This document shows positions 1 to 42,174 of a stretch of 42,174 nucleotides of DNA, piece after piece. The DNA is from a virus: IMG/VR virus record IMGVR_UViG_3300043410_000181, positions 1 to 42,174 of that record. One strand, 5' to 3'. Under the pieces are notes generated by a model that was not told where the DNA came from, made no database searches, and saw only the letters and a program-made list of their open reading frames with translations. How positions within the stretch are numbered: the stretch's first letter is position 1; each line of letters opens with the position of its first letter. A program made the translations under genes and the position numbers.

Positions 1-2
1 CT

Positions 3-671
3 AGAATTCAAGAAAAGGCATTCGTTGAAACAATTGACGGACTGTCTATTTTAGTTCAGCCACTAAAAATCAAATACCTTAGAGAGTTCATGGATGAATT
101 TGAATGGGTTAAAACAGCTCAAGACGATAATGAAGCCACTGGGTTTTTAGTTGGATGTGCTAGGGTAGCTATGAAACAGTTTTATCCCATGTTCACCACT
201 AATGATGATATAGAGGATAATTTTGATATGCATAATTTAAAGGTAATTCTTGATTATGCAGCTGGTATCAAAATGGAGCCAGAAGAGGATGATCTAGCTA
301 AACAGGCAACATCAGAAGAAAATACAACCTGGGATACACTTGACTTGGCAAAGTTAGAGTCAGAAGCTTTTTTGCTTGGCATATGGAAAGACTTCGATGA
401 GTTAGAAGAGTCAATATCAATTCATGAATTAACTACCCTGCTTGAGGCAAAAAGAGAGCAAGACTATAATGATAAAAAGTTTACTGCTGCACTCAAGGGC
501 ATAGATCTTGATGAACAGTCTGGACGTGCAGAAGATGATCCATGGGAAGCCATGAAGGCAAGAGTATTTGGTGGAACAAATGATCCAAATGATATCATGG
601 CATATCAAGGTGTAAATGCTAGCAAAGCTGGGTTTGGCATTGGTATGGGATTAGACTATGAAAAAGTCTAA
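3..671 (+). CDS. Tail assembly chaperone, long form (5' end cut by window)
   Basis: The reading frame is open to the left edge, so the gene starts just outside; alignment with the next gene suggests only a few residues are missing. The first ~90 visible residues match the downstream 105-residue protein by eye (shared IDG, PLKI, FM..FE, a similar mid-section and AGIK/SGIK), at about one third identity. After this comes a ~110-residue acidic extension with a LAKLESEAFLLGIW segment and EAKREQDYNDKKF, of the kind seen in the T part of G/GT tail chaperones. Such proteins coat the tape measure during tail assembly and are not usually in the virion. Position before the tape measure supports this. 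The short and long forms appear as separate genes here, since this frame is continuous and needs no frameshift. The family call is from pattern and context, not a search. Confidence 0.75.
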   Translation, partial: RIQEKAFVETIDGLSILVQPLKIKYLREFMDEFEWVKTAQDDNEATGFLVGCARVAMKQFYPMFTTNDDIEDNFDMHNLKVILDYAAGIKMEPEEDDLAKQATSEENTTWDTLDLAKLESEAFLLGIWKDFDELEESISIHELTTLLEAKREQDYNDKKFTAALKGIDLDEQSGRAEDDPWEAMKARVFGGTNDPNDIMAYQGVNASKAGFGIGMGLDYEKV

Positions 672-687
672 AAATATACCCGTATTA

Positions 688-696
688 TGATATAAT
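688..696 (+). promoter_or_regulatory. Extended -10 promoter candidate before the short chaperone
   Basis: TGATATAAT lies in the 50-nt gap between the two chaperone genes, 26 nt before the start codon of the second. There is no convincing -35 hexamer at 16-18 nt. The same TGn-TATAAT form occurs at 16562 and 35411. It would let the short chaperone be made in excess over the long one. Confidence 0.45.
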
Positions 697-721
697 TAAA
701 CAATACATTAAGGAGACAATA

Positions 722-1039
722 ATGGCAACTACCGTAAACGAAAAGAAGACGGTATCACTAATCGATGGAACAAAGATTGAACTAAGACCGCTTAAGATTT
801 CCCTTCTTCGACCTTTCATGAAGAAATTTGAGGGAATTGCAGCAGTAGCAGAAGACAACACAAAGTCAATGGATCTACTTATGGAGTGTGTGCTTATTGC
901 ACTGCAACAGTATAAGCCAGAGCTCACTGACACAGAATACCTAGAAGAAAATCTAGATCTTCCAACAGTCTATCAGATTGTTGAAGAGGCTTCAGGTATT
1001 AAGCTAAGCGAAGCCCAATTTGGCTCAATCGCTGGCTAA
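722..1039 (+). CDS. Tail assembly chaperone, short paralog
   Basis: This 105-residue acidic protein is a diverged duplicate of the N-terminal domain of the preceding gene, sharing IDG, RPLKI/QPLKI, FM.KFE/FM.EFE and a closing SGIKL. It lacks the C-terminal extension. A strong AAGGAG ribosome site precedes the ATG by a normal spacing, and an extended -10 lies further upstream. In most long-tailed phages the short chaperone and its extended version come from one gene by frameshift at a set ratio; here a separate gene with its own control signals could set the ratio. It sits 25 nt before the tape measure gene, the usual position. It is assigned from paralogy and order. Confidence 0.72.
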   Translation: MATTVNEKKTVSLIDGTKIELRPLKISLLRPFMKKFEGIAAVAEDNTKSMDLLMECVLIALQQYKPELTDTEYLEENLDLPTVYQIVEEASGIKLSEAQFGSIAG

Positions 1040-1063
1040 TAGTTTATAAAGAGGTGTAAATGA

Positions 1064-4000
1064 ATGGCTGATGTCGAATCCAATATTAATATTAATATTG
1101 ATGCGTCTCAAGCACTAGCAAATTTAAGGGCTCTTCAACGAGAGATATCAGCCTTTCATACACAAATGGCAAAGGGTGGTGCTGCAGCACAGGCAGCATC
1201 AAATAACCTTTCTCAGAATCTAGTCAACCAAATCAATGCTACTGGAAAGTTTTCTGCCCAGTTTACTAATGTTGCTTCAACAACAGAAGCATTTACAACA
1301 GCACTAGAAAAGAATCAGTTTACTCTTAGAGAGTATTTTAGATATACAGGTGCAGCAACAAAAACTTTTGGCAAAATGTTTGCACAAGAGTTCGACACAA
1401 TTAGCACAGTTGCTCGTGAACGTGTAAAAGATCTTCAATCACAATATATTAAGCTTGGAAAAGATGCCAATGGTGCTATTCAGGCAATCAAGGTACGCCC
1501 ACTCGCTCTTGATATGGATGATCTTGGAACTAAAACACAAATTGCTGCACAAAAAACACAGATTTTAAATCAGCTACTTCAGCAAGGTTCTACAAACCTA
1601 CTTAACTTTGGTAAGAATACTCAATGGGCTGGTCGTCAGCTAATGGTTGGTTTTACCATTCCATTGATGATGTTTGGATCACAAGCAGCTAAGGCATTCC
1701 AGGATGTTGAGGAGCAAATGATTCGCTTTAAGAGAGTCTATGGAGACCTACAAACAACTTCTAAAGATGCTCAGGCTGCAGCAGATGATGTAAAGAGACT
1801 TGCCTCAGAGTATACAAAGTATGGCATTGCTGTTGCAGATACTATTAAGCTTGCTGCAGATGCAGCTGCAACTGGTAAACAGGGTGCAGAACTTATGGCA
1901 CAGGTTGCTTCTGCAACAAAGCTTGCAGTTCTTGGCGGTATTGATCAGCAACAGGCACTACAGACAACTATCTCATTGACCAATGCTTTTGGTATTGCTG
2001 CAGATGATCTCGCTAAAAAGACTAACTTCCTAAATGCTGTTGAAAACCAGACTGTTACATCTATCGATGATCTAACAACAGCTATCCCTAAAGCTGCACC
2101 AGTTGTCAAGCAACTTGGTGGTAACGTAGAGGACCTTACATTCTTCCTTACAGCTATGCGTGAGGGTGGTGTAAATGCTGCTGAAGGTGCTAACGCACTT
2201 AAGTCTGGTCTTGCATCTATGATTAATCCAACTAAGGCTGCATCAGATATGCTTGCTGGGTTTGGTATTAATATTAGAGGTATTGTAGACTCTAATGCTG
2301 GTGATCTAAAGGGAACAGTTATTGGAGTAGCTAAAGCACTTGATACACTGGATCCACTAAACCGTGCACGTGCTATTGAAACTATGTTTGGAAAGTTCCA
2401 GTTTGCACGTATGTCTGCCATGTTCCAAAACATTACAGATCAAGGTTCTCAGGCAAATAAAGTTCTTCAATTAACAACAGCTACCTCAGAAGAATTAGCA
2501 ATCCTGTCTGAACGAGAAATGAAGACAATGGAAAACTCACCATTGTACAAATTTAAAAAAGCAATGGAAGATCTTAAGGCAACACTTGTACCAATTGGTG
2601 AGCAATTCCTAAAAGCAATTACTCCAGTGATTAAATTTATTGGCGGAATTCTTGAAAAGTTTAATGATCTAAGTGATGGTTCAAAGAAGTTTGTTGTAAC
2701 GCTTACAACTATTCTTGCTGGTATTGGTCCAGTAGCACTTATGACTTTTGGTCTTCTTGCTAACGGCGTAGCAAACATTATCAAGTTATTTACATCAGTC
2801 AAGAGAGTATTTAACGGTGCTGGTGGAGCATCACAAGATCTTGGGTCACAAACAAGATTTATGACACAAGCTCAAATTGAAGCTGCAGCTGCTGCATCAT
2901 CTCTTGATCAGGCTCACTCAGCATTAAAGCAAACATTTACATCTGAAGCTAATGCTGTAGATATGCTAACTGCTGCATATCAAAGAGCAATCACAGCACA
3001 GCGTGGATTCTCAGGTGGCCCAGTTCCAAATACAAGACCAACTAAGCCAAAGAATTTTGCAGATGGTGGAGTTGTTGTAACTGGTCCTGGCGGTCCAAAA
3101 GATGATGCAATTCCAGCAAACCTATCAAACGGCGAGGTTGTACTTTCTGTAGATACAGTAAATAAAAACCCTGGTGTTGTTGCTGCACTTCTACAGGGAA
3201 GAAAGATTAATGTTCCAGGATTCTCAAATGGATCTGGTGCAGAAAAATTTGTAAGTAGTGGAATGGGATATAGCCAAGGACACTTCTCTGGATTTAGTGA
3301 GCACACTGGACAGCAACTTCTTGATATGGCAAAGAATGATCAAGACCTAGCAGCTATTAGAAGTAGACTACAAACACAAGCTGAATTGCTATCAAAAATA
3401 ACTGGCAATGAAGTTAAGTATGAAGATATGCTTACACGCAAATTCCAGACATACGACAACAGAGTTGTTGGTCAGTCTATGGCTCTTAACACAATGCTTG
3501 GACAATCATCTGGCAAGGGTGGACAAGCAACAGCAGACTTTGTACAAAGAGAATATGCAGGACAGCGTGAGCAAGCACACGGTATGGCTGCTAACTTTAT
3601 GAAGGCAAATGGTGTAACTCCAGAAAAAATTCAGGTAGCAATGACAGACCTAGCTGATGAGGTAGATGCAGGAATTGCAGACTTTATTGCTAAAACAGGT
3701 AAGTCAGCCAAAGATGTTAAGATGTCTGGACAAGATCTTGATAAGGTTATGCAGACTGCATATGAAAAGGTAGCATCACGCAATAAAGATTTAGCACAAG
3801 CATATGCAGGAATGTCTGAAGTAGCAGGTATTGCTTCTGTAGAAAAAACTAGCACAGGATCAAATAACAGACTAGCTCTTTCAAGATTTAGAACATGGTA
3901 CAAGAGAAGTTCTACTAAAGATGAAAACTATACAGCTGGTATGGAGTATTCAGATCAGCCAGCATACCTTGCTCAAGTAGCAAAGCGTAAGTTTAGAGGC

Positions 4001-7000
4001 GACAACCTAACACTTGCCAAGAAGGTAAGAGATGCAGACCCTGAAGGATTTAGAGATCTACTTCAACAGGGCGATGCAAAGAAGCGTCTAGCAATGCTTA
4101 AGGCAATTGCAAAGAAGCACGGTATTGCAGTTATTGATGAAATGGGCAAGGGTGCACAAGAAGGTCTTGATGAAGGACTACAAAATGCATCTCCATCAAA
4201 GAGAGCAAGGAAGTCTGGTAACTATGGTGCTGAAGGTTATATTGAAGGTCTAGAATCAAAGCCAGATGCTGCAACTCAGGCTGGTAAAAGAAATGCTAAA
4301 AGAGCTAATGATGGTATAGAATCAGAAGTTGCAGCTGCCAGAGCAGCTGGTAAAAAAGTTGGAACAGCAGCAGCACAAGGTGTTTCTGAGAGTACTGGTT
4401 CTACTGGTCCAAGAGATATGTCTGGAACAGGTCTTCAAGGCATGTTTAATAGAAGCAAGCTTGGTGATAAGTTTAATAATAGTGCATTTGGTCAAAGACT
4501 TAATGCTAGAGCAGCATTCTCTGGTGGTGAGCCAACAGCTATGGCTCAAGGTCTTCGTAAAGCTGGTGGAGTTGGTATGGGCGTTACATCAGCTCTTGCT
4601 ATGGCATCTGCAATTCCTGGCCCAATTGGACAAACTGCACAAAGTATTCTACCAGTAGCAAGTGCTATTACAACAGTTCTACCAATGTTATCATCACCAA
4701 TTGGAGTAGCAGTGCTTGCTATTGGTGCTCTTGCAGGTGCAGTATACATGCAGAAGAAAGCATTTGACGATGCACAAAATGCAACATTAGATTTTGCCGA
4801 AAAGGTTGGCGTTTCTACTAAGGCAGTCGAATCATTTAGTAAGTTCGCTGGTACAGTATCTGCTTCTGAGGTAATGCGTAAGCGAAGAGAAGGAAACATT
4901 AATCCTTTCCAGATTCAAACAGGAAAAACAACCTGGGGACAATCGTATGTTCAAAGTGAAGATGGCAAAAAGCAAGTTCAAAATGTTAAGGCAGACATTA
5001 AGAAAAATGGTGCAGGAGCTCAGTCAAATATTGTTGCTCAAACAGCTGCAGCTGTGATGGATGGCTCTATGTCTGCAGCACAAGCAAGAAGCTATATTGC
5101 TGCAGTAGGACAACAACTTGGAGATACCTCATTCTCTATTAAGGCAAATGCTCAGCTAATTAGTCTTATTGGTGTTAATGGAGAAAATATTCTAAAAGAT
5201 GGTATGGCCATTAGAACTAAGCTTATTGAAGATCAAAGAGCTAAGACGACAGCATCAATGAAAGATCTGCAAAAGGCTTCAGCATTTAATGGCGGAGATC
5301 TTGGAAATACCGCACTTGGTGTAGGTGGCGGTGCAGCAGCAGGTGCAGTAGCAGGTGCAATTGCTGGTAGTGCAATTCCTATTATTGGAACAGCAGTTGG
5401 AGCCATTGGTGGTGCAATCATTGGTGGTGTTGCAGGAGGAATTTTCGCTCAACAAGATAGACAAAAGAGAATTGGTAATGCGTCTGCTGCTACTGTAGCA
5501 ATGCAAAAACAAGAGCTTGAAGTAGAACAGCAAATGCTTGACTCACTCGATATGGAGTATGAGAAGAAGTATGCTAACCTAATGGCTGCTGGAAAACAAG
5601 CAGAAGCTGAAAAGCTTACAAATGATTATCTTGCAAATAGACAGGCACTTCTAGATCAGCAAGCAACAACAGTGCAGAATATGGCTACTAGCTTCAAGTC
5701 AGCAGACTCAGAAGTTCAGGGTGCCCTAATGTCTGGTGTTGATAAGGCAGTTACTAAAAAATACAAGGGAACAATGTATGAAGACATGGTTGGCCTTGCT
5801 AATGATAAGCTTGCATCATCTGGTCTTAGCCAAGAGAAAGTCTTTGTTCTAAAAACTGAAATGGCAGCAGGAAATATTGATCCTATGAAGATGATCAATA
5901 TTATGAATACTTTTGCTGGAGACCAAAAAACTATTGATAAAGTTCTTAGCATTATTACAAAATTTGGTGGTGCAACTGGTGCACAAACAGACCAAGTAAT
6001 GGCACTATTTGATGGTAATAAGGCAATTCAAAAAAGTATTGTTACAAAGGTATCTGCAGCAAAAACATCTAAAGATGCACAAAGCATATTGAATATGTGG
6101 GCTGCAATTGGATCATCTACAGCACGTAGCAAAGACTTGAAGGTTGTGGCTGATTTTATTGATAAGAATCCTGCTGTACAAAAGAAACTTTCTGGAATTA
6201 TTGATACTGTTAATAAGCATCAGGGTAAGTTTAAGATGGACTTCATTACAAACTTCCTGGGTGATAATAAGGGTGCAATGGATGCTCTTAAGCAAGACAT
6301 GGACTATTTCAACAAACTGTCTGATAAAGAGCAAAAGGTATACCTAACAGAACTTGCAGTAATCTCTACTAAGGTTATTTCTGCTAAAGATCCTCTAGTT
6401 CAGACCTGGCTAAAGGGTGCAGGTTCTTCATATGCTAATTCAACAGACGGTGAGCAACTTGCTGCATATCTTGCATATGATGCTCAGACTGTTACTAAAG
6501 CTGCTATTGATACAACCAGCAAAAAGCCAGGACCTGGAGCAGGCGGTGGTGGCGGTGGTCCACAGGCATCTGCTATCGATGGTCTTACAAAAGAACTTCG
6601 TGATGTACAAAAGAACCAAATTGTTCCAAAGGTTGGTTGGGGTGCCAATATGAGCATTCTTCGTAACCTTTTCTCTGGTAAAGATTCAAAGGGCAAGGAT
6701 AAGAAAGAACTAACACTCTTCAGTGGTCTACAGAACGACATGAGAGCTAAGGGTGCTGGCGAAGATCTTATTCAGCTTATTGCTGGTATGGACCCTGCTG
6801 AATTTGAAAAACACAAAAAAGAACTCTTTAACTTCGATAAGAAGGGCAATATTAAGTCATTTAAGTCTGATCTAGTTACTATTGGAGAAGCACTACGATC
6901 TATTCAGCTTGGTAAGTTTGTTGATCAACAGCAAGCTGTACTAAAGCAAACTGGAGAACAGGGCTCTGCACTAGAAAAGCTTAAAAAGGCTGGTGTTGAT

Positions 7001-8770
7001 ACTGCTACTGCATATTCAATGGTTGCTGACCAGGCAACTGCATCTGCTATTGCTAACTCTAAGTTAAGTCCTGCTAAACTTCAGGAGATGGCTGCTGCTG
7101 CTAAAAAGGCTGCAGACGCAGTGCTTGAGTTTAATACTCGTACAAGTCTAGCAAACTCTGTTCAAGAATTCAATGATAAAAAGGCACTACTTCTTAAATT
7201 AGGAGCACAGGCAAAGAACTTTACAGACGAACAGATGACGGAAATTTTAAATAACCAAGATCTTCAAAAGATGATTCTACATCCTGAGTTCAATCAAGAA
7301 GAATTTAATCAAAAGCTTAAGCAGGTTGCAGAACAGGCTAATGTTGAGATTGCACTTAAGTCACTAACCATCGATGGCATGAAGGACCTATTCCAAACAG
7401 GATTTAATAATGCTATGAATGAAATTAATGCTAAGGAAACAAAAATCAATATCCAGTTTGAGAATAAGACTGCTGGAGATAATAAGATTATTAAAGATTC
7501 TGAGAATCAAATTGCTGGAATCAACTATCAGGTTGGACAATGGCAGGCACAGCTCAAGGGCATTGAGGATCAAGAGAAAACAATCAATGAGTCTTATGAC
7601 AAGCGTAAGGAAGCTTTAAGCACTATCGCTCAAATGAACGATAGAATTTCTAATCAGCAAAAGGGTCAGCTAGGACTTGCACAAGCACTCGCTTCAGGTG
7701 ATATGGGGGCTGCTGCTCGTGCTGCACAGGATATGCGTTCACAGGCAGCTGGATATGCAATTCAAGACCAGCAGAGTGCACTTGAAGCATCTAGAAAAGA
7801 TGCTCTTGGTGCTGTAAGAAGCGATAAGGGTTATTCAAGACTTGAAATTGAAACTCAGGTGAAGATACTTAATGATCAAATTTTTAAGATTCAGCAAGAC
7901 TCACTTATTCCTGCACAAGAAAGAGTAAGACTAGCAACTGTTGAAAGAGATAGACAACTTGAGTTAGTCACATCTCTTGGATTAAATAAGAGTCAGTGGA
8001 ATGAAATTAAAAATAATATTGACCTTGCAGAAATTGGAACTGGGAAATACCAGCAGTCAATCTCTATTGCTAAGGACCTTGTTGGAGATATGCTTAAGCA
8101 CTGGAATGATATGCCTAAGACATTCGAAACTCTTTACACAATTCGTCAGAAATATATTACTGAGGGGACTCCTGCTGCTGGTGCACCAACAGTAACAGAT
8201 ACATCTGGAGTTACTGGAGTTGGAAAAGCTGATAAGATTGATAATGGTGGAATCCCATCTGGAGTACCAAGTTCAGCACTAGTGTCTGGATATGGAGCAG
8301 TTACTACTGGCCCAACAGCTGCAGAAAAGCAAGCATGGCTATTTGCAGCTACAACTGGTAGAGCATCCTCACTGACACCAGCACAAAGAGCAGCTATTGG
8401 GTTTGCAAGCGGTGGTTCTGTTCCTGGAGTTGGAAATTATGACAATACCCCAGCAGTTCTAACTCCTGGTGAATTTGTTATTAATAGAAATTCTGTTGGT
8501 AAGTATGGCCGTGGTTTATTAAATTCAATTAACTCTGGAACATATAGAGAACCTTCAATGCCAGCAATGACAGCAGCAGATATCCCTACAGCAGATATTT
8601 CAAGAGGAACCTCTATAGTTCAAACATCAAACCACAGTTCAGTGTATAATTATACTCTAACAGTAAATGCAAAAACTGATGCTAATGCTAATGATATTGC
8701 TCAAACTGTAATGGCTAAGCTTCGTCAAGTTGGAAGCAATGACCAAAGAATTAGAGGGGTTAGATACTAA
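1064..8770 (+). CDS. Phage tail tape measure protein
   Basis: This 2,568-residue protein sets tail length and probably exits with the DNA at infection. Residues ~190-405 have the TP901-type tape measure core (hydrophobic GFTIPLMMFG, then Ala-rich helices with AADAAATGKQGAE and MREGGVNAAEGANAL). Hydrophobic segments lie near residues 545-575, 1166-1232 and 1406-1462 (Gly/Ala-rich, glycine-zipper-like), fitting membrane insertion. A GG.V...G..D..PA.L..GE.V motif occurs twice, diverged, near residues 665-720 and 2447-2490. An SPSK.....G..G.EGYIEGL motif lies near 1042, and a short PG/poly-Gly hinge near 1820. By the usual rule of ~0.15 nm per residue the tail would be near 385 nm. The start is the ATG at 1064 with GAGGTG upstream; the nearer ATG at 1060 opens a three-codon frame only. 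Confidence 0.95.
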   Translation: MADVESNININIDASQALANLRALQREISAFHTQMAKGGAAAQAASNNLSQNLVNQINATGKFSAQFTNVASTTEAFTTALEKNQFTLREYFRYTGAATKTFGKMFAQEFDTISTVARERVKDLQSQYIKLGKDANGAIQAIKVRPLALDMDDLGTKTQIAAQKTQILNQLLQQGSTNLLNFGKNTQWAGRQLMVGFTIPLMMFGSQAAKAFQDVEEQMIRFKRVYGDLQTTSKDAQAAADDVKRLASEYTKYGIAVADTIKLAADAAATGKQGAELMAQVASATKLAVLGGIDQQQALQTTISLTNAFGIAADDLAKKTNFLNAVENQTVTSIDDLTTAIPKAAPVVKQLGGNVEDLTFFLTAMREGGVNAAEGANALKSGLASMINPTKAASDMLAGFGINIRGIVDSNAGDLKGTVIGVAKALDTLDPLNRARAIETMFGKFQFARMSAMFQNITDQGSQANKVLQLTTATSEELAILSEREMKTMENSPLYKFKKAMEDLKATLVPIGEQFLKAITPVIKFIGGILEKFNDLSDGSKKFVVTLTTILAGIGPVALMTFGLLANGVANIIKLFTSVKRVFNGAGGASQDLGSQTRFMTQAQIEAAAAASSLDQAHSALKQTFTSEANAVDMLTAAYQRAITAQRGFSGGPVPNTRPTKPKNFADGGVVVTGPGGPKDDAIPANLSNGEVVLSVDTVNKNPGVVAALLQGRKINVPGFSNGSGAEKFVSSGMGYSQGHFSGFSEHTGQQLLDMAKNDQDLAAIRSRLQTQAELLSKITGNEVKYEDMLTRKFQTYDNRVVGQSMALNTMLGQSSGKGGQATADFVQREYAGQREQAHGMAANFMKANGVTPEKIQVAMTDLADEVDAGIADFIAKTGKSAKDVKMSGQDLDKVMQTAYEKVASRNKDLAQAYAGMSEVAGIASVEKTSTGSNNRLALSRFRTWYKRSSTKDENYTAGMEYSDQPAYLAQVAKRKFRGDNLTLAKKVRDADPEGFRDLLQQGDAKKRLAMLKAIAKKHGIAVIDEMGKGAQEGLDEGLQNASPSKRARKSGNYGAEGYIEGLESKPDAATQAGKRNAKRANDGIESEVAAARAAGKKVGTAAAQGVSESTGSTGPRDMSGTGLQGMFNRSKLGDKFNNSAFGQRLNARAAFSGGEPTAMAQGLRKAGGVGMGVTSALAMASAIPGPIGQTAQSILPVASAITTVLPMLSSPIGVAVLAIGALAGAVYMQKKAFDDAQNATLDFAEKVGVSTKAVESFSKFAGTVSASEVMRKRREGNINPFQIQTGKTTWGQSYVQSEDGKKQVQNVKADIKKNGAGAQSNIVAQTAAAVMDGSMSAAQARSYIAAVGQQLGDTSFSIKANAQLISLIGVNGENILKDGMAIRTKLIEDQRAKTTASMKDLQKASAFNGGDLGNTALGVGGGAAAGAVAGAIAGSAIPIIGTAVGAIGGAIIGGVAGGIFAQQDRQKRIGNASAATVAMQKQELEVEQQMLDSLDMEYEKKYANLMAAGKQAEAEKLTNDYLANRQALLDQQATTVQNMATSFKSADSEVQGALMSGVDKAVTKKYKGTMYEDMVGLANDKLASSGLSQEKVFVLKTEMAAGNIDPMKMINIMNTFAGDQKTIDKVLSIITKFGGATGAQTDQVMALFDGNKAIQKSIVTKVSAAKTSKDAQSILNMWAAIGSSTARSKDLKVVADFIDKNPAVQKKLSGIIDTVNKHQGKFKMDFITNFLGDNKGAMDALKQDMDYFNKLSDKEQKVYLTELAVISTKVISAKDPLVQTWLKGAGSSYANSTDGEQLAAYLAYDAQTVTKAAIDTTSKKPGPGAGGGGGGPQASAIDGLTKELRDVQKNQIVPKVGWGANMSILRNLFSGKDSKGKDKKELTLFSGLQNDMRAKGAGEDLIQLIAGMDPAEFEKHKKELFNFDKKGNIKSFKSDLVTIGEALRSIQLGKFVDQQQAVLKQTGEQGSALEKLKKAGVDTATAYSMVADQATASAIANSKLSPAKLQEMAAAAKKAADAVLEFNTRTSLANSVQEFNDKKALLLKLGAQAKNFTDEQMTEILNNQDLQKMILHPEFNQEEFNQKLKQVAEQANVEIALKSLTIDGMKDLFQTGFNNAMNEINAKETKINIQFENKTAGDNKIIKDSENQIAGINYQVGQWQAQLKGIEDQEKTINESYDKRKEALSTIAQMNDRISNQQKGQLGLAQALASGDMGAAARAAQDMRSQAAGYAIQDQQSALEASRKDALGAVRSDKGYSRLEIETQVKILNDQIFKIQQDSLIPAQERVRLATVERDRQLELVTSLGLNKSQWNEIKNNIDLAEIGTGKYQQSISIAKDLVGDMLKHWNDMPKTFETLYTIRQKYITEGTPAAGAPTVTDTSGVTGVGKADKIDNGGIPSGVPSSALVSGYGAVTTGPTAAEKQAWLFAATTGRASSLTPAQRAAIGFASGGSVPGVGNYDNTPAVLTPGEFVINRNSVGKYGRGLLNSINSGTYREPSMPAMTAADIPTADISRGTSIVQTSNHSSVYNYTLTVNAKTDANANDIAQTVMAKLRQVGSNDQRIRGVRY

Positions 8771-9402
8771 TGGCATCACAAGCCTATAAAGCAGGCAGAC
8801 AGAAGTATGCACGTCCACAGGCAATGCTGTGGTCTAATAACCCACCTCAAATTTTATCTAATGAGTATATTCCAATTGGGTATGAGATTGGCTCAAATAC
8901 CCCAGGAACAACAAAATTGTCAAATGATTTTTTGATTCTATCTGATCATAATCGACAGCCACTTGATTTTAAGAATAATCGTATTGAAACAAGAAAACGT
9001 ATGATAAATGGCCAAATGAGGGCATATCACGTTGCAGATAAATTACAAATCAATGTATCTTGGGATAATTTGCCATCACGTGGGTTTGCAAGTAAGGCAC
9101 TATTTAATAATGAAACTGGAGAATCATCTTTGGCACAAGCTGATCAGTTTACAGTAGATGGTGGTGCTGGAGGCATTGAAATGCTAGACTGGTATGAGAC
9201 ACATACTGGATCATTTTGGGTATACCTATCATATGATAAGTACAACCAGTTTTCACCAGAAGATACAGATAGATATACTAGACTAGGTCAATATGCCTAT
9301 GCTATAAAGATGTTTGTTTCATCTTTTGACTACACTGTTCAAAAAAGAGGCAACGCTGGGCATGATCTTTGGAACATTCAGCTATCACTAGAAGAGGAAT
9401 AA
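8770..9402 (+). CDS. Distal tail / minor tail protein candidate
   Basis: This 210-residue protein has no motif I can name with certainty. Its start ATG shares one base with the tape measure stop, so the two are translationally coupled. It directly follows the tape measure and precedes the large hub-like protein, which is where siphophages place the distal tail protein. It is rich in aromatic and polar residues, with little helix-forming Ala-rich sequence, and a beta-rich C-terminal half (FWVYLSYDKYNQF, YAIKMFVSSFDYTV), as expected for a tail-tip ring protein. No signal peptide or membrane segment is seen. The functional name rests on gene order. Confidence 0.55.
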   Translation: MASQAYKAGRQKYARPQAMLWSNNPPQILSNEYIPIGYEIGSNTPGTTKLSNDFLILSDHNRQPLDFKNNRIETRKRMINGQMRAYHVADKLQINVSWDNLPSRGFASKALFNNETGESSLAQADQFTVDGGAGGIEMLDWYETHTGSFWVYLSYDKYNQFSPEDTDRYTRLGQYAYAIKMFVSSFDYTVQKRGNAGHDLWNIQLSLEEE

Positions 9403-9403
9403 T

Positions 9404-12400
9404 ATGTTTGGCGATGACAAACTTAATCAATATTTAACTACAGCCTCTTCAATCAATGTTCAGTCTAAGGTGTTTGCAGAGTGGAATCTTAACTGGTCGT
9501 CCAATATATCTAAAATTGGTAATTATAGATATAGGCCAACCTCACCTTCTGACCCTAACTATATTATTCAGACATCATATGATCAAGATGATTATGCAAA
9601 CTCTTATACTGGTGCAACAGATGCTGACATTGTAATCGATGGTGGTTATGATAAAAATGACCAACCGCTAGGTTTTATTTCAAAAAAGACAAGAAATAGC
9701 CTACTCTATTCACTTGAAGATTGTTTTAATAGATTTAGACCAAGATCTGGCATTAACAAGGCATCCCTATTTTCTGGGCATTTTTTACATCACTCAAATA
9801 AAGATATGTATGCACGTCCAAGATACTATATGGCTGACAAAGCAGATAAGTTTAAGTATTGGTCATCATTCCGTACAGAGGCTGGGTATGATCGTGGTCT
9901 ATCATTTAGATCAGGTAACTCATTCTTCATTGAGGATGCTGCCCCATTTGTGGTTTATAATGAAAAGATTTCTACAAATAGGGTAGTTGTTAAGATGCAG
10001 ACACATGTTGGAACAAAGGATCTGGGTCCATTCTATACAGCATCATCACAACTAAATGATCCATACTATGGATATGTAAATAGTAGAACTCCTGAATCAT
10101 GGTCAATCCAATACCTTGAAGATTCTCAGTGGAAAACAGCTATATCATTTACGGCATCTTCGTCTAGAGCAGATGGATCTCCAATTATTGGTCCAGACGG
10201 ATATGTTGAAATATTTTATGGACTTAATGTTCCACCAGCATATAGAACAATTTTTAATTTTAAAACTGAGATTATTTCAGATACTATGCTTCCGCTTAAT
10301 CCAAAAGTTGGGGATGCATATTTAGTCAAGATAGATGAAAATGATCTTGGACTATTCCATATTTATACTGCAACTGGTTTTAAAACTTTTACGCCAACAT
10401 ATGGGTGGCAATTGCTAGATGGTGATATTGTAGATTATAGAAATACACTGACAAAAATTTCATCAGCATATTCATATAAAGACTTAATATCAAATAGTAT
10501 TAAATATAGACAGTTTTCTAACATAAGTGGATTGCGTGTAGTCGTAACAACAATGCATCGAAATGATAGTACTTTTGACTTAATTGAGCTATCCCCAAGA
10601 CTTTTTGCAGATATGACAGACTATACAGAAAACCTAAGCCTTGATAAGACTGCATCAGATCTTGGTGTATCTGGAATGCCTGTAGGACAACTTCTGACAT
10701 CAACTGGAAAGATTTCTATGTTTGATTATGATAATACTTTCAATCCAAATTATGATAAAAGTATTATTGGAAAATATCTTAAGCAATCAGCAAAGTTTTT
10801 AGTTTACGAACAAATTATTATAGATGATGGATCAAAATATTTAATTCCTATAAAACATCTTTACTCAAAGGGTATGCCAGTATTTAATGCATCGTCAAGA
10901 TCAGCAGACTTTGATTTAAGAGACTATTTCTCTGTTTTTGAATCCCAGGAATGTCCTGACCTACTAATGCAAGATGTATCATTAAGCGTAGCCATAGCAA
11001 CACTGCTTGACTCTGTTGGTTTTTCTAACTATAAGTTTTATCGTACTGAGAATGATAATGATCTGATAATCCCATATTTCTTTGTTAATAAAGATAAGTC
11101 AGTGGCTCAGGCACTACAAGATTTAGCTATAGCTTCTCAGAGTTCCATGTTTTTTGATGAAGAAAATAATTTTATTGTTATGGCAAAAAATTATATGATG
11201 CCAACAATTTCAGAAAGACCAACTGACATGATAGTTAGTGGAGAGCAAACTGGATCACTTTCTGCCAATATAGAAGCAATATCTACAAATGAAACAAAAG
11301 CACTTAATGATGGTTCAATCTCATATAAAAATTACTATATTCAAAAAACTACTGGAAAGCTAAAACAGCAAGCACAGTTGGATATAGATCGCACTTGGAT
11401 TTATAAACCAGTATTACTATGGCAAGCATCTCAGGCTAACTTTACTAAACCACAAAATGATGAATTTGGACAGGGAGCATTCAGCTTAGCTGCAGTACCA
11501 CTAAATACAACCCTGGGTAATGAAGTTCCAATAGTTAAAAATGGAGTAGTGATTAATAATACTATGGATTTTGGGATGCCAGTACTTTCTGGTCTATCTC
11601 GCTATAATGGATATTTCTATGCCAATGGAGAAATCATCAAATATGATGCAGTACAGTTTGTTACATCACAAGGAACTGTATGGATTCAGTCACCACAAGA
11701 GTATGCAGACTACTTCTCAAAAATTTCTTTTGGTGGATCGATGTATCCTACTGGTCTAGTAAGAATTTTTGCACAACCATACTACCAAACAGTGAATGGT
11801 GTAACTAGATTTAAAGAAGGTCCAGTAGAAAAGCATGGTCGTATGCAATTTGGTACTGGCTATAGAAAAGCAGACGGGACAGTTGAACCATGTGTTCATA
11901 ATGCTGGACTATCACCTGAGTGGCAAAATGCAACTGTGAATGGATGCAGAATGTCGTTCTCAGATATGCTTTCATCAAAAACTGAAGATGCATTGTCTAA
12001 ATCTAAGGGTATTTCTTTAGCTTCTACTGGCATTGCAGGCACAAAGGTTGCAGCTACTTCTAAAAGTGGTATTATTAGAAACTTCATGAGCTCTACATAT
12101 CTTACAGATAAAGACACTAATGCTCTTAAGACAGCACAAAAGGGATCAGTTCAAGCATCAGCTTTAGTATTAGAGGGACCATCGTTTGCTGCAGAAGATA
12201 AACCATCAGAATATCTAGCATATATACCTAAGCAGCTAGATTCTAAATTTGTTCATTTTGGTGCAAGGCTTAGACTAATTGGAAAGAAATCTAGCAAGCC
12301 AGACTTAGAGAATAAGCAAACTCCAAATGGATCAATGTCATATTTTTCAGATGCATCTATTGGGGCATCATCTGGAGGAATTACAGTTCTAAATAATCCA

Positions 12401-13669
12401 GCAACTAATGCAGGATATTATTTTGAGCTAATGGCATTGACAAAAGAAAACATGGATGTTGCTGGAGAAAATACACCAATAGCAAATTTAGTATTTTATA
12501 AGGTAAAGGGTGGAACTGATTCACTAGCTAATCCAGTTAAGCTGTGGGAAGGTTCATACCCAATTATCGTTGACAATGGAAACTTTACTGGACAAGAAAG
12601 AACGTTCGCAGATGGTTCACCTGCATCAACCTATGATATATATGTTGAGTATAAAGATACTGGCAATGTAAGAAGGTTCTACCTATCTCTAAATGGGTCA
12701 GTAATTGCAACAGTAGACGATCTAGATCCATTGCCAGTTTATAATAATTTTGGACCATTCATTAGAGGTACCTCAAGACTAATGTTTGAAAATATATATG
12801 CATTATCTCAAAACCATTCATTGAACTCAAATGCTAACTTAGAAACACCTATGAATGCAATCTTTACTAATGATTCATCACTTCAAACAAATGAGGTATT
12901 AAGAAAATACTCTATGTCTGGTGCGATACAATCTACATATCTTACAGGTATATCTACATCCCAAGATCCAAAGTTTAACATATACTTTGAGGAGTTTGGA
13001 ACTATAATGAGGGAAGCAGCATACTTCAATATTAGATTTGATAAAGCATTCCCTGCTCTTATGTCCATGCCAGTACCAACTATTACTGGTATGCGAGGGT
13101 ATACTATGTCTGGGTATAGACCATCAGCATATGGTGCAGAATTCATGATTTTTAATGCAACAGATACATTCCTAGATATTAGTGAGAATAGCACAAACTA
13201 TCTAAAAATTCAAGGTGTTTCCTTTACTCAATCATCTGAAAGAACTCTAACTGTTGATGAAATCCTAAGCAAGAATTCTGATCTATCAGATGTAGATAAT
13301 CTGCAGAAAAATATCCTACATTCTCCACAGGCTGCTCAGACCTTGAAAAATCAGCTAAAAGACAGTATTACTATGTATGGTAAAAATGCATTCCAAATTT
13401 CATCACCATATATCCAAAGTACTGATGCTGCACAAGAACTGCTATCTTGGCTAATTACAAAGATTAATAAACCAAGAAGAAATATTGGCCTATCCTTATT
13501 TGGTGGATCTGTCTTACAGCTAGGAGATATTGTGCAAGTCTTCTGGACAGATAACTCAGGTGTTGATCAGCTTATCAATAGAGATCAAAGGTTTGTTGTC
13601 TATCATATAACATACGAGTCTGGACCAGATGGACCATCTACTACAGTATATATGAGTGAGGTAATTTAA
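9404..13669 (+). CDS. Large minor tail protein: hub-like with lectin-like domain
   Basis: This 1,421-residue structural protein starts 1 nt after the preceding gene. Residues ~410-640 and the last ~130 residues resemble the hub portions of actinobacteriophage minor tail proteins (SQECPDLLMQDVSLSVAIA, IPYFFVNKDKSVAQALQDLA, FFDEENNFIVMAKNY; near the end LSLFGGSVLQLGDIVQVFW). Residues ~945-1140 look like an inserted concanavalin-A/LamG-type jelly roll: alternating beta strands such as YYFELMAL, YDIYVEYKDTG, RRFYLSLNGSVIA, and a closing FENIYALS. That domain could bind cell-surface glycans during adsorption. No peptidase or lysozyme motif is visible. Family placement is by eye; the position between tail-tip genes supports it. 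Confidence 0.75.
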   Translation: MFGDDKLNQYLTTASSINVQSKVFAEWNLNWSSNISKIGNYRYRPTSPSDPNYIIQTSYDQDDYANSYTGATDADIVIDGGYDKNDQPLGFISKKTRNSLLYSLEDCFNRFRPRSGINKASLFSGHFLHHSNKDMYARPRYYMADKADKFKYWSSFRTEAGYDRGLSFRSGNSFFIEDAAPFVVYNEKISTNRVVVKMQTHVGTKDLGPFYTASSQLNDPYYGYVNSRTPESWSIQYLEDSQWKTAISFTASSSRADGSPIIGPDGYVEIFYGLNVPPAYRTIFNFKTEIISDTMLPLNPKVGDAYLVKIDENDLGLFHIYTATGFKTFTPTYGWQLLDGDIVDYRNTLTKISSAYSYKDLISNSIKYRQFSNISGLRVVVTTMHRNDSTFDLIELSPRLFADMTDYTENLSLDKTASDLGVSGMPVGQLLTSTGKISMFDYDNTFNPNYDKSIIGKYLKQSAKFLVYEQIIIDDGSKYLIPIKHLYSKGMPVFNASSRSADFDLRDYFSVFESQECPDLLMQDVSLSVAIATLLDSVGFSNYKFYRTENDNDLIIPYFFVNKDKSVAQALQDLAIASQSSMFFDEENNFIVMAKNYMMPTISERPTDMIVSGEQTGSLSANIEAISTNETKALNDGSISYKNYYIQKTTGKLKQQAQLDIDRTWIYKPVLLWQASQANFTKPQNDEFGQGAFSLAAVPLNTTLGNEVPIVKNGVVINNTMDFGMPVLSGLSRYNGYFYANGEIIKYDAVQFVTSQGTVWIQSPQEYADYFSKISFGGSMYPTGLVRIFAQPYYQTVNGVTRFKEGPVEKHGRMQFGTGYRKADGTVEPCVHNAGLSPEWQNATVNGCRMSFSDMLSSKTEDALSKSKGISLASTGIAGTKVAATSKSGIIRNFMSSTYLTDKDTNALKTAQKGSVQASALVLEGPSFAAEDKPSEYLAYIPKQLDSKFVHFGARLRLIGKKSSKPDLENKQTPNGSMSYFSDASIGASSGGITVLNNPATNAGYYFELMALTKENMDVAGENTPIANLVFYKVKGGTDSLANPVKLWEGSYPIIVDNGNFTGQERTFADGSPASTYDIYVEYKDTGNVRRFYLSLNGSVIATVDDLDPLPVYNNFGPFIRGTSRLMFENIYALSQNHSLNSNANLETPMNAIFTNDSSLQTNEVLRKYSMSGAIQSTYLTGISTSQDPKFNIYFEEFGTIMREAAYFNIRFDKAFPALMSMPVPTITGMRGYTMSGYRPSAYGAEFMIFNATDTFLDISENSTNYLKIQGVSFTQSSERTLTVDEILSKNSDLSDVDNLQKNILHSPQAAQTLKNQLKDSITMYGKNAFQISSPYIQSTDAAQELLSWLITKINKPRRNIGLSLFGGSVLQLGDIVQVFWTDNSGVDQLINRDQRFVVYHITYESGPDGPSTTVYMSEVI

Positions 13670-14703
13670 TGGCTAAGAAAAAAGAACCAACTCCAGCTCC
13701 TACAGCAGCTCAGGTTAATGCACATAAAGGAATTACTCCAAGCATACTTCCAAACTTACTCAAGCCAGCTGCAGCACCATCAGTACCACCATTGCTTAAA
13801 CCAATTGTTAAAGCTGCACCATTGCCAGGAGATAAAGGGTTTATTGGCCCAGTAACTGGAACACAAACCCAGGAGGGAAAAGTAAGAGCTCTTGCAGCAT
13901 CTGCAAATGCTCCAGGACTTACATCATCACAGAAAGCTGATAGAGCTAGAACACTTGGCAGGGCCCAGGCACAACTTGCCATATATAAAAAGAATCACCC
14001 AGAAGATCAGGTAAAGTACGTTCCACCAAAAGTAACCCCAAAGAAAGTTGAAAAAACTGCTCCTAAAAAAAATAATAATGGACCTAAAAATAATAATAAG
14101 AATACTAATAATAATAATAATAATAAAAATAATAATGGTCCAAAGGTTGATGGAAATACTACTATTTTAGATGGTGGAGATACTCCATATGATCCATCTA
14201 AGGATACTGGAAAAACTGAACTGTTCCCAACACCGTATTCAGCATTCCAGGTTCCAAAAAATGATGGCTCTATTGTTCCAGATGTAGCTAAGCCAGCTGG
14301 ACCAGAGTTGCTAATGGTAAGTGATGAAAACTATACCCCAGAGTACCTAGAAAAAATACTATTTGAAAATCTTAGCGGAATAGAGATTATCAGTATAGCT
14401 AGACATGATGAGGTTGATGGAGCAGATCTGTCTTATTCTCAAATATCAAATCTAGGGAAGGTATCAACTATATATGGCGGAGCAAACCTAATGCTTCTTC
14501 AAAATACATCTGAGCAGATAGCAAGAAGGTTCCCAGTAAATATTGATGACTATATACCTACAGATACATCTGACCCAGATGGTCTAAATAGGCCAGTGTA
14601 TTTTGATGCAAGTGGAAATATAGTCATAGAAATAAAAAATGCAGTATATAACGAACAGGTTGATGTTCAAATTCTACAAGCAAGTAATGGTACAATATAC
14701 TAG
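13669..14703 (+). CDS. Minor tail protein candidate with Asn-rich linker
   Basis: This 344-residue protein starts in the stop codon of the preceding gene. Three parts are visible. An N-terminal Pro/Ala/Lys-rich, probably disordered segment (residues 1-130) contains repeated LLKP/PLLKP. A Lys/Asn-rich linker (~133-158) is made almost wholly of AAT and AAA codons. An acidic C-terminal domain (~205-344) contains LLMVSDENYTPEYLEKILFE and FDASGNIVIEIKNAVYNEQV. The C-terminal half looks folded and beta-rich. I do not recognise the family. The location inside a run of coupled tail-tip genes makes a structural or tip-assembly role likely. The simple-sequence linker may vary in length by replication slippage. 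Confidence 0.5.
   Translation: MAKKKEPTPAPTAAQVNAHKGITPSILPNLLKPAAAPSVPPLLKPIVKAAPLPGDKGFIGPVTGTQTQEGKVRALAASANAPGLTSSQKADRARTLGRAQAQLAIYKKNHPEDQVKYVPPKVTPKKVEKTAPKKNNNGPKNNNKNTNNNNNNKNNNGPKVDGNTTILDGGDTPYDPSKDTGKTELFPTPYSAFQVPKNDGSIVPDVAKPAGPELLMVSDENYTPEYLEKILFENLSGIEIISIARHDEVDGADLSYSQISNLGKVSTIYGGANLMLLQNTSEQIARRFPVNIDDYIPTDTSDPDGLNRPVYFDASGNIVIEIKNAVYNEQVDVQILQASNGTIY
14065..14136 (+). repeat. AAT/AAA microsatellite coding for an Asn/Lys linker
   Basis: About 70 nt consist almost only of AAT, AAC-free Asn codons and AAA Lys codons, with interruptions by GGACCT and ACT. It encodes an Asn-rich flexible linker between the Pro-rich and acidic parts of the tail protein. Trinucleotide repeats keep the frame when they expand or contract. 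Confidence 0.85.
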
Positions 14704-14712
14704 AGGAATATT

Positions 14713-16143
14713 ATGATTACATATAAAGGTCAGTCAATTTTAACTAAATACCTGGTTGGTCAGGCATCATCTTATGCTGCCTACTTAGCTGTAGGGTGTG
14801 GAGCTAAGACTAAATTACCAACAGATTCAAATGATGCAATTGAGATCAACACTATAAAGTCAAAGCAAAATCTAGACTTTGAAATGTTCCGTGTGCCAAT
14901 TTTATCAAGAGGGTATGTTACTGAGCAAGCTGCTGTAGCAGAAATTACTGGTGCTACATATGCAAATGGATATATATTTTATACAATTGATAACTCAAAT
15001 GCCATCTTCCAATCAGGATCTATTGTTGACATTTCTGGAATAACCCCTGCAGCCTTTAACTTTTCTAATGTATCAGTAAAATTTTCTACACTAAATAGCA
15101 TTATTATTCAGGCAGATATTCCTTCAAACACTACATATTCCTCTGGCGGAAGCGTATCTTTGAATACAACAAAGGTAGTATTTACAGCAGAACTGCCTTC
15201 TGAAGAAAGATATGACATTACAGAAATTGGAATTTTCTCTGCACAAGCTAATCCAGATATTCAGAATACAGATAGTAAGAATATCCTTTCATTTCTTGAG
15301 TCGGAAAAATGGCAACAGCATGGAACTACTATTTCAACTCTTCCATCAGTATATACGAACTTGGCACAAAATGAGGCAGATTATATTACTGGTTCATATA
15401 CAGTAGTTGATGAAGTTACTCTACAACCATCTGTAAAAGAGCTAAAGGCTTTCCACACTAATGCTGATAATGTAATTTTTTCCAACATTAATAGAAAAAA
15501 CAGATCAGAAGATTGTAGATACCTTAATAATATAGTTTTACTTCGTGGAGACTTATCTAACATAACCAAAGCAAATAATGTTCTTTCTGTATCTGGTGGA
15601 GATCATATCCATACTCCAAATACTCAGCTAGCATCTCTTGATAAAAACTCACCATCTGATGAATTAAGAATAGCGTTTTCTTTGATTAATAGGGACGGTG
15701 CACCAAAGCAAGATGGAACATTTGATAAGCCAAAGTCTATTAGATTAGTAATTGATTTTGCGGTATCAGAATCTGGATCAGACTATAAGAGACTTGCAAT
15801 AGATATAGCAGATACTGATGGTGATAAGGTATATGATTTTGATACAAATAGATATTTTGTTATAAAGAAAAAATTAAGTGAACTAATAACATCTGGAACA
15901 TTTTCATGGTCAGAGGTTAAGTTTATAAAGATTTATGCCTCAATTATCGGCAGCGATGATTTACCTAGCTCAAATTTTTATCTAGGGCTTGACGCTGTAA
16001 GATTTGAAAATGTCACAGCAGTTAATCCGCTTTATGGAATGACTGGATATTCTGTGGTAACTACATTAGATGGGCTGCCAATTACAAAGGTGGAAAACGT
16101 ACCATCGCTAGTAGAGTTTAGATTTGGATTAGACGTAGCATGA
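14713..16143 (+). CDS. Tail tip / receptor-binding protein candidate
   Basis: This 476-residue protein begins after GAGG at a good distance. The N-terminal ~170 residues resemble the attachment domains of baseplate or fibre proteins, with a hydrophobic MITYKGQSILTKYLVG opening, LSRGYVTEQ, and VFTAELPSEERYDITEIGIF, similar in style to the ITEIG(L/I)F signature of P2-like fibre proteins. The C-terminal half (~300-470) is a string of beta strands (LRIAFSLINRDG, SIRLVIDFAVSESGSDYKRL, WSEVKFIKIYASIIG, FYLGLDAVRFENV) that looks like a carbohydrate-binding jelly roll. This suggests a surface-recognition role. It overlaps the next gene by 4 nt (ATGA). The role is inferred; no enzyme motif is seen. 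Confidence 0.5.
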   Translation: MITYKGQSILTKYLVGQASSYAAYLAVGCGAKTKLPTDSNDAIEINTIKSKQNLDFEMFRVPILSRGYVTEQAAVAEITGATYANGYIFYTIDNSNAIFQSGSIVDISGITPAAFNFSNVSVKFSTLNSIIIQADIPSNTTYSSGGSVSLNTTKVVFTAELPSEERYDITEIGIFSAQANPDIQNTDSKNILSFLESEKWQQHGTTISTLPSVYTNLAQNEADYITGSYTVVDEVTLQPSVKELKAFHTNADNVIFSNINRKNRSEDCRYLNNIVLLRGDLSNITKANNVLSVSGGDHIHTPNTQLASLDKNSPSDELRIAFSLINRDGAPKQDGTFDKPKSIRLVIDFAVSESGSDYKRLAIDIADTDGDKVYDFDTNRYFVIKKKLSELITSGTFSWSEVKFIKIYASIIGSDDLPSSNFYLGLDAVRFENVTAVNPLYGMTGYSVVTTLDGLPITKVENVPSLVEFRFGLDVA

Positions 16144-16559
16144 CAGAAGTTATTAAAAAAGTAAAAATAGATAGAAAGACTATCTCTGAGGTTAATGAAT
16201 TAAACCAGGTTCTAGTTAGATATAGAATTATCTTTGATAATATCAAATACTCAGCGTATTCTATTTTGCATGCTATAAACAATATTCCTGTAAAGATTGA
16301 TACGACTGCCACTGCTTTGTTATCTGGTAGTCGAATTCAGATAAACTGGAGTAACATTAATAATTTTAGTACATATGACATCTATGTTAAATATGCAAAT
16401 GAGTCATCATATGTTTATTTAGATAGAGTATCTTCATTAGCTTATAGCTTTGTGGTACCAAATGGCAAAACAGCATCAAAAGTTTGGGTACAGCTAGCAT
16501 GCTCAAATAAGACTACACCTACAGCTAAAGTAAAGGTAGCAGAAATAACAGTAGCATGA
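16140..16559 (+). CDS. Small tail protein with fibronectin type III-like domain
   Basis: This 139-residue protein overlaps the preceding gene by 4 nt. Residues ~50-139 have the look of one Fn3 repeat: TATALLSGSRIQINWS (B-C strands with the core Trp), YDIYVKYANESSYVYLDRV, LAYSFVVPNGKTASKVWVQL and a last strand AKVKVAEITV. The first 50 residues are polar and helix-prone. Fn3-like domains are common on phage tails and bind surfaces weakly. Coupling to the presumed tip protein suggests the two work together. Confidence 0.55.
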   Translation: MTEVIKKVKIDRKTISEVNELNQVLVRYRIIFDNIKYSAYSILHAINNIPVKIDTTATALLSGSRIQINWSNINNFSTYDIYVKYANESSYVYLDRVSSLAYSFVVPNGKTASKVWVQLACSNKTTPTAKVKVAEITVA

Positions 16560-16561
16560 TC

Positions 16562-16570
16562 TGCTATAAT
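16562..16570 (+). promoter_or_regulatory. Extended -10 promoter candidate (TGCTATAAT)
   Basis: TGCTATAAT lies between tail genes, 16 nt before the ATG at 16587, with AGGAG in between. No -35 is recognisable. It matches the -10 element at 35411 exactly. Confidence 0.4.
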
Positions 16571-16586
16571 TAATTAGGAGAAAAAC

Positions 16587-17030
16587 ATGGGAAGAATATC
16601 GCCACCAGACAGAGGTCAACCACTTGATGTTGACTACATTAAGCAAATTGTAGATGTTTGTAATGACCTTGCTAAAAATATTGCAACAACATCAAATTCT
16701 ATGATGTCAATTGATACTGCTACAAGTGGAAAGCAAACAGTAAAGGTTTCAGAGTCAAGAATTGTTGGTGGATACAAAGAAGTATCTAGTGCAACAGTTG
16801 TTAATGGAGAAGCTCAGGTAGACTATTCATTTCAAACAAATTTTCAATATCCACCAATTGTAACTGCTACACCAATTTTAATTCAAGGTGCAGATGCTGG
16901 TGGTGCAGTTTCCGTAACTATTAAAACAATTGCTCAAGACAAGGTTACTCTAGGTGTTAGATTTTCTAGCTCTGCAACCAATTTGTCAGTGGGTCTAAAT
17001 ATAATTGCTGTCGGAATACCTTCGATATAA
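16587..17030 (+). CDS. Small tail-tip beta-sandwich protein, function unknown
   Basis: This 147-residue protein ends the tail block. Residues 1-45 are probably helical (VDYIKQIVDVCNDLAKNIATT). Residues ~50-147 form a regular set of beta strands, including YPPIVTATPILI and VTIKTIAQDKVTLGVRF, ending in LSVGLNIIAVGIP. This is like the small C-terminal lectin or fibre-head sandwiches that follow receptor-binding proteins. A strong AGGAGAAAA ribosome site precedes it. It has no Cys pairs and no catalytic motif. I cannot name the family; its last base is the first of the next start codon. Confidence 0.5.
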   Translation: MGRISPPDRGQPLDVDYIKQIVDVCNDLAKNIATTSNSMMSIDTATSGKQTVKVSESRIVGGYKEVSSATVVNGEAQVDYSFQTNFQYPPIVTATPILIQGADAGGAVSVTIKTIAQDKVTLGVRFSSSATNLSVGLNIIAVGIPSI

Positions 17031-17581
17031 TGGATAAGCCCAAGAAAAGATATGGGGCATTAACTCGTGAAGAATATAATAATGCTCCAGTGATCCCTGG
17101 AAATAAAAAAGTTTGGTTTTTAAATGGAGATCTTGTTCGCATTCACCACCTAAATAAGTCAAATGGGATTATGTCTGTTTATAACATTACAAAGGACAGG
17201 ATTGAGTCCTGCCTAATTCATGATTTTAAAAAGAACAGAGAAAGAGCATATACAGTTGGTGAGACTGCTAGTTTAGTTAATCGTCATAAAAAGTATATGC
17301 CTTCTTTGGTACGGAGAGGCATTGTTCCTCCTGCTATGGGGTCACAGAAGGGTGGAGAGACTGGCTGGCAAGTCAGGTCATACTACTCTGAGTCGCAAGT
17401 TTTTGAACTTCGTGATATACTGGCTTCATATCATATTGGGCAACCAAGAAAAGATAAGCTTGTAACAAATAATATAACACCCACACGCCAAGAGTTGACA
17501 AGACGTATGGGGGATGGTATACTTACATATACAAGAACAGAAGACGGACGATTCATTCCAGTATGGTCTGAATCAATCTAG
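17030..17581 (+). CDS. MerR-type helix-turn-helix DNA-binding protein
   Basis: This 183-residue protein has a MerR-like winged helix-turn-helix at residues ~74-133: YTVGETASLVNRHKKYMPSL as the HTH, RRGIVPPA after it, then R.YYSESQVFELRDIL, matching the R.Y...D...L.FI wing and helix of MerR-family excisionases and regulators. The N-terminal 70 residues contain a small beta-rich unit (KKVWFLNGDLVRIHHLN). It lacks the long dimerisation coiled coil and effector Cys of classical MerR proteins. It stands at the tail/replication junction, and a consensus promoter for the replication genes lies inside its 3' end, so a role in early gene control or replication initiation is plausible but unproven. Confidence 0.65.
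   Translation: MDKPKKRYGALTREEYNNAPVIPGNKKVWFLNGDLVRIHHLNKSNGIMSVYNITKDRIESCLIHDFKKNRERAYTVGETASLVNRHKKYMPSLVRRGIVPPAMGSQKGGETGWQVRSYYSESQVFELRDILASYHIGQPRKDKLVTNNITPTRQELTRRMGDGILTYTRTEDGRFIPVWSESI
17495..17523 (+). promoter_or_regulatory. Consensus promoter for the replication operon
   Basis: TTGACA at 17495 and TATACT at 17518 are separated by exactly 17 nt, with a TG pair just ahead of the -10. The start point would be near 17530, some 65 nt before the next gene. The same hexamers and spacing recur at 30286, 40476 and 41042. Confidence 0.7.
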
Positions 17582-17595
17582 TAAGGAAAACGGGT

Positions 17596-17799
17596 ATGGA
17601 AAACGAAAACACTAAAGTTGGTGTAACTCTTGGTTACACTCTAAATCTAGGCAACTTTCAGTCACTAAGGATTGACCTTAATGTGATTGATAACAAGCGT
17701 GAGGGTGAGACAATTAACGAAGCATTTGATCGTGTCTACTCATTTGTTGAAACTAAGTTGGCTGAAAAGGTCACAGAAGCTAAGTCTGAAGTAGAATAA
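17596..17799 (+). CDS. Small conserved-looking protein, unknown function
   Basis: This 67-residue protein is the first gene after the consensus promoter. It has a beta-rich first half (VGVTLGYTLNLGNFQSLRID) and an acidic amphipathic C-terminal helix (NEAFDRVYSFVETKLAEKV). AAGGAAAACGGG upstream is an adequate ribosome site. It is coupled to the next gene by a 1-nt overlap and lies in the replication operon, so a small replication accessory role is possible. I do not recognise the family. Confidence 0.6.
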   Translation: MENENTKVGVTLGYTLNLGNFQSLRIDLNVIDNKREGETINEAFDRVYSFVETKLAEKVTEAKSEVE

Positions 17800-18107
17800 T
17801 GGCTGAACGCAAAGACCGCATGGCTTTGCTTAGTCGTTACTCTAAATTGCACACTCAGCGATTTGAGCAAAAGCCTTCATTAAATTTAAATGTAGAGCAA
17901 TGGGCTGCTGATGCCCTTATTGAATCATACACTCTGCCATCTTGCTATGACCTATTGGAATACTACTTTTCTGTAGCACAAAATCCCAATTGGAAATATT
18001 TTGCAAACTATGCAGGTGATATAATTGATAAACAAAAACAACAAAATGTAGATGATAAAGAGAGAGAAGAGCGTAGAGCAATGGCAAGGAAGTGGCTAAG
18101 TGAGTAA
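17799..18107 (+). CDS. Small protein before the helicase, loader candidate
   Basis: This 102-residue, largely helical protein contains LPSCYDLLEYYFSVAQNP and ends in a charged helix (DDKEREERRAMARKWLSE). The last 8 nt overlap the helicase start, so the two are probably made together. Small helical proteins coupled to phage DnaB-like helicases are sometimes loaders, but no AAA+ motif is present and the role is only suggested by position. The family is not recognised. Confidence 0.55.
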   Translation: MAERKDRMALLSRYSKLHTQRFEQKPSLNLNVEQWAADALIESYTLPSCYDLLEYYFSVAQNPNWKYFANYAGDIIDKQKQQNVDDKEREERRAMARKWLSE

Positions 18108-19320
18108 CACAGAATCAAAATTGATCTCAGCCGTACTTGCTGATAAGCAGATGCATGTACTTCTTCAGGCTAATGTTGATAATATCCTAAAGACACACAA
18201 GGATATCTGGAACTTTATTAGACTATATTTTGAAAACAATGCGTCAGTTCCACCAGTATCTTTGGTTGTAGAAAAGTTCCGTGATTTTCAGCCAGAGGCA
18301 AGTGTTGGTGCTACAAAGCATCACCTAGAAGAACTACAGGCTGAGTACATGACTGATAGCCTTAAGGATATCATTCGTACTGCTGCTGCAGACATTCAGG
18401 CTGATAAGGGAGTAGATGCACTTGAAGCACTAATCTCTAAGACATCAGAACTACGTAAAAATACTGCTGCAATTCGTGATATTGATGCAACAGACCTTGA
18501 GTCAGCAGTTGCATATTATGAGAATGTAAAAAAACAAGCAGAGCTGGGTCTATCAGGAATCAAGACTGGATTACCAGGATTTGATAACTACTTACCTGCT
18601 GGAATTATGCCAGGACAGCTAGGTGTTATGCTTGCATATCCAGGTATTGGTAAGTCATGGCTATCGCTATATTTTGCGGTACAGGCATGGAGGCAAGGCA
18701 AATCACCTATGATCGTATCACTTGAAATGAGTGAGACAGAAGTTCGTAACCGTGTATTTGCTATTATGGGAGATGGCCTTTGGTCACACCGCAAGCTTTC
18801 ATCTGGTCAAATTGAAATTGAAGACCTTAAGATGTGGCACAAGAAGGCCCTTCAAGGTAAGCCAGAGTTTCACATTATTTCTAACGATTCTGGTGGAGAA
18901 GTAACGCCATCTGTATTACGTGGAAAGATTGATCAATATAAGCCAGACTTTGTAGTCGTTGACTATCTTCAGCTTATGAGCCCAAATCAAAAGTCAGACA
19001 ATGAAACTGTACGTATGAAGAACTTGTCTCGTGAACTAAAGCTCATGGCTATTAGTGAAGAAGTACCAATTATTGCAATTTCGTCTGCTACTCCTGATGA
19101 TGTTACAAAGCTTGATACTGTACCTACTCTTGGACAGACTGCCTGGTCACGTCAGATTGCATACGATGCTGACTGGGTACTTGCTCTGGGTCGTGGAACT
19201 AACTCTGATATCATTGAGTGTGTATTCCGTAAGAACCGTAATGGATTTATGGGTGAATTCCTTGTTCAGGCAGATTTTGACAAGGGATACTACAAGTACA
19301 AGGACTTTGAGGATAATTAA
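18100..19320 (+). CDS. dnaB: DnaB-like replicative DNA helicase
   Basis: This 406-residue RecA-fold helicase would unwind DNA at the phage fork. The Walker A motif AYPGIGKS is at residues 179-186, followed by the DnaB-style VSLEMSETEVRNRVFA. The Walker B motif VVVDYLQLM has Asp288. Further C-terminal elements include LSRELKLMA, an AISSA strand and a closing RKNRNGFMGEF. The N-terminal ~110 residues are helical and shorter than the usual DnaB primase-interaction domain, so the protein is compact compared with the ~450-residue cellular enzyme. It overlaps the upstream small gene by 8 nt and the primase by 1 nt, forming a helicase-primase pair. Confidence 0.92.
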   Translation: MSNTESKLISAVLADKQMHVLLQANVDNILKTHKDIWNFIRLYFENNASVPPVSLVVEKFRDFQPEASVGATKHHLEELQAEYMTDSLKDIIRTAAADIQADKGVDALEALISKTSELRKNTAAIRDIDATDLESAVAYYENVKKQAELGLSGIKTGLPGFDNYLPAGIMPGQLGVMLAYPGIGKSWLSLYFAVQAWRQGKSPMIVSLEMSETEVRNRVFAIMGDGLWSHRKLSSGQIEIEDLKMWHKKALQGKPEFHIISNDSGGEVTPSVLRGKIDQYKPDFVVVDYLQLMSPNQKSDNETVRMKNLSRELKLMAISEEVPIIAISSATPDDVTKLDTVPTLGQTAWSRQIAYDADWVLALGRGTNSDIIECVFRKNRNGFMGEFLVQADFDKGYYKYKDFEDN

Positions 19321-20231
19321 TGTATACCACTGATCAAATCAAAAAGGTACTAGTAGGTTCTGGTATTGACATTGAAAAGGAAGTAGATACTGATTATATT
19401 ATCTTCTGCCCATTCCATGCCAATAATAGAACTCCAGCTGGTGAAGTAGATAAGAACTCTGGAAAGTTCTTTTGTTTCTCATGCCACCATGTAGCTGATT
19501 TGGTAGAAGTTGTGATGCATACAACTGGTAGAACATATTTTGAAGCAGCACGTTTCATTAAGGCTAGAGAAGGACTTTCGTCAATTACTAATGATATTGA
19601 AAAGAAGTTGATTACAGTTCCAGACTATACACAGTATGATCAGGTATTGATTAAGAGATTAAATCTTCAGGCATTAGAGTCGCCAAGAGCAATGCGTTAC
19701 TTTAATGGCAGAGCAATAACTGAAGCAAGCGTAAAACTATTTCAGCTTGGTTTTTCTGAGAAGCAGGATATGGTAACTGTTCCTGTATCAGCACCAGATG
19801 GAATGGAAGTAGGATTCGTTGGAAGATCCATTGAGGGTAAGGATTTTAAAAATACCCCAGGACTTCCAAAATCAAAGATTTTGTTTAACCTACATAGAGT
19901 AAAAACATCTAGTAAGGTATACGTTGTTGAGTCATCTTTTGATGCTATTAGGCTGCACCAATGTGGTTTGCCAGCTGTAGCAACCCTAGGGGCTAACGTA
20001 TCGACTAAACAAATAGAACTTCTTCGCAAATACTTTAACTCTGTATTTGTAGTTGCAGACAATGACGAGGCAGGCGGTAACATGAAAGATAAGATTGTTG
20101 AAAATCTTAAGTCCATGGTTACTGTAATCAAGTTAGACAGCAAGTACAAGGACATTGGAGATATGAGCGATGAAGACATAAAAAAGCTAGATATGTCATT
20201 TGACAAATCAATAATGGCTATGCTAAACTAA
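19320..20231 (+). CDS. dnaG: Short DnaG-like DNA primase
   Basis: This 303-residue primase makes RNA primers for lagging-strand synthesis. A CHC2-type zinc ribbon is at Cys30, His33, Cys52 and Cys55 (CPFH...CFSC). The Toprim catalytic part has Glu204 in VVESSFDA and Asp247/Asp249 in VADNDEAGG. The middle region has LGFSEKQDMVTVPV and the G..GRSI element typical of DnaG cores. It is about half the length of bacterial DnaG and lacks the C-terminal helicase-binding domain, so contact with the helicase must differ. Its start overlaps the helicase stop. Confidence 0.9.
   Translation: MYTTDQIKKVLVGSGIDIEKEVDTDYIIFCPFHANNRTPAGEVDKNSGKFFCFSCHHVADLVEVVMHTTGRTYFEAARFIKAREGLSSITNDIEKKLITVPDYTQYDQVLIKRLNLQALESPRAMRYFNGRAITEASVKLFQLGFSEKQDMVTVPVSAPDGMEVGFVGRSIEGKDFKNTPGLPKSKILFNLHRVKTSSKVYVVESSFDAIRLHQCGLPAVATLGANVSTKQIELLRKYFNSVFVVADNDEAGGNMKDKIVENLKSMVTVIKLDSKYKDIGDMSDEDIKKLDMSFDKSIMAMLN
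20200..20229 (+). promoter_or_regulatory. Promoter candidate for the SSB-like gene
   Basis: TTGACA (20200) and TAAACT (20224) are 18 nt apart, with a TGC directly before the -10. It overlaps the 3' end of the primase gene and would start transcription near 20236, just ahead of an AAGGAGA ribosome site. The -10 matches only four of six consensus bases. Confidence 0.4.
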
Positions 20232-20259
20232 TACAACAACAAACAATAAGGAGAACACC

Positions 20260-20913
20260 ATGGGTGTAATTAAAGGGCTAAAGGATATCAATGCAATCCT
20301 TGATAAGCCAAAGTATGAAAACACTGGAGCAAAAGTTCGCTGGGTAAAGCTAGCTGATGGTCAAGCTGCAAAGATCCGCTTCGTTGAAGAGCTGGACTCT
20401 GATTCTGCACACTACGATGAAAAGCGTGGTATGTCTGTGGTAATTGCACAGCACACTAATCCAAAGGATTACAAGCGTATGGCTGCTTGTACTATGGAGA
20501 CAGAAGGTCGCTGCTTTGCTTGTGAGATGGCCCGTAAGGAGCCAAAGGCTGGTTGGCGTTCAAAGCTTCGCTTCTACTGCAATGTTCTTGTTGATGATGG
20601 ACTAGAGGCACCATATATTGCTGTTTGGTCACAGGGTGTTACCAAGCAGTCTGCATTTAACACTATTCGTGAATATGCACTTGAGACTGGTTCTATTTCA
20701 AACCTAGAGTGGAAGCTAAAGCGTAATGGTCAGGGAACTGAGACCAACTACACACTTCTTCCTACTAAGCCAGACTCAGAGCCATTTGTATGGGGAGACT
20801 ATGAGTTCCACAACCTTGAGAAGGTTGTTCGTGAAGTACCTTATCCAGAGCAGGAAGCATTCTACTTTGGTTTCGATACTCCATCTGTAACATCAACCAA
20901 CATTGATTGGTAA
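20260..20913 (+). CDS. Single-stranded DNA-binding protein candidate (gp32-like zinc site)
   Basis: This 217-residue protein lies between primase and polymerase. It carries one His and three Cys (H65-x11-C77-x7-C85-x2-C88), close in order and spacing to the zinc site of T4 gp32. Around it are basic and aromatic residues (KLRFYCNVLV, YIAVWSQGV) suited to an OB fold. A very strong AAGGAGA ribosome site, its own promoter candidate upstream and a strong terminator right after fit a protein needed in high amount. It lacks the classic acidic DF C-terminal tail, ending instead in NIDW. The SSB call rests on the zinc spacing and on location. Confidence 0.65.
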   Translation: MGVIKGLKDINAILDKPKYENTGAKVRWVKLADGQAAKIRFVEELDSDSAHYDEKRGMSVVIAQHTNPKDYKRMAACTMETEGRCFACEMARKEPKAGWRSKLRFYCNVLVDDGLEAPYIAVWSQGVTKQSAFNTIREYALETGSISNLEWKLKRNGQGTETNYTLLPTKPDSEPFVWGDYEFHNLEKVVREVPYPEQEAFYFGFDTPSVTSTNIDW

Positions 20914-20926
20914 TTAAGTTTGATTT

Positions 20927-20961
20927 GGGGGTAACTTCGGTTGCCCCCATTTCATCTTTTT
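20927..20961 (+). terminator. Intrinsic terminator after the SSB-like gene
   Basis: A 9-bp stem (20927-20935 with 20940-20948; GGGGGTAAC/GTTGCCCCC, one G-T pair) closes a TTCG tetraloop, then a T-rich tail to 20961. It stands 13 nt after the stop codon and just ahead of the polymerase promoter. Confidence 0.85.
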
Positions 20962-20964
20962 AGC

Positions 20965-20993
20965 TTGACAAATAATAATAAAAATGCAATAAT
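20965..20993 (+). promoter_or_regulatory. Promoter for the polymerase operon
   Basis: TTGACA at 20965 and AATAAT at 20988 are 17 nt apart, with a TGC extension before the -10. It follows the terminator by 3 nt. The start point would be near 21000, with AAAGGA ahead of the ATG at 21025. Confidence 0.7.
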
Positions 20994-21024
20994 TATATAC
21001 ACAACAATTTAGATAAAGGAAATT

Positions 21025-24000
21025 ATGAGTTACGCTGGCTTGCATGTCCACACACACTACTCGCTATTTGACGGAATTGCAACACCACAGGAATATGTGG
21101 ATCGTGCCGTAGAGCTGGGAATGCCAGCAATTGCAATCACTGACCATGGAAGTCTATCTGGACACCGTGAAATGTATCGTGCTGCTAAAGAAGCAGGAAT
21201 TAAACCAATTTTGGGTATCGAAGGGTATATTACAAAAGACCGCTTTGACCACACAGACAAGAAGGAAAACAACGACCCTCTTGATCTAAACTATAACCAC
21301 CTTATTATTATTGCAAAGAATGCTAAGGGTCTACAGAATCTAAACAAACTTAATGAGATTGCTTGGACCGAAGGATTTTATAAGAAGCCACGTATTGACT
21401 GGGACATCCTAGAGCAGTACAAGGATGGGCTCATCATTACATCTGGATGTCTGTCTGGTGTTTTGGCTAAGGCAATTGAGGCTAATGAGTTTGCATATGC
21501 CAAGGAGCACATTCAGAAGTGTAAGGCTATCTTTGGAGATGATTACTACATTGAAGTTATGCCACACAACCCACCAGAGATTAATAAGGCTCTGCTAGAC
21601 CTAGCAGATGAATTTGGCATTAAACCTGTTGTAACACCAGACTGCCATCACTCTGATCCATCACAGAAGGAAATTCAAGAGCTAAAGCTAATTCTTAATT
21701 CATACTCAAACAAGGTTGAAAAGGGTGCTACATACGAAGGATCAAAGAAGTATGACAATCTTATGGACCGTCTAGATTATCTATATGGTGCAGACCGTCA
21801 GATGTCATTTAATAAGTTTGAGATTCATCTACTATCTGATGAGGAAATGCATAACGCCATGAAGGCACAGGGTATTGACCGTGAAGATATGTATGAAGCT
21901 ACTCGTGAGATTGTTGATAAGGTAGAAGATTATAAGATTAAGGATCATCAGGACCTTCTTCCTGTACAGTACCAGAATCCAAATCAGGAACTGCGTGACC
22001 TTGCACTTGAAGGTCTAAAGCAGCGTGGTATTGAAACTGAAGAATATATGAAGCGTCTTGATGAAGAGCTAGAGGTTATTGAGGCAAAAAACTTTGGACC
22101 ATACTTTCTAGTTGTTCGCTCTATGATTTCATGGGCTAAGAAAGAGGGAATTATGGTTGGCCCAGGCCGTGGTTCTGCTGCAGGTTCACTTCTATGCTAT
22201 GCCCTTGGTATCACTGATATTGATCCAATTGAGCATGGACTCCTATTTTTCCGATTCATTAACCCAGAGCGTAATGACTTCCCAGATATTGATACTGACA
22301 TCCAGGACTCACGCCGTGAAGAAGTAAAGGATTACCTAGTACGTCAGTATAAGCATGTTGCATCTATTGCTACCTTCCTACAGTTCCGTGGCAAAGGTAT
22401 GGTTCGTGATATTGCACGTACCCTAAACGTACCACTAGCAGATGTTAACAAGGTTCTAAAGGTTGTTGATGACTGGGATGACTACTGCTCTTCAAAGCAG
22501 TCAGCATGGTTCCGTGAGAAGTATCCTGAGATTGAAACTTATGGAGACCTTCTGCGTGGCCGTATTCGTGGTACTGGTATCCACGCTGCAGGTGTTGTAA
22601 CATCAAAGCAGCCTATCTTTAAGTTTGCACCATTAGAGACTCGTACGTCTCCAGGTAACAAGGAGCGTATCCCTGTTGTAGCGGTAGACATGGAAGAAGC
22701 AGAACGTATTGGTCTAATTAAGATCGATGCACTTGGTCTAAAGACTCTGTCTGTACTTAAAGATACTCTTAATATTATCGAGGAACGTCATGATAAGAAG
22801 ATTGACCTACTATCTGTAGATATGGATGATGCCAATGTCTATCGCATGCTTTCTGATGGGTATACTAAGGGTGTCTTTCAATGTGAAGCTACTCCATACA
22901 CCAACTTGCTTGTTAAGATGGGTGTAAAGAACCTAGCAGAACTTGCTGCTTCTAATGCCCTAGTTCGCCCAGGTGCTGCCAATACAATTGGTAAGGACTA
23001 CATTGCTCGTAAGCAAGGTCGTCAAAACATTGATTATAAGCACCAAGTTATGAAGTCATTTACCGCAGAAACCTATGGATGTATTCTATATCAGGAACAG
23101 GTTATGCAGGCTTGTACAGAACTTGGCGGTATGACAATGGCTGAGGCTGACAAGGTTCGTAAGATCATTGGTAAGAAGAAGGATGCAAAGGAGTTTGACC
23201 AGTTTAAGGACAAGTTCGTTAAGGGTGCATCACGATTCCTATCGCCAAACGTTGCTGAAGACCTATGGACAGACTTTGAGGCACATGCTGGATACTCATT
23301 TAATAAGTCTCACGCTGTAGCCTACTCAACGCTTTCATACTGGACAGCATGGCTAAAGTATCACTATCCTCTAGAGTTTATGTATTCAATTCTCAAGAAT
23401 GAGAAGGACAAGGATGCACGTACAGAGTATCTAATCGAAACAAAGCGTATGGGAATCTCTATCAAGCTTCCACACGTAAATGATTCAGATGCTGACTTTA
23501 AGATTGAGGGTAAGGGTATTCGATTTGGTCTAACTGGTATTAAGTATATCTCTGATAATATTGCATCAAAGTATATGGCTGCTCGTCCATTCAATAGTTA
23601 CAAGGAACTTGAAGAGTTCACCTTTGGAAAGGGTAATGGAGTTAATAGTCGTGCACTACAAGCAATGAGAGTTATTGGTGCTGCTACTTTCCAAGATCAA
23701 CCACGCAATGACCAGGAAATTCGTGAAAACCTATATGAATATCTAAATCTTCCAGAGTTCAACATTACAGTGCCACAGCACTATCATGCATTCATTAGTG
23801 ATGTTGAAGAGTTTGAAGAGAAGGGTTCATTTATTCTAATGGGCATGGTTAAGGAAATTAAACGTGGTAAGGGATGGTCTCGTGTGGAGATTCTAGACAA
23901 GACTGGTAGCGTTGGAATCTTTGATGAAGAGCAGACCACAATTGAGACTGGTAAGACATATCTTATTCTTGCAAGTGATAACCGTATTACTGAGGCAATT

Positions 24001-24300
24001 CAAATTGACGATATTGGCAAGGTAGAGTCAGCACTAGTTAAATATTTGAACTATAAGCAATTACCTTATAAGGATGAAGAAATGTTTGTAGTATCTTTCA
24101 AGCCACGCATTACAAAGGCTGGCAAGAAAATGGCTACATTGACAGTAGCAGATGCATCTAGAGAGTTGCACCCAATTACGGTGTTCCCTACAGCATTTGC
24201 AAAAGCATATATGAAGATTCAAGAAGGGTCTGCATATAAATTTGATTTGGGTAAAACCAAGGATGGAACAGTAATTATGGAGGATGTACATGCAATTTGA
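21025..24300 (+). CDS. dnaE: DNA polymerase III alpha subunit (replicative polymerase)
   Basis: This 1,091-residue C-family polymerase is the phage replicase. An intact-looking PHP domain opens the protein (H7, H9 in LHVHTHYS; D40-H41 in AITDHGSLSG), so it may keep metal-dependent phosphoesterase or proofreading activity. The catalytic carboxylates are D421, D423 and D425 in PDIDTD, after the GPGRGSAAGSLLCYALGI palm element. Fingers motifs such as FQCEATPYTNLLVKMGVK and ILYQEQVMQACTELGGM follow, then an OB-fold near residues 935-1000. Length is slightly below bacterial DnaE (~1,160). No sliding clamp, clamp loader or separate epsilon exonuclease is in the window, so it may use host factors. 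It ends inside the MazG gene. Confidence 0.97.
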   Translation: MSYAGLHVHTHYSLFDGIATPQEYVDRAVELGMPAIAITDHGSLSGHREMYRAAKEAGIKPILGIEGYITKDRFDHTDKKENNDPLDLNYNHLIIIAKNAKGLQNLNKLNEIAWTEGFYKKPRIDWDILEQYKDGLIITSGCLSGVLAKAIEANEFAYAKEHIQKCKAIFGDDYYIEVMPHNPPEINKALLDLADEFGIKPVVTPDCHHSDPSQKEIQELKLILNSYSNKVEKGATYEGSKKYDNLMDRLDYLYGADRQMSFNKFEIHLLSDEEMHNAMKAQGIDREDMYEATREIVDKVEDYKIKDHQDLLPVQYQNPNQELRDLALEGLKQRGIETEEYMKRLDEELEVIEAKNFGPYFLVVRSMISWAKKEGIMVGPGRGSAAGSLLCYALGITDIDPIEHGLLFFRFINPERNDFPDIDTDIQDSRREEVKDYLVRQYKHVASIATFLQFRGKGMVRDIARTLNVPLADVNKVLKVVDDWDDYCSSKQSAWFREKYPEIETYGDLLRGRIRGTGIHAAGVVTSKQPIFKFAPLETRTSPGNKERIPVVAVDMEEAERIGLIKIDALGLKTLSVLKDTLNIIEERHDKKIDLLSVDMDDANVYRMLSDGYTKGVFQCEATPYTNLLVKMGVKNLAELAASNALVRPGAANTIGKDYIARKQGRQNIDYKHQVMKSFTAETYGCILYQEQVMQACTELGGMTMAEADKVRKIIGKKKDAKEFDQFKDKFVKGASRFLSPNVAEDLWTDFEAHAGYSFNKSHAVAYSTLSYWTAWLKYHYPLEFMYSILKNEKDKDARTEYLIETKRMGISIKLPHVNDSDADFKIEGKGIRFGLTGIKYISDNIASKYMAARPFNSYKELEEFTFGKGNGVNSRALQAMRVIGAATFQDQPRNDQEIRENLYEYLNLPEFNITVPQHYHAFISDVEEFEEKGSFILMGMVKEIKRGKGWSRVEILDKTGSVGIFDEEQTTIETGKTYLILASDNRITEAIQIDDIGKVESALVKYLNYKQLPYKDEEMFVVSFKPRITKAGKKMATLTVADASRELHPITVFPTAFAKAYMKIQEGSAYKFDLGKTKDGTVIMEDVHAI

Positions 24301-24610
24301 TGATTGGGCAGAAGAGTTACACAAGACTGCAGTAGAAAAAGGCTTTTGGCCAGAAGACGTAGATGATATCTTTATCACAAAACAGCTAATGATGATTGTG
24401 TCAGAAGCTGTAGAGGTAATGGAAGCTATTCGTAAGGATAAGGGAGAAGATCAGGTTGCAGATGAAATGGCAGATATTCTTATCCGTACTCTAGATCTGT
24501 ATGCAGGACTTGTAGAAAACGGGTATACTAGAACTTCCCTAGATTATGCTATGGAAAAGAAAACTAATTTTAATAAGACTAGACCAGAAAGACACGGAGT
24601 GAGATTCTAA
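24290..24610 (+). CDS. mazG: MazG-like nucleotide pyrophosphohydrolase
   Basis: This 106-residue protein has the MazG fold signature: E..E in SEAVEVMEA, then a helix and E..D in VADEMADILIRTLD, which bind Mg2+ for cleaving NTPs to NMP and pyrophosphate. Phage MazG proteins sanitise or adjust nucleotide pools, or lower ppGpp. There are two in-frame ATGs (24284 and 24290). GGAGG abuts the first with no spacer and lies 6 nt ahead of the second, so I choose 24290. It overlaps the polymerase end by 11 nt and the redoxin start by 1 nt. Confidence 0.85.
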   Translation: MQFDDWAEELHKTAVEKGFWPEDVDDIFITKQLMMIVSEAVEVMEAIRKDKGEDQVADEMADILIRTLDLYAGLVENGYTRTSLDYAMEKKTNFNKTRPERHGVRF

Positions 24611-24837
24611 TGATTAAAGTATATACAAATGAAAACTGCGTACAGTGTGACCAGACAAAGAAGTTCTTGGATAGCGAAGGAATTGCATATGAGGTTAAGC
24701 CATTTGCAGAAAATCCAGATGATCTAAAGCGTTTTGTTGATCTTGGATTCAGAGCAGCACCAATCGTAGAAACAGAAAATGACGTTTGGTCTGGCTTCAA
24801 GATTGATAAGCTAAAGTCTTTGAAAGCAGTAAACTAA
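24610..24837 (+). CDS. nrdH: NrdH-type glutaredoxin-like protein
   Basis: This 75-residue redoxin has the active-site pair C10-V-Q-C13 near the N-terminus and the NrdH features FRAAPIVET (cis-Pro loop) and WSGFKIDKLK at the C-terminus. NrdH carries electrons from thioredoxin reductase to ribonucleotide reductase. The only RNR in the window is the B12-dependent enzyme at 35460, whose C-terminal Cys pair needs such a reductant. Tandem 1-nt overlaps with MazG and the RecA-like gene place it in a nucleotide/recombination operon. Confidence 0.9.
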   Translation: MIKVYTNENCVQCDQTKKFLDSEGIAYEVKPFAENPDDLKRFVDLGFRAAPIVETENDVWSGFKIDKLKSLKAVN

Positions 24838-25850
24838 TGACAGTTACAGTAGAAGACGTATTAGCACAACTAAATCCAAAACTAAGAAAAGGAATTATGA
24901 TTGGTGACTCTGTTCCAGAGACAGAGTATCAGCCAACTCCTAGCTTTGGTCTAAATAGAGCACTCAATGGTGGATTACCATATGGTCGTCAGGTACTTAT
25001 CTGGGGATCAAAGTCATCTGCTAAATCATCTGTATGCCTTCAGACAATTGCCTTAGCACAAAAAGAGGGAAAAGTCTGTGCATGGATTGATGCTGAAATG
25101 TCATATGATAAGTCATGGGCAGAAAAGCTTGGGGTAGATACTTCAAAGCTTATTGTGTCTCAAGCACGTACAATCAACGACATGGTAGATGTAGGAACAC
25201 AGCTTATGAATGCTGGGGTAGATTTGATTGTTGTTGACTCAATCACATCATTGCTTCCTGCAATCTATTTTGAAAAGGATTCAGATGAACTTAAGCAACT
25301 AGAGAATACGAAGCAAATTGGTGCAGAAGCACGTGACTTTAGCAATGCCGTTAAGATGCTTAATTATGCTAATAATAAGGTAAAGCCTACACTGCTTATT
25401 TTTATCAGCCAGTCTCGCAATAATATTAGTGCTATGTATACTAGCCAGCAGCCTACAGGTGGAACATCTGTTAAGTTCTACTCGTCTACCATCATTAAGC
25501 TATTCTCATCTGAATCAGATAACCAAGCTATTAAGGGTAAGATTCAGGTTGGAGATAAGCTTCTTGAAGAGAAAATTGGACGTAAGGTACGTTGGGACTT
25601 GCAGTTCTCTAAGACATCTCCAGCATTCCAAGGTGGGGAATATGACTTCTATTTCCGTGGCCCAGAGGTTGGAGTAGATAGCATTGGTGACCTAGTAGAT
25701 ACCGCTGAATCAATTGGCATTATCAATAGAACTGGTGCATGGTATCAGTTAGAAGACGGTACAAAGATTCAGGGTAGAGAAGCATTTATAGCAAGAGTTA
25801 AAGAAGATCTAGACCTACAAGATTCAATTAGGGCAAAGCTAAATGGCTAA
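24837..25850 (+). CDS. recA: RecA/UvsX-like recombinase
   Basis: This 337-residue protein has a RecA core. The Walker A-like GSKSSAKS is at residues 57-64, where the standard sequence is GPESSGKT, so Gly before the catalytic Lys is Ala. The Walker B motif is VDLIVVDSIT (~128-136). A DNA-binding loop with ISQSRNNISAMY and QQPTGGTSVKFYSS follows the L2 pattern. It is close in length to RecA but lacks most of the C-terminal acidic domain. It would form filaments on single-stranded DNA for recombination-dependent replication and repair, working with the nearby exonuclease and RuvC genes. It overlaps the redoxin stop by 1 nt. Confidence 0.92.
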   Translation: MTVTVEDVLAQLNPKLRKGIMIGDSVPETEYQPTPSFGLNRALNGGLPYGRQVLIWGSKSSAKSSVCLQTIALAQKEGKVCAWIDAEMSYDKSWAEKLGVDTSKLIVSQARTINDMVDVGTQLMNAGVDLIVVDSITSLLPAIYFEKDSDELKQLENTKQIGAEARDFSNAVKMLNYANNKVKPTLLIFISQSRNNISAMYTSQQPTGGTSVKFYSSTIIKLFSSESDNQAIKGKIQVGDKLLEEKIGRKVRWDLQFSKTSPAFQGGEYDFYFRGPEVGVDSIGDLVDTAESIGIINRTGAWYQLEDGTKIQGREAFIARVKEDLDLQDSIRAKLNG

Positions 25851-26022
25851 GTACAGTATTTATTCTGGTGAATTTCTTTGTCATACATGTAAAGAAGTAG
25901 TAAAAAGTCTAAGATTATACCCAGAAACCTATGAGGTAAGTTGGATGTGCTCACAAAAACACTTAACAAGTGTTATAATATATAGAAAGAAAACAAAAAA
26001 GGACTATGAGCGAGAAGAATGA
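25843..26022 (+). CDS. Small zinc-ribbon protein, 59 residues
   Basis: This short gene starts 8 nt inside the recA-like gene end and runs 17 nt into the next gene. The protein has C13-x2-C16 (CHTCKE) and C36-x3-H40 (MCSQKH), a likely zinc knuckle, and a very basic C-terminus (YRKKTKKDYEREE). The aromatic/polar composition and tight overlap on both sides support a real gene. It probably binds nucleic acid or a partner of the recombination genes. Function is unknown; I know it only as a type of small protein common in phage recombination regions. Confidence 0.7.
   Translation: MAKYSIYSGEFLCHTCKEVVKSLRLYPETYEVSWMCSQKHLTSVIIYRKKTKKDYEREE
25971..25979 (+). promoter_or_regulatory. Extended -10 promoter candidate (TGTTATAAT)
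   Basis: TGTTATAAT lies within the zinc-ribbon gene, 26 nt before the next start codon (26006). There is no good -35. It could boost the nuclease-candidate and oxygenase genes that follow. Confidence 0.35.
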
Positions 26023-26296
26023 AAGCAAGCGTATTGGTGCCAAGCAGCACAAAAACTCTGGTAGAAATACCCACAAGGGCGATGCCACGTGGAAAAACTT
26101 TACAGTGGACTTTAAAGAAGTCGGAAAATCTTTCACCATTAACAAAGAGGTTTGGGCTAAAGCAAGCACTGATGCTGTTAGGAATGGCAACGATCCTGCT
26201 ATTTTCATCATTCTTGGTAACGAGGGTATTAGAACACGCTTGGCTGTTATTGAGTTGTCCCTGCTAGAACAAATAATGGAGGAGCACAATGAGTAA
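26006..26296 (+). CDS. PD-(D/E)XK nuclease candidate (resolvase-like)
   Basis: This 96-residue protein has a basic N-terminus (KRIGAKQHKNSGR), then KGDAT with Asp26, a strand NFTVDFKE with Asp35 and Lys37, and a helix WAKASTDAVRNG followed by the strand PAIFIILG. The D...(D/E)xK order and the following helix-strand pattern match small PD-(D/E)XK nucleases found near phage recombination genes. It might cleave Holliday junctions or nicked DNA. The first and third catalytic positions are visible but the family call is mine by eye. It has a 17-nt overlap upstream and 8-nt overlap downstream. Confidence 0.5.
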   Translation: MSEKNESKRIGAKQHKNSGRNTHKGDATWKNFTVDFKEVGKSFTINKEVWAKASTDAVRNGNDPAIFIILGNEGIRTRLAVIELSLLEQIMEEHNE

Positions 26297-26912
26297 TCAG
26301 ATTGTTTCAAATTTTTTGACAGCAGAAGAGATTAGGCAAATCTCAGATATTGTATACCATGAACTTGAAACACGAGAGCGTGTAAGGGACAACGACTATG
26401 AAGCATACCATTCTAATGCTGCAACATATCAGCCATGGTTTGGAAGACTTCAGCTACATGATCTAGCACATTTAATCCCACAAGAAATTATGAATAAAGC
26501 TCTTAATTTTTCTAAAGAGCATTGGATTTATCCAGAATATCCCATGGAGTTTACTGGAGTCACATTCATGAGATGGTCAAATGAATTCAAGGAAGATAGA
26601 GGAAATCCGTTTCTTGGGGTACACCTTGATAGTAACAATAACCTAGGAATATTGCTAGATTATCAGCTTAAGTCAAATACAGATTGGCCATTAGCTATTG
26701 AAAAAGATGTGTACGAAATGAAGGATAATGACATGGTATATTTTTATCCAACAGATCAGTACCACTGGAGAGTAAATAAAAACTGGTTAGATGGAGAATT
26801 TGTCGATGTTTTGTTTTTTGAATATGGTGCTGTTGGCAAGCCAAGAACAGAACAAGATGAAGATATTAAAAAAGAACTTGCAGATTATAGGGATTCTTTA
26901 GGAACATGGTAA
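26289..26912 (+). CDS. 2OG-Fe(II) oxygenase-fold protein, tandem copy 1
   Basis: This 207-residue protein has a cupin/double-stranded beta-helix iron site: H112-x-D114 in GVHLDSNN, a distal H159 in YHWRV, and a conserved block W..L...VYEMKDNDM....H.R...W..GEFVDVLFFEY. It is a clear paralog of the two following proteins; the distance from Asp to the distal His is 44 residues. 2-oxoglutarate oxygenases hydroxylate proteins, small molecules or nucleic acid bases. The usual 2OG-binding Arg/Lys a dozen residues after the distal His is not obvious; Arg161 just after it is shared by all three copies. Substrate unknown. It starts 8 nt inside the nuclease-candidate gene. Confidence 0.7.
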   Translation: MSNQIVSNFLTAEEIRQISDIVYHELETRERVRDNDYEAYHSNAATYQPWFGRLQLHDLAHLIPQEIMNKALNFSKEHWIYPEYPMEFTGVTFMRWSNEFKEDRGNPFLGVHLDSNNNLGILLDYQLKSNTDWPLAIEKDVYEMKDNDMVYFYPTDQYHWRVNKNWLDGEFVDVLFFEYGAVGKPRTEQDEDIKKELADYRDSLGTW

Positions 26913-27460
26913 TTAAACCTCCAACTTTTGAGCAGGGACTGATACCTGCAGAGGAATGCATAAAATTTGCATCAATCATAAATGACTTTAAGGCAATGAT
27001 GCCAGATAAGCCAGTTTGGGATGAAACTGATGATTATTCTGATATGCCACAAACACTTGGATTTGGTAAGATACTTAACTCAAGAATGGGAAAAATTTAT
27101 TTTCAGATACCAATAGTAAAAATCCCATCAAACATCTTAGATCTAGTAACTAAGGCAGCTAACGATTTTGAGCCAGGGGTAGAAATACATTCAGTCACGT
27201 ATACAGAATATTCGTCAGAATATGGTACCCCATCGTTGAGCTATCATACTGACAGGACTGATGACCTACTACTTGTTGATCTGCAGATTAGCTCTAATAC
27301 GATATGGCCACTAGGGGCCAATGGAGAGCTATATGACATGAATGATGGAGATGCCCTAGTCATAAGATCTGGTAGCACTGTTCATGGTAGACCAGAGAAG
27401 ATATTTAATCCTGGAGAACATGTCGCAATGATATTCTTTGATTTTTTAAGACAGCAGTAG
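26906..27460 (+). CDS. 2OG-Fe(II) oxygenase-fold protein, tandem copy 2
   Basis: This 184-residue paralog of its neighbours has H114-x-D116 in SYHTDRTDD and distal H160 in VHGRP, 43 residues apart from the Asp. It shares the block W.L.....LYDMNDGDA....H.R......GEHVAMIFFDF. Arg162 takes the place of the shared HWR arginine. It overlaps copy 1 by 7 nt. Iron ligands are intact, so activity is likely, but the substrate cannot be read from the sequence. The N-terminal ~95 residues differ strongly from the other copies and may define the target. Confidence 0.68.
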   Translation: MVIKPPTFEQGLIPAEECIKFASIINDFKAMMPDKPVWDETDDYSDMPQTLGFGKILNSRMGKIYFQIPIVKIPSNILDLVTKAANDFEPGVEIHSVTYTEYSSEYGTPSLSYHTDRTDDLLLVDLQISSNTIWPLGANGELYDMNDGDALVIRSGSTVHGRPEKIFNPGEHVAMIFFDFLRQQ

Positions 27461-27480
27461 CATAAAAAACGATTTTGTAC

Positions 27481-27486
27481 TATAAT
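27481..27486 (+). promoter_or_regulatory. -10 element candidate before oxygenase copy 3
   Basis: TATAAT in the 42-nt gap between copies 2 and 3, followed by AAGGAG 11 nt before the ATG. No -35 and no TGn extension are seen, so this is weak. Confidence 0.3.
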
Positions 27487-27502
27487 ATATACAAGGAGAA
27501 AC

Positions 27503-28333
27503 ATGAATAATATAAAAATGAATCCAATGACGGGTATGCCATATAATCCAGCACCAATGCATGAGTACCTTACTGGATTTGACAAATATAACAGAGAGCT
27601 GCCGATTTATATTGAAAAGCCATTCAATGAAGAACAAATTGCAACACTTAGAGAAGTTATTGAAAAGAATAGAAGACTTATGGATGGGGATGACAAATAT
27701 ACCCCAATGCCTGGCAGTCATGAAGAGTACTATGGTCCAACAAGATATCATCCAAAAAAGATTACTCATATGTCAAGGCTTCTTATTGAGTTTGATTGCC
27801 CACCTATCGTTGAGCAGGCTATGGATGAATATTGTAAGCCACTACATAAAGATCCAATTCGACTAACACACTACAACTACATTGATTATGATATGAAGTA
27901 TGGTAATGGTGTTGCTGCACCAGCATTGCCACCACATCTAGATGCTGATGAAAACCTAGTCACATTTAACTATATGATTGGCGGTAACGTAGATGATTGG
28001 ACTCTATGGGTAGATGATAAGCCATATGATCTTAAGCTAGGAGATGCTATTATCTTTAGTGCTGTAAATCAAGTACACTGGAGAGATAAGCGTAAGTGGA
28101 AGCCAGGAGAATTTGTAGAAATTGTAAGTTTTGATTATTGTCCAGTAACAAACTATCGTTGGTTGGGGCTAGATAATCCTATTGATGGAAGAATGAATCC
28201 AGAAGGCAGAGAAGAGTATCAGAGAGTACTTTCAGAACATCCTGCCATGAAGTCTGGTTGGAAAATCTATACAGATAGAGGAGCAGAACTTGGGTTTGGC
28301 CCAGGGGAAATTGCAGGATTTGCTAATGAGTAA
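27503..28333 (+). CDS. 2OG-Fe(II) oxygenase-fold protein, tandem copy 3
   Basis: This 276-residue paralog is the longest. H145-x-D147 lies in PPHLDADEN, distal H192 in VHWRDKRK, 44 residues after the Asp. The shared block W.LWVDDKPYDLKLGDA....H.R..W.PGEFVEIVSFDY is well kept. Residues 70-135 add an N-terminal extension with SHEEYYGPTRYHP and LTHYNYIDYD, and residues 215-276 a C-terminal tail. Copy 3 follows a 42-nt gap and a strong AAGGAG site, so it may be expressed apart from copies 1 and 2. The fold call is fairly firm; the reaction is unknown. Confidence 0.72.
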   Translation: MNNIKMNPMTGMPYNPAPMHEYLTGFDKYNRELPIYIEKPFNEEQIATLREVIEKNRRLMDGDDKYTPMPGSHEEYYGPTRYHPKKITHMSRLLIEFDCPPIVEQAMDEYCKPLHKDPIRLTHYNYIDYDMKYGNGVAAPALPPHLDADENLVTFNYMIGGNVDDWTLWVDDKPYDLKLGDAIIFSAVNQVHWRDKRKWKPGEFVEIVSFDYCPVTNYRWLGLDNPIDGRMNPEGREEYQRVLSEHPAMKSGWKIYTDRGAELGFGPGEIAGFANE

Positions 28334-28628
28334 TGAAACAACTTTAGATATGATTAATGGTCTTGCAGAAATTGCAGACTACATGCAGGATGAAGAACTT
28401 ACAACAGCTCTGACTTTTATTGCAAAACTAATAGTAAAACCAGACATTCCTTTGAATGTCGCAACAATTGAAATTGTACGCCTCCAGGCAATTGCTGCTA
28501 AAATGTCTTTTAAGGCAACTTGGATGGCTAACGTAGATAAGGGAGATAGAGCGAAGAAGAATTTGTACTTTACTGCTGCAGAATCAATCAATAACTTGGT
28601 TGCTGCCTTGAAGTACATAACTCGCTAA
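28326..28628 (+). CDS. Small helical protein, unknown function
   Basis: This is a 100-residue, all-helical protein with LVAALKYITR at its end, IEIVRLQAIAAKMSFKATW in the middle and an acidic N-terminus. An in-frame ATG at 28290 would add 12 residues, but the ATG at 28326 overlaps the preceding stop by only 8 nt, as do most neighbours, so I choose it. It lies 8 nt before the Cas4-like exonuclease and may be its partner. No nuclease or zinc motif is present. Confidence 0.6.
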   Translation: MSNETTLDMINGLAEIADYMQDEELTTALTFIAKLIVKPDIPLNVATIEIVRLQAIAAKMSFKATWMANVDKGDRAKKNLYFTAAESINNLVAALKYITR

Positions 28629-28636
28629 GTGGTATT

Positions 28637-29470
28637 ATGGCTAAGAACCTATTAAGTCAGGTAATGTTGAAAAAGATTGATAACAATCCAGCAGCATTCC
28701 TAGATACAAAAGAATTTATTGCAAAGCTTGAGAGTGGATACACTATCAGCCGTGTAGCTAAATTCCAAAAAAAGAAAACATTTGCACCAAGTACAATTGC
28801 ATACTCTCATGGAGAATGCCCTAGATACTGGTATCTTGCATTTGATGGCGGAATCTTTGAAGATTATGCTGATGCATTTGGTGTAGCTAATATGACAAAT
28901 GGAACTTTGTCACATGGAAGAATTCAGGATGCTATGTTGGCATCGGGAGTCGCAAAGGAATTTGTTGACGATAATGGTAACAAGACTACTGAATTTAAAA
29001 TTATAAGTAATGATCCTCCTATCTTTGGTTATGGAGACGCAATGCTTGAGTGGATGGGTGACGACATTGTTGGAGAAATTAAAACCTCTAGTAGTGAAGC
29101 ATTCGAATACCGCAAAGCTGCAGGTAAGCCAAAGAATGGTCACCTAATTCAGCTATTGATCTATATGAAGATCCTTGGCAAGAGCAAGGGTGTAATTATT
29201 TATGAAAATAAAAACAATCATGAGCTATTGGTATTACCAGTTGAGGTAACACCAGGTAGCTATTATGTATCGTGGGTAAACAATGCATTTGATTGGATGC
29301 GAGCAGTTCGTAAGGCTTGGACAGATAGGACAATGCCTGAAAAGAACTATCGCTCTAATTCAAAAATCTGTAAGACATGTCCCCTAAAGGCTGTCTGTTC
29401 AGAAGCTGGCAAGGGAGATATAAAGATCAAATCTCTGGAGCCACTTGATGAAACATTGTCAGTATTGTGA
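28637..29470 (+). CDS. Cas4/RecB-like PD-(D/E)XK exonuclease with Fe-S cysteines
   Basis: This 277-residue nuclease has D134 in GYGDAMLEW, E147-x-K149 in VGEIKTSS, and H169...Q172 in HLIQLLIYMKI, the catalytic set of RecB-family PD-(D/E)XK enzymes. Four Cys fit the Cas4/AddB iron-sulfur site: C61 (GECPRYW) and C245-x2-C248-x5-C254 (CKTCPLKAVC). It would resect DNA ends to single strands for the RecA-like protein; a spacer-acquisition role is unlikely as no other cas gene or array is present. It overlaps the next gene by 23 nt. Confidence 0.85.
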   Translation: MAKNLLSQVMLKKIDNNPAAFLDTKEFIAKLESGYTISRVAKFQKKKTFAPSTIAYSHGECPRYWYLAFDGGIFEDYADAFGVANMTNGTLSHGRIQDAMLASGVAKEFVDDNGNKTTEFKIISNDPPIFGYGDAMLEWMGDDIVGEIKTSSSEAFEYRKAAGKPKNGHLIQLLIYMKILGKSKGVIIYENKNNHELLVLPVEVTPGSYYVSWVNNAFDWMRAVRKAWTDRTMPEKNYRSNSKICKTCPLKAVCSEAGKGDIKIKSLEPLDETLSVL

Positions 29471-29771
29471 TACTTACTTCACACCAAACACATCCTACCA
29501 AATCTACTGTTCTAGCGGATGTCGTGAACTAGCTACTAAAGAAAAGATAGCACAACGATATGAGCAGACTAGAAGAGAGAGAAGGAGAAGCAAAGTTAGA
29601 CAGTGTAAGGTCTGTGGTTCAGAACTGTCAATGTATAACGATGATGTAACGTGTGATGGATGCATAATTGTTCCAAAAGAATTTAGTAAAATATTAAGAC
29701 AAATAAAGGGAATCGCAAATGGTAAACTTGTCCTTGATGACGAATCAACCACACAAGATCTGGGCGATTGA
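29448..29771 (+). CDS. Small double zinc-finger protein
   Basis: This 107-residue protein has two four-Cys zinc sites: C4-x2-C7...C21-x3-C25 (YCSSGCRE) and C53-x2-C56...C69-x2-C72. Between them is a basic helix (QTRRERRRSKVRQ). The first site resembles the zinc ribbons found with phage nucleases. A TTG start at 29445 is also possible; the ATG at 29448 is preferred. Overlapping genes on both sides (23 nt upstream and 53 nt downstream) place it in the recombination operon, probably as a nucleic-acid-binding factor. Confidence 0.65.
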   Translation: MKHCQYCDTYFTPNTSYQIYCSSGCRELATKEKIAQRYEQTRRERRRSKVRQCKVCGSELSMYNDDVTCDGCIIVPKEFSKILRQIKGIANGKLVLDDESTTQDLGD

Positions 29772-30297
29772 CGCAAGTACCAACAGTCTTGCCTTCAGTA
29801 TATTTGAGGGCAAGGCTTTGGTTGCTTTTGGCAAGATTAATTTTAGTGGCAAGACAACCTATGAGAAGGTTATAGATGCTTGTAAAAAAACTAAAGCGTT
29901 CATGAATGAGTATGGATATCCAGAAGCTATTGTAATTGAACATACTGTATTTATGAATAGTCCAAAGACAGCAGCTGATCTGGCATTGGTACAGGGAGCA
30001 CTTTTAGGTGCAGCAGGCATCACTGGTACAAATGAGATCAGGTCTGTGGCACCAATTACATGGCAAAACTATATTGGTAATAAAAAGCTAACTAAGGAAG
30101 AAAAGTTTGAGCTTAAGAAAAAGTTTCCAGATAAAAGTGATTCATGGCTTAAAGCACATGAGCGAAATCTCAGAAAAGAAAAAACTATTAATTATATTAA
30201 TATTCAATATGATAGGCTGGTCAGTGATAATGACGTTGCTGATGCTATTGGTATTGGGCATTATGCGATAAATAACTGGGGGAAGTTGACAAACTAA
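29719..30297 (+). CDS. ruvC: RuvC-like Holliday junction resolvase
   Basis: This 192-residue protein has an RNase H fold with the RuvC acidic residues D18 (WAIDASTNS), E74 (AIVIEHTVF) and D172/D175 (NDVADAIGIG). It would cut Holliday junctions during recombination or clear branched DNA before packaging. The ATG at 29719 follows AAAGGG at a good distance; the later in-frame ATG at 29737 has no ribosome site. That choice gives a 53-nt overlap with the zinc-finger gene in another frame. Confidence 0.85.
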   Translation: MVNLSLMTNQPHKIWAIDASTNSLAFSIFEGKALVAFGKINFSGKTTYEKVIDACKKTKAFMNEYGYPEAIVIEHTVFMNSPKTAADLALVQGALLGAAGITGTNEIRSVAPITWQNYIGNKKLTKEEKFELKKKFPDKSDSWLKAHERNLRKEKTINYINIQYDRLVSDNDVADAIGIGHYAINNWGKLTN

Positions 30298-30314
30298 TGG
30301 CAAAGTTGTATACT
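30286..30314 (+). promoter_or_regulatory. Consensus promoter inside the small HTH gene
   Basis: TTGACA (30286) and TATACT (30309) are exactly 17 nt apart. The start point near 30321 is downstream of the small HTH start codon (30297), so this promoter cannot make that protein. It would drive the membrane-anchored gene at 30446 and those after it. Confidence 0.65.
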
Positions 30315-30449
30315 AATGAAGCATGGTTAAGAAAAAGATTTCATGTAGATAGAAAGTCTCCAGAACAGATAGCACAGGAATGTGGTGTAAGTGCTGAGAC
30401 TATATATGTTTATTTAGCAAAATTTGGATTAAGGAAATCAAGAAGATGA
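30297..30449 (+). CDS. Small helix-turn-helix protein, 50 residues
   Basis: This protein is basic throughout and contains SPEQIAQECGVSAETIYVYL, a clean homeodomain-like helix-turn-helix, then KFGLRKSRR. Its start shares one base with the RuvC stop and its end overlaps the next gene by 4 nt (ATGA), both typical of real genes here. Such short HTH proteins can act as DNA-binding regulators or dimerise to control their own promoter; the consensus promoter at 30286 overlaps its start region. Function unproven. Confidence 0.7.
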   Translation: MAKLYTNEAWLRKRFHVDRKSPEQIAQECGVSAETIYVYLAKFGLRKSRR

Positions 30450-30955
30450 AAAAATTTATTGGGTATGGACTAGTAGTTGCTGTAATGGCAGGACTAGGAT
30501 TGTGGATTGCAATGCCAACGATCAATCAGGATAATTGTATTCACGTGTATGTTGAGTTTGGTGCTCTAGACAATAATAAGAAGTCAGAAAAGTGTGTTAA
30601 TTCTTCACAGGCTATGAATGCCCTAGACGTTATGAATTATGCAGGAATTGACATTTCTGGTACCAAGAAGTATGGCAATCAGATCGTATGTCGTTTGGAC
30701 AATATGCCATCTGCGACAAAGCCAATTGGGCTAAAGGGCCACGAAGACTATATTGAGTCATGTACAGATATGCCAGCAGAGTTCGCATACTGGGGTGTAT
30801 TCGTTAAGCCATATAAGAAGGCAAATGTACCACTTGACTTCCATACAGGATGGAACTGGGCAGAGACTGGAATTGATAAGGTAACTCTAAATCCAGGAGA
30901 CAGCATTGGCTTGGTATTTCAGGCAAATGAAAAGGTATCTCTACCACAGGAGTAG
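30446..30955 (+). CDS. Membrane-anchored DUF4430/transcobalamin-like domain protein
   Basis: The 169-residue protein opens with MKKF and a hydrophobic helix (residues 5-22, GLVVAVMAGLGLWIAM), a signal anchor or uncleaved signal. The exported part has C31, C50, C82 and C106 and a pattern resembling DUF4430-type domains of actinobacterial surface proteins: IHVYVEFG, A.NALDVMNYAGID..G, YG..IVCRLDNMPS, SCTDMPAEFAYWGVFV, W.WAETGI and a final LNPGDSIGLVF. That domain is related to the beta domain of transcobalamin/intrinsic factor. I infer possible corrinoid binding; the homology is from memory of the pattern. It overlaps the HTH gene and is served by the promoter at 30286. Confidence 0.6.
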   Translation: MKKFIGYGLVVAVMAGLGLWIAMPTINQDNCIHVYVEFGALDNNKKSEKCVNSSQAMNALDVMNYAGIDISGTKKYGNQIVCRLDNMPSATKPIGLKGHEDYIESCTDMPAEFAYWGVFVKPYKKANVPLDFHTGWNWAETGIDKVTLNPGDSIGLVFQANEKVSLPQE

Positions 30956-30957
30956 TT

Positions 30958-31254
30958 TTGGCAAGAAAAAAGCAAATAGCAATAGCAACAGAGACTAAGT
31001 TCTTGAGAGAACACACAATGCTCTGTGACGGATTTGAAATAGTCCGTGGTGATATAATTAAGGTAAGTGGACAGTATGGTCTCAAATTCAAATTTGATGC
31101 TGTAGTGACCAATACTGAAACTGGTTCAAAATGGGTAGACTGCTTTGAACTATTCAGAGGGCAGTCGCAATGCTTTAGATCTTTTGATATGGGTCAGGTA
31201 AAGCGAATCCCACAAAGAGGCAAGAGAGGTAGAAAGCGTGTCATCCAAGACTAA
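30958..31254 (+). CDS. Small basic protein, unknown function
   Basis: This 98-residue, strongly basic protein (KRIPQRGKRGRKR near the end) begins with TTG, two bases after the preceding stop, with CAGGAG as ribosome site. Strands such as FEIVRGDIIKVSG, FKFDAVVTNTETGSKWVDCFE suggest a small beta barrel, perhaps SH3-like. It resembles small phage proteins of unknown function. Nucleic acid binding is a reasonable guess from charge. It shares 17 nt with the next gene. Confidence 0.6.
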   Translation: MARKKQIAIATETKFLREHTMLCDGFEIVRGDIIKVSGQYGLKFKFDAVVTNTETGSKWVDCFELFRGQSQCFRSFDMGQVKRIPQRGKRGRKRVIQD

Positions 31255-31978
31255 GTACTTTGACAATCCAACTAATGTTTGGGTTATCGATGACTTTTTT
31301 ACAGAAGAATTGGCTAATGAGTTGGCTGAAAACTTTTATGAATATGATGATGAAAGATGGTTGACACGCAATCACTCAGAGTTTGAAGAAAAGCTTTTGT
31401 CAACACATTGGGATTGGTATCCTGCTGTGTTGTACAAAACTTTCTTTGATCTTGCTTCACAAGATTTTGTGAATATCCTTGAGGATATGACTGGAATAGA
31501 TAATCTAATTGCAGATTATGGATTGCATGCAGGTGGTATGCATCTGCACTCTAGCAATGCTAGGCTGAATCTACATCAAGATGCAAAGCTTCACCCAAAG
31601 CTTGGCTTAGTAAGAAAACTTAATATTATAGTTTATTTAAATAAAGATTGGCAAGAGTCCTGGGGTGGAGAACTAGAGTTCTGGAATAGCATAAGCGGAG
31701 AGCCAGGAGAAAAGGTATTCTCAGTATGGCCAAAGTTTAATCGTGCAGTTATTTTTCAGACAGATAATGACTTCTGGCATGGTCTTCCAGAAATGATTGC
31801 TGCTCCAAATGGACAGAATCGTCAAAGTATTGCTATGTTCTATTATGTAGAAAACTCTGATAATGCTATAATGGATACAAGATCACGTTTTGCACTGACT
31901 CAAGAACAAAAGTCAAACCCAGAACTTGTAAAGAAAAATGAAGAAAGAATGAGAACGGCTTTTAAATATGGAAGATAA
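31238..31978 (+). CDS. Prolyl-4-hydroxylase-like 2OG-Fe(II) oxygenase
   Basis: This 246-residue protein shows the complete 2OG-FeII_Oxy_3 pattern: H113-x-D115 in NLHQDAKLHP, LNIIVYLNKDW..SWGGELEFW, distal H181 in FWHGLPE, and the cosubstrate Arg195 in NRQSIAMFYY. It is therefore the most typical of the four oxygenase-fold proteins here, related to prolyl hydroxylases. Phage homologs are known but their targets are mostly unknown. The start is GTG at 31238 after GAGAGG. It is coupled to the terminase small subunit by an 11-nt overlap, hinting at modification of virion proteins or DNA late in infection. Confidence 0.85.
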   Translation: MSSKTKYFDNPTNVWVIDDFFTEELANELAENFYEYDDERWLTRNHSEFEEKLLSTHWDWYPAVLYKTFFDLASQDFVNILEDMTGIDNLIADYGLHAGGMHLHSSNARLNLHQDAKLHPKLGLVRKLNIIVYLNKDWQESWGGELEFWNSISGEPGEKVFSVWPKFNRAVIFQTDNDFWHGLPEMIAAPNGQNRQSIAMFYYVENSDNAIMDTRSRFALTQEQKSNPELVKKNEERMRTAFKYGR

Positions 31979-32501
31979 GCTAGTAGAGCATTTGGACAAT
32001 GTCAATAAGGTTGTAGAAAAATATCTTGCAGGCAGTGATCCAACCCAAATCTCTAAGGAACTATCTGTTCCAAGACAGACTGTAGTCGCATATATTAATG
32101 AATGGCGACAGATGGCAGCTGATAATGCTGCTATTCGTGCACGTGCTAAGGAAGCCCTAGTTGGTGCAGACACACACTATAGCAAACTTATATCAAAAGC
32201 ATATGAAGTTATTGATGAAGCAACAACAACAGCTAACCTGACTGCAAAAACACAGGGTATTAAGTTGGTTATGGATCTAGAGAAGACTCGTATCGAAATG
32301 CTACAGAAAGCTGGTCTTCTTGAGAATAAAGAGCTTGCAGAGGAAATGATTGAAATTGAAAACCGTCAAGAAATACTTGTTGGTATCCTTAAGGATATTG
32401 CTGCTGAGCATCCAGAGGTACGTGACAAGATTATGCGTAGACTATCAGATGCTTCAAAGGAAAAAGAAGTAATCACAGTAGTGGTAAATAATAATGTTTG
32501 A
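31968..32501 (+). CDS. terS: Terminase small subunit
   Basis: This 177-residue protein has a helix-turn-helix near residues 19-48 (DPTQISKELSVPRQTVVAYI) for binding the packaging site, a long helical middle for oligomerisation, and an acidic then hydrophobic tail (VITVVVNN). It overlaps the large terminase gene by 8 nt, which gives the main support. The size fits TerS proteins. An extended -10 (TGCTATAAT) lies ~96 nt before its start, without -35. Confidence 0.8.
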   Translation: MEDKLVEHLDNVNKVVEKYLAGSDPTQISKELSVPRQTVVAYINEWRQMAADNAAIRARAKEALVGADTHYSKLISKAYEVIDEATTTANLTAKTQGIKLVMDLEKTRIEMLQKAGLLENKELAEEMIEIENRQEILVGILKDIAAEHPEVRDKIMRRLSDASKEKEVITVVVNNNV

Positions 32502-34272
32502 TGATTTTTTAGATGCACTTAAATCAGATAATTTTTCTGAGAGACCAGTGGATGCACGTACATTTGTTGAGGGAGAAGACTTCCTTAACCAGCCACCACT
32601 GTCTCAAATTCAGTATGATATTGTAGAAGCAATGTCACAAATCTATAAACTAGAGGACGTAATTGAACTACTTGGCGAAGAAGATGGTAGACGCTACTAT
32701 AAGAAGTATACAAAGAATGAGGTTATTCTACAGTTGGGTAAGGGGTCTGGTAAGGACTTTACGTCAACAGTTGCATGTGCGTATATTGTTTATAAGCTTT
32801 TATGCCTTAAGGATCCTGCAAGATATTTTGGAAAACCAAGTGGTGATGCCATTGATATCATTAACGTTGCTATTAACGCACAGCAAGCAAAGAACGTCTT
32901 CTTTAAAGGATTTAAAACAAAAATTGAAAAGTCGCCATGGTTTGCAGGAAAGTTTAATGCAAAGGCAGAGTCTATCGAATTTGATCACTCCATCACAGTT
33001 TATTCGGGGCACTCAGAACGAGAATCACACGAGGGTCTCAACCTTATCCTTGCGGTGCTTGATGAGATCTCTGGTTTTGCTACAGAAGTTGGAACTGGAA
33101 ACGAACAGGGTAAGACTGCAGATAATATCTATAAAGCTTTCCGAGCTTCTGTAGACTCACGTTTCCCTGATCTTGGTAAAGTAGCACTGCTATCCTTCCC
33201 ACGTTTCCCAGGAGACTTCATCTCACAAAGATATGATGATGTAATTGCTGATAAGAATGTTATCCATAAGACTCACAAATTTATTATGAATGAAGATATT
33301 CCTGAAGACGCTGAGGGCAACTCTTTGGAAATTGAGTGGGAAGAAGATGAAATTGTTTCATACAAGTATCCAGGAGTATTTGCATTAAAGAGACCTACAT
33401 GGGTTGTAAACCCAACACGTAAGATCGATGACTTTAAAACATCTTTCTTTACGGATATGGGAGATGCCATGCAGCGTTTTGCTTGTGTTCCTACATACAT
33501 GTCAGATGCATTCTTTAGACAGCGTGACAAGGTTCGCTCAGCGATGAGCATTAGAAATCCTTTAGATCAGTTTAGAAGATTTGAAGCTAACTTTGAGCCA
33601 GACCCTGATAAGGTATATTATGTTCATGCTGACCTTGCTCAGCGACATGACAAATGTGCTGTGGCTATTGCTCACGTAGACAAATGGGTAAATGTTCAGG
33701 TAATTAAAGATTATCAGCAAGTATCTCCAATTGTTGTGGTAGATGCTGTAGCGTGGTGGGAGCCAAAGATCGAAGGACCTGTTGACCTATCTGAGGTTAA
33801 GCAGTGGATTCAGAATCTAAGAAGACTAGGTTTTAATATCGGAATGGTTTCATTTGACAGATGGCAATCATTTGATATTCAAAAAGAACTTACAGAGGTG
33901 GGTATGAGAACAGAGACCGTATCTGTAGGCAAAAAGCACTATGAGGATATGGCCATGCTTATCTATGAGGATAGACTAGCTATGCCAGCAATCGAACTTT
34001 TGTTCGAAGAACTTACAGAGCTTAAGATCACTAAGAATGGTAAGAATGTAGACCACCCACGTAAGCTATCAAAAGACTTAGCTGACGCTGTGTGTGGTTC
34101 CATTTTTGGTGCTATAAGTCACACGCCAAGAGACCTAAATCTTGAGGTAGAAATTCATACATTCAGAAGTAGACCTAAAACTGAACTTGACAAGGCTAAG
34201 CAAGATGTGATAGAATATAAGCCTATGCCAAAAGAGGTAAGAGACTACTTGGATAGACTAAAACTAATATAA
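32494..34272 (+). CDS. terL: Terminase large subunit (packaging motor)
   Basis: This 592-residue enzyme packages DNA into the prohead. The ATPase part has GKGSGKD (residues 82-88, Walker A) and LILAVLDE (184-191, Walker B and catalytic Glu). The nuclease part has D380 in VHADLAQRHDKCA, D455 in SFDRWQS and D531 in LADAVCG, an RNase H-like acidic triad. The usual order terS-terL is kept, but the next genes are secreted proteins and RNR rather than portal and capsid, so the structural operon is split. The 3' end holds a promoter for the next gene. Confidence 0.95.
   Translation: MFDDFLDALKSDNFSERPVDARTFVEGEDFLNQPPLSQIQYDIVEAMSQIYKLEDVIELLGEEDGRRYYKKYTKNEVILQLGKGSGKDFTSTVACAYIVYKLLCLKDPARYFGKPSGDAIDIINVAINAQQAKNVFFKGFKTKIEKSPWFAGKFNAKAESIEFDHSITVYSGHSERESHEGLNLILAVLDEISGFATEVGTGNEQGKTADNIYKAFRASVDSRFPDLGKVALLSFPRFPGDFISQRYDDVIADKNVIHKTHKFIMNEDIPEDAEGNSLEIEWEEDEIVSYKYPGVFALKRPTWVVNPTRKIDDFKTSFFTDMGDAMQRFACVPTYMSDAFFRQRDKVRSAMSIRNPLDQFRRFEANFEPDPDKVYYVHADLAQRHDKCAVAIAHVDKWVNVQVIKDYQQVSPIVVVDAVAWWEPKIEGPVDLSEVKQWIQNLRRLGFNIGMVSFDRWQSFDIQKELTEVGMRTETVSVGKKHYEDMAMLIYEDRLAMPAIELLFEELTELKITKNGKNVDHPRKLSKDLADAVCGSIFGAISHTPRDLNLEVEIHTFRSRPKTELDKAKQDVIEYKPMPKEVRDYLDRLKLI
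34187..34216 (+). promoter_or_regulatory. Promoter for the secreted surface-like protein
   Basis: TTGACA (34187) and TAGAAT (34211) are 18 nt apart, with TGA as an extended -10. It lies inside the terL end; the start point would be near 34223, ~70 nt before the gene at 34295. Confidence 0.55.
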
Positions 34273-34294
34273 GAAGAAAATGGAGAATATATAT

Positions 34295-35296
34295 ATGACT
34301 TCTGTTAAGAAGATCGCATTCGCAGTGGTTGCAGCTACTGCCCTTGCAACATCACTAATCGCAACACCTGCAAGTGCTGCAGTAGCTACTACTCTAACTG
34401 TTGGCGGTTCGTCAGCTGTTGGCGGTACTGCTGTATCAGCACCAGTAGCACTTCCAGTTCCTGCAGATAACTCTGTAGATTCTGCTGATGCACTAAAGAT
34501 TGCCCTAACAGGCCTTGACACTGGAACAACTGTTTCTGCTGTCGCAACTAACGGAAAGATCGTTACTGCTCTTTCAACTGGAGATGTACGAGTAACTGCT
34601 TCTGCAGGTGCTTCATCTGTATCAGTTAATACTGGTACTGGTACTACTGCAGACCTATACGTATTTACCACTACTACTGCAGTTGGCACTGTAGCAGTTA
34701 CTGTTGGTGGAAATACTACCACCTATTACTTCCAGGGTACTGCTGGTGCACTAAATGCAATTGAACTTGCTGGTGCTGCTACTGGTGCTGCTGGTACTGT
34801 ATATACTGCAACCGTAAAGGGTGTTGACGTATTTGGTAATGCTAAGGGTAATGCTGCTATCAGCCTTCAGGTTGTGACAAGCACTACATCAACCACTTAT
34901 TCACTAACTACTGATACTGCAACTGCAACTCTTGGTTCAAAGACTCAGGACATCACTCTTCCAGCAACTGGAACTGTACGTCTTATTGCAACTGCAACTG
35001 TTGCTTCTGCTGTAACTGGTCTTGCAACTCCTGTTGCTGTTCGTGTTGCAGATGTAACTGTTCGTGATCTTGCTTCTGAGCTTGCTGCTGAGAAGGCTGC
35101 TCGTGCTGCTGACAAGGTAGCTGCAGATAAGGCTGTTGCTGATGCACTTGCTCTTGTTGCTGCTAAGGATGCAGAACTTGCAAAGGCAAAGGCAGACAAT
35201 GCTGCATCTGTAGATGCTCTAAAGAAGGCATTTAATGCACTTGCAACTAAGTGGAACAAGAAGAATCCAAAGGCAAAGGTTGCACTACTTAAGTAA
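34295..35296 (+). CDS. Secreted Ala/Thr-rich surface-like protein
   Basis: This 333-residue protein has a textbook signal peptide (MTSVKKIAFAVVAATALATS, cut after TPASA). Residues ~30-250 are Ala/Thr/Val/Gly-rich and beta-prone, with immunoglobulin-like or S-layer-like character. Residues ~255-333 are a coiled coil (ELAAEKAARAADKVAADKAV) ending in a basic KWNKKNPKAKVALLK, a tail style I associate with actinobacterial surface proteins. An ATG at 34280 is in frame, but GGAGA is 8 nt before 34295 and gives a proper signal peptide, so I choose 34295. It has its own promoter and terminator. It could coat the host surface, block superinfection or be a host-derived adhesin. Confidence 0.7.
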   Translation: MTSVKKIAFAVVAATALATSLIATPASAAVATTLTVGGSSAVGGTAVSAPVALPVPADNSVDSADALKIALTGLDTGTTVSAVATNGKIVTALSTGDVRVTASAGASSVSVNTGTGTTADLYVFTTTTAVGTVAVTVGGNTTTYYFQGTAGALNAIELAGAATGAAGTVYTATVKGVDVFGNAKGNAAISLQVVTSTTSTTYSLTTDTATATLGSKTQDITLPATGTVRLIATATVASAVTGLATPVAVRVADVTVRDLASELAAEKAARAADKVAADKAVADALALVAAKDAELAKAKADNAASVDALKKAFNALATKWNKKNPKAKVALLK

Positions 35297-35310
35297 TTTA
35301 AGTTAACATC

Positions 35311-35339
35311 AAAGGGACTGGGAAACTGGTCCCTTTTTT
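35311..35339 (+). terminator. Intrinsic terminator after the surface-like protein
   Basis: An 8-bp stem AAAGGGAC/GTCCCTTT (35311-35318 with 35329-35336), 10-nt loop and a T-run to 35339. Together with the promoter at 35391 it fills the 163-nt gap before the RNR gene. Confidence 0.85.
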
Positions 35340-35390
35340 GTTACCGTTTTGTAATATTAATAACTATCAAGTATTACTTGAAGGAGAGTT

Positions 35391-35419
35391 TTGCAAAAAT
35401 AAAAACACTATGCTATAAT
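35391..35419 (+). promoter_or_regulatory. Promoter for the ribonucleotide reductase gene
   Basis: TTGCAA (35391) and TATAAT (35414) are 17 nt apart, with TGC before the -10. Start point near 35426. GGAG precedes the ATG at 35460. No cobalamin riboswitch is apparent: the expected leader of ~34 nt is far too short. Confidence 0.65.
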
Positions 35420-35459
35420 TATTTTCTGATTAATTTTAAAATTACATAAAGGAGCGTAA

Positions 35460-37490
35460 ATGTCAGATTTCTTTTCCTTCAGACTTGCTGAAGAGTTCAT
35501 TGATAAGTACAAGGCTACTGAATCGCCTTTCGGTTTTAGAGACGCTGGTGATAACTCACTAGGAGAGATTACGTTTATTAGAACCTACTCCCGTATTAAA
35601 GATGATGGAACTAAAGAAAGATGGCACGAAGTATGTCGCCGTGTAATTGAGGGTATGTACTCAGTACAAAAGAATCACGCTAAAGAAAATCGTCTTCCAT
35701 GGAATGACTATAAGGCTCAGAAGTCAGCACAGGAAGCATTTGATAGAATGTTTAACCTTAAGTGGACTCCTCCTGGACGTGGTCTATGGTCATTTGGAAC
35801 TCCACTAACAATGGAAAAGCGTAACTCAGCAGCCCTCCAGAACTGTGCTGTGGTCTCTACAAAGGATCTTGATAAGAATGACCCAGGAGCACTATTTGCT
35901 TGGGTTATGGACGCTCTAATGCTTGGTATTGGTGTTGGCTTTGATACACTAGGTCAGGATAAGAACTGGCAGATTTATGCACCTACAGAACCAGCAGTAA
36001 CTTGGCAGATTACAGATGATCGTGAAGGCTGGGTAGAATCTACAAGACTTTTGATTAACTCATTCCTTCGTCCAAACCAGCCAGTACAAGAGTTTGACTA
36101 TTCTATTATTCGCCCATATGGAGCACCTATTAAGGGCTTTGGAGGCACTGCATCAGGACCAGAGCCACTAATTAAGATGCATGAAGCTATCCGTAAGGCA
36201 GTTGGCTCACGAGCAGGAGAAAAGTTTGACTCACGTGCTATTGTAGACATTATTAACCTTATTGGTACTTGTGTTGTTGCTGGTAACGTTCGCCGTTCAG
36301 CTACCCTTGCACTTGGTGTCGATGGCGATGAAGACTTCCTAAACCTAAAGAATGCAGAAGCATTCCCAGAGCGTAACTCATATGATCCAGAAAATCCAGG
36401 TTGGGCATGGATGTCTAATAACTCTATCTCAGCAACTGTTGGGATGGACTACTCAAAGTATGTAGACCGCATCGCAGACAATGGTGAGCCAGGATTTATT
36501 TGGCTAGATGTTGCACGTAACTTTGGTCGTCTAGCAGATCCTGCAGATGGTGCAGACTATCGTGTAGTAGGCTTTAATCCATGTGCAGAACAGCCTCTAG
36601 AGTCATATGAGCTATGTACCCTAGTTGAAGTACACCTAAACCGTCACGAGAGCAAGGAAGACTTCCTACGCACTCTAAAGTTTGCCTATCTATATGGTAA
36701 GACAGTTACTCTTCTACCAACTCACTGGCAGCAGACAAACGGTATCATGCAGAGAAACCGCCGTATTGGAACATCTCTAACTGGCATTGCATCATTTGCA
36801 GATGAAAATGGCCTACCAACTGTTCGTGATTGGATGGATGAAGGATACAATAAGATTCGTTTCTATGATAAGAAGTATTCAGAATGGCTATGTGTTCGTG
36901 AGTCAATTCGTGTAACTACAGTTAAGCCATCTGGCTCTGTATCAATTCTTTCTGGTGCAACTCCAGGCGTTCACTGGGGTCCAGGTGGAAAGCACTACCT
37001 ACGTGCTATTCGATTTGGAAATCAGGATCCAATGATGCACCTATTTAGAGCAGCAGGGTATAAGATTGAAGATGACCTAGTGTCAGCAAATACATCAGTA
37101 GTATACTTCCCAGTTGCATCTGGACAGAAGAGAGCAGAAAAGCAGGTAACACTATTTGAAAAGATTGGTCTAGCTGCTACAACACAGAAGTATTGGTCAG
37201 ATAATGGAGTTTCTGTAACTCTATCATTTGACAAGGAAACAGAGAAGCAGCACATTGCATCAGTCCTCAATATGTATGAGGGGCAACTAAAGGCTGTATC
37301 ATTCCTACCAATGGGAAACACAGTTTACCCACAGCAACCATATACTGAAATTACAGAAGATGAATACAATTCATACATTGGTAGTATTAAGAAGATAGAT
37401 TGGTCAGCAATTTATGATGGAATTGAAAATCTTGAAGCACAGGGAGAGGCATACTGTACTACAGATGCATGCGAACTAAAGATTGTCTAG
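35460..37490 (+). CDS. nrdJ: Class II (adenosylcobalamin-dependent) ribonucleotide reductase
   Basis: This 676-residue monomeric enzyme would convert ribonucleoside triphosphates to deoxy forms using coenzyme B12, like the Lactobacillus RTPR. The active-site loop is N373-P-C375-A-E377 (FNPCAEQPL), giving the thiyl Cys and the Glu general base. The C-terminal redox pair is C666 and C671 (YCTTDACEL), which hands electrons to the active site. Other RTPR signs are TPPGRGLWSFG near residue 100, GNVRRSATLALG near 275 and TTVKPSGSVSILSGATPGVH near 485. No NrdA/NrdB is present, so B12 supply is needed for activity. It is flanked by terminators on both sides, making it a one-gene cassette. Confidence 0.95.
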   Translation: MSDFFSFRLAEEFIDKYKATESPFGFRDAGDNSLGEITFIRTYSRIKDDGTKERWHEVCRRVIEGMYSVQKNHAKENRLPWNDYKAQKSAQEAFDRMFNLKWTPPGRGLWSFGTPLTMEKRNSAALQNCAVVSTKDLDKNDPGALFAWVMDALMLGIGVGFDTLGQDKNWQIYAPTEPAVTWQITDDREGWVESTRLLINSFLRPNQPVQEFDYSIIRPYGAPIKGFGGTASGPEPLIKMHEAIRKAVGSRAGEKFDSRAIVDIINLIGTCVVAGNVRRSATLALGVDGDEDFLNLKNAEAFPERNSYDPENPGWAWMSNNSISATVGMDYSKYVDRIADNGEPGFIWLDVARNFGRLADPADGADYRVVGFNPCAEQPLESYELCTLVEVHLNRHESKEDFLRTLKFAYLYGKTVTLLPTHWQQTNGIMQRNRRIGTSLTGIASFADENGLPTVRDWMDEGYNKIRFYDKKYSEWLCVRESIRVTTVKPSGSVSILSGATPGVHWGPGGKHYLRAIRFGNQDPMMHLFRAAGYKIEDDLVSANTSVVYFPVASGQKRAEKQVTLFEKIGLAATTQKYWSDNGVSVTLSFDKETEKQHIASVLNMYEGQLKAVSFLPMGNTVYPQQPYTEITEDEYNSYIGSIKKIDWSAIYDGIENLEAQGEAYCTTDACELKIV

Positions 37491-37508
37491 TCTAGAGTAA
37501 ATAAAGTT

Positions 37509-37534
37509 AAGGGGCTCCGAAAGGGGCCCTTTTT
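37509..37534 (+). terminator. Intrinsic terminator after nrdJ
   Basis: A 10-bp stem (37509-37518 with 37523-37532; AAGGGGCTCC/GGGGCCCTTT with G-T pairs) closes a GAAA tetraloop and runs into a T tract. It separates the RNR from the next cassette. TATAAT boxes at 37539 and 37551 follow but lack -35 elements. Confidence 0.9.
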
Positions 37535-37590
37535 CTTTTATAATATGATGTATAATAATATTAACTTCTAACCCCAGGAGAAACCCCATC

Positions 37591-40005
37591 TTGAAGAAGT
37601 ATTTTATTCGTTTAGGTATCGTAGGAATTATTTTATTTCTATGGTTAGTTTTTGCACCGTCTGAGACAGCACATGCCGAAGAAGTGACTGTGCAAGTTTC
37701 CCCTGCACAAAATAATGATACATCTACTGTTCAGTCATCAGCAGAGACATCCATAGCTGCTGCAGAAACAGCAATTGCAGAAGCACAAGCATCAATAGAG
37801 TCGGTAGATTTGCAGGCAAATTCACTGTCAAACCAGACACCAGTTGATCAAGCAATACAAAGTGCACAGCAATCTATTGACTCTGTTGCAGCAAATATTG
37901 TAGATGTTCAATCTTCGCTATCTAATTTAAATTTAGCACAACAAGCGGTAGATAGTCAAACTGTTGTAGTAGATTCAGCATCGAATGCTGTATTGCAGCA
38001 AGAATCCGTGGTATCACAAACTGCTCAATCTGTAGAATTGCAAACATTGGTAGTTGAACAAGCACAATCTGATCTATTGATAGCACAAACATCACTACAG
38101 GAAGCATCTGATGCTGTAGATGCACAGATCCCAATTGTTGAGACTGCTCAAGCAAATAAAGATGCTGCACAATCCGTAGTTGACTCCAACACTTCTGCTG
38201 GATTAAAAATGACAGTCTATCAAGATATTGGATATAATAATGCACCCCCAATGGGAGCAGGGACAGTTGTATCAGTAACTACAGACACCAATGGAATTAA
38301 TGAGCCATGGGGTGGAGGTGGACCTGCTAATACATACCCAGAAGACTTCCAAGTTAGATGGCAGGGTATTTGGACACCTCAGTATACTGGAACACAGTGG
38401 ATTTATGCACCAGCAGATGATGGAACAAGATTATATCTTGATGGCCAATTAGTAATTAATGACTGGTTTGATAAAGGTGGTGGTGGTTCTACTGCTGCTG
38501 TTCAAACAACCTCTGGAGTTGGAAAAACATTAGATTTTTGGTTTTATGAAAATGGTGGAGGAGCATCTGTTGCTTTAATGCGTTATACAGGAAATGGGTA
38601 CTGGGAAGTAATTCCAGCATCAGAATTTTCTACATCAAGTGCAACCCCAGAACAGGTGGCTACACTAACATCTGCAGTTCAGATGCTATCTACAGAGCAA
38701 GCAACACTTTCTACTTTGCAACAATCCGAGACTTCTGCAAATAATTTAGTTTTACAAAAGCAAGCCACTGTAATAGATGAGTCCCAAAACCTAACAACTG
38801 CTCAAGAAAACCTAACAACTGCCCAAGAAAACCTAACAATTACTCAAGAAAACCTAACAACTGCTCAAGAAAACCTAACAATTACTCAATCACAGTTACA
38901 GTCTGCAGAGATTTCTGTATCATTAGCAGTTTCTAGCCTTAATGCTTCAGTAGTAACTCTGCAGTCAAATGTAAGCTCTGCTCAATCAGCCTACTCTTCT
39001 GAGGCTAATTACGAAGAGCAGGTAAGGCAAGCTGCCATCGCTGCAGAACAGGCTAGACAGGCTGAGATTGCTAGACTAGCTGCTGAGGCAGAGGCTGCAA
39101 GAATTGCTGCACAACAAGCTTATGAAGCAGAGCAGGCAAGACTTGCTGCAGAAGCACAAGCCAAAGCTGAAGCAGAAGCTAAGGCTGCAGCTGAAAAAGC
39201 AGCAGCAGAAGAGGCTGCAAGGATTGAGGCAGAAAGGATTGCTGCAGAGCAGGCTGCTATAGAACAAGCTGCTGCAGAGGCTAAGGCCAAAGCAGATGCT
39301 GAAGCTGCTGCTCAAGCAGAAGCGGATAGGCTTGCAGCAGAGGCACAAGCTAAGGCTGAAGCGGATGCTCTAGCTCAAGCGGAGGCTGAAGCTGCTGCTC
39401 AACAAGAGCAAGCAACTGATACTCCATTAGATCAGACAGAAACTCCATCTGTAATACAAGTTGATCCAATTCCTTCACAAGATAATTCTACACCAGAAGC
39501 TGTTATAAAAGATGCACTTGCAGATGGAAAGCTAACATCTGAGGAAAAGGCTGCAGTGGTTGATGCACTTGTATCATCCCTTGAGCCAGGACAAGCTTTG
39601 ACAGCAGAGCAGATTAAGGATGCTGGTATTGACTATAAGGATTTGCCACCTGCTACACCAGTTGATGTACGTACAGATGAGAATGGAAATGCTGTAGTTA
39701 TTACAGCACAAGATGCAGCAAATATAGAATTAATTTCTGATCCAGGAGCATTGGTTCAGGAATTATTTAGCGACCCAGGTGCAGCCATCGCTGCTTTGGG
39801 AAGTATTGGGGCTGATATGTCCCCACAAGAAAGAGAAGAAGCAACACACATGGTTGTAGCCACTGTTGTTGCTGCAGGAGCAGCCATGAATGCTATTGGT
39901 TTAGCAGGAGCTGGTGGAGGAAGTGCCCCTTCAGCACCAAGAGGTGGGGGTTCACCTAGTGGTGGAAATTCTGGTGGAACAACAAGGAGAAATGAAAGAT
40001 GGTAA
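37591..40005 (+). CDS. Secreted PA14/coiled-coil protein
   Basis: This 804-residue protein starts with TTG after CAGGAG. Residues 1-29 are a signal peptide (IILFLWLVFAPS core, cut after AHA). Residues 30-200 are coiled coil rich in Gln, Ser and Val. Residues ~201-337 look like a PA14 domain (MTVYQDIGYNN, WTPQYTGTQWIYAPADDGTR, LYLDGQLVINDWF), which binds glycans in adhesins. Residues 400-434 are five heptads of NLTTAQE type. Residues ~465-610 are a long Ala/Glu/Gln-rich coiled coil like TolA. A hydrophobic stretch near 753-778 and an Arg/Gly-rich tail end the protein. The small membrane genes follow with overlapping starts. It may be a lysis, adhesion or surface-display factor; its function is unknown. 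Confidence 0.7.
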   Translation: MKKYFIRLGIVGIILFLWLVFAPSETAHAEEVTVQVSPAQNNDTSTVQSSAETSIAAAETAIAEAQASIESVDLQANSLSNQTPVDQAIQSAQQSIDSVAANIVDVQSSLSNLNLAQQAVDSQTVVVDSASNAVLQQESVVSQTAQSVELQTLVVEQAQSDLLIAQTSLQEASDAVDAQIPIVETAQANKDAAQSVVDSNTSAGLKMTVYQDIGYNNAPPMGAGTVVSVTTDTNGINEPWGGGGPANTYPEDFQVRWQGIWTPQYTGTQWIYAPADDGTRLYLDGQLVINDWFDKGGGGSTAAVQTTSGVGKTLDFWFYENGGGASVALMRYTGNGYWEVIPASEFSTSSATPEQVATLTSAVQMLSTEQATLSTLQQSETSANNLVLQKQATVIDESQNLTTAQENLTTAQENLTITQENLTTAQENLTITQSQLQSAEISVSLAVSSLNASVVTLQSNVSSAQSAYSSEANYEEQVRQAAIAAEQARQAEIARLAAEAEAARIAAQQAYEAEQARLAAEAQAKAEAEAKAAAEKAAAEEAARIEAERIAAEQAAIEQAAAEAKAKADAEAAAQAEADRLAAEAQAKAEADALAQAEAEAAAQQEQATDTPLDQTETPSVIQVDPIPSQDNSTPEAVIKDALADGKLTSEEKAAVVDALVSSLEPGQALTAEQIKDAGIDYKDLPPATPVDVRTDENGNAVVITAQDAANIELISDPGALVQELFSDPGAAIAALGSIGADMSPQEREEATHMVVATVVAAGAAMNAIGLAGAGGGSAPSAPRGGGSPSGGNSGGTTRRNERW
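38788..38892 (+). repeat. Five tandem 21-nt repeats (heptad NLTTAQE)
   Basis: Copies begin at 38788, 38809, 38830, 38851 and 38872. Copies 1 and 4 are identical; the others differ by one or a few bases. They code for seven-residue units in phase with a coiled coil, so slippage changes rod length without a frameshift. Confidence 0.9.
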
Positions 40006-40169
40006 AGTTCTTCAAAGACATGATTGACCAGCTTTGGACACTTCTAGGAATGTTCATTGCATGGGTCGTCCTTGACGGAAGTGCAAAAACAGTAGTTGGG
40101 TATGCGATAGTAGGAACCATGTTTGCATGGATTGTTACCTACCCTATAAGAAATAGAGAGGAAGACTAA
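39999..40169 (+). CDS. Small two-helix membrane protein, holin candidate
   Basis: This 56-residue protein has a short basic/amphipathic start (MVKFFKDMIDQL), two hydrophobic helices (residues ~13-26 LWTLLGMFIAWVVL and ~31-49 TVVGYAIVGTMFAWIV) and a charged tail (RNREED). That is the build of small holins. It overlaps the preceding gene by 7 nt and shares one base with the next. No endolysin is in view, so lysis enzymes probably lie outside the window. Confidence 0.6.
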   Translation: MVKFFKDMIDQLWTLLGMFIAWVVLDGSAKTVVGYAIVGTMFAWIVTYPIRNREED

Positions 40170-40459
40170 TGGCAGCTAAAAAAGAAGCAGGAACAGTGCC
40201 AGCTAAACCCCAGGGCCCAAAGGCTCTGTCTAATGTCCTCATGAGAATCGTTGCTGTATTTGCAGCTAACGGTCTTGGAGTCCTTGGTGCTGGTGCAGTT
40301 ATTGGTATTGACACAGTGCAGGCTGTATGCCTAGCAGGTCTACTTGGTGTAGCTACCGTTGTTGAGAAGCTTGCAAGAGCATTTCTTGATGATGGCAAGC
40401 TTACAATTGCTGAGATCAATGACGCATTCGCTACTGTTGATAAAAAACAAGTTAAATAA
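40169..40459 (+). CDS. Second small membrane protein, holin/antiholin candidate
   Basis: This 96-residue protein has a Lys/Pro-rich N-terminus, two hydrophobic stretches (residues ~24-45 and ~49-66, with FAANGLGVLGAGAVIGI and AVCLAGLLGVATVV) and an acidic C-terminal helix (LDDGKLTIAEINDAFATV). It is coupled to the 56-residue membrane protein. The pair resembles two-gene holin sets of actinobacteriophages; which is holin and which is regulator cannot be said. Confidence 0.58.
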   Translation: MAAKKEAGTVPAKPQGPKALSNVLMRIVAVFAANGLGVLGAGAVIGIDTVQAVCLAGLLGVATVVEKLARAFLDDGKLTIAEINDAFATVDKKQVK

Positions 40460-40475
40460 TCATTTTTGGGGTTAA

Positions 40476-40504
40476 TTGACAAGGTCCCCTAGCTGGTGTA
40501 TACT
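40476..40504 (+). promoter_or_regulatory. Consensus promoter nested in a terminator hairpin
   Basis: TTGACA (40476) and TATACT (40499) are 17 nt apart. The -10 lies in the loop of the inverted repeat 40486-40529. Start point near 40511, so RNA from here lacks the left arm and escapes the hairpin. Confidence 0.7.
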
Positions 40505-40535
40505 ATATATAGGTATCTGAGGCTAGGGGATTTTT
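40486..40535 (+). terminator. Inverted repeat with T-run, read-in terminator candidate
   Basis: Perfect 8-bp arms CCCCTAGC (40486-40493) and GCTAGGGG (40522-40529) enclose a 28-nt loop and are followed by A and six Ts. It would stop RNA coming from the membrane-protein genes. The right arm also supplies AGGGG as ribosome site for the next gene, so folding could hide that site in read-through RNA. Confidence 0.55.
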
Positions 40536-40536
40536 T

Positions 40537-41061
40537 ATGACCTGCATTGTTGCAGCACGACAAAACGATAAGATTTATATGGCAGGTGACAGAGGTGCAT
40601 CTGAAACCAATTTAATTATGTCTCTTACTAGTCCAAAAGTTTGGAAACATGGAGAATATGTTTTTGGTTACTGTGGATCAATGGATGGCGATAGAATGAA
40701 ATATAATTTCAAGCCACCAGCACCAAAGGGTGATGATCTAGATAAGTTTATGTATACTGATTTTCTTATTTCACTACGTGTATTCTATGAAAATTGGTGG
40801 GTAGATGTTTCTAATGATTCTGATTTTGGCTTATTAATTGGAATTCGTGGAAAAATTTATGAACATAATGCCGTAGATATGTCGTTGAATCAATATATGC
40901 ATGATTATATTGCTATGGGTTCAGGATCTGAATATGCATATGGTTCCATGTACTCTACTGAAGGACTAAAGGATACACGTAAGCGTGTAATGAAAGCAGT
41001 AGGTGCTGCAATAAAATTTTCAACTTCTTGCCAAGGTCCAGTTGACATTGTCACCTCTTAG
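40537..41061 (+). CDS. Proteasome beta/HslV-like Ntn-hydrolase
   Basis: This 174-residue protein has the length of HslV. After Met removal Thr2 becomes residue 1 (TCIVAARQNDKIYMAGDRGA), Asp18 becomes D17 and Lys34 becomes K33, the exact T1/D17/K33 set of proteasome-type peptidases. A GSG at residues 128-130 (MGSGSEYAYGSM) matches the GSG near Ser129 of 20S beta subunits. The Ntn fold strands FGYCGSMDG and FGLLIGIRGKIYE are in place. No HslU, Mpa/ARC-like ATPase or alpha subunit is in the window, so it would be a stand-alone hydrolase. Substrate unknown. It has its own promoter. Confidence 0.85.
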   Translation: MTCIVAARQNDKIYMAGDRGASETNLIMSLTSPKVWKHGEYVFGYCGSMDGDRMKYNFKPPAPKGDDLDKFMYTDFLISLRVFYENWWVDVSNDSDFGLLIGIRGKIYEHNAVDMSLNQYMHDYIAMGSGSEYAYGSMYSTEGLKDTRKRVMKAVGAAIKFSTSCQGPVDIVTS

Positions 41062-41070
41062 TGTTATACT
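41042..41070 (+). promoter_or_regulatory. Consensus promoter giving a leaderless mRNA
   Basis: TTGACA (41042) and TATACT (41065) are 17 nt apart with a TGT extended -10. The -10 ends 6 nt before the ATG at 41077, so the start point coincides with the start codon. Confidence 0.72.
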
Positions 41071-41076
41071 AAATAC

Positions 41077-41256
41077 ATGACAGATAAAAACTTTGATGAG
41101 TTGTGGGATTGGCTACAACACGGTATTGAAAAGGGATGGGTAACTGAACCATTCTGCTACACCCATGAGGGTGATCCATATATGACAGAAGAAGAAGAAC
41201 AAGAGTGGGAAGACGGTGGAGATCCGTGTTGCCCAGTAATTAAACTACTACAATAA
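41077..41256 (+). CDS. Leaderless small acidic Cys-containing protein, 59 residues
   Basis: The ATG lies 7 nt after the -10 box and no ribosome site precedes it, so the mRNA is probably leaderless, a common actinobacterial mode. The protein is acidic: WDWLQHGIEKGWVTEPFC, then CYTHEGDPYMTEEEEQ and a closing DPCCPVIKLL. C27, His30 and the C51-C52 pair could bind metal. The composition (Trp, Gly, Pro, Cys) is not that of random sequence. Function unknown; similar small proteins occur in phages by my recollection. Confidence 0.7.
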   Translation: MTDKNFDELWDWLQHGIEKGWVTEPFCYTHEGDPYMTEEEEQEWEDGGDPCCPVIKLLQ

Positions 41257-41268
41257 AGGTAAAAGGGT

Positions 41269-42069
41269 ATGAAAAAAACAATCTATTCAGTAATCGCAGT
41301 AGCACTATGTTTTAGTGCAGTGTCTACACCTGCTCATGCAGACTCAAAATCTTTAGTAATTATCGATTCTTATTTTGATTCACGAGTGATTAGTGGCAAT
41401 GTATCATGCATTACTCTAGATAATCAAGCATGTACAGACATCGTGAAGACTATTCCAGCTAGCCTATCTGACAATGTTAATCATGGTGATGCCATGGTTG
41501 AAGTTGCTAAAAAGCAAAATCCTGGAGTATCAATAATTGCTATTCGTGCAGGAATTCCAAACACTAAATCAGTAAGCGATGTAAATGCAGGCAACTTTAT
41601 TGAGGCATTAAAGTGGGTATCTGCTCATGCTTCATCTGTAAGTGCTGTATCTATTTCTCGTTATTTTAATGGAATGAGTCCATGCACTCCATCAAGTATT
41701 AATACAGCACCATATGGCGGTGTCCAAAAAGCAGATGCCATGATCCGAAATCAAATTGCAACTCTTGCATCACAAGGCATTCCAGTATTTGCATCAACTG
41801 GAAACACAAAGGGAACCACCATTAGCTACCCAGCATGTATTTTAGATACAAAGTCAGTAAGTGTTGGTGCTTTGAATAAGGCTGGAGTTGTTGTTAGTTC
41901 ATATGCTGCAGATGTAAATACAGATTATTTTGCATCATCATCAGTATATTCTTATAAGTCACCGATTCTTGGAATCATTCCAAATACAACTTCTGCTGGA
42001 ACCGCTGCAGTTGCTGCAAAATTTGTTTCAAATACACTTGACAACAAGTTCGTAAACGTGCTACAATAG
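41269..42069 (+). CDS. Secreted subtilisin-like serine protease
   Basis: This 266-residue protein has a signal peptide (MKKTIYSVIAVALCFSAVST, cut after AHA at 24). The catalytic set of S8 proteases is visible in order: D33 (VIIDSYFD), H72 (NHGDAMVEVA, standard NHGT..A), the oxyanion N179 (FASTGNTKG) and S242 (TTSAGTAAVAA, standard GTSMAAP.VAG). It lacks a clear propeptide and is smaller than typical subtilases (~275 mature). Four or more Cys could form disulfides. It follows the leaderless gene by 12 nt. A secreted or surface protease from a phage may trim host surface proteins or help release. The Ser region is diverged, so activity is likely but not certain. Confidence 0.85.
   Translation: MKKTIYSVIAVALCFSAVSTPAHADSKSLVIIDSYFDSRVISGNVSCITLDNQACTDIVKTIPASLSDNVNHGDAMVEVAKKQNPGVSIIAIRAGIPNTKSVSDVNAGNFIEALKWVSAHASSVSAVSISRYFNGMSPCTPSSINTAPYGGVQKADAMIRNQIATLASQGIPVFASTGNTKGTTISYPACILDTKSVSVGALNKAGVVVSSYAADVNTDYFASSSVYSYKSPILGIIPNTTSAGTAAVAAKFVSNTLDNKFVNVLQ
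42038..42067 (+). promoter_or_regulatory. Promoter facing the terminal noncoding region
   Basis: TTGACA (42038) and TACAAT (42062) are 18 nt apart, with TGC as extended -10. It overlaps the end of the protease gene; start point near 42074. Confidence 0.6.
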
Positions 42070-42073
42070 AATA

Positions 42074-42174
42074 ACATGACCGCATAGCTGCTAAGTTCAC
42101 TGCAGAAAGACTTAGTGTAGGTTGCGTGAGGTAATTACTCTGACGAGGTGGGCGTTGTCGTACCCACCACTATT
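42074..42174 (+). ncRNA. Candidate structured noncoding RNA, cut by window end
   Basis: The last ~100 nt have no usable reading frame: the ATG at 42076 stops after three codons. The stretch is visibly richer in G+C than its surroundings. It contains paired arms CTAAGT/ACTTAG (42091-42096 with 42110-42115) and GGTGGG/CCCACC (42147-42152 with 42163-42168), and a GTAATTAC palindrome at 42131. A strong promoter precedes it. No tRNA cloverleaf or T-loop is seen. It may be the start of a larger phage RNA or a long leader; the 3' end is not visible. Confidence 0.4.

Follow-up and report, generated by a model that had tools for sequence, protein, structure and literature searches.

Organization of the locus

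The window, by which we mean the whole stretch of 42,174 nucleotides that was analysed (IMG/VR record IMGVR_UViG_3300043410_000181), carries on its plus strand three consecutive genes for predicted oxygenases of the 2-oxoglutarate (2OG)-Fe(II) type with an HxD-HxR signature. ORF1 (26289–26912) and ORF2 (26906–27460) specify proteins of 207 and 184 amino acids of what we call the accessory type; ORF3 (27503–28333), of the core type, specifies a 276 amino acid protein with N- and C-terminal extensions. The array is bounded on the left by a PHROG 2002 gene, labelled Holliday junction resolvase (26006–26296; E-value=7.8e-22), and on the right by a PHROG 9818 gene (28326–28628; E-value=3.5e-24 for a scan begun in frame at 28311). 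Upstream lies a gene for a RecA/UvsX-like recombinase (24837–25850), the nearest homologs of which, at about 50% identity, are in Streptomyces phages of the Stanwilliamsviridae type, and downstream are genes for a Cas4-like nuclease (28637–29470; PHROG 1706, E-value=7.1e-42), which served as an independent anchor, and a RuvC-like resolvase (29719–30297; PHROG 159, E-value=1.5e-15), all on the plus strand. The recombination-operon setting described in an earlier note on this DNA is correct. ORF1 overlaps the preceding gene by 8 nucleotides and ORF2 by 7, and the ATG of the PHROG 9818 gene overlaps the stop codon of ORF3, an arrangement as in a single operon. Scans for promoters and terminators gave results at chance level.

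A separate, canonical 2OG-Fe(II) oxygenase (PF13640, E-value=7.6e-16) is encoded at 31238–31978 on the same strand. Counted from the distal His (H), it has Leu at position H+2 and Arg at H+14, and it shows no detectable sequence relation to ORF1–3 (shuffle z about 1 or less). Its best PHROG match is 274, labelled "DNA endonuclease V", a label which looks doubtful since several cyanophage 2OG oxygenases match the same group. Towards the end of the window are a small protein that some relatives share and that begins like a proteasome subunit (40537–41061; PF00227, E-value=1.1e-4, slightly below the cut-off), and a secreted-looking protein, subtilase-like by eye, with no Pfam match (41269–42069).

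Homology and conserved motifs of ORF1–3

The putative iron ligands are H112, D114 and H159 in ORF1, H114, D116 and H160 in ORF2, and H145, D147 and H192 in ORF3, the Asp and the distal His being 44, 43 and 44 residues apart, respectively. In each protein an Arg follows two residues after the distal His (R161 in HWR, R162 in HGR and R194 in HWR). A W.L...Y(D/E)(M/L) block is present as WPLAIEKDVYEM in ORF1, WPLGANGELYDM in ORF2 and WTLWVDDKPYDL in ORF3, and a GE(F/H)V block reads GEFV..FFEY, GEHV..FFDF and GEFV..SFDY. The Trp of the family signature is W134 in ORF2 and W166 in ORF3. The local alignment of each pair scored above all 500 of 500 shuffles (z = 24.1, 21.5 and 18.5), so that the description of three homologous proteins sharing these motifs stands. 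They had also been credited with unrelated N-termini, which is contradicted by BLASTP, where the alignment of ORF1 with ORF3 spans residues 13–182 of the former and 44–215 of the latter. Strand-helix-strand elements precede the core in both of the proteins that were modelled (ORF2 and ORF3), and among the three the terminal differences are limited to extra N- and C-terminal extensions.

Predicted fold and enzyme class

Neither Pfam nor NCBIfam gave a significant family for ORF1–3, Pfam returning only weak Cupin_2 matches, and a sequence search of the PDB yielded nothing convincing. ORF2 and ORF3 were modelled with ColabFold (AF2) on the family alignment (pLDDT 94.0 and 94.9, pTM 0.90 and 0.91, respectively) and the models compared with known structures using VIA-align. 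Both adopt a double-stranded beta-helix, and the family possesses the HxD/E...H iron triad. The best match of both is SnoN, the 2OG epimerase of nogalamycin synthesis (ORF2: Z=16.1, 160 residues aligned, rmsd 2.8; ORF3: Z=12.8, 174 residues, rmsd 3.5), followed for ORF3 by 6n1f (Z=12.7) and the prolyl hydroxylases P4H and PHD2 (Z=11–12), and for ORF2 by AlkB (Z=14.6) and P4H (Z=14.5). The lysine halogenase/hydroxylase group of HalA, HalB and BesD was also matched (Z=11–12.8). Of the structures with which comparison had been suggested, AlkB and P4H are thus among the matches; those of TET/JBP are absent from the 50 matches listed, which says nothing for or against a likeness to them. The oxygenase fold that had been proposed is borne out by the models, and we regard it as very probable that ORF1–3 are Fe(II)/2OG-dependent oxygenases. 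A shared predicted fold gives the class of an enzyme, not its substrate.

SnoN shares only 9–14% identity with the window proteins and acts on small molecules in antibiotic synthesis. P4H, PHD2 and viral collagen prolyl hydroxylase have the same fold (Z=11–14.6) and HxD...H triad, whereas the window family lacks their strand-VIII Arg or Lys and has the Arg at H+2 instead. AlkB has arginines downstream of the distal His; the window family, although ORF2 is similar to AlkB in fold, has no conserved Arg at H+8 to H+15 and is acidic, and the AlkB-type profile (2OG-FeII_Oxy_2) matched none of the window proteins or of 17 family members. The Tet_JBP profile (PF12851) likewise gave no match at E≤1 to either set.

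A family with a relocated arginine

Relatives gathered from IMG/VR amounted to 463 ORFs (263 unique) at 155 loci, which were reduced to 87 non-redundant viral contigs. Of the unique proteins, 258 have a length of 150 amino acids or more, and the HxD..HxR signature is kept in every one of them, so the putative iron ligands, the loss of which in relatives would have spoken against the assignment, are retained. An alignment of 92 sequences, in which column identity averages 20%, has five invariant columns, namely those of H145, D147, W166, H192 and R194 of ORF3. Arg at H+2 is therefore found in 100% of the aligned members; it was not directly selected for, because the patterns used for retrieval addressed a single gene in each contig and included HxD or HW stretches but in no case the Arg, and profiles served to find the other genes of the arrays. 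A profile search does favour conserved motifs somewhat. The same alignment has no conserved Lys or Arg at H+8 to H+15, where P4H-type enzymes have theirs at about H+10. The observation that the basic residue expected to bind 2OG is not where prolyl hydroxylases have it was thus accurate. Eight canonical phage 2OG oxygenases, one of them that at 31238–31978, have an invariant strand-VIII Arg and never an Arg at H+2. At the level of sequence, the placement of the Arg differs firmly between the family and these canonical phage enzymes. That R(H+2) stands in for the strand-VIII anchor of 2OG is an inference, read from sequence and secondary structure.

Nearly all members are acidic, with median net charges of -12 and -10 and a pI of about 5.2; about 1% of the accessory members have a pI above 7. 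No match to ORF3 was found by tblastn in 50,697 phage records, nor was a relative found in two genome scans covering 84,980 species of bacteria and archaea, in which only fairly close relatives are detectable; a host origin was accordingly not found. The HxD...W...HxR oxygenases appear to be a branch found here only in phages.

Outside these contigs the family is linked to PHROG 2954 (T4-like GC 615), which comprises proteins of cyanomyoviruses and pelagiphages (for example SSM1_060/061, S-PM2p237, and AGE60402 of HTVC008M). This group is matched by 15 of 17 family members, and profile-profile comparison with the window family gave an E-value of 8.9e-14 and a probability of 98%. In a joint alignment LxxHxD, W, H and the R at H+2 are invariant, at about 16–22% identity to the window family, and phage S-SM1 even has tandem copies (SSM1_060/061). 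In genomic position the two are unlike: the PHROG 2954 genes of such phages lie with canonical 2OG oxygenases beside neck or tail-fibre genes, several of them within 2OG-oxygenase clusters, whereas the window family is in a recombination operon. The group carries the name "Hyp. with ferrochetalase domain" in PMC3037559; as "ferrochelatase" it has been described as an auxiliary gene with seasonal enrichment (PMC11561400), and in pelagiphages it was interpreted as the haem/iron partner of the 2OG oxygenases (PMC9599517). The Pfam ferrochelatase profile (PF00762) matched neither four PHROG 2954 proteins nor the window family at E≤1. The label is very probably wrong, and by sequence PHROG 2954 is itself an oxygenase-like family in the same clade as the window family.

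Variable occupancy of the operon slot

In nearly all contigs the gene order is dnaE-(MazG)-recA-PHROG2002-[oxygenases]-PHROG9818-Cas4-zinc finger-RuvC-terminase, the left and right boundary genes being recognized in 75 and 84 of the 87 contigs, respectively; a few oxygenase members are placed just outside these boundaries. Streptomyces phage Wofford (Stanwilliamsviridae) has the order dnaE-MazG-recA-PHROG2002-PHROG9818 position-Cas4-RuvC-terminase but no oxygenase, the slot being empty in the Streptomyces relatives. A scan anchored on Cas4, with contigs ranked by likeness to Wofford, produced 79 new contigs, of which 76 lack the family and three have it in the same slot. PHROG2002 and PHROG9818 often overlap or stand close together in the contigs without the family. 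Elsewhere the slot is occupied by other genes. In about 12 relatives (among L208–L222 and L227) it contains a gene for an RNase H-like 3'-5' exonuclease of 202–203 amino acids; an SSB gene is also seen there, and L202 has a pair of canonical 2OG oxygenases (3819–5665; contig G025, 107 kb). The latter contig has no HxR member and 15 PF13640 hits. Presence of the array, mapped onto a Cas4 tree, changes about six times. The pattern of presence and absence and the varied occupants indicate that the oxygenases are an optional module in a permissive slot. The WhiB profile scored over its cut-off in 20 of 25 long contigs, and since whiB has been used as a pointer to actinobacterial hosts (PMC6802176), such hosts are indicated. 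The carriers of the array are Stanwilliamsviridae-like actinophages.

Composition and age of the arrays

Among the 87 contigs the array region contains one member in 5, two in 34, three in 24, four in 15 and five in 9, some of these counts being reduced where contig ends cut the arrays. The core type is present in 81 contigs, nearly always as a single copy, together with zero to four accessory members. Within one contig the accessory members are about 24% identical, while the best match of each in another contig is about 78% identical, which indicates that the set is old and has been inherited or exchanged as a set. A recent triplication was rejected for the same reason, since orthologues from different contigs resemble each other far more than paralogs from a single contig do. 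Of the earlier proposal of triplication followed by substrate divergence, the paralogy holds and a local, recent event does not; the paralogs are ancient and common to many phages. The family genes are under purifying selection, with dN/dS among close pairs of 0.08 for the core and 0.07 for the accessory type (maximum 0.27), and the candidate explanation of decayed ORFs was rejected on the value of about 0.08. Chains of 400–442 amino acids that resemble fused pairs of oxygenases also occur, among them four of 400–441 amino acids in the array region (L027, 8779–9990; L123, 7320–8645; L148, 4866–6134; L155, 2244–3446).

Dispersed copies and glycosyltransferases

When dispersed copies are included a contig has up to eight family members, and these copies lie near genes for glycosyltransferases and nucleotide-sugar enzymes. 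Between 16 array-bearing and nine other long contigs, all comparisons being of incomplete contigs and with kinship ignored, canonical PF13640 oxygenases were found in 16 versus 2 (one-sided Fisher p=7e-5), PF11397 GlcNAc-transferases in 8 versus 0 (p=0.012) and collagen repeats in 13 versus 1 (p=0.001). On the minus strand of L264 (6206–7716) a PHROG 2954-like HxR oxygenase gene (7156–7716) overlaps that for a PF11397 GlcNAc-transferase by 4 nucleotides, a few kb from a gene for a collagen-repeat/CBM protein. A canonical oxygenase gene overlaps a PF11397-like gene in L261 and L265, and canonical oxygenases, recognized by profile or motif, abut such genes in L260, L262, L271 and L272. What appear as glycan islands in L260, L261, L262, L270 and L271 have up to eight PF11397 hits per contig, with nucleotide-sugar enzymes, a C-methyltransferase and several 2OG oxygenases.

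We take PF11397 to be the family of the Skp1 hydroxyproline GlcNAc-transferase (Gnt1). Other members may act on other acceptors. In Dictyostelium PhyA hydroxylates a proline of Skp1. Hydroxylated Skp1 is the substrate of Gnt1 (PMC3515798). Some relatives resemble this system in having an oxygenase gene adjacent to one of the PF11397 type; they differ in that these are phage genes, and that the array in the window has no adjoining PF11397 transferase. For the dispersed copies the arrangement supports a reading of hydroxylation followed by glycosylation; the support that it lends to such a reading of the array is indirect.

Possible functions

The explanation that we tentatively prefer, while crediting it as a whole with somewhat less than an even chance, is as follows. 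ORF1–3 would be Fe(II)/2OG dioxygenases that bind Fe(II) through the HxD motif and the distal His. The 2OG carboxylate would be anchored by the Arg at H+2, which is on the strand of the distal His and would take the place of the missing strand-VIII Arg or Lys. During infection the paralogs would each hydroxylate a different target, most likely amino acid side chains in proteins of the phage or its host, or sugars bound to protein or cell. Phage glycosyltransferases might then cap some of the hydroxylated targets, much as Skp1 of Dictyostelium receives GlcNAc once its proline has been hydroxylated. The assignment of a protein or sugar substrate to the array itself is the weakest step, because the array is located apart from the glycosyltransferases. 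It also counts against this explanation that ORF2 resembles AlkB and P4H equally closely in fold.

Action on small molecules is a possible, if less probable, alternative, in which metabolites, nucleotide-sugars, amino acids or 2OG itself would be modified by auxiliary metabolic enzymes retuning the host metabolism. The closest structure, SnoN, is a small-molecule enzyme, HalA, HalB and BesD are also among the matches, a role in 2OG status has been proposed for cyanophage 2OG oxygenases (PMC3037559), and the copies in the glycan islands could act on sugars. Nevertheless, two to five diverged members per slot and up to eight per contig fit many macromolecular targets better, and no biosynthetic pathway adjoins the array.

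The earlier note had named DNA, or a protein bound to it, as a possible target, for example through base hydroxylation that shields phage DNA from restriction. On this view the enzymes would hydroxylate bases (or repair alkylated ones) during replication. The position of the array between recA and the Cas4-like and RuvC nucleases, the close similarity in fold between ORF2 and AlkB, and the filling of the same slot in relatives by an exonuclease-like gene or SSB are in its favour. We nonetheless consider it unlikely: a C5-DNA-methylase was found in 0 of 16 array-bearing long contigs (these contigs being incomplete, and the window a 42 kb fragment), the proteins are uniformly acidic, and as many as eight divergent copies per contig exceed the need of one base modification. 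Moreover, many relatives have the operon without oxygenases, the cyanophage and pelagiphage relatives adjoin neck or tail-fibre genes, and the dispersed copies are located among glycosyltransferases. Base hydroxylation is in consequence unsupported.

That fold and metal site are kept for another cosubstrate or chemistry, as in cupin-like non-heme iron enzymes or iron/ligand sensors, might explain why strand VIII has no conserved basic residue in the alignment of 92 members and why Pfam matches are limited to weak ones to Cupin_2, but is improbable given that the whole-domain structural matches are 2OG enzymes, that an invariant Arg near an iron ligand suits a carboxylate cosubstrate, and that the family co-occurs with canonical 2OG oxygenases.

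A wider reading can be framed, which we think rather doubtful in its full extent. A phage-specific HxD...W...HxR branch with a relocated 2OG-binding Arg, in which the marine "ferrochelatase" genes are included, would have radiated into multi-enzyme sets that hydroxylate many proteins and, together with PF11397 transferases, would give phages of aquatic bacteria a system in which glycosylation follows hydroxylation. Multi-enzyme sets do exist, with up to eight HxR members and up to six canonical oxygenases per contig. The analysis shows that phages of aquatic actinobacteria are unusually rich in oxygenases, a large share of which have the Arg at a place where the canonical phage enzymes compared do not have it, and the sequence evidence corrects the published "ferrochelatase" annotation of PHROG 2954 in marine phages. 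The neighbouring glycosyltransferases make the targets of phage 2OG oxygenases a testable question.

Follow-up and report, generated by a model that had tools for sequence, protein, structure and literature searches.

Freshwater phages with a B12-dependent ribonucleotide reductase (RNR) probably bring their own B12-scavenging kit. Specifically, we consider it likely that a membrane-tethered protein, encoded from position 30446 of the DNA analysed here (hereafter, the window: a 42,174-base IMG/VR virus record, which is a fragment), captures cobalamin or another corrinoid for a host transporter and that, in most relatives, a PduO-type adenosyltransferase and the RNR use it. That is, the protein would bind cobalamin or a related corrinoid on the outside of the host's cytoplasmic membrane and pass it to a transporter, most likely the host ECF vitamin transporter, a hand-over in which a small neighbouring membrane protein possibly assists in most relatives. 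Inside the cell, the phage PduO-type enzyme (again, in most relatives) would adenosylate the imported cobalamin, and the resulting adenosylcobalamin would serve as cofactor of the phage class II RNR in making dNTPs for phage DNA. Our computations show the fold, the anchor, the conserved linkage to PduO and RNR, the catalytic residues of the RNR, and purifying selection; cobalamin binding, hand-over to a host transporter and benefit to the phage are inferred without binding data. The capture step is most likely on the basis of fold and context, the adenosylation and reduction steps are most likely given the well-known enzyme families to which the two enzymes are assigned by sequence, and import via the host's ECF transporter, like the part played by the small membrane protein, is inferred.

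More broadly, we lean, on balance, towards the hypothesis that many freshwater tailed phages hold a dedicated B12-acquisition operon (transcobalamin-like surface trap, small membrane protein, adenosyltransferase and B12-dependent RNR) that raises B12 import and activation during infection. If true, phage DNA synthesis would be independent of the host's own B12 supply, the operon would put viruses into the lake B12 economy, and viruses, too, would be employing the fold by which B12 is transported in human blood. B12-dependent RNRs are common in aquatic phages, and it has been suggested that virioplankton with a B12-dependent RTPR may boost the uptake of B12 or its production (Wu et al. 2023, PMC10547690). 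The phages of that study share the class II monomeric RNR with those described here, but no phage uptake gene is named there (neither "B12 transport" nor "BtuB"); the operon thus offers a concrete, testable mechanism for this uptake question. Among the auxiliary metabolic genes listed for wastewater viromes (PMC11183165) is a viral adenosyltransferase (cobA), likewise a cobalamin adenosyltransferase in viruses, but the passage concerned mentions no operon that includes an RNR or a B12-binding protein. The initial annotation of the window knew of no described phage B12-uptake system of this type, and we likewise came across no previous account of either a phage transcobalamin-like protein or the four-gene operon in the literature searched, the coverage of which was partial (few subscription or bioRxiv papers).

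Fold and anchor of the candidate capture protein

The candidate B12-capture protein (30446..30955, + strand, 169 aa; assigned by ORF, AF2 fold and profile match) had been read in the initial annotation as a membrane-anchored protein with a characteristic Cys pattern, and this reading was correct. A single hydrophobic helix lies at its N-terminus (about residues 7-21), and its four cysteines (31, 50, 82 and 106) are invariant across an alignment of 27 diverse homologues. The anchor (residues 7-21, 30464..30508, + strand; AF2 helix and hydrophobic sequence) has no lipobox. An N-terminal hydrophobic helix, which satisfies our criterion of a signal peptide or anchor for a surface location, is present in both the window protein and its homologues; the topology is inferred from it. 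The start of the gene overlaps by 4 nt with a 50-aa HTH-like ORF (30297..30449, + strand, from ORF coordinates, with the HTH read by eye), which suggests that the two are co-translated in the window phage.

Sequence searches with this protein alone revealed no match in Pfam, NCBIfam, PHROGs or the PDB, tblastn against named phages was without match, and seed scans with one or two sequences of the protein recovered almost no relatives; the family was opened by anchoring the scans on the neighbouring adenosyltransferase. PF14478 (DUF4430) did not match the window protein, 28 homologues or ten bacterial relatives at E<=1. In profile-profile comparisons against DUF4430, the phage profile reached 4% probability vs. 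73% (E 3e-5) for the linked bacterial relatives.

Structure prediction provided a stronger signal. The first AF2 model, of the window protein itself (alignment A2 of 28 relatives; pLDDT 65), retrieved 3u7z first and cobalamin carriers next in a fold search. A second model was built for the phage homologue L290, which shares 45% identity with the window protein, from an alignment led by it (A5), and reached pLDDT 85, with the core above 90. With the latter model, Foldseek ranks 1-17 were all transcobalamin, intrinsic factor or 3u7z (probability 0.97-1.00), and the first 15 entries of a second aligner were transcobalamin, haptocorrin, 3u7z and intrinsic factor (Z 10.3-11.3, with 3u7z at Z 10.6) vs. 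Z 6.0 for the next unrelated fold. The match to the transcobalamin, intrinsic factor and haptocorrin beta domains covered 94-100 aligned residues at 2.5-3.2 A, satisfying the criterion that the beta-grasp match extend along the length of the domain. Strands 67-70 and 74-81 of the model directly follow helix 56-62, the order expected for the beta-hairpin insert (coordinates were not inspected). Among catalogued viral structures there was no relative of the L290 model, which does not prove absence.

Hence, the relation to the cobalamin-binding beta domain of transcobalamin that had been proposed from the letters alone was borne out by prediction (Z 10.3-11.3 vs. 6.0). The DUF4430-like domain proposed along with it stood in part: the fold agrees, matching 3u7z (which we take to be a DUF4430 structure) and the transcobalamin group, but the curated cut-off of PF14478 is unmet. 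A transcobalamin-like fold of the 30446 protein is therefore a supported prediction, resting mainly on the model of its homologue and without binding data. The beta domains of transcobalamin, intrinsic factor and haptocorrin (PDB 2bb6, 5np4, 3kq4, 4kki) have the same fold over the whole domain; the phage protein differs in its 16-19% identity to them, its lack of the alpha/alpha-toroid domain (the other half of transcobalamin), its tether by an N-terminal helix and its viral origin. The isolated transcobalamin beta domain binds cobalamin on its own (PMC5599065), so the absence of the toroid domain does not rule out the capture idea. A fold in common with cobalamin carriers is not proof of the ligand, and the ligand-contacting residues were not inspected.

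Bacterial relatives beside ECF transporter genes

Bacterial transcobalamin-like proteins in CbiO/CbiQ operons were predicted earlier to scavenge B12 (Burroughs et al. 2007, PMC1796856), and the actinobacterial relatives found here fit these SLBB proteins of CbiO/CbiQ (ECF) operons, which carry a surface transcobalamin-like domain. For instance, a GTDB scan revealed, in an Aurantimicrobium MAG, a lipoprotein encoded immediately upstream of a fused EcfT-EcfA-EcfA gene and of a gene for a predicted membrane protein that occupies the S-component position. Matches were present in 12 of 396 drawn Actinomycetota genomes, phage and bacterial-relative profiles matched at 99.8%, and several of the bacterial relatives neighbour EcfT (CbiQ), ABC ATPases, ECF substrate components and an alpha/alpha-toroid protein. 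The bacterial versions are either lipoproteins or larger proteins encoded next to ECF genes, frequently accompanied by a toroid partner, whereas the phage copies form their own clade, have no lipobox, and neighbour PduO and RNR instead of ECF genes.

Cobalamin riboswitches were found inside a roughly 13-kb region at four of the 12 bacterial loci and were both upstream and correctly oriented at three of these (L260, L262 and L264). Since genomes typically hold 1-9 such riboswitches, we estimate the chance of finding one near a bacterial locus at about 1% per locus. No cobalamin riboswitch was found in the window or in the phage loci L129, L178, L239 and L241. Separately, true PF14478 genes in Actinomycetota (G069:C44, G031:C36, G091:C34, G080:C5 and G056:C279) have cobalamin riboswitches within about 5 kb, which suggests that DUF4430 itself has a B12 role. 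The likeness of the phage protein to DUF4430 consists of 3u7z as a top fold match and of this proximity of DUF4430 genes to cobalamin riboswitches in several genomes, and the difference is that the phage protein and its bacterial relatives fall below the family by sequence.

A conserved operon in viral relatives

The gene order in phage locus L129 is RNR, transcobalamin-like gene, 54-aa membrane ORF and PduO-type adenosyltransferase. A scan of IMG/VR with the L129 adenosyltransferase recovered 242 relatives, and 80 loci were kept, of which 44 had at least 2.7 kb of upstream sequence; among these 44, the transcobalamin-like gene was present in 41 and the RNR in 40, the genes nearly touching. 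A misassembly of L129 was rejected, as the same order recurs in 40/44 PduO loci with enough upstream sequence. In the reverse test, also in IMG/VR, loci were collected by the transcobalamin-like gene only, and a PduO-type cob(I)alamin adenosyltransferase, a partner absent from the initial annotation, was adjacent in 73/75 loci, with a class II RNR directly upstream in 44/58. The trio of transcobalamin-like gene, small membrane ORF and PduO is also found in differing gene neighbourhoods with no RNR next to it; a class II RNR was nevertheless found somewhere in 15 of the 18 trio-holding records above 40 kb, even in very divergent ones. The anchored protein and the class II RNR thus co-occur non-randomly, directly adjacent as well as in long records, a point that the initial annotation had set as its test.

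The phage adenosyltransferases exceed the cut-off of PF01923 (E 2.4e-27 for L129 and 7e-63 for record G402) and match the corrinoid adenosyltransferase of M. tuberculosis (E 7e-34), and that of L178 aligns to 2g2d and 6wgs through the YTKTGDDG and LHNARTIVRRAER stretches, which together satisfies our criteria for a PduO-type enzyme. The small protein between the transcobalamin-like gene and PduO is a predicted single-pass membrane protein (54 aa, L129:6260-6424), with counterparts of 41-62 aa at about 66 further viral loci; overall, the ORF was present at 67 of the 72 loci holding the transcobalamin-like gene. Its start overlaps the latter gene by 4 nt, its sequence usually ends in a conserved IWRSLTGH-like tail, and its match to DUF4235 is very weak. 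Possibly, it represents a new B12-handling part.

The four-gene operon is strong context evidence that the anchored protein serves B12 supply, and it bears on what the protein binds. Another surface ligand, e.g., cobinamide or a different corrinoid, heme, a sugar or a metal, is conceivable given the varied ligands bound across the SLBB/beta-grasp superfamily (PMC1796856) and the annotation of 3u7z as a putative metal-binding protein. Yet we regard this alternative as quite unlikely with a cobalamin adenosyltransferase next door at nearly every locus, cobalamin riboswitches at the bacterial relatives, and best fold matches that are all cobalamin binders and DUF4430; a non-B12 corrinoid would alter our main reading only slightly. 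It is even less probable that the protein, as a copy of the host's ECF-linked lipoprotein, binds B12 not to feed the RNR but to control the host or competitors by occupying or blocking the host uptake site, e.g., to exclude superinfecting phages or to curb the host's use of B12. These phages showed no transporter gene of their own, the bacterial relatives are ECF-linked surface lipoproteins, and the protein is membrane-anchored as exclusion proteins often are, all of which would suit a blocking role, but a tight operon with PduO and RNR suits adenosylcobalamin supply much better. Hence, we favor capture of cobalamin for the phage's own use.

Because the loci include redundant copies from related phages, the counts above do not represent independent events. 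The varied neighbourhoods, together with a tree of 60 distinct phage sequences in which the phage proteins group in a single clade separate from their bacterial relatives, indicate more than one lineage of near-copies. The phage transcobalamin-like proteins are under purifying selection (median dN/dS 0.27). In L178, the operon lies between the tail-fibre genes and the portal, maturation protease and head genes.

The window phage and its class II RNR

The window encodes a class II (adenosylcobalamin-dependent) monomeric ribonucleoside-triphosphate reductase (35460..37490, + strand, 676 aa) that matches Lactobacillus RTPR 1l1l (phmmer E 8.8e-93), phrog_367 (E 2e-141) and TIGR02505 (E 7e-97, slightly below the curated cut-off). 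The catalytic Cys129, 375, 386, 666 and 671 and Glu377 are all found, and the protein meets the criteria for an RTPR, i.e., catalytic Cys and Glu, the C-terminal Cys pair and full-length homology to 1l1l; the claim that the phage carries a B12-needing RNR was accordingly confirmed. The terminase large subunit gene (32494..34272, + strand; phrog_2 E 5e-14), which lies between the 30446 gene and the RNR, shows that this is a tailed phage. The closest named relative of the RNR is Actinomycetia phage DSL-LC01 (62%) and those of the terminase are Streptomyces phages (54%), which makes an actinobacterial host likely without proving it. In lakes, abundant small actinobacteria rely on external B12 (PMC7527133).

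The window phage departs from the usual arrangement: a stretch of 4.5 kb that contains the terminase gene separates the 30446 gene from the RNR, so that the two share no operon, its transcobalamin-like protein sits on a long branch of the tree, and neither PduO nor the small membrane ORF was found in the 42-kb fragment. Joint occurrence of the two genes, which the initial annotation proposed to survey, holds in loci found by the anchored protein but is rare among the window's closest RNR relatives: the transcobalamin-like gene is present in 2 of 46 long records chosen from the window's RNR and terminase clades and L001. One of these two, G402, has PduO adjoining it, and PduO is absent from all 44 long records without the gene. 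Since most close RNR relatives lack the gene, it is optional.

For the window phage alone, it is possible, albeit unlikely, that the gene has drifted from an ancestral B12 role and that its co-occurrence with the RNR is a leftover. The long branch, the unlinked position and the missing PduO and small membrane genes would be expected from drift, but the protein retains the four cysteines, the conserved tryptophans and the GDSIGLVF stretch, an identical copy of it exists in a second contig, and PduO may lie outside the fragment. The gene pair of the window is real, and the strong functional case for B12 capture rests on the relatives.

Finally, a few other genes of the window were observed. Between the 30446 gene and the RNR lies a 2OG-Fe(II) oxygenase (31238-31978; PF13640 E 7.6e-16), and the RNR is flanked by large secreted or surface-like proteins (34280-35296 and 37591-40005), one of them containing a PA14 domain as well as a long coiled-coil-like stretch. 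The ORF at 40537-41061 has a marginal proteasome-subunit match (PF00227 E 1.1e-4), perhaps HslV-like, and an HslV-type protease is also annotated in phage DSL-LC01. The genome of this freshwater phage (L268, OQ999401) also carries an annotated "cobalamin biosynthesis protein" (28313-30142) and encodes a class II RNR.
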